Below, piece by piece: positions 1 to 64,000 of a stretch of DNA of 64,000 nt; position 1 is the first letter of the stretch; every line of letters starts with the position of its first letter. The notes under the pieces were generated by a model, which had not been told where the DNA came from, searched no databases, and worked only from the letters and a program-made list of their open reading frames with translations. Source of the stretch: Mucilaginibacter achroorhodeus (GTDB lineage: Bacteria > Bacteroidota > Bacteroidia > Sphingobacteriales > Sphingobacteriaceae). The DNA is taken from assembly GCF_007846095.1 (NCBI RefSeq), contig NZ_VOEI01000003.1, positions 248,001 to 312,000 of the forward strand, in the 5' to 3' direction. A program made the position numbers and the translations under genes.

Positions 1-58
1 GTTTGAACCCCTATCAGAATTTAATTTGGTCTTAAAAAAGGGTAAAACAAGCCTAAAT

Positions 59-751
59 TTAGCTTTCATTAGTCAGTAAATCATCGACCAACATGGGCAC
101 GCCCAAGGTAGCTTGAAATGGCATCTGTACAATTGATCTGTTAGCTGCCGTTGGAATGTTCGGGTCAATGATGTACTGAGTTACTGTTCGGGGTACATAA
201 TTGATCAATCCGGCAGCGGGGTATACGGCCAGAGAAGTTCCAACTAAAATAAAGATGTCTGCCTGGGAACAAAGTACAGCCGCGGGTTCAATCATGGGTA
301 CGGCTTCCCCAAACCAAACCACATGCGCACGTAACTGCGAACCCAATTGGCAGGTCTCCCCCATTTTTATCTCCCAACCATCTATAGGGTAAGTACGCTT
401 AGGATCAATACTGCTTTGCGACCTTGTTATGATGCCATGAAGGTGTAGCACGTTTTTGGACCCGGCGCGTTCATGCAGGTCATCAATATTTTGTGTGATG
501 ATCTGCACGTCATATTTATCCTGCAACTTTGCCAGAGCGAAATGCGCAGCATTTGGCTCCGCCTCTAAGACCGATTTCCGTCGTTCGTTGTAAAACTGTT
601 GTACAAGTTCAGGGTTGCGTGCCCAGGCTTCGGGTGTGGCCACATCCTCAACGTTGTGACCCTCCCACAAGCCATCGCTGTCCCTGAACGTTTTTAAGCC
701 ACTCTCGGCGCTTATCCCGGCGCCGGTGAGCACTACCACTCTTTTCATCAT
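59..751 (-). CDS. Sir2-family NAD-dependent protein deacylase
   Basis: A 230-residue sirtuin, predicted to remove acyl groups from protein lysines using NAD+ in the cytoplasm. The NAD-binding motif GAGISAESG is at residues 10-18, QNIDDLHERAG at 87-97, and the catalytic histidine is H105 in the LHLHG segment. Tyr54 and Arg57 (FYNERR) match the Tyr-x-x-Arg pair that in class III sirtuins such as E. coli CobB and human SIRT5 binds the carboxylate of succinyl- or malonyl-lysine, so desuccinylase or demalonylase activity is more likely than plain deacetylation (inference). The usual four zinc cysteines are absent: the segment after H105 reads TRSQSS where a CxxC is expected. The gene starts with two adjacent ATG codons; either could be used. 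It appears monocistronic. Confidence 0.93.
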   Translation of the reverse strand: MMKRVVVLTGAGISAESGLKTFRDSDGLWEGHNVEDVATPEAWARNPELVQQFYNERRKSVLEAEPNAAHFALAKLQDKYDVQIITQNIDDLHERAGSKNVLHLHGIITRSQSSIDPKRTYPIDGWEIKMGETCQLGSQLRAHVVWFGEAVPMIEPAAVLCSQADIFILVGTSLAVYPAAGLINYVPRTVTQYIIDPNIPTAANRSIVQMPFQATLGVPMLVDDLLTNES

Positions 752-851
752 TTAAATTGCCTGAACCCAAATTTATGGAATTAAAAGAATTTAAAGGTTA
801 GAGTCAATAATTTACCCAATTCAATAGCTTGTCAAATTAGAGTTTAGACAC

Positions 852-880
852 AAAAAAAGCGGTTAGATACCTAACCGCTT
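852..880 (-). terminator. Rho-independent terminator after the B12 operon
   Basis: A perfect 10-bp stem (arms 857-866 and 871-880, 4-nt loop) is followed on the minus strand by a run of seven T. It lies just downstream of the DUF6580 gene, the last gene of the riboswitch-led operon. Confidence 0.85.
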
Positions 881-903
881 TCAAATATTGTTAATAATGC
901 TGA

Positions 904-1470
904 TTACAATGCCAACGGGCGCTCGGTGCGCAAGACGTTATACCTGCTCTTAGCCAATTCAAAACCACCGAATAGGATCGCACCATAAATGGCATCACCT
1001 ATTAGCATATTGGTTTCAAAGGGATAAATTGCCCTTACCAACAACGTCCCGTAGTTAGCCCAGGTGTTTGGCATACCGTACACAAAGGGAAGATCCATTA
1101 CCAGCCAGTGTACTAAAACAGAAACTATGGATGCAGCAATAACATTGAGCGCAGTAACTTTCTTAATAAATGTACCTACCCAAACCATAAGCATAAAGCA
1201 AGCATACATAAACAGTGAACTGCTGTAAAATGTAAGCTTACCGGCATATAGGTAATTAATAATGATATCGCTTACAAAAAGGGCCACAAGCGGTACCATG
1301 TATGCTTTCCATTTATCTGTAAAGTAAGCACCACCAAATAAGGCCACAGCACCTACCGGGGTAAAATTACTTAAAGCCGGAAACTGCGTGTTTACCAGGC
1401 GCATTGCTATGGCAGCCAGCACCATGGTTATTAGTACTACGTTACGTGTATTGTTGTTTTGGTTTAACAT
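904..1470 (-). CDS. DUF6580-family integral membrane protein
   Basis: A 188-residue hydrophobic protein with about five membrane segments, starting around residues 11-29, 37-50 and 56-74. The conserved-looking stretch TPVGAVALFGGAYF (about 37-50) fits the DUF6580 family of putative transport proteins in Bacteroidota. It is the third gene of a minus-strand operon behind the BtuB-like receptor and the BtuG-like lipoprotein, 51 nt after the latter, and shares the cobalamin riboswitch upstream. A terminator follows it. From this position it could be an inner-membrane partner for cobalamin or a related corrinoid, somewhat like an ECF-type S component, but that is inference. No ATPase or substrate-binding protein is encoded next to it. 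Confidence 0.75.
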   Translation of the reverse strand: MLNQNNNTRNVVLITMVLAAIAMRLVNTQFPALSNFTPVGAVALFGGAYFTDKWKAYMVPLVALFVSDIIINYLYAGKLTFYSSSLFMYACFMLMVWVGTFIKKVTALNVIAASIVSVLVHWLVMDLPFVYGMPNTWANYGTLLVRAIYPFETNMLIGDAIYGAILFGGFELAKSRYNVLRTERPLAL

Positions 1471-1521
1471 ATAAACTTATTGTTGCGCAAATTTACCTAA
1501 TAAGCAGTGTAAATAAAAGAG

Positions 1522-2619
1522 CTATTTGCTGAGTAAAACAATTGTACCAGGGTTAATGCCGGTATCCATTACATAACCTTTTTTATTAACGTCCTGGTTT
1601 TTACCAGCATCGTTAAAAGTGTACAATCTTCCGTTTGATGAATAGTCAATAGCATCTGTAACGTAAATCTGCTGAGTAACAGGATCTACTGCTAAAGCGT
1701 ACGGTGCTTTAAAGATGGTGCCATCAGTGATGAAGTTTTCTGATTTTGTTACTTCAGTCTTCACATTATACACAGCAATTTTACCTGCATCGGTAATGTA
1801 ATATGCGTTATCGCCTACTACTATGAATGATGTGCCATAACCCGCATCGATATCTTTAGAAGTTTTCACCGCATCGGTTTTGTTATCGATGATGATCAAT
1901 TTAGGTTTTGATGGATAGTCGGTACCGTAAGCCAATACGTAAATATCGCCATAATTATCGGCAGCAATATTTATAGGATTAGTACTTGTAATATCTACTT
2001 TCTTTATTTCGGTAAGTGTAGTTAAATCAATGACAGAAACTGTTTTATCGGGATTAGCATAATCTAAACCGCCGGAGTTAGCTACATATAATTTCCCATT
2101 CGATATAACCATCTCTTCTGGGTTACGGCCTACGGTAATGTATTTATCTACGGTAAGGCTTGCTGTATCTAAAACAGACACTGTGCCATCATAAGAGGAG
2201 ATAAAAGCTTTGTTTTTATTGAATACGATGCTACGTGGTTGCCTGTCAACACCTCCATTGGTCAGCTTTATTTGTTTGATTGATTTTGCAGTTTTTGCGT
2301 CAACTACCTCAATGGTACTTGAAACGTTAACTGCAATGTACATTTTGGAACCGTAAATTTTGGCATCGTTACCCGTATCACCCAAACCACGCCCGTTAAC
2401 AGTTTTAAAAATGTCGGGCGTTGTAGTTTTCGATGCGATGCTAAAAAAGCTAAGGGAGCTATTGTTACGGCTAAAATTCCCTTCGTTCAATATATAAATG
2501 CCGTTTGCCGGTGCAACCGGATCTACAGGATCTGGCGTTATCCTATCCTTACGGCACGATGAGAACACCGAGGCGAGTGCTGCTATTGCGATTAAACCTT
2601 TAAGTTGAAGTTTGTTCAT
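1522..2619 (-). CDS. Surface beta-propeller lipoprotein, BtuG-like
   Basis: A 365-residue YncE/DUF5074-type protein. The N-terminus is a lipoprotein signal ending in the lipobox region VFSSC (Cys at about 21), so it should be lipid-anchored in the outer membrane. The body consists of repeated beta-propeller blades with motifs such as GSKMYIAVN, NKAFISSYDGTVSVLD and GKLYVANSGG. It lies 10 nt downstream of the TonB-dependent receptor and is covered by the same cobalamin riboswitch. In Bacteroides thetaiotaomicron the beta-propeller lipoprotein BtuG sits on BtuB and captures vitamin B12 with very high affinity; the gene order and fold suggest the same role here. The functional match is inferred from context and fold, not from an alignment. 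Confidence 0.82.
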   Translation of the reverse strand: MNKLQLKGLIAIAALASVFSSCRKDRITPDPVDPVAPANGIYILNEGNFSRNNSSLSFFSIASKTTTPDIFKTVNGRGLGDTGNDAKIYGSKMYIAVNVSSTIEVVDAKTAKSIKQIKLTNGGVDRQPRSIVFNKNKAFISSYDGTVSVLDTASLTVDKYITVGRNPEEMVISNGKLYVANSGGLDYANPDKTVSVIDLTTLTEIKKVDITSTNPINIAADNYGDIYVLAYGTDYPSKPKLIIIDNKTDAVKTSKDIDAGYGTSFIVVGDNAYYITDAGKIAVYNVKTEVTKSENFITDGTIFKAPYALAVDPVTQQIYVTDAIDYSSNGRLYTFNDAGKNQDVNKKGYVMDTGINPGTIVLLSK

Positions 2620-2629
2620 GTTGATATAT

Positions 2630-4642
2630 TTAAATTGTTATTTGCATGGTTAAACGATACGAGCGACCAGGCATAGGATAGCTCTGGATGATCGCGTAAT
2701 ATTTATTGAAGATGTTGTTTGCCTCTACAGAAAGCCGCAAAGGCAAATGATCAAAGCTTGTGTTATAAAGTATTGAAGCGTCGCCAACGGCATATCCCGG
2801 CACATCATGTCCCGGATCATTATCGCCGTTGTAATTTCTTTTAGATGAGATTATCTGATTGTAGTAAATACCCAGCTTTTTAAAATTTATGCCGGTATTT
2901 AATGCCAGCGTATGTTTGGGGGTGTAAGCTATTTGCTGCAGATAAGTACTTAATGCAGGGTCGGTAACATCAAGCGCTTGCTGGTAAGTATAATTTGCTG
3001 TTAATGACAAACTCCAGTTGCCAAAATTTCGTGTGGCAGTCTTTAAACCCAAATCCAGCCCTTTAATATCCACTCTGCCAACATTGCTAAAAGAAAAAAC
3101 AGCCGGGTTAGCACTGGGTATGCCGATGATCTTGTCGCGCACGTTGTTGTAATAAACGTCTGCGCTAAGAAAAACGTAGCTAAACAGCCCGTTCATATCT
3201 TTGTTGTAAGTAGCTCCCAGGTCGTACTGCTTTACAAACTCCGGTTTGATAACGCGATCGACAAAGGCAAAATAGTAAAGCTCATCAAGCGTTGGTGCCC
3301 TAAAAATGTTTTTGTAAAAGGCCCGAAGCTTAAGCGCTTTAGAAGCAAAGGGTTGAACCCCTAACATAAGCGTTGGCGATAACACCGGCGATTGTTGGAG
3401 AGCCTTGCCTCTTTCAACCTTTTCGTTGATGTAAGTGTGCAGTAAATTACCGGCAAGTTCCCACCTGTCAAACTTTAATTTACTTGCCAACGCATTTAAT
3501 AGTGTGAAACGTGATGGGTAGGCATATTTGTAGATATCAGCATCTACTTTGGTGTAAGAACCATCGGCGGCGTAAGATATAACCCAATCGTTGGTTAGGT
3601 TATAAGATAGTGCTGCCGACTGGTAAGCTTCGCGCTGTTTGTAATGCTGTAGAATATAACCCTGCGTATTAAAGTAAGGCGAATCGAGGTAGCGGGTCTT
3701 TAATTGCGAAACCTTGCTGTTTAACAATAATTGCAAACTGTTCTTCCATATGCGTTTGAAAGAAGCTTGCAGGAATATATCATCATTATCCAGCTTTTCT
3801 CCGGGCGACTCGGTGTAGAACACCACGGCACCAGGCAAGCCTCGTTTGGCGTTATAAAAATTAGCATGTACACTAAACAGGCTGCTATCATTTTTATTCC
3901 AGTACAATGCTGCGTCTGTTTGTAATGATCGTACCTGGCTGTTATGCCTCGTTGAAAGGGTATCACTGCCATCATTTGGCGTGTCAAATTTATAACGCCC
4001 GTTGGCGTTGATGTAGTTGTTGGTCACAACTGTTGTCCAACGCTTGCTTAATCTCTGTTGATAGAGAACGTAAGGATTAAAAAGACCAAAACTGCCGCCC
4101 TTTACCCCTGCTGTTATTTCATAAGCTTTATCGTTGCCTAATTGGGCAGGTACAGTTTGCAAACTCAGTACACTTGCTGCGGCAAACGCCCTGGCTGGTT
4201 GTAGCAGGTCATCGGGCTGGCCGTTATAAAGTGTAATGGAACGTATATTGATCAGGCTGAGTTTGCTCAGATCTATTTGTCCGGTCTCGGCATCGTTAAG
4301 TTGCAAGCCGTCGTAAAATACGGCGGTGTGTCCTGCGCCTAATCCTCGTACTGATATTGTTTTTATCCCGCCTATCCCGCCGTAATCTTTTATGTTAACC
4401 CCGCTTAAAGTCCTAACGGCATCTGCTACGTTGAACGAGCCTGATCTTATAAAATCCTGATTGTTGATCTGCTGAACCGGCGTGATTGATGGTACTACAA
4501 GTGCCTTGTGTGCATTAACAGAAACTTCATGGAGCGTACGGCTGGTATCTGTCTGCCCAAAAACTACTATTGCAGGCAGCGTAAATACTGGTACAAGTAT
4601 AGCCTTTAAAAAAATACTCCGGTGAAATTTGCTGCCTTTCAT
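2630..4642 (-). CDS. TonB-dependent outer-membrane receptor, BtuB-like (cobalamin)
   Basis: A 670-residue TonB-dependent receptor with a signal peptide (about 1-29, ending FGQ). The plug domain follows (about 50-160, with ISVRGLGAGHTAVFYDG and the IRSITLYNGQPDDLL stretch). The 22-strand barrel runs to a C-terminal aromatic-containing strand (RSYRLTMQITI). The TonB box is probably the LHEVSVNAH segment after the signal peptide. Its 5' leader carries a clear cobalamin riboswitch, so the substrate is predicted to be vitamin B12 or another corrinoid, imported with TonB energy. It is the first gene of a three-gene operon with the propeller lipoprotein (10-nt gap) and the DUF6580 protein. A longer open frame in another phase at its 5' end is a shadow. 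Confidence 0.92.
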   Translation of the reverse strand: MKGSKFHRSIFLKAILVPVFTLPAIVVFGQTDTSRTLHEVSVNAHKALVVPSITPVQQINNQDFIRSGSFNVADAVRTLSGVNIKDYGGIGGIKTISVRGLGAGHTAVFYDGLQLNDAETGQIDLSKLSLINIRSITLYNGQPDDLLQPARAFAAASVLSLQTVPAQLGNDKAYEITAGVKGGSFGLFNPYVLYQQRLSKRWTTVVTNNYINANGRYKFDTPNDGSDTLSTRHNSQVRSLQTDAALYWNKNDSSLFSVHANFYNAKRGLPGAVVFYTESPGEKLDNDDIFLQASFKRIWKNSLQLLLNSKVSQLKTRYLDSPYFNTQGYILQHYKQREAYQSAALSYNLTNDWVISYAADGSYTKVDADIYKYAYPSRFTLLNALASKLKFDRWELAGNLLHTYINEKVERGKALQQSPVLSPTLMLGVQPFASKALKLRAFYKNIFRAPTLDELYYFAFVDRVIKPEFVKQYDLGATYNKDMNGLFSYVFLSADVYYNNVRDKIIGIPSANPAVFSFSNVGRVDIKGLDLGLKTATRNFGNWSLSLTANYTYQQALDVTDPALSTYLQQIAYTPKHTLALNTGINFKKLGIYYNQIISSKRNYNGDNDPGHDVPGYAVGDASILYNTSFDHLPLRLSVEANNIFNKYYAIIQSYPMPGRSYRLTMQITI

Positions 4643-4751
4643 AACTAACGATCATGGCAGCGTAGGATACAGATGAGAAAAACCGGCAATATAAATTACC
4701 GGAAGATCGCATCCATGCTTCAATCCGCGAAAGCCATGAATAATATTACGC

Positions 4752-4928
4752 TAAGGCAGGTATTCTGACTTGCTCCCCTCCATCCTGCCTTCCCATTCGC
4801 CGGCTGGCAAACAGTGACAATAACTTGGACATTGGTTAACGGAGCTTACAGCTGCGGGACAGTTACGGATTTACACCGTATTCCCTTTTAATTTAATACT
4901 GCGTTTGCAGCATTAACACCTAAGCGTG
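4752..4928 (-). promoter_or_regulatory. Cobalamin (AdoCbl-class) riboswitch
   Basis: Read on the minus strand, this leader contains the conserved elements of the cobalamin riboswitch in order. First is AAGGGAATACGGTGTAAATC with the following CCGTAACTG and CCCGC core (about 4849-4894). Then comes a GTCACTG-type stretch and a GGGAAGGC element (about 4787-4817). Last is the B12 box, AGTCAGAATACCTGCC (about 4756-4771). It ends about 110 nt before the receptor ATG. Binding of the cofactor would lower expression of the BtuB-like receptor, the BtuG-like lipoprotein and the DUF6580 protein. Confidence 0.95.
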
Positions 4929-4929
4929 G

Positions 4930-4959
4930 CAAATGTAATGATTTGACTTCTAAACCCAA
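4930..4959 (-). promoter_or_regulatory. Bacteroidota-type promoter of the B12 operon
   Basis: On the minus strand there is TTG (4957-4959), a 19-nt spacer, and TACATTTG (4930-4937). This is a perfect match to the Bacteroidota -33/-7 consensus TTG-N19-TAnnTTTG. The predicted start of transcription falls at about 4923-4925, right at the 5' edge of the riboswitch. Confidence 0.75.
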
Positions 4960-5047
4960 ATTCTTAAAATCAAGCCGGTTAAAATATTTGATAATTAAGC
5001 AAAATTTGGCATGGTTATGATGGTTATAAAGCTATAACAGAAACATT

Positions 5048-5926
5048 ATGACAACATTAACAGCACCAAATAGATGGAGAGAAACAACAGCCGATATCGA
5101 GCGTCGTTCTGAAAGCATCAATCTCTCTCAGGCCGAGCGTACGTTATCTATAGCAGCAGGTGCCAAACTTGCCCTAAGCGGCCTTAAAGGAATATTCAAA
5201 AGTCCGTTTAGCAGTATCATAAAATTAGGTGCAGGCGGTTATTTACTTAACCGGGGCGTTACCGGCCATTGCGACCTATACTCTGCAATGGGCCGTAACT
5301 CGCTTGAGCCGGTTAACATTAACATTCGCTCATCCTATATAGTGAATAAGCCCCGCCAGGAAGTATATGATTTTTGGCGCAAGCTGGATAACCTACCATT
5401 GTTTATGAAACATTTGGAGAGCGTAGATATCATCAGCGAAACCAGATCACATTGGGTGCTTAAGCTGCCAATCGGTTCGGCACACGTAAGCTGGGATGCA
5501 GAAATTGTTAAGGACGAACCGGGTTACAGCATCGGTTGGAGCTCTTTGCCCGATTCTATGATAGATAATGCAGGGAAGGTTACCTTTCAGGACAGCCCGG
5601 ATGGCGATGGGACACTGATAGACGTAGTAATATCTTACCGCCCACCAGCTGGTGGCTTTGGTGGCAGTATTGCCCACATTTTAAACCCAGTATTTAAAAA
5701 CCTGGTTGATAATGATATCCGTAACTTTAAACAATACATGGATATAGATGGCGGCATAGCATCAGATCAAAGTTATCCTGAGCAAGAATATGATCAACCT
5801 GTAGCCATCATTATTGAAGAGACAATTATAGATGAGCCTGAGAACACAAACTCAGACAAACACCAGTCTCATTTTGATGACTTGGATGGTAAGCCGGGCA
5901 ACGGTGCGCCAAGCGTAGGATTGTAA
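5048..5926 (+). CDS. SRPBCC-family protein with N-terminal membrane region
   Basis: A 292-residue protein. Residues about 30-80 form a glycine-rich, weakly hydrophobic region like the YgaP/DUF2892 membrane domain (AGAKLALSGLKGIF, GAGGYLLNRGVTGHC). Residues about 95-230 are a START/polyketide-cyclase-like SRPBCC domain (PRQEVYDFWRKLDNLPLFMKH is its typical opening). The last 60 residues are acidic and probably disordered. SRPBCC domains bind hydrophobic ligands, but the ligand cannot be told from the sequence. It is a single gene between the divergent B12 operon and the convergent thrS-infC-rpmI-rplT operon, and it shares a terminator with the latter. Confidence 0.8.
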   Translation: MTTLTAPNRWRETTADIERRSESINLSQAERTLSIAAGAKLALSGLKGIFKSPFSSIIKLGAGGYLLNRGVTGHCDLYSAMGRNSLEPVNINIRSSYIVNKPRQEVYDFWRKLDNLPLFMKHLESVDIISETRSHWVLKLPIGSAHVSWDAEIVKDEPGYSIGWSSLPDSMIDNAGKVTFQDSPDGDGTLIDVVISYRPPAGGFGGSIAHILNPVFKNLVDNDIRNFKQYMDIDGGIASDQSYPEQEYDQPVAIIIEETIIDEPENTNSDKHQSHFDDLDGKPGNGAPSVGL

Positions 5927-5940
5927 ACGCTATAAGTAGA

Positions 5941-5968
5941 AAAGCCCCTGCCGATTGGCAGGGGCTTT
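5941..5968. terminator. Bidirectional terminator between the SRPBCC gene and rplT
   Basis: A perfect 12-bp stem (5941-5952 and 5957-5968) with a GATT loop, GC-rich in the middle and A/T at the ends, lies between two convergent genes. It can serve both strands. Confidence 0.82.
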
Positions 5969-5987
5969 CTTATGCGTTGTGCTAAAA

Positions 5988-6332
5988 TTACTTTACAGCG
6001 TCAACAATTGCTTTGAAAGCATCCGGATTGTTCATCGCTAAATCAGCTAATACCTTGCGGTTCAAACCAATTTCTTTGGCGGCTAACTTACCCATTAACT
6101 GAGAGTAAGAGATACCGTGCTGACGAGCACCGGCGTTGATACGTTGAATCCAAAGAGCTCTGAATTCGCGTTTTTTGGTTTTACGGTCGCGGTAAGCGTA
6201 TTGTAAACCTTTTTCAACTGTGTTTTTAGCAACAGTGTAAACTTTACTGCGTGAACCCCAATAACCTTTGGCGAGGTTCATGATTCTTTTCCTGCGTCTT
6301 CTCGACGCTACTGCGTTAACTGAACGTGGCAT
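5988..6332 (-). CDS. rplT: 50S ribosomal protein L20
   Basis: A 114-residue basic protein with the full L20 signature: [16 protein letters not shown] at the start, the [15 protein letters not shown] region, and the [21 protein letters not shown] core. It binds 23S rRNA early in large-subunit assembly; in E. coli and Bacillus it also acts as a translational repressor of its own operon. The gene is last in thrS-infC-rpmI-rplT, 81 nt after rpmI, and is followed by a strong terminator. Confidence 0.98.
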
Positions 6333-6413
6333 TTTGTTTTCTTTTTGGTAGTGAGTGTTCCTGTGGAGGGGAAGCTTTTGACTCTAATACCTGGTTAAAA
6401 ATTAATTAATTAA

Positions 6414-6614
6414 TTACTTGCCGATACAAAGCATGCGTTTTACGTTACCCATGTCAGCATCAGATACTAAACTTGTCTGACCAAGGGCACGCTTACGTTT
6501 TGTCGACATCTTGGTTAAGATGTGGCTTTTGTATGCGTTTTTTCTGGCAATTTTACCGGTTCCAGTAAGCTTAAAGCGCTTTTTAGCACTGGAATTGGTT
6601 TTCATTTTTGGCAT
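6414..6614 (-). CDS. rpmI: 50S ribosomal protein L35
   Basis: A 66-residue highly basic protein matching L35 ([20 protein letters not shown] start, then KRKRALGQ). It is a component of the large ribosomal subunit. It lies between infC (95-nt gap) and rplT (81-nt gap) on the minus strand, the standard order. The two gaps are long for a ribosomal operon and may carry RNA control sites, but no known leader was recognised. Confidence 0.97.
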
Positions 6615-6709
6615 AACTGTTATTTATTTGTTTTAGATGTTTACGCTATCTCAGCGTTTTATTTTCATCTGCACGTCTGCACTTTCGCGCTTCCGCACAT
6701 TTGTAATTT

Positions 6710-7276
6710 TTATTTCTTTGCTGCCTTAGGTGCTACTGTTAAAAACATTCGCTTACCCTCAAGCTTTGGCAACTGTTCTACTTTACCAACTTCTTCAAGC
6801 GCCTGTGCAAAACGAAGCAATAATATCTCACCTTGTTCTTTGTAAACAATTGCACGGCCTTTAAAGTGAACGTAAGCCCTAACCTTTTCGCCCGATTCCA
6901 AAAATTTGGTGGCATGCTTTAATTTAAAATCAAAGTCATGGTCATCAGTGTTCGGTCCGAAGCGGATCTCCTTAATAACCGTTTGCTTGGCATTGCTTTT
7001 TATCTCTTTAAGCTTCTTCTTTTGCTCGTAGATAAACTTATTGTAGTCAGTTATCTTACAAACCGGTGGATTAGCGTTTGGAGATATCTCAACCAGGTCA
7101 AGTTCCTGCTCTTGTGCAAGTGCAAGTGCATCTCGTAATGAGTACACACCCTGCTCAATGTTATCGCCTACAAGGCGCACTTCAGGCGCTTTGATGAATT
7201 GGTTGATATTATGTTCGGCTTCTTTTTTCTTAAAAGGAGGCCTTGGTCCTCTATTGAAAGGTCTGTTTAATGCCAA
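6710..7276 (-). CDS. infC: Translation initiation factor IF-3
   Basis: A 188-residue IF-3 with an N-terminal domain (about 22-95, [32 protein letters not shown] in outline) and a C-terminal domain (about 100-185, with [20 protein letters not shown]). It binds the 30S subunit, keeps subunits apart and checks the initiator tRNA-start codon pair. There is no ATG at the 5' end. The frame from the upstream stop (7286-7288) reads stop-Gln-Tyr-Asn-TTG, so TTG at 7274-7276 is the only plausible start. It comes 1 nt after the thrS stop, implying translational coupling. In E. coli infC uses AUU, the basis of its autoregulation, so a non-AUG start here is notable. Confidence 0.97.
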
Positions 7277-7277
7277 G

Positions 7278-9203
7278 TTATACTGTTATTTCTTTAATTA
7301 TTTGTTGTTTAAAATCTTCAATGCTCATGCTACCCAGATCACCCACACCATGTCTACGAACAGAAACCAACCCCTCGGCGGCCTCTTTTTCGCCTACAAT
7401 AAGCATGTAAGGGATCTTTTTGACTTCAGCATCGCGTATTTTGCGACCGATTTTCTCGTCTCTAAAGTCAATGAGCCCGCAAATATCAGAATTTTTTAAC
7501 TCATCTGAAAGTTTTTTTGCATAATCCTCATACTTTTCTGAGATAGGCAAAATGGTAAATTGCTCCGGAGATAACCATAATGGGAAATTACCTGCACAGT
7601 GCTCTATCAACACCGCCACGAAACGCTCCAACGAACCAAACGGCGCGCGGTGGATCATTACCGGGCGGTGCTTCTGGTTGTCACTGCCTGTATATTCCAG
7701 CTCAAAACGTTCGGGCAGGTTGTAATCTACCTGGATGGTACCCAATTGCCATTTACGGCCAAGGGCATCTTTCACCATAAAATCAAGTTTAGGGCCGTAA
7801 AAAGCAGCTTCACCGTACTCAACTACAGTTGGCAGGCCTTTCTCTTCAGCAGCTTCAATAATAGCTGCTTCGGCCAGTGCCCAGGTCTCATCGCTGCCAA
7901 TGTATTTAGCTTTGTTATCGGGGTCACGTAACGAGATCTGTGCAGTGTAGTTATCAAAACCCAAAGCACCAAATGTATAAAGCACCAGGTCGATAACTTT
8001 CTTAAACTCGTCCTTAACCTGGTCAGGACGGCAAAACAAGTGCGCATCATCCTGAGTAAAGCCTCGTACCCGGGTTAAGCCATGCAACTCGCCGCTTTGT
8101 TCGTAACGGTAAACGGTACCAAACTCAGCAAAGCGAACCGGCAGGTCTTTGTAAGAGCGCGGTTTTGTTTTATATATCTCACAGTGGTGAGGGCAGTTCA
8201 TCGGTTTTAACAAGAACTCCTCTCCTTCCTGCGGCGTTTTTATAGGTTGGAAGGAATCTGCACCATATTTCTCGTAGTGGCCAGAAGTGATGTAAAGGTT
8301 TTTATGACCGATATGCGGTGTGATAACCTGCTCATAACCGGCTTTAACCTGCGCATTTTGCATAAAGCGGGTTAAACGCTCACGCAGGGCAGCACCTTTA
8401 GGCAACCACAACGGTAAACCCATACCTACCTTTTCGCTGAAAGCAAAAAGCTCAAGTTCTTTACCCAATTTACGGTGATCGCGTTTTTTTGCTTCCTCAA
8501 TCAGGTGTACATAATCTGCAAGCTCACTGGCTTTAGGGAAAGTTACACCGTAGATACGGGTAAGCTGTTTACGGCTTTCATCTCCACGCCAGTATGCGCC
8601 ACCCATGCTCATCAATTTAACAGCTTTGATATGGCCGGTATTAGGGATGTGCGGTCCGCGACAAAGGTCGGTAAAGTTACCTTGGCTGTATAAAGTTATA
8701 GCGCCGTCTGCAAGGTCTTTTATCAGGTCGAGTTTATACTCGTCGCCTTTTTCAGTAAAGTATTCAATAGCATCAACTTTGCTCACCGGTTTGCGAATGT
8801 AATCGCTTTTAGTTTTCGCAAGCTCGATCATCTTGTCTTCGATCTTTTTGAAATCGTCTGACGAGAATTGAATGTCACCAAAGTCAACATCATAATAGAA
8901 ACCTGTTTCGATTGCCGGACCGATACCGAATTTTGTGCCCGGATAAAGTGCTTCAAGTGCCTCGGCCATCAAGTGAGCTGATGAGTGCCAGTAGGTAGAT
9001 TTACCCTTGGCATCATTCCAGGTCAATAATTTTACGGTTGAGTCTTGTTCAATGGGGCGGCTGGCATCCCAAACTTCGCCGTTTACTTCGGCAGCTAATA
9101 CGTTACGTGCTAAGCCTTCAGAGATAGACAACGCTATCTGCATAGAGGTGATCCCTTTGTCGTATTCACGAACGGAACCATCAGGAAGTGTAATGTTAAT
9201 CAT
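7278..9203 (-). CDS. thrS: Threonyl-tRNA synthetase
   Basis: A 641-residue class II aminoacyl-tRNA synthetase of normal full length that charges tRNA-Thr. Domain order: TGS (1-65, [14 protein letters not shown]), editing domain (about 70-225, with [11 protein letters not shown], i.e. HxxxH, and [10 protein letters not shown]), catalytic core (about 245-535, with the zinc-binding [10 protein letters not shown] and motif 2 [12 protein letters not shown]), and anticodon-binding domain (about 540-641). It heads the thrS-infC-rpmI-rplT operon and stops 1 nt before infC. A possible -7 element lies at 9279-9286. No T-box leader was seen. Confidence 0.98.
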
Positions 9204-9278
9204 CTACAACTATGATTTAATTTTATAAATAAATATTAAACATAAGATCACATACTACCGCGATCTTTTCAATTGCTG

Positions 9279-9286
9279 CAAAAATA
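9279..9286 (-). promoter_or_regulatory. Candidate -7 element for thrS operon
   Basis: TATTTTTG on the minus strand fits TAnnTTTG and lies 76 nt before the thrS ATG. No TTG is found at the expected -33 distance, so this is a weak prediction. Confidence 0.35.
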
Positions 9287-9387
9287 TAATTTTATTTATA
9301 CTGTGGATGTAAATTGTGGCTTTTCCAAAGAAGAGCAAATTTCTGGCAAAGGCGTTAAAGAGCGGATATCAACCAATATCAAAAACA

Positions 9388-9413
9388 AAGGCCCTTGCAG
9401 TTGCAAGGGCCTT
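9388..9413 (-). terminator. Terminator after serA
   Basis: A perfect 12-bp GC-rich stem with a 2-nt nominal loop (arms 9388-9399 and 9402-9413). On the minus strand it is followed by TTTGTTTTT, and it lies 24 nt beyond the serA stop. Confidence 0.85.
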
Positions 9414-9436
9414 GTATGAGTATACGTTGATAAGGA

Positions 9437-10387
9437 TTATCCTTTAAAATGCTGAATAATTAAACTTGCCAGCTCAACGCCTATACGCTCTTGCGCCTCA
9501 TTGGTAGCAGCACCGATGTGCGGTGTAAGCGATATCTTAGGGTGAGACAAGATATCCTGACGAGGGTTTGGCTCGTTATCGAAAACATCAAGCGCGGCAA
9601 ATGAAACTTTACCGCTGTCTAAAGCAGCCAACAAATCTGTTTCATCGATAAGGCCACCGCGTGAACAATTTACCAAACCAACACCTTTTTTCATTTTCTC
9701 AAATTCAGCTGCAGCGATAAGTGCCTTATCAACAAATGGCGTGTGCAGGGTAATAAAGTCAGCGTTAGCGATGATCTCTTCTTTAGTTGCAGTTTTAACG
9801 GCTACTTTGGCAACATAACCACCGCCCAATACAACCTCAACTTCAGGGTTGAATGGGAATACGTCGAATGCTAAAACTTCCATACCTACACCGATAGCAA
9901 TTTTGGCAACCTCGCGACCGATACGGCCAAAACCAAGAATACCCAGAGTTTTGCCGCGCAGCTCAACACCTTTGGCATAAGCTTTTTTAAGGTCGTTAAA
10001 TTTTGTAGCGCCATCTACCGGCATTTTGCGATTGCTATCCTGCAGGAAACGTACACCTCCAAAGAGGTGTCCAAAAACAAGTTCGGCAACTGAAAGCGAT
10101 GAAGATGCAGGGGTGTTATAAACACCTATACCTTTTTCTTTCGCGTAATCAACATCGATGTTATCTACACCAACGCCACCGCGACCTATCAGTTTAAGGC
10201 CCGGACAAACGTCAATTAATGCTTTACGCACTTTGGTAGCACTACGCACCGTAATGGCGTCGTACTCCTGTAAGCGTCTAGGTAACTCGTCCTGCGGAAT
10301 GTTATTGGTATCCACTACAAAACCGGCATCCTCAAGCATTTTTTTACCTATCGGATCGATACCGTCATTAGCTAATATTTTGATCAT
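9437..10387 (-). CDS. serA: D-3-phosphoglycerate dehydrogenase (short form)
   Basis: A 316-residue 2-hydroxyacid dehydrogenase that oxidises 3-phosphoglycerate to 3-phosphohydroxypyruvate, the first step of serine synthesis. It has the NAD-binding motif GILGFGRIGREVA (about 149-161), the catalytic-Arg segment NCSRGGLID (about 240) and the catalytic-His segment TPHIGAAT (about 292-299). It ends right after the nucleotide-binding and substrate domains, so it lacks the C-terminal ACT domain through which E. coli SerA is inhibited by serine. It lies downstream of serC on the same strand, separated by 76 nt that hold a long inverted repeat, and ends at a strong terminator. Pairing with serC supports the serine assignment over other hydroxyacid substrates. 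Confidence 0.93.
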   Translation of the reverse strand: MIKILANDGIDPIGKKMLEDAGFVVDTNNIPQDELPRRLQEYDAITVRSATKVRKALIDVCPGLKLIGRGGVGVDNIDVDYAKEKGIGVYNTPASSSLSVAELVFGHLFGGVRFLQDSNRKMPVDGATKFNDLKKAYAKGVELRGKTLGILGFGRIGREVAKIAIGVGMEVLAFDVFPFNPEVEVVLGGGYVAKVAVKTATKEEIIANADFITLHTPFVDKALIAAAEFEKMKKGVGLVNCSRGGLIDETDLLAALDSGKVSFAALDVFDNEPNPRQDILSHPKISLTPHIGAATNEAQERIGVELASLIIQHFKG

Positions 10388-10393
10388 TACTAT

Positions 10394-10458
10394 TAGTGAT
10401 TAGAGGTTAGAGACCAGAGATCAGGAAAAGAGAACAAATCTCTAATCTCTGATCACTA
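10394..10458. repeat. Inverted repeat between serC and serA
   Basis: Two 20-nt arms (10394-10413 and 10439-10458) are inverted copies matching at 18 of 20 positions, around a 25-nt loop. Transcribed with the serC-serA mRNA, they would fold into a long hairpin just before serA. A related GTGATTAG...CTAATCAC pair occurs at 23046-23120, so this may be a dispersed element. Confidence 0.75.
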
Positions 10459-10463
10459 TACAA

Positions 10464-11531
10464 TTATTTATTCTTTTCAGCAAACTCGCGCATGGCATCA
10501 ATCAGCACGTAAACGCTGGTGATTGGCAATGCGTTGTAAATTGAAGCACGGAAACCACCCACACTTCTGTGACCTTTGATACCTACAATACCTTTTTCGT
10601 CACATAATTTCAAGAAGGGTTTTTCAAGTTCTGCGTTCTCCATAACAAAGCAAACGTTCATGCGTGAACGGTCTTCAGGTGCTGCAACAGCTTTGAATAG
10701 CGGGTTGCGGTCAATCTCTTCGTATAATACACGCGCTTTTTCGTTATTTTCTTTCTCGATAGCAGGTACACCACCTTTTGATTTTAACCATTTCAGCGTT
10801 AGCATAGATACGTAAATGGCAAAACATGGCGGGGTATTGTACATTGAGCCACCTTCTATCTGCACCTGGTAGTTATACATTGCAGGTATCTTACGATCAG
10901 TTTTGCCTAAAATATCATCTTTAACAATTACCAAAGTTACACCTGCAGGCCCCATGTTTTTTTGTGCACCCGCGTAGATCAAACCAAAATCGGCAACGTT
11001 TACCTCGCGGCTAAAAATGTCTGATGACATATCGCAAACCATAGGTACAGGCGACTTAGGAAACTCCTGCAACTGCGTGCCGTAAATGGTATTGTTTGAT
11101 GTGATGTGGAAATAAGCCGCATCAGTTGGTATGGTATAATCTTTAGGGATGTATGTGTAATTGCTTTCTTTTGAGGAAGCCACTACTTCAACATTACCAA
11201 AGAATTTCGCTTCTTTTAGCGCTTTGCTTGCCCAAACGCCGGTATCAAGATAAGCAGCTTTACCGCCTTCAGGCAATAAGTTATTAGGTGCTAATGCAAA
11301 CTGGGTGCTTGCACCGCCTTGTAAAAATAGTACCGAATAACCTTCGGGTACGTTAAATAGTTCTTTTACTAACGCAACAGCTTCATTCAGCACTTCTTCA
11401 AATTCCGGTGAGCGGTGCGATATCTCCAGTAAGGATAAACCTGTTCCGTTGAAATCAAGTACAGCCGCTGCTGCCTGTTTGAATACTTCCTGAGGCAATA
11501 TGCCGGGTCCGGCACCGAAATTATATTTCAT
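10464..11531 (-). CDS. serC: Phosphoserine aminotransferase
   Basis: A 355-residue PLP enzyme that converts 3-phosphohydroxypyruvate and glutamate to phosphoserine; the family also serves 3-hydroxy-4-phosphohydroxythreonine in vitamin B6 synthesis. It shows the family start [15 protein letters not shown], the [18 protein letters not shown] loop, the PLP-lysine motif [11 protein letters not shown], and the C-terminal [15 protein letters not shown] stretch that binds substrate phosphate. It is the first gene of serC-serA. Full length for the family. Confidence 0.97.
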
Positions 11532-11708
11532 AACTAATTTATTATGTTGGTTTATTAAGTTTGTACTAAGACGCGCCTAAGGTAGCTAATTCGACAAAAA
11601 TTATAGACTTTTTTTACATTTTTTTAAAATATCACAACAATCATCAAATAGTGGTTTTAACGAGTATGCGAACAAAAAATGTAAGCCGAAAAATTTAGCA
11701 GGGGGCAG

Positions 11709-12359
11709 CTATAGATGCTTAAGTTGGGATATAGCGAGTGATGGATCACTTGCGGAGAACACTGAACTACCTGCTACCAACACACTTGCGCCTGCCTCAA
11801 CCAGCTTGGCTGCGTTACCGATATCAACACCACCATCAACCTCTATTTTAAGATTGGGATTTGCATTTGCAGCGAGTGTTTTAACCTGTGCGATTTTGGT
11901 ATAAGTATGTTCAATAAATTTTTGGCCACCGAAACCGGGATTTACCGACATGACCAAAACCATATCCAGGTCGGCGATAATATCTACCAAATTAGCAACG
12001 GGCGTTGCAGGATTGATAGCTACCGAAGCTTTACAGCCTAATTGTTTGATAACCTGAATAGTACGATGCAAATGCGGACAAGCCTCGTAATGCACCGTGA
12101 TACTATCCGCTCCCGCTTCCTTAAAATCTTTAAGGTAACGGTCGGGATCAACGATCATCAAATGAACATCCAGCGGTTTTTGAGCATGCTTTTTAATAGC
12201 CTTTATCACCGGGAACCCAAAAGAGATATTTGGCACAAACATACCGTCCATTACGTCCACATGAAACCAATCGGCCTCGCTGGCATTTACCAGTTCGATA
12301 TCTCTTTGCAGGTTTGCAAAATCGGAAGCTAATAAAGAAGGCGCTATCAAATGGTGCAT
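11709..12359 (-). CDS. rpe: Ribulose-phosphate 3-epimerase
   Basis: A 216-residue TIM-barrel enzyme interconverting ribulose 5-phosphate and xylulose 5-phosphate in the pentose phosphate pathway. Motifs: APSLLASDFANL (6-17), the metal-binding VDVMDGMFVPNISFG (about 34-48), HLMI, VMSVNPGFGGQKFI (about 138-151), and VDGGVD, which carries the second catalytic Asp. All expected catalytic residues are visible. It is 349 nt upstream of the scoA-scoB genes' end region and separated from serC by 177 nt, so it is probably its own transcript. Confidence 0.97.
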   Translation of the reverse strand: MHHLIAPSLLASDFANLQRDIELVNASEADWFHVDVMDGMFVPNISFGFPVIKAIKKHAQKPLDVHLMIVDPDRYLKDFKEAGADSITVHYEACPHLHRTIQVIKQLGCKASVAINPATPVANLVDIIADLDMVLVMSVNPGFGGQKFIEHTYTKIAQVKTLAANANPNLKIEVDGGVDIGNAAKLVEAGASVLVAGSSVFSASDPSLAISQLKHL

Positions 12360-12381
12360 GCGGTAAATATAGGGATATTTT

Positions 12382-12409
12382 AAAGTTTGCAGTTAAAAGT
12401 TTGCAGTTA
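12382..12409. repeat. Tandem 14-bp direct repeat
   Basis: The 14-mer AAAGTTTGCAGTTA occurs twice, end to end (12382-12395, 12396-12409), between the rpe start and the scoB stop. A partial inverted copy (TTAACTGAAAACT) follows at 12431-12443. No function is evident. Confidence 0.8.
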
Positions 12410-12441
12410 GCGATGTTAAACTGCCCACGGTTAACTGAAAA

Positions 12442-13098
12442 CTATATTACCATTTCCGGCACATCTCCATCAATTAGAAGCTTGCCTGCGGTTGCGTTTT
12501 TGATCTCCTCAACGGAAACGCCCGGAGCGCGTTCCAGGAGTTTGAATCCCCCATCAGGCATAACATCTAATACAGCTAATTCGGTCACTATTTTTTTAAC
12601 GCATTTAATACCGGTTAAGGGCAAGGTGCAATTGGGCAAAAGTTTTGATTCGCCTGCCTTGTTAACGTGCTGCATGGCCACAATAATATTCTCTGCCGAG
12701 GCCACCAGGTCCATAGCCCCTCCCATTCCCTTTACCATTTTGCCGGGAATTTTCCAGTTGGCAATGTCGCCGTTCTCAGAAACCTCCATAGCGCCTAATA
12801 TCGTCAGGTTGACTTTCTTGGCCCTTATCATCCCAAAACTCATGGCCGAATCGAAGACCGCAGAGCCGGGTAGTTTGGTTATGGTTTGTTTACCGGCATT
12901 GATGGTATCCGGATCTTCTTCACCTTCGAACGGAAAAGGCCCCATGCCTAATAAACCGTTCTCAGATTGCAGCACTACATCAATGTTGTTAGGAATATAA
13001 TTAGCTACCAGCGTTGGTATGCCAATACCAAGGTTAACGTAATAGCCGTCTTTAACTTCTTTTGCTATGCGTTTAGCGATACCTTCTTTATCTAACAT
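12442..13098 (-). CDS. scoB: 3-oxoacid CoA-transferase subunit B
   Basis: A 218-residue beta subunit of a class I CoA-transferase, which moves CoA between succinyl-CoA (or acetyl-CoA) and a 3-oxo acid such as acetoacetate. The catalytic glutamate lies in the SENGLLGMGPFP motif (about residue 46). The GGAMDLVASAENIIVAMQH segment is typical. It is co-oriented with and downstream of the alpha subunit. The 128-nt gap between them is unusual and filled by a palindromic repeat. Role: ketone-body or short-chain acid use, feeding acetoacetyl-CoA to central metabolism. Exact substrate not determinable here. Confidence 0.93.
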   Translation of the reverse strand: MLDKEGIAKRIAKEVKDGYYVNLGIGIPTLVANYIPNNIDVVLQSENGLLGMGPFPFEGEEDPDTINAGKQTITKLPGSAVFDSAMSFGMIRAKKVNLTILGAMEVSENGDIANWKIPGKMVKGMGGAMDLVASAENIIVAMQHVNKAGESKLLPNCTLPLTGIKCVKKIVTELAVLDVMPDGGFKLLERAPGVSVEEIKNATAGKLLIDGDVPEMVI

Positions 13099-13130
13099 AG
13101 GTCTATTAGCTTATTAAATTATAAGATATG

Positions 13131-13215
13131 TCATTGCGAGGAGCATCAGCGACGCGGCAATCTCATAATCGGTTCAAAGTGCTTGTCCTTTAAGATTGCA
13201 TCGTACCTCGCAATG
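13131..13215. repeat. Palindromic intergenic repeat within scoA-scoB
   Basis: An imperfect 85-bp palindrome. The outer arms TCATTGCGAGG (13131-13141) and CCTCGCAATGA (13205-13215) match perfectly, and inner arms GCAATCT (13157-13163) and AGATTGC (13193-13199) match too. The outer sequence is like the short dispersed palindromes common in intergenic DNA of Sphingobacteriaceae. Transcription from scoA into scoB would make a long stem-loop. Confidence 0.85.
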
Positions 13216-13226
13216 ACGCGTTGGTG

Positions 13227-13922
13227 TTACCGTTTTCTTACTGTTCTTTGCTCTACTCTTTTCTCGTAATTCTCACCTTTAAATATACGGTGCACGTAGA
13301 TGCCGGGCGTATGGATATGGTCGGGATCTAATTCTCCGGGTTCAACCAGTTCTTCCACTTCGGCGATGGTTACTTTACCTGCCATAGCCATAACAGGATT
13401 AAAATTGCGGGCTGTTGAGCGGTACACCAGGTTTCCCATGGTATCTCCCTTCCAGGCTTTAACAATGGCAAAATCAGCATCAAAGGCCATTTCCATCAGG
13501 TAATCTTTTCCGTTAAATTTCCGCACTTCTTTGCCCTCAGCTACTTCGGTGCCGATACCTGCAGGCGTAAATATGGCAGGCATGCCATAGCCGGCTGCCA
13601 TACAGCGGGTTGCCAAGGTACCCTGGGGGATAAGTTCTACCTCAAGTTCGCCGCTAAGTAATTGACGTTCAAATTCAGCATTCTCCCCTACGTATGATGA
13701 TATCATCTTTTTAACCTGCCTGTTACGCAGTAACAAACCTATGCCGAAATCATCTACGCCGGCATTGTTAGATATGCAGGTAAGATCTTTTATACCGCTT
13801 GCCGCCAGGGCAAGTATGGTTTTCTCCGGCAGGCCGCACAAACCGAAGCCGCCCAGCATCAAGGTCATGCCGTCTTTGATATCGTTAATGGCTTCCTGGG
13901 CACCACTGACAACTTTATTCAT
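13227..13922 (-). CDS. scoA: 3-oxoacid CoA-transferase subunit A
   Basis: A 231-residue alpha subunit of class I CoA-transferase. It has the family CoA-binding glycine motif [10 protein letters not shown] (about 24-33), the [13 protein letters not shown] stretch, and [17 protein letters not shown]. It pairs with the beta subunit encoded downstream to form a succinyl-CoA:3-oxoacid CoA-transferase type complex. The C-terminus ends in an Arg/Lys-rich tail ([11 protein letters not shown]). The promoter would lie in 13923-14145, a region shared with the divergent acidic protein gene and containing a TGAAC/GTTCA array. Confidence 0.93.
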
Positions 13923-14002
13923 GTTTATAATTGGTTATTGGCAAATGTAGGTTTTTCAAACAAATACTATGCATGCATAATAACTTTTTATATATGTGTT
14001 TT

Positions 14003-14052
14003 GTTCACGTTCACAGCATGAACACTTGTGAACATCGTGAACGCTCATGAAC
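14003..14052. promoter_or_regulatory. Phased TGAAC/GTTCA half-site array
   Basis: Six copies of one pentamer lie within 50 bp. GTTCA is at 14003-14007 and 14009-14013. Its inverse TGAAC is at 14019-14023, 14029-14033, 14038-14042 and 14048-14052. The four TGAAC copies start 10, 9 and 10 bp apart, about one helical turn, so a protein could bind them on one face of the DNA. The array lies between divergent scoA and the acidic protein gene. No known regulator was recognised. Confidence 0.6.
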
Positions 14053-14145
14053 ACCCTTTCAGCTTGTATTTATTTACTTTGAGTTAAATAATGCAAACAA
14101 TTAAAAAATTCAAACCTTATTACTATACATCAATCTATAAACAAA

Positions 14146-14700
14146 ATGGAACGTAATAATAGCAACGACAACCAGAAGCCAAATGCTTACCGTGTTGAGG
14201 ACGATGATAATTTAGAGGAAAAAGATCTGCGCCGTGAAGCCTTTATGTTCGGCAGCGAAGAAAAAGAAGCTAACAAACCAGCAATGGAAGGCCAGGGATA
14301 TGGCGGACAAAGCTTCGGTGACGATAGCAACACGCCATCAGGAGATGATGCAAATAACCCATCACGCAACGCCGGGTATAGCAACGATTATTTTAAACGT
14401 ACCGAACCTGCCGAAGAGCATCCTGAATTTAACAACTTTAAGGATCCTAATCAATTAGGCCAATCAAACTTTACGGAAGCTTCAGGAGCCGTACCGACCG
14501 GGCAATCTGACGAAGAAAACAGTGCCACAGAACAAGACACTGAAGAAAGTAATCAAGAGGGAGACGAAAATAAAAACGAACAGAACCTTAGCTACCAGGA
14601 AGGTACGGCCGATAATGACGGTTCCCAAACCGGTGTAAACTCCGATGGTGACATAGCCGGCAACCGCGAATTACCTGATCAGCAAAAAGTTGGGGAATAA
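14146..14700 (+). CDS. Acidic, probably disordered hydrophilic protein
   Basis: A 184-residue protein of unknown family. It is rich in Asn, Asp, Glu, Gln, Gly and Ser, has no Cys or Trp, no signal peptide and no membrane segment, and no extended hydrophobic stretch. Composition suggests an intrinsically disordered cytoplasmic protein, like hydrophilic stress-linked proteins, but that link is only by composition. The ATG is preceded by an A/T-rich leader. It is a single gene: upstream is the divergent scoA with the TGAAC array between them, and downstream is a palindromic repeat followed by a convergent esterase gene. Confidence 0.75.
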   Translation: MERNNSNDNQKPNAYRVEDDDNLEEKDLRREAFMFGSEEKEANKPAMEGQGYGGQSFGDDSNTPSGDDANNPSRNAGYSNDYFKRTEPAEEHPEFNNFKDPNQLGQSNFTEASGAVPTGQSDEENSATEQDTEESNQEGDENKNEQNLSYQEGTADNDGSQTGVNSDGDIAGNRELPDQQKVGE

Positions 14701-14739
14701 TTTTGTGAGAAGTTAGATAACTCACTCGCATGAAGCTAA

Positions 14740-14816
14740 ATGTCATTCTGAGCGACAGCGAAGAATTTATTAAGCGGTATCGCACGCTAAAAGGTTCTTG
14801 TCCCTCAGAATGACAT
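14740..14816. repeat. Palindromic intergenic repeat (TCATTCTGAG type)
   Basis: Perfect 13-bp outer arms (ATGTCATTCTGAG at 14740-14752, its inverse at 14804-14816) bound a 51-bp centre with a weaker inner pairing (CGAAGAA against TTCTTG). It lies between two convergent genes and could act as a bidirectional terminator. It resembles dispersed palindromes seen in related genomes and is distinct in sequence from the element at 13131-13215. Confidence 0.82.
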
Positions 14817-14824
14817 TTCTATTT

Positions 14825-15892
14825 TTACCATTTAAAAGTGGTCTTAATATAGGCTATCAGATCTTCGCCCATTGCTTTTTGTTCTGCAACGCTTGGGTGG
14901 CCTGGCGTATTCTTAAACGCAAAAAAATGAGTGTATATCCCTTTGTCATTTAATCCGGCAACAGCTTTCTCTATGTAGCCCGGCCATGGCGAGCCTTCTT
15001 TAGTTGCGTCCATCGAACCCAATGCACATACTATTTTGGCTTTAGGATATTTAGAACGAATGTTTTTAATAAATGCCTGATAGTGGCTGATAATGAACTC
15101 CGGTGTGGGTGGCGTACTCCCAAACTGCTTTTTAAATTGCTCGTTGTCTTTGGCTTTAGTTAACCACGAATCATTCTGGAAGAGATTAACAACAACGATC
15201 TCGGGCGTGTACTTACTAAAATCCCATTTCTCATCGCCGTGTGCATAAATCTTATCGTAAATGTTGGGCATCACATAATCAAACCAGCTGATCACGATGC
15301 CAATACCGCTTTTAGAGATGCAGTGCATATCGGCATTAAAATACCGGGCAGCTACGTTGGCATAACTGGCGTAGCCATTCTCATAATCATTGTCACCGCG
15401 GTCTTTGCCCGAAGTATCTTCGTCTGCCATGCCACAGGTTATAGAATCGCCATAGTATTCAATACGGTGCTTATAAGTTGGTGGGGCAAGCAGTTTGCCA
15501 TCTATATTAAAACCACAAAACAAGGTTCGGCCCCAATCGTATTCGGTACGTTTAAACAATTCAAGCTTGTGTTTACCTGCAGGTAACCCGACAGCCAAAA
15601 CGTATTCGTTTTGGCCTTGCTTAAGTTTAATCACCTGAACAACCTTGTCGTCTACAATAACATTGTAGTAATTGAGACCCTTCTCGTCATTCAAGGTTGC
15701 TTTTACAGTCGTGCCGTTAAAGTTAATTATGATGGCAGCGGCCGTCCATGACAGCTCAGCCGAAGTATCTCTTACTGATGTGCGACCCATATAAAAGATC
15801 TTAGGGTCTTTGAAGTTGACAATAGTTTGGGCTTTTGCAACATAGTCTGCAAAAACCAAAGTCAGTAAAAAAATTAAGCTCAACTTTTTCAT
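14825..15892 (-). CDS. Secreted SGNH/GDSL esterase, CE2-like
   Basis: A 355-residue exported protein with a signal peptide (about 1-21, ending AKA). Residues about 25-130 look like the beta-sandwich of family CE2 acetyl esterases, and residues about 140-355 are an SGNH hydrolase domain. The nucleophile Ser lies in YYGDSITCGM (about 148-157), and the C-terminal GHPSVAEQ carries the catalytic His. Family members remove acetyl groups from xylan or other plant polysaccharides in the periplasm or outside. It ends 6 nt after the upstream mutS2 stop region, with mutS2 co-oriented upstream, so the two may share a transcript although their functions differ. Confidence 0.85.
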   Translation of the reverse strand: MKKLSLIFLLTLVFADYVAKAQTIVNFKDPKIFYMGRTSVRDTSAELSWTAAAIIINFNGTTVKATLNDEKGLNYYNVIVDDKVVQVIKLKQGQNEYVLAVGLPAGKHKLELFKRTEYDWGRTLFCGFNIDGKLLAPPTYKHRIEYYGDSITCGMADEDTSGKDRGDNDYENGYASYANVAARYFNADMHCISKSGIGIVISWFDYVMPNIYDKIYAHGDEKWDFSKYTPEIVVVNLFQNDSWLTKAKDNEQFKKQFGSTPPTPEFIISHYQAFIKNIRSKYPKAKIVCALGSMDATKEGSPWPGYIEKAVAGLNDKGIYTHFFAFKNTPGHPSVAEQKAMGEDLIAYIKTTFKW

Positions 15893-15898
15893 CGCTAC

Positions 15899-18259
15899 TT
15901 ATTTTAAATACACATATGTAATACCATCACCGCCCCTGTCTGCATGCTCATCCTCCATCCTATCTACCTGCTCATACTTTTTAAGATACTGTCGTATCAT
16001 TTTACGTAAGATACCATCGCCTTTGCCGTGCAGAATCTTAAGATTGTTAAAGCCCATCATCAATGCGCGGTCAAAAAGCTTTTCAATGGCATGCAAGGCA
16101 TCCTCGGTACGCATACCCCTCACATCAATTTCCGGACTAAAACTGGCCATATCGCCTGTTTGATTATTGCCGCGACGGATCTCTTTGGGTACTGATGCAC
16201 GGGTAACTTTTTCAACCCGTTTCTTTTTTACCACGGTACGCAGGTCGCCCATGGCAATTACTACGTTGTCTTTTATTACTTCCATCACCTGGCCGGTGGT
16301 GTCACCATCGATCAGTTTTACCCAGTCCCCGGGTTTAATTTCTTCATCCGTGGCAGCGGCATTCGCAGGGCTTTCAACCTTAACGGTGTTTTTCTTTACC
16401 TCATTATTAAGATTTTCTCGAAGGGAGCGTGTAACCTCCTTATCGGCATTGCTGCTCTTAATTTCGGCAATGGTATTTTCAACAAGTTTGTTTGCGTTAA
16501 GTATGATGGTTTTTGCTTCCTGCTTCGCTTCGCGCAAGAGGTTCTTGCGGTTCTCATCTAAAAAGGATTTTAACTCTTCATTCTCTGCCAGTAAGGTATT
16601 CACACGTCGCTGCTGTTTATCCAGCTTTAGTTTGGTGTCAAATATTTCCTTCTTCTCGCGCTCAAGGTCAACCAGTAGGCTATCAACCTTTTTTTGCCCT
16701 GCGCTTATTTTGTTTTTCGCCAAGTTAAGCACGTTTTGAGGCAGGCCAATTTTCTGCGCTATCTCAAAGGCATAAGAACTACCGGGTTTGCCTACCTCAA
16801 GCATGTAAAGCGGCTGCATTTCGGTATTGTTAAATAACATTGATGCATTCTCTATCCCCTCCGTATTGCTGGCGAAGATCTTCAGGTTTGAGTAATGGGT
16901 GGTTACCATACCCCTTACCTGTTTATTGTTTAAAGCTTCTAAAACAGCTTCGGCAATGGGGCCACCAAATTGCGGATCGGTACCGGTACCAAACTCATCT
17001 ATCAGTATCATGGTTTTGCCGTTGGCATCTTCCACAAACTTTTTCATTTTAGAAAGATGAGCGCTGTAAGTACTTAAGTCGCTTTCTATAGATTGATCGT
17101 CACCTATATCAACAAACAATTGTTTGAATACGCCAGCTACACTATCCGCGCTCGCCGGTATCAGCAAACCTGCCTGCACCATCATCTGAAGCAGGCCAAC
17201 CGTTTTCATACAGACCGATTTGCCTCCCGCGTTAGGGCCTGATACTACGATTATCCGCGTACTATCGTCTATAGAAACATTGAGTGGTACTACCGATTTG
17301 TGCTCCTTTTTAAAATTGAGGAACAACAATGGATGCCTTGCATTTAACAGGCGAAATTTTCCTTCATTAACCAATTTCGGCATTTCTGCTTCAATCTCAA
17401 TGGCAAACAATGCCTTTGCCCGCACAAAATCAAGCTTGGTTAACAATCCATGGTAAGATAATAGCAAAGGTACATAAGGCCTCAGCTCATCTGTTAAGGC
17501 AGTGAGTATTTTGATGATCTCGCGGCGGCGCTCAAATTCCAGATCGCGAATGAGGTTATTGAGCGAGAACACCTCCTCCGGCTCCATATAAACGGTTTGG
17601 CCCGAAGCAGATTCGTCATGGATAAAACCTTTAAGTTTACGTTTGTTCTCGGCCAGTAAAGGGATGCACAAGCGGCCATCACGTACGGTAAGCGAACCAT
17701 CGGCCGTCCAGTTGTTGGCTGATGCCTGCTTAAACACCTGGTCTATTTTTTTGCGCGCTTCCTGCTCTGCCTTGGCAATACCTGACGTTATTTCCATCAG
17801 CTCACGTGATGCATTATGACGGATCTTTCCCTTAGGGTCTATCACCTGGTCTATCTTGCGGATAATGGCTTTCTCAATGGGCAAATGCTCAAACAGTGCT
17901 TCCAGGTTAGGGTAAATACCTTCCCGCTCATTAAAATAGGCTATCACTGCAAAAACAGTGTTAAGTGATGCCAGTACCTGGAAAAATTCTTCTTCAGATA
18001 AAAAGGCGCCTTCTATTTTGGCTTTGTTGGCGAGCGATTTTATATCATAAAAATGATTGATGGGCAGTGCATCATCGTTCTGTAGTATATTCTTAAATTC
18101 GTTTGCCTGATTTAAAAATTTCAAGATCAGGTCGTAATTGGTCATCACCTGTATCTTGTTCACCATGTCTTGCCCCATGGTGCTCAGGCAGTGCGCTTTT
18201 ATAAGTTCTTTTATCTCGGTAAAACCAAGTTTATCTGCGCTATTCTTGGGGTACAGCAT
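15899..18259 (-). CDS. mutS2: MutS2 family ATPase/Smr endonuclease
   Basis: A 786-residue MutS2 protein. Order: N-terminal clamp and lever region, ATPase core with Walker A GPNAGGKSVCMK, Walker B ILIDEFGTGTDP and signature region, a long coiled coil (about residues 500-620, Lys/Glu-rich), then a C-terminal Smr nuclease domain with DVRGMRTEDALHAIEK and LKILHGKGDGILR. MutS2 acts on branched DNA and, in Bacillus, on collided ribosomes. The start was set at ATG 18257-18259 (MLYPKNSADKLGF). A GTG 27 nt upstream would give a nine-residue tail unlike the family. It overlaps the upstream lipoprotein gene by 20 nt, so translation is probably coupled. Confidence 0.95.
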   Translation of the reverse strand: MLYPKNSADKLGFTEIKELIKAHCLSTMGQDMVNKIQVMTNYDLILKFLNQANEFKNILQNDDALPINHFYDIKSLANKAKIEGAFLSEEEFFQVLASLNTVFAVIAYFNEREGIYPNLEALFEHLPIEKAIIRKIDQVIDPKGKIRHNASRELMEITSGIAKAEQEARKKIDQVFKQASANNWTADGSLTVRDGRLCIPLLAENKRKLKGFIHDESASGQTVYMEPEEVFSLNNLIRDLEFERRREIIKILTALTDELRPYVPLLLSYHGLLTKLDFVRAKALFAIEIEAEMPKLVNEGKFRLLNARHPLLFLNFKKEHKSVVPLNVSIDDSTRIIVVSGPNAGGKSVCMKTVGLLQMMVQAGLLIPASADSVAGVFKQLFVDIGDDQSIESDLSTYSAHLSKMKKFVEDANGKTMILIDEFGTGTDPQFGGPIAEAVLEALNNKQVRGMVTTHYSNLKIFASNTEGIENASMLFNNTEMQPLYMLEVGKPGSSYAFEIAQKIGLPQNVLNLAKNKISAGQKKVDSLLVDLEREKKEIFDTKLKLDKQQRRVNTLLAENEELKSFLDENRKNLLREAKQEAKTIILNANKLVENTIAEIKSSNADKEVTRSLRENLNNEVKKNTVKVESPANAAATDEEIKPGDWVKLIDGDTTGQVMEVIKDNVVIAMGDLRTVVKKKRVEKVTRASVPKEIRRGNNQTGDMASFSPEIDVRGMRTEDALHAIEKLFDRALMMGFNNLKILHGKGDGILRKMIRQYLKKYEQVDRMEDEHADRGGDGITYVYLK

Positions 18260-18641
18260 TAATTTGAGGCTTTTGTTGGGTAGCACCGGGCTTTTTCCCG
18301 GCTTTTGTAATCGAGTCGAGTTTTGCCTTTAGCACTTTATCAACTTTTTCATATATGCCCTGTATCTTTTCAGGGTCTTGCGTATAATATTTGTAGCTGT
18401 CGTCAAACTGTTTTTCACTGATGTGATGTTTTTTAAATACAGCAATATATTTTTCTCTACCGTATTTATAAAGCGTGTCTGCTACGGGCGTAACGGTATA
18501 TAGTTCGCCATCAGTTAAATGTAATTCGGTTAACAGATTAACCATTTGCGGTTCTGCTACAACATCAGCCGGCGGTGCCGAAGCCTGTTTACATGCAGCA
18601 AATAGCAATACTGAAAAAAACAAGGTTATATATTTCTGCAT
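18240..18641 (-). CDS. DUF4296-family lipoprotein
   Basis: A 133-residue small lipoprotein with an N-terminal signal ending in LLFAAC (Cys at 16). The body resembles DUF4296 of Bacteroidota (MVNLLTELHLTDGELY, then YGREKYIAVFKKHHISEKQFDDSYKYY in two stretches), followed by a Lys/Gln/Pro-rich tail. Its function is unknown. The start was set at ATG 18639-18641. A longer frame upstream to 18758 would remove the signal peptide from the N-terminus and run into the divergent PLP protein gene. Its 3' end overlaps mutS2 by 20 nt. Confidence 0.85.
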   Translation of the reverse strand: MQKYITLFFSVLLFAACKQASAPPADVVAEPQMVNLLTELHLTDGELYTVTPVADTLYKYGREKYIAVFKKHHISEKQFDDSYKYYTQDPEKIQGIYEKVDKVLKAKLDSITKAGKKPGATQQKPQINAVPQE

Positions 18642-18682
18642 TCTGTAATTTAGCGGCGTTTTAAACACAAATTTACGGATTA

Positions 18683-19363
18683 ATGAGCATTGCAGATAAT
18701 ATAAGGAACCTAAAAAAAGAGACCGAGCAAATAGGTGTGACATTGTTAGCAGTTTCAAAAACCAAACCCATAACGGATATACAGGAAGCTTATGATGCAG
18801 GCCAGCGTTTATTTGGTGAAAACATTATTCAAGAACTGGTTGAAAAACAGCCTCAACTCCCTGCCGATATAGAGTGGCACATCATCGGTCACCTGCAAAC
18901 CAACAAAGTAAAATATATTGCGCCTTTTATAAGCATGATACAATCTGTTGATAGCATTAAATTGATACAAGAGATAAACAAACACGCTGCCAGGGCAAAC
19001 AGGGTGATTGACTGCCTGCTGCAGGTTTACATTGCCGATGAGGAAACCAAATTCGGCTTAGGTTTTGACGAGGCCATTGAGATGTTACGTAGCGAGGAAT
19101 TTGCTGCATTAAAGAACATTCGTATACGCGGGCTAATGGGTATAGCTACTAATACTGATAACGAAAAACAAATAAAAGAAGAATATTACGAGCTAAAAAC
19201 TTTCTTCGACGGGATTAAAACCAGCTTTTTCAGGAAGGATGATACCTTTGACACGGTATCAATGGGAATGTCATCTGATTACAAATTAGCTATTGAACAG
19301 GGCAGCAACATGGTGCGCCTGGGTAGCACCATATTTGGAAACAGGGCTAAAAAAGCCGTCTGA
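18683..19363 (+). CDS. YggS/PROSC-family PLP homeostasis protein
   Basis: A 226-residue single-domain TIM-barrel PLP protein. The PLP lysine is K26 in LLAVSKTKP; FGENIIQELVEK (about 47-58), WHIIGHLQTNK (about 69-79) and the SMGMSSDYKLAIEQGSNMVRLG phosphate-binding end are all present. It binds PLP and controls the free cofactor and amino/keto acid pools rather than catalysing a turnover reaction. It is divergent from the DUF4296 lipoprotein with a 41-bp gap and is followed by an A/T-rich gap before the GNAT gene. Confidence 0.95.
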   Translation: MSIADNIRNLKKETEQIGVTLLAVSKTKPITDIQEAYDAGQRLFGENIIQELVEKQPQLPADIEWHIIGHLQTNKVKYIAPFISMIQSVDSIKLIQEINKHAARANRVIDCLLQVYIADEETKFGLGFDEAIEMLRSEEFAALKNIRIRGLMGIATNTDNEKQIKEEYYELKTFFDGIKTSFFRKDDTFDTVSMGMSSDYKLAIEQGSNMVRLGSTIFGNRAKKAV

Positions 19364-19454
19364 GATCAGGATTTACAGAATTTCTGAACTCGAATTTTAG
19401 AATAGAAAGAATTTATTGAATTGCAGAGTGATTTTTTAATGACCCGTTGACCCA

Positions 19455-19925
19455 ATGACAGAATTTAATCTCCGTGTAGCTGTAAAAGAAGATTGCCTCC
19501 GTTTAATGGAACTTATAAAAGAGCTGGCTTTATTTGAGCGTGCGCCCGATGAAGTTACCGTTACGCTTAAAGAATTTGAAGAAGCCGGGTTTGGGGCAAA
19601 ACCAGTATGGAAAGCTTTTGTTATTGAGATTGATGGCTTAGTTGTTGCTTTTGCCTTGTATTATGTACGCTATTCTACTTGGAAAGGGAACCGGCTTTAT
19701 CTTGAAGACCTGATAGTAACCGAGGAGCATCGTGGTAAGGGATTAGGGAAGTTACTGTTTGACAGGTTGTTTCAGGAAGTAAGGGAACTTGGGTTTAGCG
19801 GCATGGTTTGGCAAGTGCTTGACTGGAACGAGCCTGCTATTAATTTTTATAAAAAATATGGTGCCGATCTTGATGCCGGATGGATCAATGCATCGTTGTC
19901 AAAACAACAAGTTGCTAACCTATGA
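19455..19925 (+). CDS. GNAT N-acetyltransferase, SSAT-like
   Basis: A 156-residue GNAT enzyme. The acetyl-CoA-binding motif is RGKGLGKLLFDRL (about 97-109) and the end shows NEPAINFYKKYGAD. Overall it resembles the diamine (spermidine/spermine) acetyltransferase group, whose members also acetylate thialysine or other small amines. The substrate is not certain. The ATG lies inside a TGACCC-rich short repeat (TGACCC at 19440 and 19448). Its last four bases overlap the start of the following lipoprotein (ATGA), showing tight coupling; the aspartate kinase comes next. Confidence 0.88.
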   Translation: MTEFNLRVAVKEDCLRLMELIKELALFERAPDEVTVTLKEFEEAGFGAKPVWKAFVIEIDGLVVAFALYYVRYSTWKGNRLYLEDLIVTEEHRGKGLGKLLFDRLFQEVRELGFSGMVWQVLDWNEPAINFYKKYGADLDAGWINASLSKQQVANL

Positions 19926-20734
19926 AAAACATTGCTACACCTGCCCTATTTGCCTTTATGCTTGGCTTTGCAGCCTGCCAGTTTGGTACCGACACCAAAA
20001 AAGAGAAACACGATATTTTTACCGACACGCTGGTTTACAATTACCAGAAAATTCACGAGCGTGCACCCGATTGCGGTGAAAAGGCAGATAGCGCCTGTAC
20101 GGTAGTGAACATCAATTACCCGGTATTCAAAAATATGCCGATGCTGAACGATACTATTGTAAAGAAAATTGCTCAGTTGGTGATCATGGACGATAACAGG
20201 CCTGATAAAAATTTAACTGTAATGGCCAAAAAATTTATCCAAAGCTATCTTGACTATAAAAAGAAAGAGCCATCAAGGGATATGTTTTACACCATGGATA
20301 GCTACGCCAAGGTGCTGATGCAGGATTCTGCTTTGATCACGCTTGAATACGGTGGCTTTAACTACCAGGGCGGCGCACATGGTTCAACTTTTACAGGCTT
20401 TATCAACTGGAACCCTAAGGCCGGCAAAAAAATTATGCTTAACGATATTATTGCCGATGGCAAGTATCCTGAACTAACCAAGGTAGCCGAAGGGATATTC
20501 CGCAAGGATGAAAAGCTGAGCGATACCTCTTCCCTTGCGCGAGATTACTTTTTTAAGGACAACAAATTCGCTCTGAACGATAACTTTTCGCTAACGCCAA
20601 TTGGGCTGAGGTTTGTTTACAATCCTTACGAGATTAAACCTTTTGCTGCAGGCCAAACCGAATTAATTATTCCTTATCCTTCCATCAAAAATATATTGCG
20701 GCCAAATTCCGCTGTTAGTCAATACGTAAAATAA
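19922..20734 (+). CDS. DUF3298/RsiV-like lipoprotein
   Basis: A 270-residue lipoprotein with a signal ending in LGFAAC (Cys at 19). The C-terminal half is a DUF3298 domain (GGAHGSTFTGFINWNPKAG, about 150-168; LRFVYNPYEIKPFAAGQTELIIPY near the end, in outline), and the middle resembles the DUF4163/PdaC domain. Such domains occur in RsiV-type anti-sigma factors and polysaccharide deacetylases, but here there is no sigma-binding or enzyme part. The protein is probably periplasmic and of unknown role. It overlaps the GNAT gene by 4 nt and directly abuts the aspartate kinase ATG. Confidence 0.83.
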   Translation: MKNIATPALFAFMLGFAACQFGTDTKKEKHDIFTDTLVYNYQKIHERAPDCGEKADSACTVVNINYPVFKNMPMLNDTIVKKIAQLVIMDDNRPDKNLTVMAKKFIQSYLDYKKKEPSRDMFYTMDSYAKVLMQDSALITLEYGGFNYQGGAHGSTFTGFINWNPKAGKKIMLNDIIADGKYPELTKVAEGIFRKDEKLSDTSSLARDYFFKDNKFALNDNFSLTPIGLRFVYNPYEIKPFAAGQTELIIPYPSIKNILRPNSAVSQYVK

Positions 20735-21991
20735 ATGCTTGTATTTAAGTTCGGCGGTGCATCTGTTAAAGATGCGCAGGGTGTTATTAATCTCGGTAAG
20801 GTAATTAGCAACTACAGAAATGAGCAATTGCTGGTAGTGGTTTCGGCGATGGGCAAAACAACCAACGCTTTAGAAAAACTTACCCGTGCTTATTTCGACG
20901 GCAACGGCGATGTGCATAACGTTTTTGAAGAGATAAAGGAATATCACTACCAGATACTACATGAACTTTTCGGCGATCATCATCCTGTTTTTGACGAAGT
21001 AGCGAATAACTTTGTTGAGATAGACTGGATGATCGAAGACGAGCCGCATGATGATTACGATTTTATCTACGACCAAATTGTTTCCATCGGCGAACTTGTA
21101 TCAACCCGAATTGTAAACGCCTGGTTCAACCACCAAAACTTTTCCAGTAAATGGATCGACGTACGTGGATATATCCATACTGATAACACTTACCGCGAGG
21201 GCGTGGTTGACTGGGACAAAACCTGTATCAGCATTAAAAAAGATATCCCTGCCCTATTATCAAAAAGCATTGTTGTTACGCAGGGATTCCTGGGCGGCAC
21301 TTCTGAAAACTTTACGACTACACTTGGTCGAGAAGGTTCTGATTACACAGCCTCCATATTTGCAAGTTGCCTGGGTGCAGAATCTGTTACTACCTGGAAG
21401 GACGTACCGGGTATCTTAAATGCCGATCCTAAGCTTTTCGCTGATACCGTGAAATTTGAAGAACTAAGCTACCAGGAAGCGATAGAGATGACTTACTATG
21501 GTGCGAGTGTTATACACCCTAAAACCATTAAGCCATTACAGAACGCAAATATCCCGCTGCTGGTAAAACCGTTTATGGAACCGACAGCCGCGGGAACCAT
21601 TATTAAGGAAGGCGCCGTAAATAAATTTAAGAAGCCGGTCATCATCGTAAAGAATAACCAGGTTTTGATATCCATTTCTGCTGTCGATTACTCTTTTATC
21701 TCAGAAAGCCATCTGAGCGAAATTTTTGCAGCCTTTGCTAAACACCAGGTAAAAGTGAATATGATGCAAACATCAGCCTTGAGTTTTAGCGCCTGTATCG
21801 ATCACATTCCGGAGCGCTTTGAACGTCTTTTAAGTACATTAAAACAAAAATTTAAAGTGAAGTATAACAACGATTTAAAGTTAATTACTTTAAGGCATTA
21901 TACAGATGTTGCTTTACAAGATGTTACCGCCGGTCAATCTGTCCTGGTGAAACAAACCAGCCGAAATACGGCACAGGTAGTCGTCAAATAA
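20735..21991 (+). CDS. lysC: Aspartate kinase (monofunctional)
   Basis: A 418-residue aspartokinase that phosphorylates aspartate, the entry to lysine, threonine and methionine synthesis. The N-terminal kinase domain starts at once with KFGGASVKDAQG (4-15) and includes VVSAMGKTTNALEKL and TTLGREGSDYTA. Residues about 300-400 form tandem ACT regulatory domains (ISISAVDYSFI, KVNMMQTSALSFSA). No homoserine dehydrogenase domain is fused. The ATG immediately follows the upstream lipoprotein stop. Its TAA directly abuts the TAA of the convergent DUF92 gene. The amino acid that inhibits it cannot be told. Confidence 0.93.
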   Translation: MLVFKFGGASVKDAQGVINLGKVISNYRNEQLLVVVSAMGKTTNALEKLTRAYFDGNGDVHNVFEEIKEYHYQILHELFGDHHPVFDEVANNFVEIDWMIEDEPHDDYDFIYDQIVSIGELVSTRIVNAWFNHQNFSSKWIDVRGYIHTDNTYREGVVDWDKTCISIKKDIPALLSKSIVVTQGFLGGTSENFTTTLGREGSDYTASIFASCLGAESVTTWKDVPGILNADPKLFADTVKFEELSYQEAIEMTYYGASVIHPKTIKPLQNANIPLLVKPFMEPTAAGTIIKEGAVNKFKKPVIIVKNNQVLISISAVDYSFISESHLSEIFAAFAKHQVKVNMMQTSALSFSACIDHIPERFERLLSTLKQKFKVKYNNDLKLITLRHYTDVALQDVTAGQSVLVKQTSRNTAQVVVK

Positions 21992-22699
21992 TTAAAGCTG
22001 ATAGAGCAGCCAAACTATAATTGCGGCTGCAAATGTATTGATAGCATTAACAGTGTTGTTACCGATACTGCCTCTGCGCTCTAAAGTTGCACCAAGAATG
22101 GAATCAATAAAATTACCACTTACCCCCGCAGCAATTATCAAATAAAAAGCATTGCTGAAACCAAAGTAAGCAACATACATTAAAGCGATAATCGCTGAAC
22201 CTATTACTCCGATCAGCGTACCTTCTAAACTGATCACGCCGTCTTTGCCTCTTTCGTCGGGTTTTGAGGTTAGGATGTTGTAGAAGCGTTTACCGTAAAC
22301 AGAACCTAATTCTGAGGAAAGCGTATCTGCTGTTGCCGAAGCAAGAGAACCAGCCATCATCATTTGAAAAACTTTAGCATTAGAAGGAAATAAAAATGCA
22401 AATACGCCGCATACGGCAGCAATTCCACCATTGGCGACCACCTGCCATAAATTACGTTTTTGCTGATGGTGTTCGTTGGGTAAATTACTCTTTAATTGCT
22501 TTTTATGGGCAGTTGCTAAAGTAGCTAAGATGAAAAAAGCAGCCAGTTCTGTTATCCCGGCCATGCCGGCGCCAATGTAGATGAGAATCGCTGTTAACCC
22601 GCCGGCTAAAGCTCCATTAACGGTAAGCTTTTTTGCCTTGTAAACTACAACTACTGCAATTATAAGTATGATCAGGAAGACTATAGTGTTCAGGGGCAT
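21992..22699 (-). CDS. DUF92 family membrane protein
   Basis: A 235-residue integral membrane protein with about six hydrophobic segments. It matches DUF92 (TIGR00297): GGLTAILIYIGAGMAGI near the N-terminus, SLASATADTLSSELGSVYGKRFY in the middle and SGNFIDSILGATLERRG near the end. Plant and archaeal relatives are tied to isoprenoid alcohol (phytol) or dolichol phosphorylation; the bacterial role is not settled. Its stop codon abuts that of aspartate kinase with no base between. Confidence 0.88.
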   Translation of the reverse strand: MPLNTIVFLIILIIAVVVVYKAKKLTVNGALAGGLTAILIYIGAGMAGITELAAFFILATLATAHKKQLKSNLPNEHHQQKRNLWQVVANGGIAAVCGVFAFLFPSNAKVFQMMMAGSLASATADTLSSELGSVYGKRFYNILTSKPDERGKDGVISLEGTLIGVIGSAIIALMYVAYFGFSNAFYLIIAAGVSGNFIDSILGATLERRGSIGNNTVNAINTFAAAIIVWLLYQL

Positions 22700-22735
22700 C
22701 GATCAAAATTAAGCAAATAAGCCAAAAGCTTATTA

Positions 22736-22766
22736 ACAAAAATGCCCCGACTTAACCGGGGCATCT
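22736..22766 (-). terminator. Terminator of the small hydrophilic protein gene
   Basis: An 8-bp GC-rich stem (22742-22749 and 22757-22764) is followed on the minus strand by TTTTTGTT. It lies just downstream of the 60-residue protein gene. Confidence 0.8.
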
Positions 22767-22782
22767 TTATTTGATTAAAATA

Positions 22783-22965
22783 TTAATCTTGCTTCTTTTG
22801 CGGCTTATGCGCACTGTCTTTGCTTGATGTTTGGTCTGAGCGCTGGCCACCGCCATTGCTGATACCTTTTGATTTTTGTACTTCTCTTGCGTTGTTAAAC
22901 GAACGGTCGGCAATAGGATTACCCTGATGGCCATTGCTGTTGTTTTTCAGATCCTGAGTTTTCAT
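22783..22965 (-). CDS. Small hydrophilic hypothetical protein
   Basis: A 60-residue protein rich in Asn, Gln, Ser, Lys and Gly, with no Cys, no hydrophobic stretch and a basic C-terminus. It is probably disordered. No family recognised. It is supported as a gene by its own ATG, a good terminator 17 nt beyond its stop, and its isolation between an abutting gene end and an empty 168-nt gap. Coding status is likely but not proven. Confidence 0.6.
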   Translation of the reverse strand: MKTQDLKNNSNGHQGNPIADRSFNNAREVQKSKGISNGGGQRSDQTSSKDSAHKPQKKQD

Positions 22966-23133
22966 AATCGATTGTATTTAATTCGGGAAGGCTAAATGCG
23001 CTTCTGCATGATAAAATACAACAATGGTGCCGAGATGCTTGTAGGTGATTAGAGATTTATCGATCAAAGATCAGGTGTGTTAGGTAAGTGTGAAAATTTA
23101 GACTGCTAATAGCTAATCACTGCTACCCATTAA

Positions 23134-23451
23134 CTAAACTAACAACGCATGTATCTCCAATAGGTACAAGCTTTCCACCATGGCCGAATTAAAGTCGTCC
23201 CATTCCTCCCTGGTGAAAACAAAGTTGATATCCCGGTTTGGCGTACACAAGACAACTCTTTCAGATCCATCCGGAAACGGAAAACTCCGGTCTTCAAAAC
23301 TCATATCATTGGTAAACTGCTGAAACGAGTTAAACTGTGAAGGCGAAAAGCAAAGCAGCAGATTATGATGCCAGATATTTAACATGCCACAATCAGGGCA
23401 ATGGCTGATAACCGTAGCGCCTTTTTGGGTAAGGATGATGGTTTCGCACAT
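23134..23451 (-). CDS. Small Cys/His-containing protein, DUF6686-like
   Basis: A 105-residue cytoplasmic protein that starts MCETIILTQKGATVISHC and has a CPDC motif with nearby His residues (HCPDCG about 18-23, WHHNLLLC about 27-34), suggesting a metal or redox site. It appears to match the Bacteroidota family DUF6686. The start was set at ATG 23449-23451. The upstream extension to 23532 begins with TTG and is occupied by a strong hairpin. It lies downstream of hmuY in the haem-type operon, so a role tied to haem or iron handling is possible but unproven. Confidence 0.72.
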   Translation of the reverse strand: MCETIILTQKGATVISHCPDCGMLNIWHHNLLLCFSPSQFNSFQQFTNDMSFEDRSFPFPDGSERVVLCTPNRDINFVFTREEWDDFNSAMVESLYLLEIHALLV

Positions 23452-23475
23452 AAGCGTAAATGTTTTGATATTGTG

Positions 23476-23520
23476 CCTGTAATACCCGCGGCAAACGCTC
23501 AAAAGCCGCGGGTAAACAGG
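23476..23520. repeat. Strong stem-loop between hmuY and the DUF6686-like gene
   Basis: A perfect 10-bp GC-rich stem TACCCGCGGC / GCCGCGGGTA (23483-23492, 23505-23514) is extended by a 5-bp outer stem CCTGT / ACAGG (23476-23480, 23516-23520) with small bulges. There is no T run after it on the minus strand, so it is not a standard terminator. It may protect the upstream mRNA or separate expression of the two genes. Confidence 0.8.
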
Positions 23521-23543
23521 ACTTTCTATCAACTAACCAATTG

Positions 23544-24167
23544 TTAATTCAATTTAGCGCTACCATCTGCCTGGTAAGCGAATTTAAAAGTGTAAAATCT
23601 TGATGGTGTTACAGATTCGCGTGCGGTAAAATCGGCAAAGGCTGCTGTGGTAACATCCGGGTTACCTTTGTAGTAGCTTTTCATTTCAAGCTTGGCATAA
23701 TTACCGGTTGATGTTTTGATGACGATTATCTTACCGGCTACAGGTAGGATAGCATGGTTGGGAACGGAATTAGTAGCCGTGTATAAATACCAACCATTAA
23801 CTGCTTTTGCGCCGGTAGCATCTGTTTTGTAGCCGGATGTTGGTGCTGTTGTTAAACCGTCAAATGTATTGTCAACAACCTGTGCCTGCACATTGCCCGA
23901 GCCGGATGATCCGCTATTTACGTAGATGCTGGTGGTGGAGAATTTAAGATCCCATTTACCGGCCGTCACATCATCCGCGGTAGCCTGTTTATTGTCGCTT
24001 AGGCGGTAGTAAACATCGCCCTTGCTGCCGTCAAGATCGGTTACAGTATTTACGGTTAAGGTTGCTGCCTTTGCAGGTTCAGGCGATGAATTATCCTTTG
24101 TGCATGATGTATTCGCAATTGCTACGAAACCAAAGATTACTAATGAAAGGGTTTTAAGTTTATTCAT
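23544..24167 (-). CDS. HmuY-family haem-binding lipoprotein
   Basis: A 207-residue lipoprotein with a signal ending in NTSC (Cys at 22) and a HmuY fold signature: DLDGSKGDVYYRLSDNK (about 44-60), GKWDLKFSTTSIYVN (about 68-82), and the C-terminal PSRFYTFKFAYQADGS. In Porphyromonas gingivalis HmuY is a haem-scavenging surface lipoprotein passing haem to its receptor HmuR. The gene directly follows (19-nt gap) a TonB-dependent receptor, as in that system. It is all-beta by family. The axial ligands of P. gingivalis HmuY are His residues, but few His are present here, so ligand use may differ. Confidence 0.87.
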   Translation of the reverse strand: MNKLKTLSLVIFGFVAIANTSCTKDNSSPEPAKAATLTVNTVTDLDGSKGDVYYRLSDNKQATADDVTAGKWDLKFSTTSIYVNSGSSGSGNVQAQVVDNTFDGLTTAPTSGYKTDATGAKAVNGWYLYTATNSVPNHAILPVAGKIIVIKTSTGNYAKLEMKSYYKGNPDVTTAAFADFTARESVTPSRFYTFKFAYQADGSAKLN

Positions 24168-24186
24168 GTGTATAAGTGTTATGTAA

Positions 24187-26268
24187 TTAGCTTTTGTTAA
24201 AGTTGTAAGTGATACCGGCGTAAAGTAACCGGCCGGGTAAGTTGCTTATGGCAATAGGATTTTTGTAATTGCCGATATTATCTGCCGTTACCTGTACGCG
24301 CAGTTGGTTCCTCATGAAAAATTTGGATACAGAGGCATTGAACAGCACGTATCCCTTCACATATTCATCCGGGCGGTTCACTATGCCATTGCCGTCCAGA
24401 TCCGAGAAGCCGTATCTGCCTCGGTAGATCGCCCTTAAAGAGGTAATAATGCCCGTCTTTTCATCTTCGTAGGCAACGCGTGCGTTAGCCATGTAGCGCG
24501 ACCGATTGAGCAAACCACCATACATACTGCGGGTAACCTTTACGGTTTCGCGAGTTGCAGGGTCTATACTAAAAACTTTTCCTTGTTTTATACGATCGAG
24601 CACGCTTTGGTCATAAGCTTGGAGGTATTGGAACCCGCCGCTAACCGTCCAGTGTTTTAGAAATTGATAACTTAAATCAGTTTCTACCCCTTGCGTGTAA
24701 ACATTGTGGATATTGAAGTAAGAGAAAACAGATTGTCCATTATTTTTAATGGCTATCGGTTGCGAATCTATCAGGTCGCGGATATTATTCCGGAACGCGT
24801 TTGCAGTCCACATTAAGCCCGACACAGGTTTATAGCGAAAGCCAAAATTGTAGGCAGTAGAACTCTCGGCGTTCAACCGTTGTAAGGTCGATGGGTCTAT
24901 CAATACGCTTTGGATCTGCCCGGCATCCTGCAGCTTTTTCAGTTCGCTGGCTGCTTCTTCATAACCAAACACACTGTAACCAACTACTGCATTGGTAAAA
25001 TTGAGGTATAACTGCCTGAAATCAGGCGCTTTGTAGCCTTTGCCTGTTGAAGCAAGAACAGTAAAATTTTCCGTAAACCTGTAACTTGCTGCCAGTTTAG
25101 GGCTAAACTGATTTCCGTAAACGCTATGTGTATCGTACCGGCCGCCAGCAATTACGTTTAATTTTTCAATCGGTGTCCAATCGGCTTGGCCATACAGGTA
25201 ACCCGAGTTAAATGTCTTTTTATCATTGTAGCGTGTTGCCAAAACACTTTCGTTTTGTGCGCCTGCGCCTGCCGTGATCCGCAAACTTTGTAATAGCTTA
25301 TAATCGCCCTGCAATTCTGCACGATTAAAATTCTGGTCGAAAAATGTTTGGTCGTAAATTGAGCCATCAGCCTGATTGTTTAGCAATGACTTTGTATTGT
25401 AGCTGGTATGGTAAAGCCTTACGTCACCTGTAAACGCATCTGTAAACTTATGAGTAAGACCCGCACTGGCTGTCAGGTTTTTTTCCTTGCCGTCACCGCT
25501 TATTCGATTGTTGTCCACTAAAAAGTTATTATCAGCAGTGCTATTATAATTGCGTAACTGAACGGTGATCCTGGTAGCATTGCTAAACTTGTATCCCAGC
25601 CTTCCATTTAAGGTATAATTGTAAAATGGAAACACTGTTGCACTGCCGGACTGTGGTTGTAACGAATAGCCGCTGCTGCTATTGCGGTTAACAAAGCCCG
25701 ATAGCGATAATCTTGAATTGGCGTAACCTCCATTTAGCGATATATCTGCATTTTTATTGTTACCGTACCGGGCACTTACACTACCAGAAGCACCTTTGGG
25801 TGGTGTTGCCGATATGATATTGATTACTCCGGCCATGGCCTCACTGCCATAGAGTGACGATACAGGCCCTTTCACAATCTCTATCTTATCAATGTTGTTG
25901 GCTGTTATGCGGCTTAGGTCCAGGATACCTGTAGTACGGCCTATCAGCGGCAGGCCATCAAGCATGATCATGGTGTAATCAGAATTAAAGCCCTGTAGCT
26001 GTATCCCCTGCCCATGAGCGTCGGGCAGTACACTTAAACCAGTTTGTTCTGCGAGTATCTCATTAAGGTGCACCATGCCACGGTTCTTTATTTCTTTGGC
26101 GGTAATAATAGAAACCGGCATCGGCACTTGCATCAGGTTTTTGTTTGTACGTGTGGCTGTCACTACTACTTCTTTCAATTTCTTCGATGTGTCGATATGA
26201 GCAGTATCCGCCTGTTGCGCAATTGCATTCGCAGAGAAAAATACCAGGCAGATAAAAATAAGTTTCAT
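24187..26268 (-). CDS. TonB-dependent receptor, HmuR-like
   Basis: A 693-residue TonB-dependent outer-membrane receptor with a signal peptide (1-17, ending AIAQ). The TonB box region is KKLKEVVVTATRT (about 30-42). The plug domain has LQGFNSDYTMIMLDGLPLIG and IEIVKGPVSSLYGSEAMAGV in outline, and the long beta barrel ends in RLLYAGITYNFNKS. It is followed by hmuY, which points to haem or a related iron source as substrate (inference). The divergent AraC gene starts 97 bp away and probably controls it. Two operator-like sequences lie in that gap. Confidence 0.9.
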   Translation of the reverse strand: MKLIFICLVFFSANAIAQQADTAHIDTSKKLKEVVVTATRTNKNLMQVPMPVSIITAKEIKNRGMVHLNEILAEQTGLSVLPDAHGQGIQLQGFNSDYTMIMLDGLPLIGRTTGILDLSRITANNIDKIEIVKGPVSSLYGSEAMAGVINIISATPPKGASGSVSARYGNNKNADISLNGGYANSRLSLSGFVNRNSSSGYSLQPQSGSATVFPFYNYTLNGRLGYKFSNATRITVQLRNYNSTADNNFLVDNNRISGDGKEKNLTASAGLTHKFTDAFTGDVRLYHTSYNTKSLLNNQADGSIYDQTFFDQNFNRAELQGDYKLLQSLRITAGAGAQNESVLATRYNDKKTFNSGYLYGQADWTPIEKLNVIAGGRYDTHSVYGNQFSPKLAASYRFTENFTVLASTGKGYKAPDFRQLYLNFTNAVVGYSVFGYEEAASELKKLQDAGQIQSVLIDPSTLQRLNAESSTAYNFGFRYKPVSGLMWTANAFRNNIRDLIDSQPIAIKNNGQSVFSYFNIHNVYTQGVETDLSYQFLKHWTVSGGFQYLQAYDQSVLDRIKQGKVFSIDPATRETVKVTRSMYGGLLNRSRYMANARVAYEDEKTGIITSLRAIYRGRYGFSDLDGNGIVNRPDEYVKGYVLFNASVSKFFMRNQLRVQVTADNIGNYKNPIAISNLPGRLLYAGITYNFNKS

Positions 26269-26294
26269 TTATTTAGACTAATTATAAATAATGA

Positions 26295-26306
26295 TGCAAA
26301 TTTGCA
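26295..26306. promoter_or_regulatory. 12-bp perfect palindrome in the receptor-AraC gap
   Basis: TGCAAATTTGCA is perfectly self-complementary and lies 27 bp upstream of the receptor start. It could be an operator for the divergent promoters. No matching consensus was recognised, and it does not look like a classic Fur box. Confidence 0.45.
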
Positions 26307-26326
26307 GTATTGTTGCTTTGGTGGGT

Positions 26327-26362
26327 AACGCCAAACGGATTGAAAACAACGCGAAACGGATT
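26327..26362 (+). promoter_or_regulatory. Direct repeats spaced 21 bp before the AraC gene
   Basis: Two 15-bp sequences, AACGCCAAACGGATT (26327-26341) and AACGCGAAACGGATT (26348-26362), match at 14 of 15 bases and start 21 bp apart, two helical turns. This is the spacing typical of AraC-family operator half-sites. They end 2 bp before the regulator ATG and lie between it and the receptor gene. Confidence 0.7.
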
Positions 26363-26364
26363 TT

Positions 26365-27333
26365 ATGCATCTAACCTTTACGTCAGCCGCGTCATCAATA
26401 CAAATTCTTAAAATTGGATGTCAAGACGATATAACGAACAATGATTTTCAGCAATTTCAAAAGGTTATAAATGCTGATTGGGGATCGTGTGATACTAAGC
26501 AGCTGTGCTTCAATGGGGTTTCCGTTTGCATGCTGGATATTGAAATTTCAGCTGAATGCAAGCTCTATATAGAGCCTGAAAAATACCACTGGATGATGAC
26601 GTTTGTATTAAGCGGAGATCTGGAAGCTGATTTCTCCGATAATAAGAGGTTGAAATTGATTCCCGGCAATTTTTACAGTTTTAACTGCCTCGAATTTAAG
26701 AGAGAGATAAGGATTGATACATCCGGACAGATAATGCTGATTGCCCTAACAGACAAGTTTATGCAGCAGTTATTGAGCCCTAAGATCATTGAAGGCATTT
26801 CATATCACAGCAGCAACATTCACGTCTTGGCGCATGGCAGTTTTCTGAATACACGGATGCAACCCATATTTATGGACATTATGGATGACGGCAAACCCGA
26901 TTACATTCGCCGGATATTAATTGAAGCAAAAATATTAGAACTGCTGTCTATGCAGCTTCATCAGGCCAATGATGATAAAATAACGGATGCTTTCAACGAG
27001 GAAGATGTTAAACGCTTAAACGAGGCCAGGCAAATCGTAGCGGCCAATTTGCAAACGCCATGTTCATTGATAGACCTTGCACGCCGAACCGGACTTAATG
27101 ATTTTAAACTAAAAAAAGGATTTAAAGCCCTGTTTGGCCAAACTGTATTTGGTTACCTTAACGAGATGCGAATGGAAACGGCCTACAATTACTTGCAGGC
27201 CGGCAAAACAGTTGGTGAAGTAGCCGAACTTGTAGGCTATAAAAATGCACACCACTTCACCGCTGCGTTTAAAAAGAAGTTCAGTTTTTTACCCAGTCAG
27301 GTTACAAGGTCAAATGTCAATAAGCCATTGTAA
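26365..27333 (+). CDS. AraC-family transcriptional regulator
   Basis: A 322-residue regulator. The first 210 residues are a ligand-sensing region without a recognised fold. Residues about 222-318 are the AraC double helix-turn-helix, with LIDLARRTGLNDFKLKKGFK, then the second helix-turn-helix VGEVAELVGYKNAHHFTAAFKKKF. It resembles PchR/YbtA-type regulators of iron-siderophore uptake in length and domain order. It is divergent from the haem-type receptor and probably activates it. Near-perfect direct repeats just before its ATG suggest control of both genes. Its TAA abuts the convergent lipoprotein stop. Confidence 0.9.
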   Translation: MHLTFTSAASSIQILKIGCQDDITNNDFQQFQKVINADWGSCDTKQLCFNGVSVCMLDIEISAECKLYIEPEKYHWMMTFVLSGDLEADFSDNKRLKLIPGNFYSFNCLEFKREIRIDTSGQIMLIALTDKFMQQLLSPKIIEGISYHSSNIHVLAHGSFLNTRMQPIFMDIMDDGKPDYIRRILIEAKILELLSMQLHQANDDKITDAFNEEDVKRLNEARQIVAANLQTPCSLIDLARRTGLNDFKLKKGFKALFGQTVFGYLNEMRMETAYNYLQAGKTVGEVAELVGYKNAHHFTAAFKKKFSFLPSQVTRSNVNKPL

Positions 27334-27894
27334 TTATTGGCGAATAAACTGGTACGGAATTTTAAAACTACCGCCGCTTACACCTACCAGGTCTGCAGAA
27401 ATTATGTTGCCATTACTGTCGTAATTATTTTTTGAAGCGTTAAAATAAAAAGTCCCGCTGATAGTTTTGCCTGCCGAGTCTAAGGCGGTCACCGTAACAT
27501 TTCCATCGCCGGGTTTTATCACACCATAAGGTGCAAATACATACGCACCACTGCTGTTTTTTATTTGGGTAGAATAATTAAAGGTGTTTATGCCGTTAGC
27601 ATCAGGCAGATAGCTGCCGCCTGTGAAATTTTGGTTATTTACCGGGCTAACATCCTGTATGCTTATATCAATCTGCTTTTGCGCTTGTGTACCGGTAAAG
27701 TGGAACGTTTTAGTCTTAGCGGTTGCATTGTAAGTGATGGTAGCCGAAACCGTATCGGGCGTCCAGGTACTGCCGCCTATGGTTGCTTGTAAAACCGGTG
27801 TTGGTGTGACTGTTTCTGATGTGCTACTTTTTTTACAGCTGAATAATGAAAATGATAAAATTGCGATTACAGGGATGCGATATTTCCGGTTCAT
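27334..27894 (-). CDS. DUF6252-like lipoprotein
   Basis: A 186-residue lipoprotein with a signal ending in SLFSC (Cys at about 20) followed by a KKSSTS linker. The remainder is an all-beta domain (ATIGGSTWTPDTVSATITYN opening, TISGTFYFNASKN near the end) similar to Bacteroidota family DUF6252. It is predicted to sit in the outer membrane or periplasm. Its function is unknown. Its stop directly abuts that of the AraC gene. The 209-bp gap upstream, shared with the divergent aminotransferase gene, shows no clear motif. Confidence 0.78.
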   Translation of the reverse strand: MNRKYRIPVIAILSFSLFSCKKSSTSETVTPTPVLQATIGGSTWTPDTVSATITYNATAKTKTFHFTGTQAQKQIDISIQDVSPVNNQNFTGGSYLPDANGINTFNYSTQIKNSSGAYVFAPYGVIKPGDGNVTVTALDSAGKTISGTFYFNASKNNYDSNGNIISADLVGVSGGSFKIPYQFIRQ

Positions 27895-28103
27895 TGTTAA
27901 GTTATTTTGGGGCTAATGTATTGCGAAACGATGATTTCCACAGGATATTTCACACTCTTTAACATTTGAGGCTTTTGTATCATAAATGGTACAATCGAAA
28001 TAAATTATACAATCAGCCGCACACGAACGGTGGTTTACCGAATGCCCATTAATTTCAAAAAAAGCATACCCTTAACAACAAATACCGTTATTTTAGCCGC
28101 CGT

Positions 28104-29249
28104 ATGATACCTGTGATTTCTAAATTACCCCAAACGGGTACAAACATTTTTACCACCATGTCGGCACTCGCGGCTGAACACGATGCCATCAATTTGTCAC
28201 AAGGGTTTCCTGATTATTTCTGTTCTCCGGAGCTCATAGAATTAGTTAACAGCGCCATGATGGCCGGGCATAACCAGTACGCCCCAATGGCCGGGCTTCC
28301 TGCATTACGAGAGCAAATAGCCATCAAAACAGAAATGCTTTACGGCGCCGTATACAACCCGGATACCGAAATAACGGTTACAGCCGGTGCAACGCAGGCT
28401 GTTTTTACTGCTATAAGTGCGGTAATACACCCCAACGATGAGGTTATTATGTTTGAGCCTGCATACGATTGCTATGCACCTGCGGTTAAACTAATGGGGG
28501 GCGTGGTAAAATCACTCGAATTAGAACCGCCAGACTACCGGATTCCATGGGACATGGTAAAAAGACTGATCACCAACAAAACCAGGATGATCATTCTAAA
28601 CTCGCCACATAACCCTACGGCGACCATTCTGAGCAAGCAGGATATCGACGAACTTACGGCATTAGTCAAAAATCAAGATATTTTGATCTTAAGCGATGAA
28701 GTTTACGAGCATCTGGTGTTTGATGGCCAGGAGCATTTGAGTATGGCCCGTTACCCCGAACTGCGCGACCGGAGTCTGATCATCGCATCCTTTGGTAAAA
28801 CGTTCCATGCTACAGGCTGGAAAATGGGTTACTGCCTCGCCCCTGCTAACCTAATGCAGGAGTTTCGCAAGATCCACCAATTTTTAGTGTTCAGTGTAAA
28901 CACACCGATGCAACATGCTTTAGCAGAGTATTTAAAAAATGAGGATCATTATTTAACCCTGCCAGGCTTTTTTCAGCAAAAGCGCGATCACTTCAGGCAA
29001 GGTTTGGAACAAACACGTTTTAAACTTTTACCATGTGCGGGTGCCTACTTTCAATCGGTAACATATGATGCCATTACCGATGAAAAAGACGTTGATTTTG
29101 CGGTACGCTTAACCAAAGAGATTGGCGTAGCTGCCATACCGGTTTCGGCATTTTATCGTAAGGGCCTGGATAGGCACGTACTCCGTTTTTGTTTTGCCAA
29201 AAAGCAAGAAACGCTTGATATTGCCGTTGATAGACTATTGAAGGTTTAA
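28104..29249 (+). CDS. Methionine aminotransferase (PLP, class I)
   Basis: A 381-residue fold-type I aminotransferase of the YbdL / kynurenine aminotransferase group, which prefers methionine and aromatic or glutamine-type amino acids. Features: INLSQGFPDYFCSPELI (about 29-45), NQYAPMAGLPALREQIA, ILNSPHNPTATIL, SDEVYEHLVFDG, and the PLP lysine K232 in SFGKTFHATGWKMGY. It is followed after 47 nt by an omega-amidase gene. The pair fits transamination to a 2-oxo acid with glutamine as donor, and hydrolysis of the resulting 2-oxoglutaramate. Confidence 0.92.
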   Translation: MIPVISKLPQTGTNIFTTMSALAAEHDAINLSQGFPDYFCSPELIELVNSAMMAGHNQYAPMAGLPALREQIAIKTEMLYGAVYNPDTEITVTAGATQAVFTAISAVIHPNDEVIMFEPAYDCYAPAVKLMGGVVKSLELEPPDYRIPWDMVKRLITNKTRMIILNSPHNPTATILSKQDIDELTALVKNQDILILSDEVYEHLVFDGQEHLSMARYPELRDRSLIIASFGKTFHATGWKMGYCLAPANLMQEFRKIHQFLVFSVNTPMQHALAEYLKNEDHYLTLPGFFQQKRDHFRQGLEQTRFKLLPCAGAYFQSVTYDAITDEKDVDFAVRLTKEIGVAAIPVSAFYRKGLDRHVLRFCFAKKQETLDIAVDRLLKV

Positions 29250-29296
29250 CCTGATGTAAAACTTTACGTTTAACTTTATATCAAATAAAACAATCT

Positions 29297-30076
29297 ATGG
29301 ATAACTTAAAGATCACCGTTTACCAGGGATACCTGTTTTGGGAAAACATTGATAAAAACCTTCAGAACATATCTCTCAGGTTATCCAATATCCGCGAGAA
29401 AACAAATCTCATTATACTGCCGGAAATGTTTAATACCGGTTTTACGATGAATGCCCCTGAGCTGGCCGAACCCATGGATGGCAAAACCATGCAGTGGATG
29501 AAAAAAACGGCTGAGAAATTTGATGCGGTAGTTACCGGTAGTTTGATCATAAAGGAAGACGAAAAATATTATAACCGCCTCATATGGATGCGGCCTGATG
29601 GCACTCACGAAAATTACGACAAACGTCATCTATTTGCCTTAGGCAAAGAACATAACACTTATACCGCCGGAAAAGAAAAACTGATAGTAGAGCTTAACGG
29701 CTGGCGTATTTGCCCTGTTATTTGTTATGATCTGCGCTTCCCTGTATTTTTGCGCAACACGCCGGAAAACGAATATGACCTGCTCATTATTGTTGCCAAT
29801 TGGCCTGAAAAACGCGCGTTGCACTGGCGTACATTGATACCAGCCCGCGCTGTTGAAAATCAATCTTATGTTATAGGAGTTAATCGTGTTGGACACGATG
29901 GTAATGAAGTTTACCATTCAGGCGATTCAACCTGTATAGATCCAAACGGCAACGTAGTTTATTACAAACGCGATGAGGAAGACGTTTACACGTTCTCTAT
30001 CATCGGCGACGAGGTGAAGAAAGCCCGCCGTGCTTTACCTTTCTTAAAAGACGCAGACCGTTTTGAGATAGACTGA
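29297..30076 (+). CDS. Omega-amidase, nitrilase superfamily (YafV/Nit2-like)
   Basis: A 259-residue nitrilase-fold amidohydrolase with the complete triad: Glu43 (LPEMFNTGF), Lys109 (YDKRHLFAL) and Cys143 (PVICYDLRFPVF). The family hydrolyses the omega-amide of 2-oxoglutaramate and 2-oxosuccinamate to 2-oxo acids and ammonia. Pairing with the methionine aminotransferase immediately upstream (47-nt gap) supports a role in methionine salvage or glutamine transaminase metabolism. No signal peptide, so cytoplasmic. Confidence 0.92.
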   Translation: MDNLKITVYQGYLFWENIDKNLQNISLRLSNIREKTNLIILPEMFNTGFTMNAPELAEPMDGKTMQWMKKTAEKFDAVVTGSLIIKEDEKYYNRLIWMRPDGTHENYDKRHLFALGKEHNTYTAGKEKLIVELNGWRICPVICYDLRFPVFLRNTPENEYDLLIIVANWPEKRALHWRTLIPARAVENQSYVIGVNRVGHDGNEVYHSGDSTCIDPNGNVVYYKRDEEDVYTFSIIGDEVKKARRALPFLKDADRFEID

Positions 30077-30147
30077 TCAAGTTTTTATTCCTCAATATTA
30101 ATTTTAGTACCTTAAACTCGTAATTTGCAGGTTTAAAATCCTGTTGA

Positions 30148-32817
30148 ATGAAACTTGTTTTTCGTGGGGCGCTGCTGCTAACAGGCCTGTTCCTTACATC
30201 TGCATCGTTTGCACAAAAGAAAAAGTTAGATCTTGCTAAGTTTGTTGATCCGTTTATAGGCACAGGCGGCCACGGCCACACCTATCCGGGTGCAGTGCTG
30301 CCATTCGGCATGGTGCAGTTAAGCCCCGATACACGCTTAGAAGATTGGGATGGTTGTTCCGGTTATCACTATACCGATACCGTTGTTTATGGCTTTTCGC
30401 ATACTCACCTTAGCGGTACTGGTATCCCCGATCTTTGCGATGTGCTGTTTATGCCTACCACCGGCGAACCACAATTTAAGAACACCGATTATCGCTCTGG
30501 TTTCAAAAAGAAAAATGAGAGCGCTTCCCCGGGATACTACCATACACTGCTTGATAAATATAATATTGAGGTTGAGCTAACTGCCACCACACGCGCCGGT
30601 GTGCATAAATATGATTACAATGGTGCCAAAGAGGGCAACATCATCATAGACCTTAAACATCGCGACGAGGTACTTGACTCTTGGATAGAGGTGGTTAACG
30701 ATCATGAGATACGGGGTTTCCGCAGGTCAAAGTCATGGGCTACAGATCAGCATGTTTATTTTTACGCAAAGTTCTCCAAGCCGTTTAAAAGTTATGGCAT
30801 TGCATTGAATGATGAATTGCAGAAAGGCAAGAGTAAAATTGAAGGCAAGAATGTGAAAATGTATGTCCGCTTTGATGATCCCGGCAGCGTGATCTCCAAG
30901 GTGGGTATCTCTTCTGTAAGCACTGACGGAGCATTAAAAAACCTTGATACTGAAGTAAACGATTTCGATTTCAAAAAAGTAGTCAAAACGGCGAAACTGG
31001 CCTGGAATGATGAATTGAACAAGATACAGGTTGAAGGTGGCGCACCGTCTACAGCATCACAAAGTGAAATGTCGAGTGGTTATAGTCCTTATGGCTATAA
31101 CAGGCCAACAGCCAAAACAAAAAAGCAGCAACCTCAAGTAAATTATGCCAAAGAGAAACAGGTAATGTTTTACACGGCATTGTACCACTGCTTTTCGGCA
31201 CCAAGCTTATATAGCGATGTGAATGGCCAGTACCGTGGCCTGGATAACAAAATTCACACAGCTGAAGGGTTTAATTACTACACCGGGTTCTCGTTATGGG
31301 ATACTTACCGCGCAGAGAACCCATTGCTGAACATTATTGACCGCAAGCGAACGCTGGATTTTATCAAAACATTTTTAGCGGTTTACGAACAAGGCGGTGT
31401 ATTGCCGATATGGCCTTTGGCTTCAACGGAAACTAACTGCATGGTGGGTAACCACAGCATCCCGGTTATTGTTGACGCCTACGCAAAGGGCATTCGCGAT
31501 TTTAACGCAGAAGAAGCATTCACTGCAATGAAGGCGGCCGTTAACCGCAAACAATTTGGTATTGATAATTATGTACAAACTGGTGCTGTACAGTCTGACG
31601 TTGAACATGAATCGGCAGCCAAAACCCTGGATTATGCTATTGACGACTGGTGTATTGCCCAAATGGCAAAAATGCTGAACAAGCCCGATGATTATAAAAC
31701 ATACATCAAGCGTGCTCAATATTGGAAGAACATCCATAACAATCAAAACGGCTTTATGCAAGCGCGCGAGAACGGTGGCTGGTACATGCCTTTTGAGCCC
31801 ACAGAGATCAATAACAATTACACAGAAGGCAACGCCTGGCAGTACAGCTTCCTGGTTCCGCAGGATGTTGAGGGTCTGGCAAAAAGTTTAGGTGGTGCCG
31901 ATAAATTGGAAGGTAAACTTGACGAGCTCTTTACCACCAGCTCAAAACTCAGCGGCCGCCAGCAGGATGATGTTACCGGCCTGATCGGACAGTATGCACA
32001 CGGTAACGAGCCAAGCCACCATATCGCCTACCTGTACAACTTTACCAATGCCTCTTACAAAACGCAGTATTATGTAAACAAGATCTTGCGCGAGCAATAC
32101 AGCGCCCAGCCTGATGGCCTGTCAGGCAACGAAGATTGCGGTCAGATGTCGGCCTGGTATGTGATGAGCTCATTGGGGTTGTATAATGTAATGCCCGGCC
32201 AAAATCAATTTCAGATAACCTTGCCGCAGTTTGAGAAAATTGTGCTTAACCTGGAAAACGGCAAAACGTTTACCATCAGCAATCCCGGCGCAACCGTAAA
32301 CAGGAATAACCTGTATATACAAGGTATGAACCTTAACAAAAAACCTTACAGCAAGCTCTATTTAAATTACGATGACCTTGTCAAAGGTGGAGATTTTGAA
32401 GTATTCAGCGGTACGCTTGCTAATAAGCTTTTTATGCAGGACCTGGAAAAACCAACATCTAAGATCACGGACGAACTTATAGTGCCCAACCCATATATCA
32501 CCGGTAGCAAAACATTTAAACAACCCATTACTGTCGAAATAGGTTGCGCAGATGCTGATGCTAAAATCTATTACACAACCGACGGCAGTACCCCTACTGC
32601 GCAATCAACGCTTTATACCAAGCCAGTTCCGGTTGCCGTAACAACCACTATAAAAGCAGTTGCCATTAAAGATGGCAAAAGCAGCTTTGTTGATGAGGCT
32701 ACCTTCAAAAAGATCCGCAATGACATCAGCATTAGCATAATTAATAAGTACCTGCCAAACTACGCGGCGCAAGGCGATGAAACGCTTATCAATGTTATAC
32801 ACGGTACCGCCAACTAG
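30148..32817 (+). CDS. GH92 alpha-mannosidase, cut short by an in-frame amber codon
   Basis: An exported (signal 1-22, ASFAQ) GH92 alpha-1,2-mannosidase-like protein, 889 residues as read. The N-terminal domain has VDPFIGTGGHGHTYPGAVLP and GCSGYHYTD; the catalytic domain has GNHSIPVIVDAYAKG, GNEDCGQMSAWYVMSS and further GH92 motifs. Near the end is a chitobiase C-terminal-like domain (IYYTTDGSTPTAQSTLY). A TAG at 32815-32817 stops it in the middle of a conserved segment, yet the same frame goes on for 121 codons into a plausible F5/8-type domain. Most likely Trp (TGG) became TAG. The catalytic domain is intact, so the short form may work. The alternatives are a sequencing error or readthrough. 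Confidence 0.88.
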   Translation: MKLVFRGALLLTGLFLTSASFAQKKKLDLAKFVDPFIGTGGHGHTYPGAVLPFGMVQLSPDTRLEDWDGCSGYHYTDTVVYGFSHTHLSGTGIPDLCDVLFMPTTGEPQFKNTDYRSGFKKKNESASPGYYHTLLDKYNIEVELTATTRAGVHKYDYNGAKEGNIIIDLKHRDEVLDSWIEVVNDHEIRGFRRSKSWATDQHVYFYAKFSKPFKSYGIALNDELQKGKSKIEGKNVKMYVRFDDPGSVISKVGISSVSTDGALKNLDTEVNDFDFKKVVKTAKLAWNDELNKIQVEGGAPSTASQSEMSSGYSPYGYNRPTAKTKKQQPQVNYAKEKQVMFYTALYHCFSAPSLYSDVNGQYRGLDNKIHTAEGFNYYTGFSLWDTYRAENPLLNIIDRKRTLDFIKTFLAVYEQGGVLPIWPLASTETNCMVGNHSIPVIVDAYAKGIRDFNAEEAFTAMKAAVNRKQFGIDNYVQTGAVQSDVEHESAAKTLDYAIDDWCIAQMAKMLNKPDDYKTYIKRAQYWKNIHNNQNGFMQARENGGWYMPFEPTEINNNYTEGNAWQYSFLVPQDVEGLAKSLGGADKLEGKLDELFTTSSKLSGRQQDDVTGLIGQYAHGNEPSHHIAYLYNFTNASYKTQYYVNKILREQYSAQPDGLSGNEDCGQMSAWYVMSSLGLYNVMPGQNQFQITLPQFEKIVLNLENGKTFTISNPGATVNRNNLYIQGMNLNKKPYSKLYLNYDDLVKGGDFEVFSGTLANKLFMQDLEKPTSKITDELIVPNPYITGSKTFKQPITVEIGCADADAKIYYTTDGSTPTAQSTLYTKPVPVAVTTTIKAVAIKDGKSSFVDEATFKKIRNDISISIINKYLPNYAAQGDETLINVIHGTAN

Positions 32818-33183
32818 CGCATAGGTAACTGGCAAGGCTACCAGGGTAAAGACGTTGAGGTGGTTTTAGACATGGGCAAAGTTAAGCCGGTAAAGCAAGT
32901 GAGCTTTGGTGCTTTGCAAGACAGCCGCTCATGGATCATATTCCCAAAAGCAGTTGAGTACTGGCTATCTGATGATGGCAAAAACTACAAACTTGCTGCA
33001 ACAATAAAAACTAAGATAGCCCCGGATAGCCTTGAACCACAAACACAGGAATATACTGCGCCTATCGTTAAGTATTCTCGATACATTAAGGTGATAGCCA
33101 AACAGTATGGCCCACTGCCTGAGTGGCACGAAAGCAAAGGCATCTCCTCATACATTTTTGCCGACGAAATAACCATAGAATAA
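32818..33183 (+). pseudogene. Detached C-terminal domain of the GH92 gene
   Basis: In-frame continuation of the GH92 gene after the TAG. It encodes 121 residues starting RIGNWQGYQGKDVEVVLDMG and reading VEYWLSDDGKNYKL and SRYIKVIAKQYGPLPEWH, typical of an F5/8-type C (discoidin-like) carbohydrate-binding domain. No frameshift or further stop is present up to TAA 33181-33183. An ATG at 32869 could in theory restart translation, but no signal peptide or convincing ribosome site supports a separate protein. Intact reading of this part suggests the nonsense change is recent. Confidence 0.8.
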
Positions 33184-33518
33184 TGGCATACTATGAAGCT
33201 CTTTTGAACAAGGTACGCGAGGCATTGATGGAGCTACCATCGGTAGAAGAGAAAGCCATGTTTGGCGGCGTTTGCTTTATGGTTGATGATAAAATGTGTA
33301 TCTGCGTTAAAGATACCCACATGATGTGCCGCGTTGGTGCAGCAATTGCAGAAGCTGCTGCAGAACAAAATGCCGTAAGCATCATGAACCGTGGCGGGCG
33401 CGTTATGAAAGATTATATCTACGTAGAAGAACCGGCCTGGGTAAGGCCCACCGATTTTGACCACTGGATCAAGCTGTCCCTGGCCTTCAACAAGATGGCC
33501 AAGGCATCTAAGAAATGA
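33183..33518 (+). CDS. TfoX N-terminal domain protein
   Basis: A 111-residue protein matching only the N-terminal domain of TfoX/Sxy: YYEALLNKVREALMELPSVEEKAMFGGVCFMVDDKMCICV in pieces. In gamma-proteobacteria full-length TfoX governs competence. Stand-alone N-domains in Bacteroidota have no known role. The start was set at ATG 33183-33185. It shares one base with the GH92 stop (TAATG), so its translation may depend on ribosomes reaching that stop, which the amber codon upstream would block. A longer upstream frame (from 33123) is not family-like. Confidence 0.87.
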   Translation: MAYYEALLNKVREALMELPSVEEKAMFGGVCFMVDDKMCICVKDTHMMCRVGAAIAEAAAEQNAVSIMNRGGRVMKDYIYVEEPAWVRPTDFDHWIKLSLAFNKMAKASKK

Positions 33519-33536
33519 TCATTGAGGGCTTTCGAG

Positions 33537-34382
33537 CTACTTCTCCCATCCTGTTTCTTTAAGTGCCGGATCGTTTTCTTTTGCGAGAAAGTCGTTATTA
33601 GATAACGATTCTGCCTGCCAATTCAGTACCGCGTCGTCTGGTACCACGTCTATCGGCGTTTTCCACGACGTAGACGTTTCTGCATAGGCCAGGTTACTTT
33701 GCAGCGAGTAACATGAAATAATGCTCCAGCGCGGCGCATCTGATAAGTTTGCTTCAGAGCGGTGCAAAAGGTTGCTGTGAAAGAACAATGCATCACCGGG
33801 CTGTAATTCACAGTACACAATCGGCATAGTCTGCAGCGCATTGTTCACCATCACCATATCGGCACCTACCTGCTCGCCTGCAAAACCGTGGTTAACGCGG
33901 CCTAATTTGTGCGAGCCTTTGATCACCTGCAAACATCCATTCTCTTTATTTGCAGCCGTTAGCGCAACCATTACGCTCATCAGCTGATCCGGAAACATAA
34001 ATTGATTTTTGTACCAATAGCCATAATCCTGATGCCACTCCCAGGCGCCGCCAACACGCGGCTCTTTTTGCATCAGCTTAGAGTGGAAATGACAGACCGG
34101 GGCATCGCCATCTAACAACTCCGCAACGCGGTTAATCATTTTTTCACTTCTGGTCAAATAACCAAATACATCATTACCCGGCGTAAACCAAAGCGAAAGG
34201 CGCGTTTTCTTACCGCTTTGATCGTTCAGATCCAAAGCATTTTTGCTCATGGCATCATCGTTCAAAGCAGTACTATAAAGCCTGTCAATCTCTTCCGGTG
34301 AACAAAAGTTACGGACAATGAGGTAGCCGTCGCTCTGATAGGCTTTAAGTTCCTGAGCTGTAAATGCAGGTTGGTTTTGCAT
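33537..34382 (-). CDS. Phytanoyl-CoA dioxygenase (PhyH) family protein
   Basis: A 281-residue iron(II)/2-oxoglutarate-dependent oxygenase of the PhyH superfamily. The HxD part of the iron triad lies in WEWHQDYGYW, and the distal His in FFHSNLLHRSEAN, near an Arg that would hold 2-oxoglutarate. The N-terminal YQSDGYLIVRNFCSPEEID is typical. The substrate is unknown; family members hydroxylate lipids, ectoine or natural products. Start ATG 34380-34382 was preferred over an upstream TTG that adds 12 residues. No clear operon partner: it is convergent with the TfoX-like gene and divergent from the HMA-AraC gene. Confidence 0.88.
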   Translation of the reverse strand: MQNQPAFTAQELKAYQSDGYLIVRNFCSPEEIDRLYSTALNDDAMSKNALDLNDQSGKKTRLSLWFTPGNDVFGYLTRSEKMINRVAELLDGDAPVCHFHSKLMQKEPRVGGAWEWHQDYGYWYKNQFMFPDQLMSVMVALTAANKENGCLQVIKGSHKLGRVNHGFAGEQVGADMVMVNNALQTMPIVYCELQPGDALFFHSNLLHRSEANLSDAPRWSIISCYSLQSNLAYAETSTSWKTPIDVVPDDAVLNWQAESLSNNDFLAKENDPALKETGWEK

Positions 34383-34471
34383 AGCAGTAAATAATTGGTA
34401 AGTAAATTTAAGCAACAAAAAACGTTAAGCCTAACCATGCTATAGCTAAATATTTAATTTAGCAGGTATCA

Positions 34472-35032
34472 ATGAAACTCTTTATCAAAAATATGGTGTG
34501 CAGCCGTTGTAAAATGGCGGTGACGGCCGAGCTTGAAAAGGCAGGATTAAAACCCCTATCAATTGAGTTGGGCGAAGTTGATATTGCCGGCGACCCATCT
34601 GAGGCAACCCTAACGGAGCTCAATGAAAACCTGAAGCATCTGGGTTTTGAATTGATAGATGATCGCAGGGGCCGCATCATAGAACAAATTAAAAATACCA
34701 TCGTCGGCCTCATCCACCACGGTGATGGATTGCACGGCGTTAATCTCTCCACCTATCTTTCAGACAAGTTGAATTTAGATTACGGTTACCTAAGTAATCT
34801 TTTTTCGGAGATAGAAGGTGGTACCATTGAGAAATACTTTATTGCCCAAAAGATTGAAAAAGTTAAGGAGCTGATCATGTATGATGAACTTACTTTATCA
34901 CAAATTGCTAATGAATTAGGATACAGCAGCGTGGCGCATTTATCCTCGCAATTTAAAAAGCAAACCGGCCTCACTCCTTCTTTTTATCGTTCACTTAAAG
35001 AAAATAAACGCCGCAATATTGAGGACCTGTAA
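34472..35032 (+). CDS. HMA-AraC fusion transcriptional regulator
   Basis: A 186-residue protein joining an N-terminal heavy-metal-associated-like domain (1-70, with NMVCSRCKMAV, Cys10 and Cys13) to a C-terminal AraC-type helix-turn-helix (about 85-180, LTLSQIANELGYSSVAHLSSQFKKQTGLTP). The CxxC pair sits where copper chaperones bind Cu(I), so it is probably a metal sensor (inference). It is followed at 78 nt by a gene for an HMA-membrane protein with the same type of CxxC, and the two may form a sensor-effector pair. The sequence supports both domains; the metal is not known. Confidence 0.86.
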   Translation: MKLFIKNMVCSRCKMAVTAELEKAGLKPLSIELGEVDIAGDPSEATLTELNENLKHLGFELIDDRRGRIIEQIKNTIVGLIHHGDGLHGVNLSTYLSDKLNLDYGYLSNLFSEIEGGTIEKYFIAQKIEKVKELIMYDELTLSQIANELGYSSVAHLSSQFKKQTGLTPSFYRSLKENKRRNIEDL

Positions 35033-35110
35033 AAGTTATAAACCTTTCCTGTAATTATGTAAAGAGTGCAACAACCGGTTAGGTATCTTTGTATCATAAA
35101 ATTATTAAAG

Positions 35111-35851
35111 ATGACACATACCTATAATATAACCGGCATGACCTGTGCCGGCTGCCAGTATAAAGTACAAACGCTGCTTGGCAAGGTGCCCGGTGTAACT
35201 GATGTTAATATTGATCTTGAAAAAGGAACGGGAGATGTTACCATGTCGCGCCATGTAGATGCAGCTGAATTAAAAGCCGCCCTGGCGGATTATCCTAAGT
35301 ACACGCTTACAGAAGTAAACACGCATAAAACGGCTGCTGTTCCGGTTATTGCAGATGAGGCAGACAACAGATCATTTGTGCAAACCTACAAACCTGTGCT
35401 TTTGATATTCGCTTATATAACCGGCTTATCAATACTCATCACCGCAACTAACGGTGGCGACTGGATGATGGGCATGCGTATATTTATGGGCGGCTTCTTC
35501 CTCATCTTTTCATTTTTTAAGATGCTGGATATTTCCTCGTTTGCCGATAGCTATGCCATGTACGATATTGTTGCTAAAAAGGTACGCGCCTGGGGTTATG
35601 TATACGTATTTGTAGAGCTGGGTTTGGGAGTAGCCTATGCTATAAATTTTAATCCCTTTATAACCAATTTAGTTACACTAATTGTGATGGTAGTGAGCAT
35701 CATCGGTGTACTGCAAAGCGTGTTCAATAAAAGAGCGATCAAATGCGCTTGTTTAGGATCGGTGTTTAATCTGCCCATGAGCACCATAACCATTATCGAA
35801 GACGGTTTGATGATAGCAATGAGCGCTGTAATGCTGGCGCTTACGGTTTAA
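35111..35851 (+). CDS. HMA domain plus multi-pass membrane protein
   Basis: A 246-residue protein with an HMA domain at 1-68 (ITGMTCAGCQYK, Cys12 and Cys15) and then about four to five membrane helices (about 98-235) resembling the MauE/DoxX redox-associated fold. A second Cys pair lies at the membrane edge (KCACLGSVFNLP). It may move or reduce copper or another soft metal at the inner membrane; this is inference. The start was set at ATG 35111, which begins the HMA fold; an upstream frame adds 15 unrelated residues. It is probably co-expressed with the HMA-AraC regulator just upstream. Confidence 0.84.
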   Translation: MTHTYNITGMTCAGCQYKVQTLLGKVPGVTDVNIDLEKGTGDVTMSRHVDAAELKAALADYPKYTLTEVNTHKTAAVPVIADEADNRSFVQTYKPVLLIFAYITGLSILITATNGGDWMMGMRIFMGGFFLIFSFFKMLDISSFADSYAMYDIVAKKVRAWGYVYVFVELGLGVAYAINFNPFITNLVTLIVMVVSIIGVLQSVFNKRAIKCACLGSVFNLPMSTITIIEDGLMIAMSAVMLALTV

Positions 35852-35856
35852 GCTGT

Positions 35857-37485
35857 TTAGCTCCAATCAAATGTAACAACCTTCCCGTCAAGCTTCCATT
35901 TGGTGGGTTGATTGGTTTCCATCCAATCGAGGGGTTCACCAACAGGCTGCGGTTTAGCCGCTTCCGCGAAGGCTCTCCTGATAGCAACTTTGTGTTCGGC
36001 ATTCAGGAAAGATGGATCAGCAGAAATAAATAAAGGCGATCCGCTTTGCGCCACTAATTGCAGCCATTGCTTGGTCCTGTGCCATGCAACATCTTTGGTT
36101 ATACCCACACAATCACCATCAGCGGCGTAAAAGGTATTGTTCTGTGGCAGCCTGTATGCCAGCGTATTAACGCCCATTTTACGGGTACGCTCCCACTCTT
36201 TGCCGCTGGTGTCATCACCAATTCGGTTCAGCTCAAACAAACCGGCCGATAAATGGCTCATGGTATTACAACCGATGAGGTACATATTACCGGCACTTTC
36301 CCGGATAGCCCTGTACATATTCAGGATGATCTCCGCATTGGTTTTAGTTTGATCGGCAAAGTGCCAACCCGGTTGCGTAAGGTCTTTTCCCATTTGCATC
36401 CCCCACCTGCCAAATATGTCCCATGAGCTAAAATCGTGCTTCACCATTTCATAACCCCATTGCCGGTACAAGGATATGTTATGTTTAATCTGCTCAATGT
36501 TTTCCTGTATCGATGGGTCTAAAATCGGCGATTTCACATCATCGCGGTTTTTTATCGTTGGCGCCAATCTGCTTTTAGGGGTATCTAAGCGGGCTATCAA
36601 CGGCCTTGTCCATAAGCCGGGGCGCATACCCATAACTTTTATTTCGCCAGCCATTTTAGCCATATCCTCAAATTTCTCGTTATGTTTTGAGAAATCATCA
36701 GCCTGCTCCCAGCCATCATCAATTACAGAGAATGGCTTGTTGCCACTCGCGGCAAATTCAGACATGGCTTTGGTAAACTCATTGATAAATTTTTGCGAAT
36801 TGTTACCATAAGCAAAATACCAATCATTTATACCGTATACAGGCTGTTTTGGCAAACGAGGGCGCTCGCACATCATTTTGCAGAAACGGGTTGTGGTAGC
36901 AAACGCATTCTCGCCTGCACGACTCATCGTAGTTACAATGTCCGCGCCATGTAATTTACGGTTACCTAACTTAACACCTTCCCCCCCGGATTGGGTATCT
37001 AAGGTCAACGCTATTGTATCGGGCTTAATACCCCACCAGCAAATTGTACTGCATCCGGTTTTTACGCCAAAACCCGCAGTTTGCTTATCATCGTGCAGCA
37101 TTACATACCACGGTTTTTTTGTATCAGCATCAGGGGCTTTCCAGCCTAAGTCGCCGTAAGAACGTTCCCAGTGGTCGCCAAGTACTTTGCCGTATTGCCT
37201 GGTTTGATATTTCCAAACCAAACGCACACCTTTCAGATCAGCAGTTGGTGATTGAATATAAACACCTTTAGAATTGCTGTTTGATTTGATCTCTATAGTT
37301 ATCCCTTTATCCGAGAACTCATTTCCCCGGCGTTTAAGCATAAACCAATCGCCATCTGCCATTGCCCAAACTTCATCAGGGTCATTAACAAGTTGTACGC
37401 CACCTGCAGTTGCGTAAGTAATACGGCTGTAAAGTGTTGCTGCTAAAACTGTTGATGACAGTTTAATGAAGTTGCGTCTTAGCAT
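35857..37485 (-). CDS. Tat-exported clan GH-D glycosidase (alpha-galactosidase-like)
   Basis: A 542-residue protein with a Tat-type signal (RRNFIKLSSTVLAA, twin Arg at 3-4). The N-terminal part is a beta domain and the centre a TIM barrel with YGINDWYFAYGNN, PFSVIDDGWEQ, MRPGLWTRPLIA and YEMVKHDFSSWDIFGR. The Lys-His-Asp segment supplies the likely nucleophile Asp, as in GH27/GH36 enzymes. It probably cleaves alpha-linked galactose or a related sugar in the periplasm. The exact family is unsure. Start ATG 37483-37485 puts the twin-Arg motif at the very N-terminus; a TTG 12 nt upstream is less likely. Confidence 0.83.
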   Translation of the reverse strand: MLRRNFIKLSSTVLAATLYSRITYATAGGVQLVNDPDEVWAMADGDWFMLKRRGNEFSDKGITIEIKSNSNSKGVYIQSPTADLKGVRLVWKYQTRQYGKVLGDHWERSYGDLGWKAPDADTKKPWYVMLHDDKQTAGFGVKTGCSTICWWGIKPDTIALTLDTQSGGEGVKLGNRKLHGADIVTTMSRAGENAFATTTRFCKMMCERPRLPKQPVYGINDWYFAYGNNSQKFINEFTKAMSEFAASGNKPFSVIDDGWEQADDFSKHNEKFEDMAKMAGEIKVMGMRPGLWTRPLIARLDTPKSRLAPTIKNRDDVKSPILDPSIQENIEQIKHNISLYRQWGYEMVKHDFSSWDIFGRWGMQMGKDLTQPGWHFADQTKTNAEIILNMYRAIRESAGNMYLIGCNTMSHLSAGLFELNRIGDDTSGKEWERTRKMGVNTLAYRLPQNNTFYAADGDCVGITKDVAWHRTKQWLQLVAQSGSPLFISADPSFLNAEHKVAIRRAFAEAAKPQPVGEPLDWMETNQPTKWKLDGKVVTFDWS

Positions 37486-37548
37486 AATATTTGGCAAATG
37501 TTTGGGCGCTCAAGATATAAAATAATCATACAAAAGTTTGTAACAAAT

Positions 37549-37556
37549 TAGCTTTG
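37549..37556 (+). promoter_or_regulatory. Candidate -7 element for lepB
   Basis: TAGCTTTG fits TAnnTTTG and lies 46 nt before the lepB ATG. No TTG stands at the usual -33 position, so support is partial. Confidence 0.4.
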
Positions 37557-37601
37557 CTGCGCTCCAATAACTACGCATTCTTAAATCTAAATTGCAGCCA
37601 T

Positions 37602-38705
37602 ATGAACTGGAAATTTTTTTCGAGAAAAAAAGCAGCTGATAAACCGCGTAAAAGCGTTTTCCGTGAATGGGTTGACGCTATTGTTTTTGCAGTTGTTGCT
37701 TCTACCATTATTCGCTGTTTACTGTTCTCGGCGTATGCCATTCCATCAGCATCTATGGAAGGTAGTTTGCTTACAGGCGACTATCTCTTTGTAAGTAAGA
37801 TTGCTTACGGTGCGCGCATGCCCATGACGCCGATATCTATCCCATTTCTGGAGTCGACCATTTTTGACGGCAAAGTAAAAACGTATTGGGACGGCTGGCA
37901 GCTGGGTTACCACCGCTTGCCGGGTTTAGGCAATGTTGAAAGAGGTGATGCCGTTGTTTTCAATTACCCAGGTGAGGTTGTACCCCGCCCGGTAGATATG
38001 CGCGCGCACTTTATCAAGCGCTGCGTTGGTGTTGCCGGTGACGTTATTGAAATAAAAAATGGCAAAGTATACGCAAACGGAAAATATGAACCGCTTGCAC
38101 CTGAAGGCCAAACATCATACATGGTGACAACAGATGGAACAGACCTTAACCCAGATATGATCAGTAATCTTAAAATAGATGTCAGATTGCAATACAGCCC
38201 AAGCCTTTATGAGATGATCATCCCGCCGGCAAGTTTGGCTGAATTAAAGAGTTACTCCAATATTAAATCAATAAAAGAGGTTATAGAGCCCGCAGGAGAA
38301 TACAACGCACAGATCTTTCCGCATAATGAAAGATTCAAATGGAGCCAGGATAATTTTGGCCCTTTGACCCTTCCTAAGCGAGGTATGACCATTAAACTGA
38401 ATGATTCTACCATGGCGCTTTACAGCCATGCTATTGAAGCTTATGAGCATAATAAAATTGAAAGGAACGGCAATAACATAGTTATCAATGGCAAGCCTGC
38501 AGATAGCTATACCTTTAAAATGGATTATTACTGGATGATGGGCGATAACCGCCACAATTCTGAAGATTCGCGCTATTGGGGTTTTGTGCCGGAGGATCAC
38601 ATTGTTGGTAAGGCAAAAGTTGTATGGATGAGCACAGACAGTGCCGGTAGCGGATTAAACCATATACGTTGGAACAGGATATTTAAAGGAATAAAATCTT
38701 ACTAA
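37602..38705 (+). CDS. lepB: Signal peptidase I
   Basis: A 367-residue membrane serine protease that removes signal peptides of exported proteins. One N-terminal membrane helix (about 24-44), the catalytic Ser51 in AIPSASMEGSLL, the catalytic Lys139 in FIKRCVGVAGD, and the C-terminal box GDNRHNSEDSRYWGFVP are present. The region about 165-265 between the boxes is longer than in E. coli, as is common in Bacteroidota. Start ATG 37602 was preferred; an upstream TTG would add 16 residues. It is followed by a perfect terminator, so it is monocistronic. Confidence 0.96.
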   Translation: MNWKFFSRKKAADKPRKSVFREWVDAIVFAVVASTIIRCLLFSAYAIPSASMEGSLLTGDYLFVSKIAYGARMPMTPISIPFLESTIFDGKVKTYWDGWQLGYHRLPGLGNVERGDAVVFNYPGEVVPRPVDMRAHFIKRCVGVAGDVIEIKNGKVYANGKYEPLAPEGQTSYMVTTDGTDLNPDMISNLKIDVRLQYSPSLYEMIIPPASLAELKSYSNIKSIKEVIEPAGEYNAQIFPHNERFKWSQDNFGPLTLPKRGMTIKLNDSTMALYSHAIEAYEHNKIERNGNNIVINGKPADSYTFKMDYYWMMGDNRHNSEDSRYWGFVPEDHIVGKAKVVWMSTDSAGSGLNHIRWNRIFKGIKSY

Positions 38706-38721
38706 AATAACACTCATAAAA

Positions 38722-38752
38722 AACAGCATTGACTCATCAATGCTGTTTTTTT
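38722..38752 (+). terminator. Terminator of lepB
   Basis: A perfect 11-bp stem (38722-38732 and 38737-38747) with a 4-nt loop is followed by a T run, 17 nt after the lepB stop. Confidence 0.9.
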
Positions 38753-38875
38753 ATGCCGTAAGCGGGCGTTCAATAGCGAACAATTTAGTGTAACAATTCC
38801 GCGCAATACAAATTGTTATATATAGTTAAGGTATTGATTGTTAAATATTTATAACAATGGCATTTACTTTGATGC

Positions 38876-39226
38876 ATGGGTAATACATACCAAAGCATGA
38901 AAGAAACAAGGTATATTATAAGGCGTACTTTATCGCAGGAGCGGTTTGAGGTTTTGTGGACAAAGCACAAGAACGGACAAACCACATTAAAAGACCTTGC
39001 TGAAATGGATGAGATCATAAACCGGGATGCCGGCGTTAGGCGTTTTGTACTTGAGGAAATGGCTACACAAGATTTTCCGGGCAGAGATGAGAACCTAAAT
39101 CCACGCAACACTACTCAACCATCAGGCTTTTTAAACAAGCTATTGGCAAAAATAAAGTCCGTTTTTAAACGCTTATTTGGCCAAGAGCAGCAAACATCTT
39201 TTGTTAATTTTCCCAGCTCTTACTAA
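38876..39226 (+). CDS. Hypothetical protein
   Basis: A 116-residue protein not assigned to a family. Residues about 10-60 are helical and charged (RRTLSQERFEVLWTKHKNGQ, then LKDLAEMDEIINRD), and the C-terminal 40 residues are basic with amphipathic helix KLLAKIKSVFKRLFGQ, which could bind a membrane surface or nucleic acid. No signal peptide or Cys. An internal ATG at 38897 would give a shorter form. Its stop codon overlaps that of the convergent histidine kinase by 3 bases. Confidence 0.65.
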   Translation: MGNTYQSMKETRYIIRRTLSQERFEVLWTKHKNGQTTLKDLAEMDEIINRDAGVRRFVLEEMATQDFPGRDENLNPRNTTQPSGFLNKLLAKIKSVFKRLFGQEQQTSFVNFPSSY

Positions 39227-40788
39227 TCTATCGGCAGAGTAAACCAAAACTGGCTCCCCTCACCCCACTGGCTTTCTACTCCTATATTGCCGTCATGGCG
39301 TTTGATGATGTCTGAACTAATGTACAATCCAAGGCCCAGGCCCGAGAATTGGTGACCAAGCGCATCAACACGGTAGTACCTGTCAAACAAATGCGGCAAT
39401 TTCTCAGGGTTAATACCGATGCCGTAATCCTTTACAATCACTCTTGCATCGCTACCTACCTGCTCAAGGGTAATATCTATCTTTTTTGATTGTGGCGAAT
39501 ATTTGATAGCGTTGCCAACAAAGTTTACCAGTACCTGGTCAATACGGCGATAATCTGCATAAACGAACAATTCATCAGTACCGTTAATAGATATCTCATG
39601 ATCGCTGCCTTGACTGATATGGTCACAACTGTCTCTAACCAATTCAGAAAGGTTAAATCTGTTTTTGCTTAGCGCCAGTTGCCCCTGCTGTATCTTGGTA
39701 ACATTGAGCAAGTCGTCTAACAGATGTACAAGCTTATTCAAGTTATTGCCTGCCTTTGCAGTAAAGGTTTTAAATTTATCAGATACAGGCTCTGTTTTAA
39801 CCAGCTTCTGCAAAATTTGTAACGATGCATTTAATGATGTGATAGGCGTTTTTAATTCGTGACTGGCAACGCTGATGAACTCATCTTTACGCTTTTCAAT
39901 TTCTACATCATCCGTAATATCCTGCAAGGTTCCGCTAAACCGGGTGGCTTCACCACCCTGATCAAAGATCACCTTGCCTTTAGCCCGCACTACCCTCCGC
40001 TCACCAGACTGCAAACTGTTAACGGTATAAGAAATATCATAATTACCGTCAGAGCCGGCTTTCATAGTATCGACGATAGCATTGCTAACGCGCTCCCTAT
40101 CTTCAGGCACTATGGCTTCAATTGCGCTGGACAATGCAATTTCCGGGGTATGCGGCAAGCCAAACCAATCAGCTACACGCTTATTGGCTACGAACCTATT
40201 GGTTTTAGGGTCAAGTTCCCAAGTGCCCAGTTCTGCTGCCTCAATAGCAAATTGCAATTGAGTTGCCGTTTCATCTATGGTCTTTAATGCCTTTACGTTT
40301 GTAGTGGTCTCATGGCATATTACCAATGCACCGCCCGATGTACCATCTTCTGTTATTACGGGGCTGTAACTGTAGGTCCAGTAAACTTCATCGATCTTGC
40401 CATCCCTAAACATCGGTACCAGCTCATTTTCGCTGTAAGTCGATTCGCCATGCAGGGATCGCTCGATCTGCGGTTCAACTGCCGACCATATTTCCTGCCA
40501 GCTTTCTTTGCCACTACGACCCAAAGCCGACGGGTGTTTACCTGATGCCCCCAAACTTGGCCGGTAGGCGTCGTTGTAAAATTGGATATGATGTCTACCC
40601 CAAAACAAGAACATCGGGAAACGGGAACGTAGCATTGTGCTTACTGTAAGCAACAAGCTTTGCGGCCAGGTATCAGGCGTTCCTAAAGTAGTAGCAGACC
40701 AATCAAATGTGCGGATCCGTTCTCCCATCTCGCCACCACCCTCCAGATATTTATGATAAAGTGGCTGCGGGATCGTTTTCTCAGGCAT
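39223..40788 (-). CDS. PAS-domain sensor histidine kinase
   Basis: A 521-residue soluble sensor kinase with no membrane segment. Two PAS-like domains come first (about 25-170 and 185-300), then the HisKA dimerisation domain with phospho-acceptor His310 in SVASHELKTPI, then HATPase_c (about 400-521) with N-box, DYGIGINPEKLPHLFDRYYR and GLGLGLYIS. It has no receiver domain and no neighbouring response regulator, so its partner lies elsewhere. It should sense a cytoplasmic signal such as redox, light or a small ligand. The cofactor is not evident. Confidence 0.93.
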   Translation of the reverse strand: MPEKTIPQPLYHKYLEGGGEMGERIRTFDWSATTLGTPDTWPQSLLLTVSTMLRSRFPMFLFWGRHHIQFYNDAYRPSLGASGKHPSALGRSGKESWQEIWSAVEPQIERSLHGESTYSENELVPMFRDGKIDEVYWTYSYSPVITEDGTSGGALVICHETTTNVKALKTIDETATQLQFAIEAAELGTWELDPKTNRFVANKRVADWFGLPHTPEIALSSAIEAIVPEDRERVSNAIVDTMKAGSDGNYDISYTVNSLQSGERRVVRAKGKVIFDQGGEATRFSGTLQDITDDVEIEKRKDEFISVASHELKTPITSLNASLQILQKLVKTEPVSDKFKTFTAKAGNNLNKLVHLLDDLLNVTKIQQGQLALSKNRFNLSELVRDSCDHISQGSDHEISINGTDELFVYADYRRIDQVLVNFVGNAIKYSPQSKKIDITLEQVGSDARVIVKDYGIGINPEKLPHLFDRYYRVDALGHQFSGLGLGLYISSDIIKRHDGNIGVESQWGEGSQFWFTLPID

Positions 40789-40929
40789 GTAGATGTAAAT
40801 TGTTTATGGTTAAATTGTAAAGCTAAGTAAATGTTTTAGATAAAATCATTTATCCACTAACTGTAACTTTTTCATTTCAATTCGGGGCGTAAATTTAATT
40901 TTTTGATATTTAAGCAGCAATACTATAGC

Positions 40930-43725
40930 ATGAAGAAACTTCTACTCTTTGCCTTATCGATAATTCCATTCTATTCTTATTCTCAAAAAAAGCCGCTCGA
41001 TTTTAACGTATTTGATGGATGGCAGAACGTAACAGCCCAGCGTGTAAGCGATAATGGCAAATGGGTTGCTTTTGTGGTTAAGCCACAGGAAGGTGATGCA
41101 ACGCTACATGTGGTAAACAGCAATGGTAAGAACAAAACAAGCATAGCAAGGGCCGACACCGTACGGTTCACATCAGACAACAAATATGCTGTTTTTTTAA
41201 TACGTCCTTTTTATAAAGATTTAAGACAGGCAAAGATCAAAAAGAAAAAGCCGGCTGAGTTCCCAAAGGATACTTTGGGTATCATGTCGCTTACAGACGG
41301 TAGGATTCAAAAAATTCCTGCTATTAAAACTTTCAAAATAGCAGAAAAGTCGGCAGTGATAGCCTTCCTATCTCCTACTGATACGTTGAAGAAACCGGCT
41401 ACGTCCGATACTTCAAAAAAATCCATAGCTAATACTATCGCGCCACCTGTTAAAGAGGGTGCAGAACTTACCGTGCAGAAGTTACCGAACGGTAAAACAA
41501 GGCAGTTTCAAAACGTTAGTGACTTCCAACTTAGTAAAAATGGTAAATGGCTTGCCTACTCGGTAACTGCTCCTAAGAAAAATAAAAGTGTTCAGTCCGG
41601 TTTGTTCATCTACGATGTTGATCATAATGTAGTAAAGCTGTTGAGCACAGGTAAAGGCAATTATAAAAGCATAGCATTTGATGATCATGGTAAGCAATTA
41701 GCCTTTGCTGCGGAGAAAAATCCTGAGAAAGCTCAGGTGAAGCCATTTAAACTTTATTATTACAGCCAGGGAAAGGATAGCGCCGTTGTGATTGCAGCGG
41801 AAGGCAGCGCCGGCATGCCTCTGAAATGGTCGGTAAGTGGTGATGCCCGCATTCAATTTAGCAAGAGTGGCGCTAAGCTTTTTTTTGGAACGGCCCCAAT
41901 TCCTAAACTTGTAGATACCACACTCGTGGATTTTGAACATGCCCGTTTAGATGTCTGGAATTATAAAGATGATTACCTGCAGCCGCAGCAACTAAAAAAC
42001 CTTCAGCGCGATCTTAAACGGAGCTACCAGGCGGTTATTAATTTAAAAGAAGCTTCACGTAAAGTGATACAGCTGGGCGATGTTGGTGTACGCGATATTA
42101 TGCTGGCTGATAATAATAAGGATGCCCCCTTTGCTTTAGGCCTTACAGATACCGGCGCCCGTGTACAATCGCAATGGGAAGGTAGCTCACAGCAGATAGC
42201 TTACCTCATAAATACCACTACCGGCCAGCGACAAAGGATCAATGACAGACTTAAAGCTCGTTATAGTATTTCACCTGACGGCAACTTTGTGCTTTGGTTT
42301 GATAGTGGGATGCAAAAGTGGTTCACTTACGATGTGAACACCGGCAAGAAAAAAAATATCACATCAGCCATTACCACCAAACTTGGAGATGAAGAAAATG
42401 ATGTACCGGATGATCCTTCATCGTACGGGGTTGCGGGTTGGGAAGCCAGGGACAAGCACGTTCTGATCTACGACAGGTACGACATCTGGAAGATAGACCC
42501 TACTACAGGCCGCGCCAACAACTTTACAGATGCAACAGGCAGGCGCAATAAAATTGAATTCAGGTACAATCCAGCCGACCCGGATGAGAAGTTCATCCCA
42601 ACCAAATCTACATTATGGTTGATTGCCCAGGACGATAAAACAAAACGATGGGGTTACTATACCAAACCTATAGCAGGCGAAGGTGAGCCCAAATTAGTAA
42701 CCATGGAAGCCATGAAATACAGCGATCTTTTAAAAGCTAAAGATGCCGATGTATTTATCTATACAAAGGAAAGCTACACAAAATCACCAGACCTTTACGT
42801 TTCCGGCAATCTAAAGCAGGAGGTGAAGCTCAGCGATATTAATCCGCAGCAAACAAAATATAATTGGGGCACTGCCGAATTGGTGGAATGGACTACGCCG
42901 AAAGGACATAAATCCAGAGGTATTTTATACAAGCCGGAAAATTTTGATCCGTCAAAACGTTACTCGCTAATTGCTTATTTTTATGAAAAGCTTACAGATG
43001 GTTTGTATAACTATATTCCACCTGCGCCTACCCCTTCAAGGTTACCTATTAGCTGGTTTGTAAGTAACGGCTATCTGGTTTTTGCGCCGGATATTAGTTA
43101 TGAGGCGGGGCATCCGGGAGCATCAGCCGTAGAATACATCAACTCAGGTGTCGAAGCATTGAAGAAAAATCCTTGGGTTGATGGGAGCCATATAGGCATA
43201 CAAGGGCAAAGCTGGGGTGGCTACCAAGTGGCCTACCTCATTACTCAAACTAATATGTATGCAGCGGCCTGGGCAGGGGCGCCCGTTGCCAACATGACAT
43301 CAGCCTACGGTGGCATTCGCTGGGAAAGCGGTGTTAACAGGCAGTTTCAGTATGAAAAAACACAAAGCCGTATTGGCGCTACCCTTTGGGATAAGCCGGA
43401 ACTGTACATTGAAAACTCACCATTATTTCAATTACCCAAAGTTAAAACGCCTGTTGTTATCATGAGCAACGATGCCGATGGCGCTGTGCCGTGGTACCAG
43501 GGTATAGAAATGTTTACTGCCCTTCGCCGTTTAGGTAAGCCGGTGTGGCTTCTGCAGTACAATGATGAGGCCCACAACCTCGTAAAACGTCAAAACCGCA
43601 AAGACATCACTGTACGAGAAGCACAGTTTTTTGATCATTACTTAAAAGGTGCACCAATGCCGGTTTGGATGGATAAAGGCGTGCCTGCAGTTGATAAGGG
43701 TAAGGACTGGGGATTAGGGTATTAA
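40930..43725 (+). CDS. Prolyl oligopeptidase-family (S9) secreted peptidase
   Basis: A 931-residue exported serine peptidase with signal peptide (1-19, SYSQ). Residues about 25-620 form a beta-propeller-like region with WD/TolB-type repeats, and the last about 290 residues are the alpha/beta-hydrolase domain. The triad is complete: Ser761 in [12 protein letters not shown], Asp850 in [12 protein letters not shown] and His882 in DEAHNL. It cleaves peptides, probably dipeptides or small oligopeptides, in the periplasm. Start ATG 40930 gives the signal peptide at the N-terminus; an upstream TTG adds nine residues. It is a single gene. Confidence 0.93.
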
Positions 43726-43796
43726 TTAGTGAATAGACAACATTAAGTTGGGAGTGATTGAAAATTTAATCACAAGGTAAACCTCTTATCGACCAC

Positions 43797-44510
43797 TCAC
43801 CCCTCACTATCTAGGTAATAATGCCTGATGCAATTTAGTCTTTCGTCCAATTCGTAAATTAAGGGAGTTGCTGTTGGAATATCCAGCTTTGCAACATCAT
43901 CATCACTAAGGTTTTCAATATATTGCACCAGTGCTCTTAAGCTATTGCCGTGCGCGCAAATGATCACCTTTTTGTTTTCGCGAATTGCCGGCACAATACT
44001 CTCGTGCCAGAACGGTAAGGCACGCACCATGGTCTCACTTAAATTCTCTGTTAAAGGTAATTCGCGGTATGTTAGGTCACGGTAGCGCAAGTAATGGCCG
44101 GGAAAGCGTTCATCCTGCTCGGTAATAGCAGGTGGGTGCTCATGCGGGAATCGACGCCATTTATGTACCTGCTCCTCTCCATATTGCGCAACGGTTTCAT
44201 CTTTGTTTAAGCCCTGAAGCGCACCATAAAAACGCTCATTTAAACGCCATGATTTATGAATCGGTATCCAAAGATTATCCATTTGCTCCAAGGCAAAATG
44301 CATGGTTTTAATACTCCGTTTTAGTACAGATGTAAAACCGATATCAAACGTGTACCCTTTTTCGGCAAGTAGTTTACCGGCTTCTATGGCTTGCTGTAAA
44401 CCGTTTTCGGATAGGTCTACATCTGTCCAACCTGTAAAGCGGTTTTCCAGGTTGTAAATACTCTCTCCGTGGCGTAACAGCACCAATTTCTGTATTTCTT
44501 CTTGCGCCAT
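43797..44510 (-). CDS. gpmA: 2,3-bisphosphoglycerate-dependent phosphoglycerate mutase
   Basis: A 237-residue dPGM of glycolysis, interconverting 3- and 2-phosphoglycerate. His14 in [18 protein letters not shown] is the phospho-acceptor, [17 protein letters not shown] is the substrate loop, and [10 protein letters not shown] holds the second catalytic His. It is full length. It is convergent with the S9 peptidase and divergent from the acetate transporter gene, with about 100 bp between. Confidence 0.97.
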
Positions 44511-44549
44511 ATTATTTTTGCTAACACGTTTTAGTAACGCTTAAAACGC

Positions 44550-44557
44550 TATGTTTG
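44550..44557 (+). promoter_or_regulatory. Candidate -7 element for satP-like gene
   Basis: TATGTTTG is a perfect TAnnTTTG match, 52 nt before the transporter ATG. The -33 position shows only TTT. Confidence 0.45.
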
Positions 44558-44608
44558 TTAATTGATTTTGTTTAGATTGCATTATAAACCAATTTAACCT
44601 TAATTATT

Positions 44609-45193
44609 ATGATACCAACCACACCTGTCGCCGTCAAAAACGAAATTGCCAATCCTGCTCCTTTGGGGCTTTGCGCATTTGGTCTCACCACCGTTTTGTT
44701 GAACATCCATAACGCAGGATTTTTTGACATGAATGCTATGATACTGGCAATGGGCATATTTTACGGAGGCCTCGCTCAAATAATAGCCGGCATCGTTGAA
44801 GTTAAAAAGAACAATACATTCGGTTTAACAGCTTTTACATCTTATGGTTTTTTCTGGTTGTCATTAGTAGGCTTGATTGTGACGCCTAAACTTGGTTGGG
44901 CACCAAAACCATCAGAAACAGCAATGTGCGCTTACCTGTCAATATGGGGAGTTTTCACTTTATGCTTATTTTTTGGCACGCTTAAATTGAGCAGGGCATT
45001 ACAGTTTGTCTTTGCATCATTGACAATTCTTTTTTTCTTATTGGTTTGGGGCGATGCCAGCGGAAACGAAACCGTAAAGCATTTTGCAGGCTTTGAAGGA
45101 ATAATATGCGGACTATCTGCCATTTACACCGGTATTGCCAACGTACTAAATGAAGTATATAACCGAACCGTTTTACCAATCGGGGCAAAATAG
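44609..45193 (+). CDS. satP: Acetate/succinate transporter (GPR1/FUN34/YaaH family)
   Basis: A 194-residue membrane protein with six predicted helices. It carries the family signature [18 protein letters not shown] (13-30) and HNAGF shortly after. Relatives such as E. coli SatP move acetate and succinate as proton-coupled or channel-like transport. Starts 99 bp from the divergent gpmA and is followed after 34 nt by an SRPBCC protein, perhaps in the same transcript. Substrate by family only. Confidence 0.9.
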
Positions 45194-45227
45194 CATCGTT
45201 TAATTGTTTTCTTGCTAACTTGCGCAA

Positions 45228-45608
45228 GTGAAAGATTACAAAAAATATTACGTTATACCTGCCACACCCGAAGAACTGTACATGGCATTGACAAACCCTC
45301 TAACTATTCAATTATGGACGGGGGAATCTGCGGAGATGTCAGCCGAGCCCGGATCTGAATTCTCTCTTTGGGAAGGTGCGATCGTTGGCAAAAACCTGGA
45401 ATTTGAACAGAATAAAAAAATTGTTCAACAATGGTATTTCGATGGCCAGCCGGAAGAGTCAATTGTGACCATTAAACTCCATCCTGACAAACATGGTACA
45501 TCTGTTGAATTAAGACATACAAACATCCCCGACGAGGCCTACGATGATATTACGGAGGGCTGGAACGAAACCTACATGGGCGGATTAGAAGACTTTTTCT
45601 CGTTTTAA
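45228..45608 (+). CDS. START-like SRPBCC domain protein
   Basis: A 126-residue single-domain SRPBCC/AHSA1-type protein (YYVIPATPEELYMALTNPLTIQLWTGE opening in outline, then KIVQQWYFDGQPEESIVTIKL and DDITEGWNETYMGGLEDFF). It belongs to the group of small hydrophobic ligand-binding or co-chaperone-like domains. The start is GTG (45228), as no ATG is available upstream in frame and the fold begins there. It is followed by a strong terminator, and its neighbour upstream is the acetate transporter. No specific ligand can be named. Confidence 0.83.
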   Translation: MKDYKKYYVIPATPEELYMALTNPLTIQLWTGESAEMSAEPGSEFSLWEGAIVGKNLEFEQNKKIVQQWYFDGQPEESIVTIKLHPDKHGTSVELRHTNIPDEAYDDITEGWNETYMGGLEDFFSF

Positions 45609-45623
45609 TTCCAATGCTCTACA

Positions 45624-45666
45624 AAACAAGAAAGCCACTCTTTATTGAAGAGCGGCTTTCTTGTTT
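45624..45666. terminator. Bidirectional terminator between the SRPBCC gene and ompA
   Basis: A 19-bp stem (45624-45642 and 45648-45666) with one mismatched position on the plus strand (a G-U wobble on the minus) and a 5-nt loop. Both ends are A/T-rich, suiting both converging genes. Confidence 0.88.
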
Positions 45667-45681
45667 AACAGTATTTGTTGC

Positions 45682-47040
45682 TTAGTAAAGAGTAAACTCT
45701 ACACGACGGTTTTTCTGACGACCTGCTGCAGTTTTGTTACTTGCAATAGGTTGAGTTTGACCGTAACCTGTAGCCTCGATACGAGATGGATTTGCACCTT
45801 TCTCAACAAGGAATGTTTTAACAGATTCTGCACGGTCTTTAGATAAACGCATGTTTAAGTCTTTAGAACCGGTGTTATCAGTGTGACCTGCTAATTTCAA
45901 GCTGAAGTTTTTATCAACCAATAAGCGGGCTACTCTCTCCAAACTTGGGTATGATTTAGCGCGAATGGTAGCTTTACCTAAGTCGAACTCAAGATTTTTG
46001 ATTGCTTCGTTCACTACACGGCGGTCTTCTTCGGTAACAACTACTACCGGTTTAGCCAACGGACAACCAGAACCGTCCACTGCAGTACCTGCAGGTGTGT
46101 TAGGGCATTTGTCGTTTACATCAACTACACCGTCGCCATCGCTATCAGTGGTTAGTTTAGCCAAATCTGCTTTGGTTGCATCTAAATCACTTCTTAGCTG
46201 TGCACTATTTGCTTTTTCAGCATCAATTTGTGCTTGTAGCATTTGCTTGGTTTGCGCATTTTTCCATAAGTACTCTGTACGCATAGAATTAACCGGGTTG
46301 TAGGAAGCTAACTCCGGTTTTCTGCCGCCACCTAAAGCGAACTCTAAACCAATGTGCGCATAAGAGAACCTATCATTAGTTGATCCGGTTTTGTTGCCAT
46401 CGAAATTATCAGAGCCAACAAAATTAACGTTGTAACCCAAATCAAGGTTAACGCCCGATCCTAAACCAATTTTAAGACCTAAACCAACAGGAATAAAATA
46501 TTCGGTTATGCTCTCGTCATTGCTTTTAAAATTAACAGGAGAACCGCCATCAGGATTTAAAACAGGTTTGTAACCCATCATACCCCAGCCTGCTGTAACA
46601 TATGGGCGGATTGCGCTTTGGTGATGCATCCAGTTAATATTAGCAAGGGTGATATTGGCACTTAAACTCGCTGCATAATTTAACTTGGTTTCAAATGCAG
46701 CCGGCGTTCCCGGTTGGCCGTTTTCGCCACTTACTTTACCTCTAAAGAAATCGGCCTGGATACCGAACGCTGGTAAAATTTGTTTTTTAATGTAAGCGCC
46801 ATAACCTAATTGACTTGTTGGGTTTCTAAAATCCTGACTTCCATTAGGACCAAAGATCGTGTATGGTGTAAGTAAACCACCATTTACACCAATAGACCAC
46901 GTGCGGAACGCGCCGTCGCCTGAAAATGGTTGTACATAATTTTTGTTAGTTGCCATTGTGTCTGGCGATTGGGCAAATAATTTTCCGCCAACCATCAAAC
47001 CTGTCATCAGTAGGGATGCTTTTTTTAGATGTGTTTTCAT
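45682..47040 (-). CDS. OmpA-family outer-membrane protein
   Basis: A 452-residue outer-membrane protein with signal peptide (about 1-23, KLFAQ). Residues about 45-250 form an OmpA-like beta barrel with alternating hydrophobic strands, followed by a Gln/Ala-rich helix (about 265-300). A thrombospondin type 3 repeat (DSDGDGVVDVNDKCP, calcium-binding) comes next, then a C-terminal OmpA domain (about 335-452, LAGHTDNTGSKDLNMRLSKDRA) that binds peptidoglycan. It ties the outer membrane to the cell wall. A 336-bp leader upstream suggests strong or regulated expression. It is monocistronic between a terminator and that leader. Confidence 0.94.
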   Translation of the reverse strand: MKTHLKKASLLMTGLMVGGKLFAQSPDTMATNKNYVQPFSGDGAFRTWSIGVNGGLLTPYTIFGPNGSQDFRNPTSQLGYGAYIKKQILPAFGIQADFFRGKVSGENGQPGTPAAFETKLNYAASLSANITLANINWMHHQSAIRPYVTAGWGMMGYKPVLNPDGGSPVNFKSNDESITEYFIPVGLGLKIGLGSGVNLDLGYNVNFVGSDNFDGNKTGSTNDRFSYAHIGLEFALGGGRKPELASYNPVNSMRTEYLWKNAQTKQMLQAQIDAEKANSAQLRSDLDATKADLAKLTTDSDGDGVVDVNDKCPNTPAGTAVDGSGCPLAKPVVVVTEEDRRVVNEAIKNLEFDLGKATIRAKSYPSLERVARLLVDKNFSLKLAGHTDNTGSKDLNMRLSKDRAESVKTFLVEKGANPSRIEATGYGQTQPIASNKTAAGRQKNRRVEFTLY

Positions 47041-47376
47041 GTTGCTCGTTTTTAGGTTTCCTGAGAAAATGCACTCAAGGTTACTCCGGCAAGGGCAACA
47101 TTAATGCCATCAGAGTTTTTTTAAGCAGTGATAGCAGTTTGAACTACCAGTATGTTTAGCTGATTACGCGTTTAAACGCTGATTTGACACTAACACATGT
47201 CCGCATTATACACCTGCACAAAAGTCGACTTCTTACAACTTTTAGCTTTATCGCTTTTGTGTGACCTTAAAACTATACAAAAAAGGTATGCAATACCTAA
47301 ACTATCTATGTTTTAAACACACTTGAAATCAGAAAAAAGAAACAATTTATATTGAATATTAGAAGAGCGAAACTGC
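47041..47376. other. Gene-free leader between osmC-like gene and ompA
   Basis: No coding frame or RNA gene could be supported here. It holds A/T-rich DNA with a short palindrome AGGTAT-GCA-ATACCT (47284-47298) followed on the minus strand by TTTTTT, which might be a weak terminator for the upstream OsmC-like gene. No clear -33/-7 pair was found for ompA. Confidence 0.6.
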
Positions 47377-47805
47377 CTATGATGCAGGGTGGATGATCAC
47401 TTCCCATTTAATATCAGCACCGGCTTTATATAAAGTAGCAGCTACCGAGCAGTATTTGTCTAAAGAAAGTTCAATGGCTTTTTTTGCCTTGTCCTCATCA
47501 ACAGTACCATATAAATGAAATTCGAGATCAATATCTTCCCACAATGACGGTTCTTTGCCGGCCTCGCGGTCACCCTTGATAACCATCTTGTAATCAACAA
47601 CATCCTGGCGCTGTTTCTTCAATATGGTGATCACATCAATAGCGCTGCATCCGCCCAAACCCATCAACAACATTTGCATTGGGCGTACGCCATAATCCTT
47701 GCCTCCGCTTTCTGTACTGCTGTCCATTTTTACGGTATGGCCATATTCGTCGGTGGCTTCAAAACCAAAATCGCCGCTAACCCGGGAAAGATTTATAGTA
47801 GGCAT
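47377..47805 (-). CDS. OsmC/Ohr-family peroxiredoxin
   Basis: A 142-residue OsmC-family protein with the two catalytic cysteines in LGGCSAIDVITIL (about Cys54) and LDKYCSVAATL (about Cys118). The family reduces organic hydroperoxides in the cytoplasm with a thiol partner. It is one of two OsmC-type proteins in the window (the other at 55750-56160), and the two differ much in sequence. It lies 62 nt after a DinB-family gene on the same strand. Confidence 0.9.
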   Translation of the reverse strand: MPTINLSRVSGDFGFEATDEYGHTVKMDSSTESGGKDYGVRPMQMLLMGLGGCSAIDVITILKKQRQDVVDYKMVIKGDREAGKEPSLWEDIDLEFHLYGTVDEDKAKKAIELSLDKYCSVAATLYKAGADIKWEVIIHPAS

Positions 47806-47867
47806 ATGTAATGTTTTTATTGCGCTAAGTTAAGCTTTTATTCAAAAACCTACCACAAAGCAACTCA

Positions 47868-48302
47868 TTAGCTTATTTGATAAAGATGATGCTGCAGGTG
47901 CTCGATGTAATCTGCTGCCAAAAATTCAACAGTATGTAAATTGACTCCGTGTTTACCGGTATCGCACAGAGCAACTCTCCTTTCAGGAGGATAATGTTTA
48001 AGTACCCTGGCAATTTGATAATTAAGGTGCTTCCATAGCTGTATGAGGTCTTTTGAACTTGCCTCGCTATAGTATTGTGCTGCAACCCACTCATCCTGAT
48101 GATAAATAAGCTTAAATCCGTCTTCATAGGTTGCCCTTACAAAACGCTGAAGGTTCACGTTTGCACTATCTATCAAATGACCCAAAATTTCTTTGTTGTT
48201 CCACTTCCCCATATTTACAATATTATCCCAATCAACGATTTCTGCCTTCGCATCTACAAAATCATTTACGGCATTTTCTAATTCAAAGGCTTTGTCTTCC
48301 AT
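47868..48302 (-). CDS. DinB-family protein
   Basis: A 144-residue helical-bundle protein of the DinB/YfiT-like superfamily. It shows the metal-site positions NKEILGHLIDSA (His about 46) and the C-terminal ADYIEHLQHHLYQ with two His, while the middle His (YHQDEW) is nearby. Such proteins may bind Zn or Ni and act as thiol transferases or have unknown roles. Divergent from the SpmAB-like gene by 77 bp; possibly cotranscribed with the downstream OsmC gene. Confidence 0.82.
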   Translation of the reverse strand: MEDKAFELENAVNDFVDAKAEIVDWDNIVNMGKWNNKEILGHLIDSANVNLQRFVRATYEDGFKLIYHQDEWVAAQYYSEASSKDLIQLWKHLNYQIARVLKHYPPERRVALCDTGKHGVNLHTVEFLAADYIEHLQHHLYQIS

Positions 48303-48379
48303 ATAATTTCAGTGTATAAATCTGCTAAAAGCGGTTAATTATTCAAAATAGATTATCTTCATCCCTGTAAACATTTATC

Positions 48380-49618
48380 ATGGCCTTAAATTATATCTGG
48401 ATAGCTTTCTTCATTATTGCCTTTGTTATCGCCTTTATCAAAATGGTTTTCTTTGGCGATACTGATGCATTTAAGCTATTGGTAGATGGCATGTTTGATA
48501 GCTCAAAGGCATCGGTAATGGATATTGCCTTGCCACTTGCAGGTAACATGATACTTTGGCTGGGTATCCTCAATATTGGCGAACGCGCAGGTGCCATCAA
48601 CTTTTTGTCGCGCGTTGTTGGGCCGTTTTTAAGCCGTTTGTTTCCTGAGGTTCCGCGCAATCACCCTGCAACCGGCCAAATGATGATGAACTTCTCAGCT
48701 AATTTATTGGGTTTAGATAACGCTGCAACTCCGCTGGGTTTAAAAGCCATGGGAAGTTTGCAGGAACTTAACCCCAACAAAGATACCGCATCTAATGCGC
48801 AGATCATGTTTTTGGTACTGCATACGTCCGGTTTGCAATTGTTGCCGGTAACCATTATCGCTCAGCGGTTTATACTTCATGCTAAAGACCCAGCTGATGT
48901 TTTACTGCCTTGCATTATAGCTACTTACGTAGCTACAGTTGTAGGGATGATCGCTGTTGCTATCTGGCAAAAAATAAACTTGTTTGATAAGGTGGTGATT
49001 GCCTGGCTTGGCGGTTTAACGTTATTTGTTGGCGGGCTGGTTTGGTTTTTTACTACACAGCTCGATAAGTCGCAGATTACCACGGTATCAAAAGTGAGCA
49101 GCAATTTTTTACTTTTTGCCATCCCGGTGATATTTATTATCGGCGCGATGCGTAAAAAGGTAAATGTATTTGAGAGCTTTATAGATGGCGCAAAATCCGG
49201 TTTCGATGTTACCATCAAGATCATCCCATACCTGGTTGCCATGCTGGTTGCCATAAGCGTGCTACGTACCAGTGGCGCACTTGATTATCTCAACAGCGGC
49301 GTAAAATGGGCTGCGGTACAAATGCACCTCGACACGCGTTTTGTAGATGCGCTACCTGTTGCCTATATGAAGCCCTTAAGTGGTTCAGGCTCAAAGGCCA
49401 TGATGATCAGTACCATGCAAACCTACGGGCCGGATAGCTTTGCAGGTAGACTTGGTTCGGTATTCAACGGTTCGGCAGATACTACTTTTTATATTGTGGC
49501 GCTTTATTTCGGTTCCGTTGGTATCAAAAAATCACGATATGCTATACCGGCAGGCCTGCTGGCAGATCTTGCCGGTGTGATAACAGCAATTTTTGTTTCT
49601 TATCTTTTCTTTGGATAG
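48380..49618 (+). CDS. SpmA/SpmB-like nucleoside-recognition membrane protein
   Basis: A 412-residue integral membrane protein joining two nucleoside-recognition (Gate) domains, equal to SpmA plus SpmB fused. N-half motifs: MVFFGDTDAFKLLVDG and the conserved NLLGLDNAATPLGLKAMGSLQEL (about 112-134). C-half motifs: NVFESFIDGAKSGFDVTIKIIPYLVAMLVAIS and KPLSGSGSKAM. In Bacillus SpmA/SpmB help dehydrate the spore core; in this non-spore former the fused form has unknown substrate, probably a small molecule or ion. Apparently monocistronic. Confidence 0.88.
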   Translation: MALNYIWIAFFIIAFVIAFIKMVFFGDTDAFKLLVDGMFDSSKASVMDIALPLAGNMILWLGILNIGERAGAINFLSRVVGPFLSRLFPEVPRNHPATGQMMMNFSANLLGLDNAATPLGLKAMGSLQELNPNKDTASNAQIMFLVLHTSGLQLLPVTIIAQRFILHAKDPADVLLPCIIATYVATVVGMIAVAIWQKINLFDKVVIAWLGGLTLFVGGLVWFFTTQLDKSQITTVSKVSSNFLLFAIPVIFIIGAMRKKVNVFESFIDGAKSGFDVTIKIIPYLVAMLVAISVLRTSGALDYLNSGVKWAAVQMHLDTRFVDALPVAYMKPLSGSGSKAMMISTMQTYGPDSFAGRLGSVFNGSADTTFYIVALYFGSVGIKKSRYAIPAGLLADLAGVITAIFVSYLFFG

Positions 49619-49756
49619 TCGGCTTAGTGTGCTTGAAGGTTCTTTGCAACGCTTAACTATCAACCTATTACGTGTAAGTTGTCATGCATATTTCCCTTGT
49701 AATCAGGTGATCAACTGATAATCTTTTTTATCATGCAACCGTATGGCGGCACCGTG

Positions 49757-49790
49757 CGTATAAAAGCCCGTGTAACATATATGTTATACG
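49757..49790. repeat. Nested palindrome upstream of the PKD adhesin
   Basis: A perfect 14-bp palindrome TAACATATATGTTA (49773-49786) lies within a wider pair, CGTATAA (49757-49763) and TTATACG (49784-49790). It is 41 bp upstream of the adhesin ATG and could be an operator or a weak terminator. Confidence 0.45.
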
Positions 49791-49827
49791 CCCTGGTTTA
49801 AACGAATTGATTATTGACGGACGCTTG

Positions 49828-52800
49828 ATGGGCAAAAATTTTACCAAAAATTTATTCATTGTTTTTGCGTTGCTTGTTAGTTGGCAAAATTTACAAGCAC
49901 AGACTATAACAATAGGCGCAGTAGATCCGGGTCCGTATGGGCAAGGCTCAACTATTGCAGCGCCAATTACTATTGACAATACCTCCGGCTGCATCAATTT
50001 ACCAACCAACGTATTCAAGCTTTATTTATCGGATGCCTCGGGTAACTTTGGCTCACAGGTGCAGATCGGGAGTTATACCGGTTTTTACGCAACCTTTGTA
50101 AATGGTATCATCCCAACAGGAACCCCTGCTGGTGCAGGCTACCGCGTTAAAGTAGTATCAACAATTCCTGCGGTTACGAGTACGATATCGGCACCGTTCT
50201 CGATCAACACCTCTGCCGGTGTTATAGCTGCCACATCATCACAAACGCTCGGTTCAGATCCCGAAGTTTTTGGTACTTGTGTAGGTTCGCCAGGGATAAC
50301 GCCTTATTCGTTTATCAATAATTCCACTGCCGGTTCTATGGTTACCGGTACCTTCATAAACGAATTTGACAAAGCCGTAGAGGCGACAAATCAATCATTT
50401 CCAACTAACTTTAATGCCAAGGCAAGTAATTATACTGTTGTTGTAAAGGCTGTAAACGGAGGCACTGTTGGTACAAAAGCTTATTCGCTGATCAATAATA
50501 TCGTCTTCCGTAATCTTGGAGGCAGCGGCGATAACGTCTACTGTCTCGGCGCATCATCAGTAGCGAACTTTACCGTTACCATTGATGCAGGCGCTAACAA
50601 CGGCATCAGATATAACTATCCCGGAATGACTTATAAAGTCAGTTGGGGCGACGGCACTACAAGCGTTTATACCTATTGCCAATTGGTGGCTGATAATGGT
50701 GTACTATCTCATACCTACACACGGTCTTCTTGCGGTAACAAGCCGGACAATCAGAATATAAACGTATTTAAGGTAGATATAACGCCGGTAAATCCCTACT
50801 GTTCTACAACCGTAACGCCATCCTCCGCGTATGCGAAAATATTAAGCCCACCTACTAACCGTTTTAGTTACCCGGTAGCAGCATGTACCAACACCCCGGT
50901 GAAATTTGATAATACATCAGAACCGGGTATGGATCCCAACAGTACCAGCCTGCAATGCCAAAATCAAAATGCGCAATACACCTGGCTTGTTGATGATGTT
51001 GCAGTAGCTTTCAATAAAAACCTAAACGATCCATTTATTTATACCTTTACAACTCATGGTGTTCACAAGGTTACCCTCCGGTTACAAAACAATACGGGTT
51101 TATGTACTGCTGCAGACGCTTCGGAAAACATTTGCGTACAGGATGCCCCCATTCCAAATTTAGATCTTCCAACACAAGCCTGCCTTAGTTCCGGATCGAT
51201 AACGCCGGTAAATACTTCAGTTGTGGATGAAATCTGCAATACCAGCACAACGTATAACTGGGTAAAAGTATCGGGGCCGGCGGGTGTAACTTTTAATGCA
51301 GCGCTTAAAACACCAATTTTAAACTTTACACAAAGAGGTGTTTATCAATTCAGGTTAGATATTACAACTCCAAGCTGTGGTACTGTTCAGGGGCCGGTTA
51401 AAACCATAGTTGTGAATGATACTCCTATTGCCACCCTTTCTCCAAACACCACAATATGTACAGTAAATTCGCCCGTCAATTTCGATCCAAATGCAGGCGA
51501 TACTAAAACCATTTTGACGGGCACCGCTCAACCCGATGGCACGACTTACACCTGGACGCTTGATAACGGTGCTACTTTTGCAACCGGCAGCGATATCCAC
51601 AGCCAATATCCGCAGATCATCTTTCCCGTCGTTGGAAATTACACGATAACCGTTACACATCAAAACAATTGCGGTACATCAACATCTACTCAGGAAATAA
51701 CGGTTGCGCAGGGTCCTACCGTAACAGCAACAGCCACGTCTCCTATTTGTGAGGGTAATGCAGCCAGTGTCACCGGCTCTCCCGGCGTTGGCGGTATTGT
51801 CACCAAAATAGAATGGTCAACAGCCTCAGGTGGCACTTTTGCAGATAAGAATGCAACGTTTACAAGCTATACACCATCAGCAGCAGACATTGCCGCCGGG
51901 CAGGTTGTGCTAACCTATACTGTTACAACATCATTGGGCGGCGCCTGCGGTACAGTGTCAAAAAACGTTGTGGTACAAATAATTAAAAAGGCTACTGTAA
52001 CAAGCTTAGCTACAGACGGAATATGCAGCGGAGTAAATTTTAAATACACTATAACATCGGCAACTGCAACAGATTTTTCATGGACGGCAGCGCTGACAAG
52101 TGGTACTGCAACCGGCTTTGGTGCAACCGGTAGCGGAAACACCATCAACGACCTGATAACCAACACCAGCAACAGTAATGCTACGGTAACTTATACCATA
52201 ACGCCATTTACAAATGGTTGCCCCGGTACACCATTTGCGCTAACGCTTATCGTTTATCCTCAGGCTATCGGCGGTACAGCTACTGCAGATCAAACTACGG
52301 TTTGTGCCGAGGGGAATTCGGGGAAAGTAACGTTAGCAGGATACTTGGGTAATATAGTATGGCAGCAATCTGCAGATGGCGGTACAAACTGGACTGATAT
52401 AACGCCATTACAAACAAGCCCGACCTATAATTACGTCAATCTTACTCAAACAACTGTTTTTAGGGCGCGGTTAACAAGCGGAAGTTGTGGCATTGCAAAC
52501 TCTGCACCGGCTACAATAACTGTAACACCTACAACACCAGCCGCCAACGCCGGTGCCGATCCTACAGGTTTATGTGCTACCACAGCTTACACTTTACAAG
52601 GTAACGATCCGAGGACGTTTGTTGGAGAATGGACACAGGTATCCGGGCCGCCGGTTACCTTTGCAAATGCCGCCAAGTATAATACTGATGTAACCGGCCT
52701 TGCAGCGGGCAACACATACACATTTAGATGGACCATTAAAGGTTTATCACCTTGTGGAGATAAATCTGATGATGTGGTTGTGAGGGTAAATCCGGATGTT

Positions 52801-54213
52801 ACCGCATCTTTTACGGTCGATGCTCAGGCTTGTGGCACGGGCCCTGTTCAATTTACTAATACTTCAACTGTAACAACTGGTATTAACTTTTTATGGGACT
52901 TTGGAGACGGTTCTCCCACCTCTACCGAAGTAAATCCGAAGCATTCATTCCCAATAGATGGAAACGGCTTAGATAAACAATACACGGTATCGCTAAGTAT
53001 AATTGGCAATTGTATTAACAGGCCACCTGTTACGAAAACTATTACGTTAAGCCCCGAAACCCCTACAGCAGGAATACAAAAGCAACAAGGGGCAGGCGGT
53101 TGCGGAGTACTAACGCTTACAGTAAGAAATCTTTCTCCGGGTACTAACAGCAAATATGAGTTTAGGCTTGTTGATGAAAACAACGTGTTAAAAGAAAGCA
53201 TAGTCAAAACAAATAATGATAAGTCTGACGCTGTATTTGCTACGCAAACTATAAACCGTGCCGCAACATGGCAGGTGTTTATGATAGCAACTAATAATTG
53301 TGGTGTAAGCGCCCAATCAGCGAAGTTAGAAGTACCTGTATCTCCCGGAGGATTAACCTCAGGGATGCAAATACAAGGCAGCCCCACTTCGGTCTGCGTT
53401 GGACAAAGCATCACCTTGATCAATACGTCAACCGGGGGTAGTTCTTTTTTATATACTGTTTACAATGCTGACGGAACATTAGCCACCACAGTACCAAAAA
53501 CTAATACCAGTAACATTACCTATACTTTTGCCAATCCGGGCGCGTACTTTTTCACTATTAAGGCTACAAACGCCGGATGTGGTACAGCCCCCGAATCTGA
53601 CAAGGTCGGGATAAACGTATACTCGCTTCCAAAACCGTCATTTACTTATACTGTAGATGTTAATAACAAGGTAACTTTTGTAAACACTACGCCATCTGCA
53701 GATGGCGTGCCTGCAACAACATTTACCTATACCTGGAAATTCGGTGATGGAACTCCTGATGAATCGAGCTTTAAACCGATGGATCACTCTTATGATTATG
53801 TGAACTCGCCGTACACGGTTACGCTTATAGCTAAATCTCCGGCAGGCTGTGAACAGCAAACTACACGACAAATTACCATCAAGTTCCTCGGAGAGCTCTT
53901 CCTGCCTAATGCATTCCAACCGGCATCAAGCGTGGAAGAGTTAAGAATCTTTAAAGCCAAAGGGCAAAAATTAAAGGAATGGAACCTGCAGATATTTAAC
54001 AATTGGGGGCAACTGATATGGCAAACAACCGCGCTTGACGGTAACGGCTCGCCCGTTAATGGTTGGGATGGAACATGGAAAGGCCAGCCTGTACCGCAAG
54101 GAGTTTACATATGGCAGGCTACGGCCAGGTTTAGCGACGGTTCAGATTGGAAAGGCAATTCCCTTAACGGATCACTGCCAAAACGCACAGGCGTAATACA
54201 TTTAATAAGATAA
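49828..54213 (+). CDS. PKD-domain adhesin with T9SS type B sorting domain
   Basis: A 1461-residue secreted surface protein. After a signal peptide (about 1-24, LQAQ) come many Ig-like/PKD domains: SWGDGTTSVYTYC (about 275), FLWDFGDGSPTSTEVNPKHSF (about 1020, in outline), WKFGDGTPDESSFKP (about 1305). The last about 95 residues form the CHU_C/gliding-motility-associated domain (FLPNAFQPASS, FNNWGQLIWQ, GWDGTWKGQPVPQGVYIW), a signal for export by the type IX secretion system. Pairs of Cys are scattered through the repeats. The stop shares one base with the PorP/SprF start. Start ATG 49828 was preferred over an upstream TTG. Confidence 0.94.
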   Translation: MGKNFTKNLFIVFALLVSWQNLQAQTITIGAVDPGPYGQGSTIAAPITIDNTSGCINLPTNVFKLYLSDASGNFGSQVQIGSYTGFYATFVNGIIPTGTPAGAGYRVKVVSTIPAVTSTISAPFSINTSAGVIAATSSQTLGSDPEVFGTCVGSPGITPYSFINNSTAGSMVTGTFINEFDKAVEATNQSFPTNFNAKASNYTVVVKAVNGGTVGTKAYSLINNIVFRNLGGSGDNVYCLGASSVANFTVTIDAGANNGIRYNYPGMTYKVSWGDGTTSVYTYCQLVADNGVLSHTYTRSSCGNKPDNQNINVFKVDITPVNPYCSTTVTPSSAYAKILSPPTNRFSYPVAACTNTPVKFDNTSEPGMDPNSTSLQCQNQNAQYTWLVDDVAVAFNKNLNDPFIYTFTTHGVHKVTLRLQNNTGLCTAADASENICVQDAPIPNLDLPTQACLSSGSITPVNTSVVDEICNTSTTYNWVKVSGPAGVTFNAALKTPILNFTQRGVYQFRLDITTPSCGTVQGPVKTIVVNDTPIATLSPNTTICTVNSPVNFDPNAGDTKTILTGTAQPDGTTYTWTLDNGATFATGSDIHSQYPQIIFPVVGNYTITVTHQNNCGTSTSTQEITVAQGPTVTATATSPICEGNAASVTGSPGVGGIVTKIEWSTASGGTFADKNATFTSYTPSAADIAAGQVVLTYTVTTSLGGACGTVSKNVVVQIIKKATVTSLATDGICSGVNFKYTITSATATDFSWTAALTSGTATGFGATGSGNTINDLITNTSNSNATVTYTITPFTNGCPGTPFALTLIVYPQAIGGTATADQTTVCAEGNSGKVTLAGYLGNIVWQQSADGGTNWTDITPLQTSPTYNYVNLTQTTVFRARLTSGSCGIANSAPATITVTPTTPAANAGADPTGLCATTAYTLQGNDPRTFVGEWTQVSGPPVTFANAAKYNTDVTGLAAGNTYTFRWTIKGLSPCGDKSDDVVVRVNPDVTASFTVDAQACGTGPVQFTNTSTVTTGINFLWDFGDGSPTSTEVNPKHSFPIDGNGLDKQYTVSLSIIGNCINRPPVTKTITLSPETPTAGIQKQQGAGGCGVLTLTVRNLSPGTNSKYEFRLVDENNVLKESIVKTNNDKSDAVFATQTINRAATWQVFMIATNNCGVSAQSAKLEVPVSPGGLTSGMQIQGSPTSVCVGQSITLINTSTGGSSFLYTVYNADGTLATTVPKTNTSNITYTFANPGAYFFTIKATNAGCGTAPESDKVGINVYSLPKPSFTYTVDVNNKVTFVNTTPSADGVPATTFTYTWKFGDGTPDESSFKPMDHSYDYVNSPYTVTLIAKSPAGCEQQTTRQITIKFLGELFLPNAFQPASSVEELRIFKAKGQKLKEWNLQIFNNWGQLIWQTTALDGNGSPVNGWDGTWKGQPVPQGVYIWQATARFSDGSDWKGNSLNGSLPKRTGVIHLIR

Positions 54214-55256
54214 TGAAAAAGGATTTAGTGCTTTATCGATTTTGGGTGATAGTTTTCATTTCAATGTTCCCGGGCAAATTATTGGCTCAAGATCATATGT
54301 ATTCGCAATTCTTTAATTCACCTTTATATCTCAATCCTGCCCTGAACGGACAGTTTGAAGGTGACCTGCGCATGAACCTGATCTACCGTAACCAATATAC
54401 TTCGGTACCCGGTAACCTCCAGTATTTAACTGCCTCGATAGACTACAATGTACCGCGTTTTGGGGGCGGCATCGGCTTGATATTTACCCGCAGCAGTGAG
54501 GGAACAGCCTTTTTAAATAAAAACAATATTGCGGGTATATATTCATACAGCGTGGGCTCGCAGGATTATGTGCTGTCGTTCGGCTTACAGGCAGGGGTTA
54601 CAAATCGTTCGGTAGATTTTAGTAAACTGGTTTTTGGCGATCAGATAGACCCTAATCTGGGCTACATCCCTGGTTCAACTTCCGGTGCCGACAGACCTGA
54701 CTTTAACAACCGTTTCTTTTTTGACGCAGGAGCAGGTATCAACCTTACGCTTAAAAATTTCAATATAGGTTTGGCGGGGCAACACCTCAACACTCCTAAC
54801 CAATCTTTTACAGGCACGCCGTCAAAGCTGCCGGTTAGGTTTACAGGCCACGCCAGTTATCGTTATAATTTAACACAAGACGATAACCTTGATGATGAAG
54901 ACAAATCATATCTCATCCCTTCTGTTATTTTTTATAAACAAGGTACCGCGCAGTCTGTAAACGCAGGTTTACAATACAAGCGCAAAAGCATAAACGTAGG
55001 TGCCTGGTACCGCACTGCTGGTGCAGGTGGGCCTAATGCCTTTGTAGTATCATTAATATTTGACCTGTTCATTAACCGGGAAGGCGGCGAAAAGCTTCGT
55101 TTTGGCGTGAGCCATGATGTGCCTGCGGGCGGCCTAAATTACGGAAACACAAGCGGCACAAGTGAAGGTAGCATAGGTTATGAAACCACCCTGCCATCCC
55201 GCGAACGCGGCGAACAGAAATTCAATGGTGCCAGCAGATGCTACAATTTTTACTAA
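54213..55256 (+). CDS. PorP/SprF-family type IX secretion membrane protein
   Basis: A 347-residue outer-membrane barrel protein with signal peptide (1-25, LLAQ) and the family motif MYSQFFNSPLYLNPALNGQ (about 29-47). Proteins of this family dock specific type B substrates (those with CHU_C domains) for the type IX system. Its start codon overlaps the adhesin stop (TAATG), so both are made together, which strongly suggests a dedicated pair. It is followed by a small membrane protein. Confidence 0.93.
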   Translation: MKKDLVLYRFWVIVFISMFPGKLLAQDHMYSQFFNSPLYLNPALNGQFEGDLRMNLIYRNQYTSVPGNLQYLTASIDYNVPRFGGGIGLIFTRSSEGTAFLNKNNIAGIYSYSVGSQDYVLSFGLQAGVTNRSVDFSKLVFGDQIDPNLGYIPGSTSGADRPDFNNRFFFDAGAGINLTLKNFNIGLAGQHLNTPNQSFTGTPSKLPVRFTGHASYRYNLTQDDNLDDEDKSYLIPSVIFYKQGTAQSVNAGLQYKRKSINVGAWYRTAGAGGPNAFVVSLIFDLFINREGGEKLRFGVSHDVPAGGLNYGNTSGTSEGSIGYETTLPSRERGEQKFNGASRCYNFY

Positions 55257-55282
55257 ATTTTATACCCTATTATTCACAAATT

Positions 55283-55744
55283 ATGAGACACACCCCTCCG
55301 CCATCGCCGAGGATTAACCCACAGAGACGCGAAGCGCCGCCTTCAAGAGATTATTTAAAAGACAAATCTGTTAAGAAAAAATCGGCAAAAACGGCAGCCT
55401 GGCTTATTGCAGTTGCTATATTAGTTTTCGGCTTTTTATTAGCCAAATTTGCACTATCAGATACCGGCATGTTTAAAGGCCTGCCTGATAGTGATACGGC
55501 TTACAAAATTGCAAGGCAGTTTATTATTCCAACCGTGCGATCTACAAACGCCCGCTTTGCTGATGACAGCTATAAATTTGCTAAGCAGTCTGATTCTGTT
55601 TATGTTATAAAATCATCTTACACCATTAAGTTTGACAGCGAGGAAGACCAAACAACACACTTCACTATCGTGTTAAAATACAAAGGCGGGTTAGGTTCTC
55701 AAATAGGTAATTGGAACATGGTAAGCCTTGATCAGGATAATTGA
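55283..55744 (+). CDS. Single-pass membrane protein of unknown function
   Basis: A 153-residue protein with a Pro/Arg-rich cytoplasmic N-terminus (MRHTPPPSPRINPQRRE), one hydrophobic helix (about 38-56) and a soluble domain of about 90 residues that would face the periplasm (YKIARQFIIPTVRSTNARFAD, YVIKSSYTIKF). No family was recognised with confidence; the soluble part vaguely recalls Coa1-type domains. The start was set at ATG 55283; an upstream frame from 55238 lacks support. It overlaps the frame of the OsmC gene only by its TTG extension, so it is close to but distinct from the next gene. Confidence 0.72.
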   Translation: MRHTPPPSPRINPQRREAPPSRDYLKDKSVKKKSAKTAAWLIAVAILVFGFLLAKFALSDTGMFKGLPDSDTAYKIARQFIIPTVRSTNARFADDSYKFAKQSDSVYVIKSSYTIKFDSEEDQTTHFTIVLKYKGGLGSQIGNWNMVSLDQDN

Positions 55745-55749
55745 TCATT

Positions 55750-56160
55750 ATGGAGGAAACGAAAGAGCTGATAGTAACCGCAAACGCAAAAATAACGCAC
55801 GCTAAATATCAAACTATAGTTACCAGCGATGGCCACAGCATTGTGGCTGACGAACCCGTAGAACTGGGTGGTGGTAATACCGCTATGTCTCCTTTTAATT
55901 TGTTACTGGCAAGTTTGGCAAGTTGTACGGCAATTACCTTAAGAATGTATATCGACCGGAAAATGTGGATAGTTGACGAGATCAGTATAGATCTTGAAAT
56001 GTTTAAGACACCAGATGGTACCTTTATAGATAGCAAACTCAAATTTAGCGGAGAGTTAACGGCGGAGCAGATAAAACGGCTTATTACCATTGCTGAAGCC
56101 TGCCCTATACATAAAATACTTGTGGGCAATGTGACTGTCAATACAGAGATCAGTAATTAA
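55750..56160 (+). CDS. OsmC-family protein
   Basis: A 136-residue OsmC-family protein. The two Cys are in LASLASCTAITLRMYIDRK (about Cys56) and AEACPIHKIL (about Cys118). It differs from the osmC-like gene at 47377-47805 in having the CTAITL form near the N-terminal Cys. It probably reduces organic peroxides or handles thiol stress. Start ATG 55750 was taken; a TTG nine bases upstream would overlap the previous stop. Its stop overlaps the stop of the convergent TetR gene by 3 bp. Confidence 0.88.
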   Translation: MEETKELIVTANAKITHAKYQTIVTSDGHSIVADEPVELGGGNTAMSPFNLLLASLASCTAITLRMYIDRKMWIVDEISIDLEMFKTPDGTFIDSKLKFSGELTAEQIKRLITIAEACPIHKILVGNVTVNTEISN

Positions 56161-56777
56161 CGCATACCATTAACAAATATCTCTATCAGTAGCAGGCGCT
56201 TGTTATGTATCTCGTCAAGATGTTCCTTATCAGGAAATTTGTGCTGTTTGTGAGGTAATGATCCGCCTACTTTGATGCCATGCAATGCATCAAGGAAAAC
56301 TTCTACAATTTCAACAGGGCTTTCAACATGTTGCAGGTTACCCTTCTCAATTTCAGTTTGTATGGCTGCAGTAAGTAACCTTATTTCAGCGTTACGTATA
56401 TCTCCAATAATGTTCCAGATGGTATCAGGCAGGTTTTGTTCATTAACCCGGAAATAGTCAAAGAAGTTGAAGTTGGTTACAATGAAATCATGATGAGTAT
56501 TTACCTGGTATAAGAAGGCATCTTTCAGGTTTTTAAACTGACCTATCTTTTCTTCCAACCTTGTCAAATAATCTGCTGCCAGCTTGCGCATAACAGCCAT
56601 GTATAACTCACTCTTGTCAGGAAAGTAATAGTACAACAGCGCTTTTGACATAGACAGGTCACCAGCTATCTCATTCATGGTAGTTTTGGCGTAACCATAA
56701 TGAAGAAAGCGCTGATAAGCAGCATCTAATATTTTCTCGCGTTTTATATCCTGTTGATCTATTGTTGTTGAATTCAT
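56157..56777 (-). CDS. TetR/AcrR-family transcriptional regulator
   Basis: A 206-residue regulator with an N-terminal helix-turn-helix (about 10-57, REKILDAAYQRFLHYGYAKTTMNEIAGDLSMSKALLYYYFPDKSELY in outline) and a helical ligand-binding C-terminal part. Such proteins often repress efflux pump genes, and an RND efflux operon lies nearby (58077-63993). Yet two other genes stand between, and the efflux operon's promoter is not in the gap, so control is not proven. It could also regulate the DUF4126 gene next to it, upstream by 107 bp. Confidence 0.92.
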   Translation of the reverse strand: MNSTTIDQQDIKREKILDAAYQRFLHYGYAKTTMNEIAGDLSMSKALLYYYFPDKSELYMAVMRKLAADYLTRLEEKIGQFKNLKDAFLYQVNTHHDFIVTNFNFFDYFRVNEQNLPDTIWNIIGDIRNAEIRLLTAAIQTEIEKGNLQHVESPVEIVEVFLDALHGIKVGGSLPHKQHKFPDKEHLDEIHNKRLLLIEIFVNGMR

Positions 56778-56884
56778 TTAGGTAAATTCTATTGACTATT
56801 TTTAATTGGTGTTCAACAAAATTATTTAAAACCAATGATAAATGTGTCAACCTGACGCTAAATATGATTTTTATATGTTAAAAC

Positions 56885-57370
56885 TTATAAGTTTTTAACA
56901 ATTGCTATACCGGCTGCAACTGTGATTGCATCTTCGCATACGCCCACAACTGGATCAGCGATCTTGTTTTTTGAACCGATACTTTTACGCAGGAAAAAGC
57001 ATCCAAATGTTGATCCCAATGCGGCTAAACCGCCCACCAAACCGCCGATAACAACATTTCTATTTTCGCCCTTAAATACCGTAGCGCCGCATAGCGCACC
57101 AAATAATATACGTCCGGTTAATCCGGGTGTTGCGATGCGATCTGGCGCAAAAGGCAGTTTGTCTCCAATCAGCTCCCCTGCAGCCAACACCTTAAATACT
57201 TTTGATGTCGGCATTGCCTGAATAAATTTTAATGGAGAATTCTCAATACTTGGTGAAGGGTGCCTGCTGTATATATGCGACAACACCGCAGGTGCATACA
57301 TTGAACGCATGCCGGCTATAACTCCCAAGCCTGCTGCCCTGCTATATGTTTTGGCTACTGATAAACTCAT
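56885..57370 (-). CDS. DUF4126-family membrane protein
   Basis: A 161-residue membrane protein with DUF4126 features: GLGVIAGMRSMYAPAVLSH (about 14-32), GDKLPFAPDRIATPGLTGRILFGALCG in two pieces, and a C-terminal hydrophobic stretch with VGVCEDAITVAAGIAIV. About four membrane segments. Function unknown. It is divergent from the DUF1440-like gene with a 100-bp gap, so both may share regulation. The TetR gene lies downstream of it on the same strand. Confidence 0.85.
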   Translation of the reverse strand: MSLSVAKTYSRAAGLGVIAGMRSMYAPAVLSHIYSRHPSPSIENSPLKFIQAMPTSKVFKVLAAGELIGDKLPFAPDRIATPGLTGRILFGALCGATVFKGENRNVVIGGLVGGLAALGSTFGCFFLRKSIGSKNKIADPVVGVCEDAITVAAGIAIVKNL

Positions 57371-57470
57371 TGTTTTGATTTTGCAGTTACAACATTGAAA
57401 AGATTTATTGTGTTTGTTAAAATATTTAAATCAACAATTAAAGCAGCACGTTATAACTTAAACTACTATT

Positions 57471-58007
57471 ATGAAAATACATGAAGATAATGCCTTAGGT
57501 GCTTTGGGGAGTGCGATAGGCAGGGGTTTATTAGCCGGATTGGCGGCAACTGCAGCCATGACACTGTCGCAGATGATTGAAATGAAGATTACGAAACGCG
57601 AAAGCAGTAACGCGCCAGTTAAAGTGGCTAAAGAAACTGCCGGGATTGCCCCTGCTTCGCCGGAAGAAAAACCTAAGCTGAACCAGGAGATACACTGGAG
57701 TTACGGTACGGCCTGGGGAGTTGCGCGTGGGTTGATCGGCCTTACCGGTTTAAAAGGACTGCCCGCTACACTTATTCATTTTGGCGCGGTTTGGGGTACA
57801 TCCTTGGTTATGCTGCCAAAACACAACGCAGCAAAACCAATTGATGAGCAAGAACCAAAAGAAATTGCCATTGACGCGCTGCACCACGGCGTTTATGCAC
57901 TTGCCACCGGTTTGGTTTACGATGCACTTGATGCCGGCAGCCGCCGCGAACGCAAACTGCGCAAGGTTGCTAATGACTTAAAAACGCTGATAGCAAAGTT
58001 TAAATAA
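57471..58007 (+). CDS. Small membrane protein, DUF1440-like
   Basis: A 178-residue protein with membrane segments at about 17-32 (GRGLLAGLAATAAMTLSQ) and in the second half (GLIGLTGLKGLPATLIHFGAVWGTSLVMLP in outline), similar to DUF1440/YagU proteins, though the match is loose. The linker between is charged. Divergent from the DUF4126 gene. Such pairs of small hydrophobic proteins often work together, but no partner role is known. Followed by a perfect terminator. Confidence 0.72.
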   Translation: MKIHEDNALGALGSAIGRGLLAGLAATAAMTLSQMIEMKITKRESSNAPVKVAKETAGIAPASPEEKPKLNQEIHWSYGTAWGVARGLIGLTGLKGLPATLIHFGAVWGTSLVMLPKHNAAKPIDEQEPKEIAIDALHHGVYALATGLVYDALDAGSRRERKLRKVANDLKTLIAKFK

Positions 58008-58020
58008 ATAGCTAAAACGA

Positions 58021-58052
58021 AAGAGCCGCACCAATTATGGTGCGGCTCTTTA
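58021..58052. terminator. Bidirectional terminator after the DUF1440-like gene
   Basis: A perfect 13-bp stem (58021-58033 and 58040-58052) with a 6-nt loop, lying between this gene and the convergent RND permease gene. Confidence 0.9.
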
Positions 58053-58076
58053 CTTATATGGAATTGTTGATTTGGC

Positions 58077-61000
58077 TTATTCTACAACAAATTCAGGTTT
58101 CTTCTCCTCTTTCTTTTTGCCAAAGAAATAGTTTTTAAGATTAACCCTGATGATATACATACATGGTACCAATATTAGTGTGATGATGGTTGCAAAACCT
58201 AAACCAAAGATCATTGTCCAAGCCAAAGGTCCCCAGAAAGCAACGTTATCGCCACCAAAGTGAATATGCGGTTCAAAGTGAGTAAACAAGCCCACAAAAT
58301 CAATATTAAAACCTACTGCCAAAGGTATTAAGCCCAAAATAGCGGCAGTAGCAGTTAATAATACCGGCGTCATACGGGTGTGTCCCGCTTCAACAACAGC
58401 ATCGTGGAGGCTGGCACCTTGTTCTATCAGCATATCAGTAAACTCTACCAGCAAGATACCATTACGCACCACTACACCTGCAAGGGCGATGATACCTACG
58501 CCGGTCATTACAATGGCCATGGTCATCCCAAAAAGTGCAGTACCAAGCAATACGCCGATGATGCTAAAGAAGATCTCGCTGATGATGATAAGCGTTTTAC
58601 CTATCGAATTAAATTGTATCATCAAGATGATTAATATCAAACCGAAAGATGTAAGTAATGCGCCACCCAGGAAGCCAACGGCCTCAGCTTGGTCTTCCTG
58701 CCCACCACCTTGTTTTATCTGTATATCGTCTGCTTTTTTGAAGTTAGCAATTGCGCGGGTTATCTGTGTGTTGACATCATTAGCATTATAAGGCTTTATT
58801 ACGTTTGAGCCCAATGTTAACACCCTGCGTTGCTGTTTACGTTTAATATTACTGTAAGTATTGGTATAGCGTATATCGCTGAAAGCAGAAACCGGTACCT
58901 GGCGTATGGCGCCGCCTGTGGCCAGATCACGATAAGTGATCTTAAGGTTACGCAATTCATCGATATTGCTGCGTTGATCTTCTCTTGCCCTCACCATAAT
59001 TTTGTAGTCGTCTTCTTTAGTATTTCTAAAGTCGGCGGCTTTAGCGCCAAATATGGCTGTACCCAATTCTTGAGTTACCTGCCCGGTAGTAATACCTTCT
59101 CGGTTAGCACGTTCGCGATCAACATCAAAAACAACTTCGGGCTTATCGTTCTGCACATCAGCTATGAGGTTTTCAATACCAGCGATGTTTTGTTTTTCCA
59201 GATATGCTTTCAAGCGGTTGCCGGTTTTTACAAGCGAATCGAGGTTGTCACCCGCTATCTCTATACTGATATCTTTTTGTACCGGCGGGCCGCTATTTTC
59301 CTGTGCAACCGATATTTTGGCACCCGGTATACCCTGCACTGAACTGCGGATCTTTTTTAATATCTCTTTGGTATCTTTTCCATTCCGTTTCCCAAACTCT
59401 ACGAAAGCTACAGTTACCTTACCCTTGTTTTGATAATCGCCCTGATCTTCATCTGTTGGGTCGGTAACACCTTTGGTAACGTTTGAAATTATGGACGAAA
59501 CAATGTCTTTATCAGGTTCCACTACCTTGGCTACCTTTTTTTCGATATTTTCAGTTACCTGATTGGTGGTTGCCTGGTCAGTACCTATCGGCATGGTGAT
59601 ATAGACGTAGGCAAAGTTAGGGTCGCCAGCAGGGAAAAACTCAGGTGTTTTACCTAACACTGCCGTTAAAATAATAGCTACAATGAAAAGACCGAAAGTA
59701 CCAACCAGCATAGTTACCGGGCGCTTAACCGCGCGTTCCAGCCATTTTGCATACCAATTCTGAAACTTTGGCCATCCATTCTTTTGAAAACGGTCTATCA
59801 CTTTCAGCAGGAAGAAATGGTTAAGCAGATACAATACAATGATCAGCACCATAAAGTTACCGAAGCCGAAATTGATAAGATAGCCGATGACGGTTGCCGC
59901 CACTAACCATATTAAAGTGCGTTTTGTCGCCTTATCAAACTTAGGGTTGTCATGTTCACCATCGTGATGAGGTTTCATGAAATCTACGGCAAAAACCGGG
60001 TTCATGATGTAAGCAACTACTAACGATGCCAACAAAGTAATGATCAACGTTATAGGCAGGAAGAACATAAAGTGACCGATCAAACTATTCCAAAAAGCTA
60101 AGGGCACAAATGGTGCAAGCGTCGTCATGGTACCTGAGAACACTGGTAAGAATACCTCACCCGCTGCCATCTTAGCTGCTTCTTTTATCGGCACCTTACC
60201 ATTGGCAAAAATACGGTGTGTATTCTCAATAACCACAATGGCATCATCTACCACAATACCCAGAGCCAGCAGGAATGAGAACAGCACAATCATGTTAAGT
60301 GTAAAGCCTATAGCCGGCATTATCAGGAAGGCAATAAAACATGATAACGGAACTGATAATGCCACAAAGATGGCGTTGGTGGTTCCCATAAAAAACATCA
60401 GGATCACCGTTACCAAAATAAAACCAATAACAATGGTATTGATAAGATCATTAAGCGTAGTTCTTGTTTTATCACTCTGATCGCCGGTAACAGTGATGTT
60501 AAGCCCTTTAGGAAAAACATCTTTTTGCTTTTCTTTTATCAAAGCATTTATCTTGTCTGATGCTTCAATCAGGTTTTCTCCCGCCCTTTTGCTAACGTTA
60601 AGCGTAATTACATTTTTAAAAACGTTGCTGTTAGGTGTCTTTAAACGTGCGTAACTCTCCTGCTCTAAAAAAGAATCCTTTACCTCCGCTATATCACGCA
60701 GATAAATCGCCTGTCCTTTTGGATTACGGATAATCATGGCAGCAACCTCATCAGCGTTTTTAAAATCTTTCTTTATATCGATACTTCTGCGTATGCCATC
60801 AGTTTTAATGGTACCGGCAGATGAAAGAATATTCTCCTTGCCAATTGCACTTGTAATGTCGGTGAATGTAACCTGCGCTGAAGCCATCTTATTCAGATCA
60901 ACATTTACCTGGATCTCGGGTGTCAATGCACCAACTTCATCAACTTTTGATATTTCGCGGTAACCTTCTATTTCGTCTTTTAACAGATCGGCATATTCCT

Positions 61001-61487
61001 TCAGTTTTTTAAGGCTGTAGTCGCCGGATATGTTAATGTAAAGGATCGGAAGATCGGCAACGTTGATATCGGATATTACTGGTTCTTTAAAATTATTATC
61101 GTTCTGCGGAAGATCTTGTTTTGCTTTATCAACAGCATCTTTAACATCTATTTTGGCGTCCTTGATCTTTATATTAGCCTGAAATTCGCAGGTAATAATT
61201 GATACGTTTTGTACCGAATTGGATGTTACCTTTTTTAAGCCTTTTAGCGATTTAAGCTGTTTCTCTAATTGGCGGGTAACCAGGTTTTCTACGTTTTCTG
61301 CAGATTGCCCTGCCCACGTAGTGGTAACAAACACTTTTGACTGCGCAATGTCCGGGAAGTTTTCTTTTGGCAGGTTGTTATAACTAATAAGGCCTAAGAC
61401 CGTAATCAGGAACATCAACACGTATATAGCCGTCTTATTATCTATGGCCCAACTCGAGGGCGCAAATTCTTTTTTTATATCTTTCAT
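58077..61487 (-). CDS. RND efflux pump, inner-membrane permease
   Basis: A 1136-residue RND-superfamily (AcrB/MexB-like) proton-driven pump with 12 membrane helices and two large periplasmic loops. The proton-relay pair lies in LALGIVVDDAIVVIENTHRIF, and the second half repeats the pattern (GVGIIALAGVVVRNGILLVEF). It has a longer-than-usual charged insert with extra helices in the middle (about 500-570), common in Bacteroidota. It should work with the adaptor and TolC protein encoded just upstream on the same strand. It is the last gene of the TolC-adaptor-permease operon; the adaptor is 23 nt away. Confidence 0.95.
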   Translation of the reverse strand: MKDIKKEFAPSSWAIDNKTAIYVLMFLITVLGLISYNNLPKENFPDIAQSKVFVTTTWAGQSAENVENLVTRQLEKQLKSLKGLKKVTSNSVQNVSIITCEFQANIKIKDAKIDVKDAVDKAKQDLPQNDNNFKEPVISDINVADLPILYINISGDYSLKKLKEYADLLKDEIEGYREISKVDEVGALTPEIQVNVDLNKMASAQVTFTDITSAIGKENILSSAGTIKTDGIRRSIDIKKDFKNADEVAAMIIRNPKGQAIYLRDIAEVKDSFLEQESYARLKTPNSNVFKNVITLNVSKRAGENLIEASDKINALIKEKQKDVFPKGLNITVTGDQSDKTRTTLNDLINTIVIGFILVTVILMFFMGTTNAIFVALSVPLSCFIAFLIMPAIGFTLNMIVLFSFLLALGIVVDDAIVVIENTHRIFANGKVPIKEAAKMAAGEVFLPVFSGTMTTLAPFVPLAFWNSLIGHFMFFLPITLIITLLASLVVAYIMNPVFAVDFMKPHHDGEHDNPKFDKATKRTLIWLVAATVIGYLINFGFGNFMVLIIVLYLLNHFFLLKVIDRFQKNGWPKFQNWYAKWLERAVKRPVTMLVGTFGLFIVAIILTAVLGKTPEFFPAGDPNFAYVYITMPIGTDQATTNQVTENIEKKVAKVVEPDKDIVSSIISNVTKGVTDPTDEDQGDYQNKGKVTVAFVEFGKRNGKDTKEILKKIRSSVQGIPGAKISVAQENSGPPVQKDISIEIAGDNLDSLVKTGNRLKAYLEKQNIAGIENLIADVQNDKPEVVFDVDRERANREGITTGQVTQELGTAIFGAKAADFRNTKEDDYKIMVRAREDQRSNIDELRNLKITYRDLATGGAIRQVPVSAFSDIRYTNTYSNIKRKQQRRVLTLGSNVIKPYNANDVNTQITRAIANFKKADDIQIKQGGGQEDQAEAVGFLGGALLTSFGLILIILMIQFNSIGKTLIIISEIFFSIIGVLLGTALFGMTMAIVMTGVGIIALAGVVVRNGILLVEFTDMLIEQGASLHDAVVEAGHTRMTPVLLTATAAILGLIPLAVGFNIDFVGLFTHFEPHIHFGGDNVAFWGPLAWTMIFGLGFATIITLILVPCMYIIRVNLKNYFFGKKKEEKKPEFVVE

Positions 61488-61510
61488 ATCTGTTGTAGAT
61501 AAGGTGAGGT

Positions 61511-62614
61511 TTAAATAGCAGATTTAGAGGCCTTTATTTTGTCGCCGTCTTCAATATCGGCAGCGCCTTCGGTAACTACCTGGTCGCCCGCTTTAAGGCC
61601 TGTTAGTATTTCTGTAACGCCACCATAGGTTACACCTCCTTTTATAGCTGTACGTTTGGCAACACCGTTAGCATTTACATATACATAGTCACCTTCTTCA
61701 GAGCGTTGGATAGCTTTAACCGGCACCGTGATCGCGTTTGCTTTTGAATAATCTGCTATTTTCAAAATAGCCGTCATGTTAGGGCGAAGCGTTTTGCGCT
61801 GGGGTAACTTTACTTCAACCGCGAAGCTACGTGATGTTGGGTCTATAGCTTTAGCGGCAAATGTAATGTTAGTCATCAATGAGTCGTTTGCATCAGGTAC
61901 AACAACATTTACTTTATTGCCTGTTTGCACACTGCCTGAATATGATTCAGGAACATCTGCCTTAACTTTTAATATATCTGCATTTACAATGCGGATACCG
62001 TTTGTACCCGGTTGTGCAACCTGTCCTAACTTTAAGTCCATCTGGTCAACCGTACCGTTTATAGGCGATACAATGCGGTACATGGCTGCCTGCTCACGTA
62101 AAGCCGACAAAGCTTTTTTGCTGGCTTGTAAATTTGTCTGTTGTTGTAAAAATTGTACTTCGGTACCGATCTTTTGATCCCACAAGGCTTTTTGGCGGTT
62201 GTAAAGGGTTTGATTTAAACTTACCTGCGCTTCAGACTGGGCAATATTTTGTCTTAAAACACTATTGTCTAACTGCACTAATAATTGGCCTTTAGAGACG
62301 TGCTGTCCCGCCTTAACATAAATACCGGTTATTGTACCGGGCGATTGGGGGTACGCTGTTACGTTATCCTGCGCGTCAATTTTACCTTGTATTTGCACGT
62401 AGTTAGTAAATGTTCCGCTTTTAACGTCTACCACTCCTACCTCGGTAGTTTTGGTAGAATCGTTACCACCAACTTCCGCCTGCAGCTTGGTTATTTTAGC
62501 GTTAATATCCTGCTGTTGTTTTTGCAGGTCGGCCAGTTCCGCTTTTTTATCTTTCGGCTTGTTTGAGCATGCTGCCAGTACTACAAGGGCCGGTATGTAT
62601 AAATATTTTTTCAT
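61511..62614 (-). CDS. RND efflux periplasmic adaptor (membrane fusion protein)
   Basis: A 367-residue HlyD/AcrA-type adaptor with a lipoprotein signal ending in VLAAC (Cys at about 16). A coiled-coil stretch lies at about 23-48 and again in the helical hairpin (about 120-175, NIAQSEAQVSLNQTLYNRQK). The lipoyl half-motifs are VYVKAG-like GIYVKAGQHVSKGQLLVQLD and RIVSPINGTVDQMDLKLGQ. It joins the permease at the inner membrane to the TolC channel. It is the middle gene of the operon: 32 nt from the TolC gene and 23 nt from the permease. Confidence 0.94.
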   Translation of the reverse strand: MKKYLYIPALVVLAACSNKPKDKKAELADLQKQQQDINAKITKLQAEVGGNDSTKTTEVGVVDVKSGTFTNYVQIQGKIDAQDNVTAYPQSPGTITGIYVKAGQHVSKGQLLVQLDNSVLRQNIAQSEAQVSLNQTLYNRQKALWDQKIGTEVQFLQQQTNLQASKKALSALREQAAMYRIVSPINGTVDQMDLKLGQVAQPGTNGIRIVNADILKVKADVPESYSGSVQTGNKVNVVVPDANDSLMTNITFAAKAIDPTSRSFAVEVKLPQRKTLRPNMTAILKIADYSKANAITVPVKAIQRSEEGDYVYVNANGVAKRTAIKGGVTYGGVTEILTGLKAGDQVVTEGAADIEDGDKIKASKSAI

Positions 62615-62646
62615 GTTGAGTTTTTATATGAGTGATATAGTTTGTG

Positions 62647-63993
62647 TTATTGTATTCTGCCGTAAGCTTTATCAAGGTCTACTTTGCTTACCAAGGCATC
62701 ATAAAGACTTTGCACGTAAGAATTGTCGGCATTTTCGAGCTCTGTTTGAGCTTGGGTGACCTCGATGCTTGAGCCTACGCCCTGCTGATATTTTATCTTG
62801 GCAACCCGTAGAACCTCACGCGCCAGTTCCTGGTTGCGCTTTTGATTATTAAGCGACTGCAGGCCGTTAAAGTAAACAACCTTAGCCTGCTCTGCCTGTA
62901 ATCCCAAAGCATTTTTAAGACTGTTAAGATTGTTCTGATTTTTTTGTACCGTTATCTCAGATTGTTTAACCCTGTTAGTTCTTTGGAAACCACTAAAAAT
63001 TGGAACATTTAGCGTTAAACCTACATATGATGACGGAAAGCTTGTTGTATAAAGGTTGCGAAAGCTATTGTTTTGGTACGATAAGGCATAGCTTGCGTTA
63101 GCAGATAAAGTAGGTAAAAACTGTGCTTTCTGGCGTCTAAGATCAAACTGGCTAAGCTTGAGGTTAGTTTCTAATAAACCGTACTCGATACGTTTTTTAT
63201 AAAATGTTGTATCACCCGCTATTTGTGCTACATCGGCATCCATGTTAATATCCGTAAGCTTGTCTTTAAGCGTAAGGTTAAATTCTATAGGCATGCCTAT
63301 TTGAAATTTTAACAATTGGTAATTAAGGGCAAGCAGCCTTAGCGTATTTTCGCGGTTAGTTACAAGGTTATTGTATTGTACAGCGATCCTATCTACATCT
63401 ATCTTTTCTACAAAGCCCTGTTTATTTTGAGCAGTGGTTTGGTCAACCTGTTGTTTAAGCTGGGCAATGTTAGCATCCAATAGTTTTATTTGCTCATTAC
63501 TTACCAATACTTGGTAATATGCCTTGGTAACGTTTGCTATCACATCTATTTTGGTACGCGTGTAAGCACGGTTGTAAAGCTCCTTATAAGTTTTTCTGCT
63601 TTGCAAACCGATTATATAGCTTGGGTCAAATAACAATTGGCTGGCGCTTGCGGCAAGGTTTGACTGGTATTTTACACCAAATTTAACAGGTATAAAAGTG
63701 CCCGCCGGCTGCCCAAAAAATTCGCCTGGTAGCAATGTTGTAGGCACCTTTAAATAATCCTGAAAGGTTGCCTGGCCGCTTATTTGCGGTAAGCCCTGTC
63801 CAATTATTTCTTTAACGCGGTAATCAGCGCTGGTAATGTCCAGTCGTGCATTTACAACCGAGTCTTTATGAGCAATGGCATAGTCAACCGCTTCCTGTAT
63901 GGAAAAGTTGTATGCCTGCGGCCCTGGCTGCGTTTGCGAGTAGCCTTTAACAGCCGCTATTAAGCACATTATTAGGGTAAGTATTCGTTTCAT
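62647..63993 (-). CDS. TolC-family outer-membrane efflux protein
   Basis: A 448-residue TolC-like outer membrane channel with signal peptide (1-20, GYSQ), followed by two repeats of a helical hairpin with heptad-like sequence (SIQEAVDYAIAHKDSVVNARLDI opening, LEVTQAQTELENADNSYVQSLYDAL near the C-terminus, in outline). It forms the outer-membrane exit for the RND pump. Its ATG lies 7 bases from the right end of the window, so the operon promoter and any upstream regulator are not visible. First gene of TolC-adaptor-permease. Confidence 0.93.
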   Translation of the reverse strand: MKRILTLIMCLIAAVKGYSQTQPGPQAYNFSIQEAVDYAIAHKDSVVNARLDITSADYRVKEIIGQGLPQISGQATFQDYLKVPTTLLPGEFFGQPAGTFIPVKFGVKYQSNLAASASQLLFDPSYIIGLQSRKTYKELYNRAYTRTKIDVIANVTKAYYQVLVSNEQIKLLDANIAQLKQQVDQTTAQNKQGFVEKIDVDRIAVQYNNLVTNRENTLRLLALNYQLLKFQIGMPIEFNLTLKDKLTDINMDADVAQIAGDTTFYKKRIEYGLLETNLKLSQFDLRRQKAQFLPTLSANASYALSYQNNSFRNLYTTSFPSSYVGLTLNVPIFSGFQRTNRVKQSEITVQKNQNNLNSLKNALGLQAEQAKVVYFNGLQSLNNQKRNQELAREVLRVAKIKYQQGVGSSIEVTQAQTELENADNSYVQSLYDALVSKVDLDKAYGRIQ

Positions 63994-64000
63994 TGTGTGT

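Follow-up and report, generated by a model that had tools for sequence, protein, structure and literature searches.

Direct repeats 21 bp apart as the probable operator of an AraC-family regulator facing iron- and haem-uptake genes in Bacteroidota

Introduction

In Mucilaginibacter achroorhodeus, a gene for a TonB-dependent outer-membrane receptor and a gene for an AraC-family regulator diverge from a short gap, and in that gap lie two nearly identical 15-bp direct repeats. Is this pair the operator of the adjacent regulator and, if it is, which of the two genes does it serve? The geometry is a familiar one: at araI1-araI2 of the pBAD promoter, Escherichia coli AraC occupies direct-repeat half-sites 21 bp apart, beside the -35 region and with the regulator gene divergent.

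An original prediction had taken the repeats for the operator of a haem/iron regulator subject to feedback control. We have analysed the pair in its window (the whole 64-kb stretch of DNA under study), in the genome it comes from, and at related loci across Bacteroidota. The reading that we favour, with a probability of about 0.85, is that the adjacent AraC regulator has its operator in these repeats, and that it would activate the receptor-hmuY(-DUF6686) operon and would probably repress araC.

Results

The repeat pair in the window

The features of the locus are collected in Table 1. The two 15-mers, their single difference and their spacing are all where the original prediction had put them. 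AACGCCAAACGGATT and AACGCGAAACGGATT are direct repeats identical at 14 of 15 positions, with a C/G mismatch at position 6, and they start 21 bp apart with the linker GAAAAC between them. The predicted gap of 96 bp between the two genes is also what we measure (26269-26364, from a receptor start at 26268 on the minus strand to an AraC start at 26365 on the plus strand). The pair does not sit in the middle of this gap; it abuts araC, with 2 bp separating half-site 2 from the start codon.

Table 1. Features of the receptor-araC locus, in window coordinates
Feature	Position	Strand	Remarks
DUF6686 protein	23134-23532	-	PF20391; probable last operon gene in nearest relatives
HmuY-family lipoprotein	23544-24167	-	PF14064, E 1.7e-9; predicted second operon gene
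TonB-dependent outer-membrane receptor, HmuR-like	24187-26268	-	plug PF07715 and beta-barrel PF00593; predicted main target
Conserved block TTATAATTAGTCTAAATAA	26269-26287	-	TTAG-T-CTAA palindrome at its core; adjoins receptor start codon; candidate metal-repressor box
Predicted -7 element CAAATTTG	26297-26304	-	matches (T/C)AnnTTTG; 22 nt from operator edge; invariant in 11 representative loci
Half-site 1 AACGCCAAACGGATT	26327-26341	+	receptor-promoter-proximal half; conserved in relatives
Half-site 2 AACGCGAAACGGATT	26348-26362	+	araC-proximal half; conserved in relatives
AraC-family regulator, 322 aa	26365-27333	+	cupin-like N-terminal domain and two-HTH DNA-binding domain

A scan of the window over spacings of 16-59 bp finds no other pair with at least 14/15 identity. 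Shuffles of the window expect 0.28 such pairs when all these spacings are pooled, and 0.0 at spacing 21. In the 4.28 Mb of its own genome, the repeat pair is present once, allowing up to three mismatches. Taken by itself, the pair count in the window carries little weight, and far more comes from the comparison with relatives.

Conservation of the operator across relatives

We fetched 79 loci with AraC homologues from named genomes, and searched them for half-sites without fixing the spacing. Of 47 close half-site pairs upstream of araC, 43 have a spacing of exactly 21 bp; a control with the reversed pattern gives no half-site pairs in the same 79 loci. With the spacing fixed at 21 bp, the region upstream of araC yields 52 pairs, and the other 757 kb of those loci yield none. 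For some AraC relatives, L023, L051, L054 and L056 among them, the upstream half-site search found no clear operator.

The original prediction had proposed looking for the AAACGGATT pair upstream of orthologous AraC genes, and there it is found at 21 bp. Leaving the spacer free to vary between 10 and 14 bases, a search of 400 family-level genomes recovers 25 AAACGGATT pairs in 24 genomes, and the spacer is 12 in all 25 (that is, 21 bp from start to start). The majority lie just upstream of an AraC gene. Two of them (L134 and L135) adjoin TonB receptor genes with no araC adjacent, and one of these two faces a gene for a periplasmic binding protein of the haem/B12/siderophore type. A stricter pattern searched across the phylum is positive in 12 of 392 genomes, a count that misses variants and so is no measure of how widely the operator is spread; five of those hits come from related genomes that share one identical stretch, which has no AraC gene next to it.

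The taxa that carry the operator include Sphingobacteriaceae, Flavobacteriaceae, Chitinophagaceae, Dysgonomonadaceae, Tannerellaceae and Cytophagaceae, besides others. From 120 half-sites, picked at the fixed 21-bp spacing, we derive the consensus ACGY-N-AAMGGATT, in which GGA is invariant and the T that follows is present in 98%. In 11 representative loci, the mean column agreement is 0.90-0.92 in the half-sites versus 0.59 in the 22-nt stretch that separates the operator from the -7 box. The relatives compared are not independent. The regulators of the family are only 25-45% identical to the one in the window and still share the operator, which makes leftover ancestry an unlikely explanation; the operator sequence would rather be held by selection.

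As the same spacing recurs before related regulators across Bacteroidota, the pair is very probably a real binding site of the adjacent AraC regulator. On this point the original prediction of an AraC-type operator appears sound, as it agrees with every comparative test available.

Two side observations concern individual relatives. The L135 pair (G039:C13:165521-165550) is a second exact pair in a genome that also carries the cis copy, and has a sigma-factor-like gene nearby; lying upstream of a TonB receptor gene, it is a possible trans target. And in three genomes of one genus (L118, L122 and L128), the operator and AraC gene stand beside a chloramphenicol-acetyltransferase-like gene (the protein was judged by eye), instead of a receptor gene.

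The predicted receptor-side promoter

In Flavobacterium psychrophilum, the Bacteroidota -7 box TAnnTTTG has been mapped at -12 to -5 (PMC9723704). At 49 of 61 loci, a distance of 22 or 23 nt separates the receptor-side edge of the operator from the start of a (T/C)AnnTTTG element (null about 0.46); transcription starts are here deduced from the consensus, and the HmuR-type loci have a common ancestry throughout the -7 region. This layout stays constant though the families of the divergent genes differ. With the box at -12 to -5, the operator would occupy roughly -35 to -70, and relative to the predicted -7 elements it adjoins the -35/-33 region of the receptor promoter.

A looser -7 pattern fits 58 loci, and just 10 of these have a TTG 17-23 nt upstream; canonical -33 elements are mostly missing at these predicted promoters. 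A fixed -7 distance with the -33 element mostly absent is consistent with an uptake gene that the divergent regulator would activate in the manner of AraC. A sigma-70 promoter scan found nothing, as is expected for Bacteroidota.

The -7 sequence CAAATTTG reads the same on both strands, and could act as a promoter element for both the receptor gene and araC. We considered a general bidirectional promoter on this basis and rejected it, since outside Sphingobacteriaceae the -7 boxes are often non-palindromic.

The divergent operon and other predicted target genes

Is the divergent operon one for haem? The gene order receptor-hmuY is kept in 18 relatives, and the HmuY-family protein (PF14064) speaks for the haem part of the original prediction. 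That part is only partly sustained: the similarity of the receptor to the NCBIfam haem and B12 receptor models is below cut-off, and other members of the family face different iron-uptake genes. The genes divergent from araC across the family comprise HmuR-type and other TonB receptors, siderophore-interacting FAD-binding proteins, and a periplasmic binding protein. Both the iron-uptake neighbourhood and the promoter layout agree with a PchR-type regulator that would control TonB receptor or chelate-uptake genes.

The DUF6686 gene follows hmuY in L002, L003, L005, L008 and L009. One further locus bears on this gene: in Mucilaginibacter pallidiroseus (L018), where a receptor and hmuY were not found at the locus, the DUF6686 gene (4329-4691) itself faces the operator and araC, which suggests that DUF6686 is part of the regulated operon.

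A palindromic block at the receptor start codon

The block TTATAATTAGTCTAAATAA is highly conserved at the receptor loci of Sphingobacteriaceae, more so than the operator, with 17 of 19 columns invariant in receptor loci. In this genome, a further three genes for TonB siderophore-type receptors are preceded by similar sites. A candidate iron repressor of the DtxR or Fur type may act at this TTAG-N-CTAA block. The genome encodes two PF02742 (DtxR-family) proteins and has two Fur-family matches. The comparison with DtxR/IdeR-type sites cuts both ways: the TTAG-N-CTAA centre is present and so are DtxR-family proteins, but a search for TTAG-N-CTAA-like patterns returns 10 matches versus 8 for the reversed-pattern control. 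We also observe, before a TonB siderophore-type receptor gene elsewhere in this genome, two tandem TTAG-N-CTAA-like blocks 60 bp apart (L144/L145, G000:C12:159067-159145).

The AraC-family regulator

The regulator matches HTH_18 with an E-value of 3.7e-17 (62.8 bits, against a cut-off of 33.6). In its AlphaFold model (mean pLDDT 88), residues 211-321 resemble AraC-type DNA-binding domains (MarA, AraC, Rns and 3oio) with Z 12-16, and residues ~2-208 resemble the regulatory cupin domains of BgaR, ExsA and AraC with Z ~10. No Pfam family is reported for the N-terminal half, and the cupin assignment comes from fold comparison alone. As modelled, the protein has the two-HTH C-terminal domain of the AraC/XylS family and the cupin-like N-terminal ligand/dimer domain of its AraC subclass. 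It reaches no NCBIfam equivalog cut-off, and its nearest named relatives are from Mucilaginibacter.

The evolution of this regulator seems to have been unusually rapid in its own lineage. It is 43-45% identical to its orthologues, which share 62-79% identity among themselves, while the receptors of those same orthologues are 78-80% identical to the receptor in the window. The disparity between regulator and receptor identities raises the possibility that the ligand of this AraC protein may have changed relative to its orthologues.

Do regulator and operator vary together? Half-site position 1 covaries with the second recognition helix (helix 6), K/N-HH occurring with A and Y-VQH with T. As evidence for the pairing of regulator and operator this covariation is only suggestive, because the tree places nearly all of it in one regulator clade. 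The invariance of the first recognition helix (NDFKLKKG) we dropped as evidence, that peptide having served as one of the probes with which the loci were fetched.

Discussion

Proposed mechanism

We propose that an AraC dimer would bind both 15-bp half-sites, which, as direct repeats spaced by two helical turns, would present themselves on the same face of the DNA. The bound dimer would lie immediately upstream of the divergent receptor promoter, between about -35 and -70. There it would abut RNA polymerase in place of the missing -33 element, and activate transcription of receptor-hmuY(-DUF6686), presumably when the cupin N-terminal domain binds imported haem or a metal chelate. The same dimer, positioned just before the araC start codon, would probably repress araC.

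Alternative explanations

What if the operator serves mainly for negative autoregulation of araC, and the receptor is controlled otherwise, for instance by the TTAG-N-CTAA box? The distance from the operator to the araC ATG is 1-8 bp in most loci, which makes self-repression likely, and the palindromic box at the receptor start outranks the operator in conservation. On the other hand, the araC-side distance ranges over 1-95 bp whereas the -7 distance is rigid at 22 or 23 nt, which casts self-repression in a secondary role; some Pedobacter loci, with the operator 59-92 bp from the ATG, weaken any claim of universal autorepression; and at least two exact pairs (L134 and L135) stand beside TonB receptor genes without an adjacent araC. 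We therefore consider autoregulation as the main function improbable, though as a secondary role, judged from operator position, it is likely. The feedback control of the original prediction thus stays plausible, given an operator just before the araC ATG, but activation of the receptor operon, a role that it did not name, is better supported because of the 22/23-nt distance to the -7 element.

More improbable still is that the operator belongs to some other transcription factor active at these loci, for example to a hybrid two-component system or to an AraC protein other than the adjacent one. Bacteroides HTCS regulators also have AraC-type DNA-binding domains, with predicted direct-repeat motifs at an average spacing of 21 bp (PMC3878776). 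From one family of the phylum to the next, however, the motif accompanies this AraC gene; it occurs only once in its own genome, and the base at position 1 varies with helix-6 residues, though mostly in one regulator clade.

An RNA-level element of the araC leader, controlling translation, would account for repeats that abut the start codon (in many loci they stop 2 bp short of the ATG). It would not account for operators that lie 59-95 bp from the ATG, or beside receptor genes without araC; moreover, direct repeats cannot pair mutually, and separation by exactly two turns of the helix is a property of DNA. We regard such an element as very improbable. Chance, or a functionless duplication, would be allowed by the shuffle expectation over pooled spacings, but it has a negligible probability, already contradicted by an exact spacing that recurs in dozens of diverged loci and nowhere else in those loci.

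Relation to known systems

If the repeats do serve the adjacent AraC regulator as its operator, how much of this is new? The 21-bp direct-repeat geometry is already known, from AraC and from Bacteroides HTCS. Like E. coli AraC, the regulator has two domains with a cupin-like N-terminal one, and direct repeats 21 bp apart; unlike at pBAD, the half-site sequence is a different one, the promoter has a Bacteroidota -7 element, and the target would be iron/haem uptake. HTCS are membrane sensor kinases for polysaccharides, whereas here we have a one-component regulator with a cupin domain.

A functional parallel can be drawn with the AraC-type siderophore regulators PchR, YbtA and AlcR, which regulate TonB receptor/siderophore genes, and for which activation of uptake goes together with self-repression, as predicted here (PMC7600106, PMC9774294). 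PchR, in particular, activates the gene of its siderophore receptor and represses its own gene (PMC7600106). Unlike these regulators, the one in the window reaches the cut-off of no NCBIfam equivalog.

The operon itself resembles hmuYR of Porphyromonas gingivalis and hfpRY of F. psychrophilum, which combine a TonB receptor with a HmuY-family haem-binding protein and are iron-regulated; in their passages on these operons, the two sources name neither a divergent AraC regulator that would be cognate nor an operator (PMC9331221, PMC10434189). For hmuYR the passages cite CdhR, and for hfp they propose Fur, with no settled site (PMC9331221, PMC10434189).

In the literature searched, which is a part of the whole, we did not find the operator sequence, its tie to an iron/haem AraC family, or the fixed -7 distance, and a search within that literature for the half-site letters and for the TTAG-N-CTAA palindrome returned nothing relevant.

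A possible operator code for iron-chelate uptake

A broader reading, which we hold as somewhat better than an even bet, is that two copies of ACGYN-AAMGGATT spaced by 21 bp, together with a -7 element 22 or 23 nt away, would be an operator code common across Bacteroidota to an AraC family whose diverged sensor domains face different iron-chelate uptake genes. In Sphingobacteriaceae, the addition of a metal-repressor box at the receptor start would make an AND gate, open when iron is needed and the ligand is present.

The regulation of iron and haem uptake in Bacteroidota is poorly mapped. An operator that can be read, together with a fixed promoter layout, would make haem and chelate regulons predictable from sequence, and the operator offers a possible haem- or chelate-inducible promoter for Bacteroidota.
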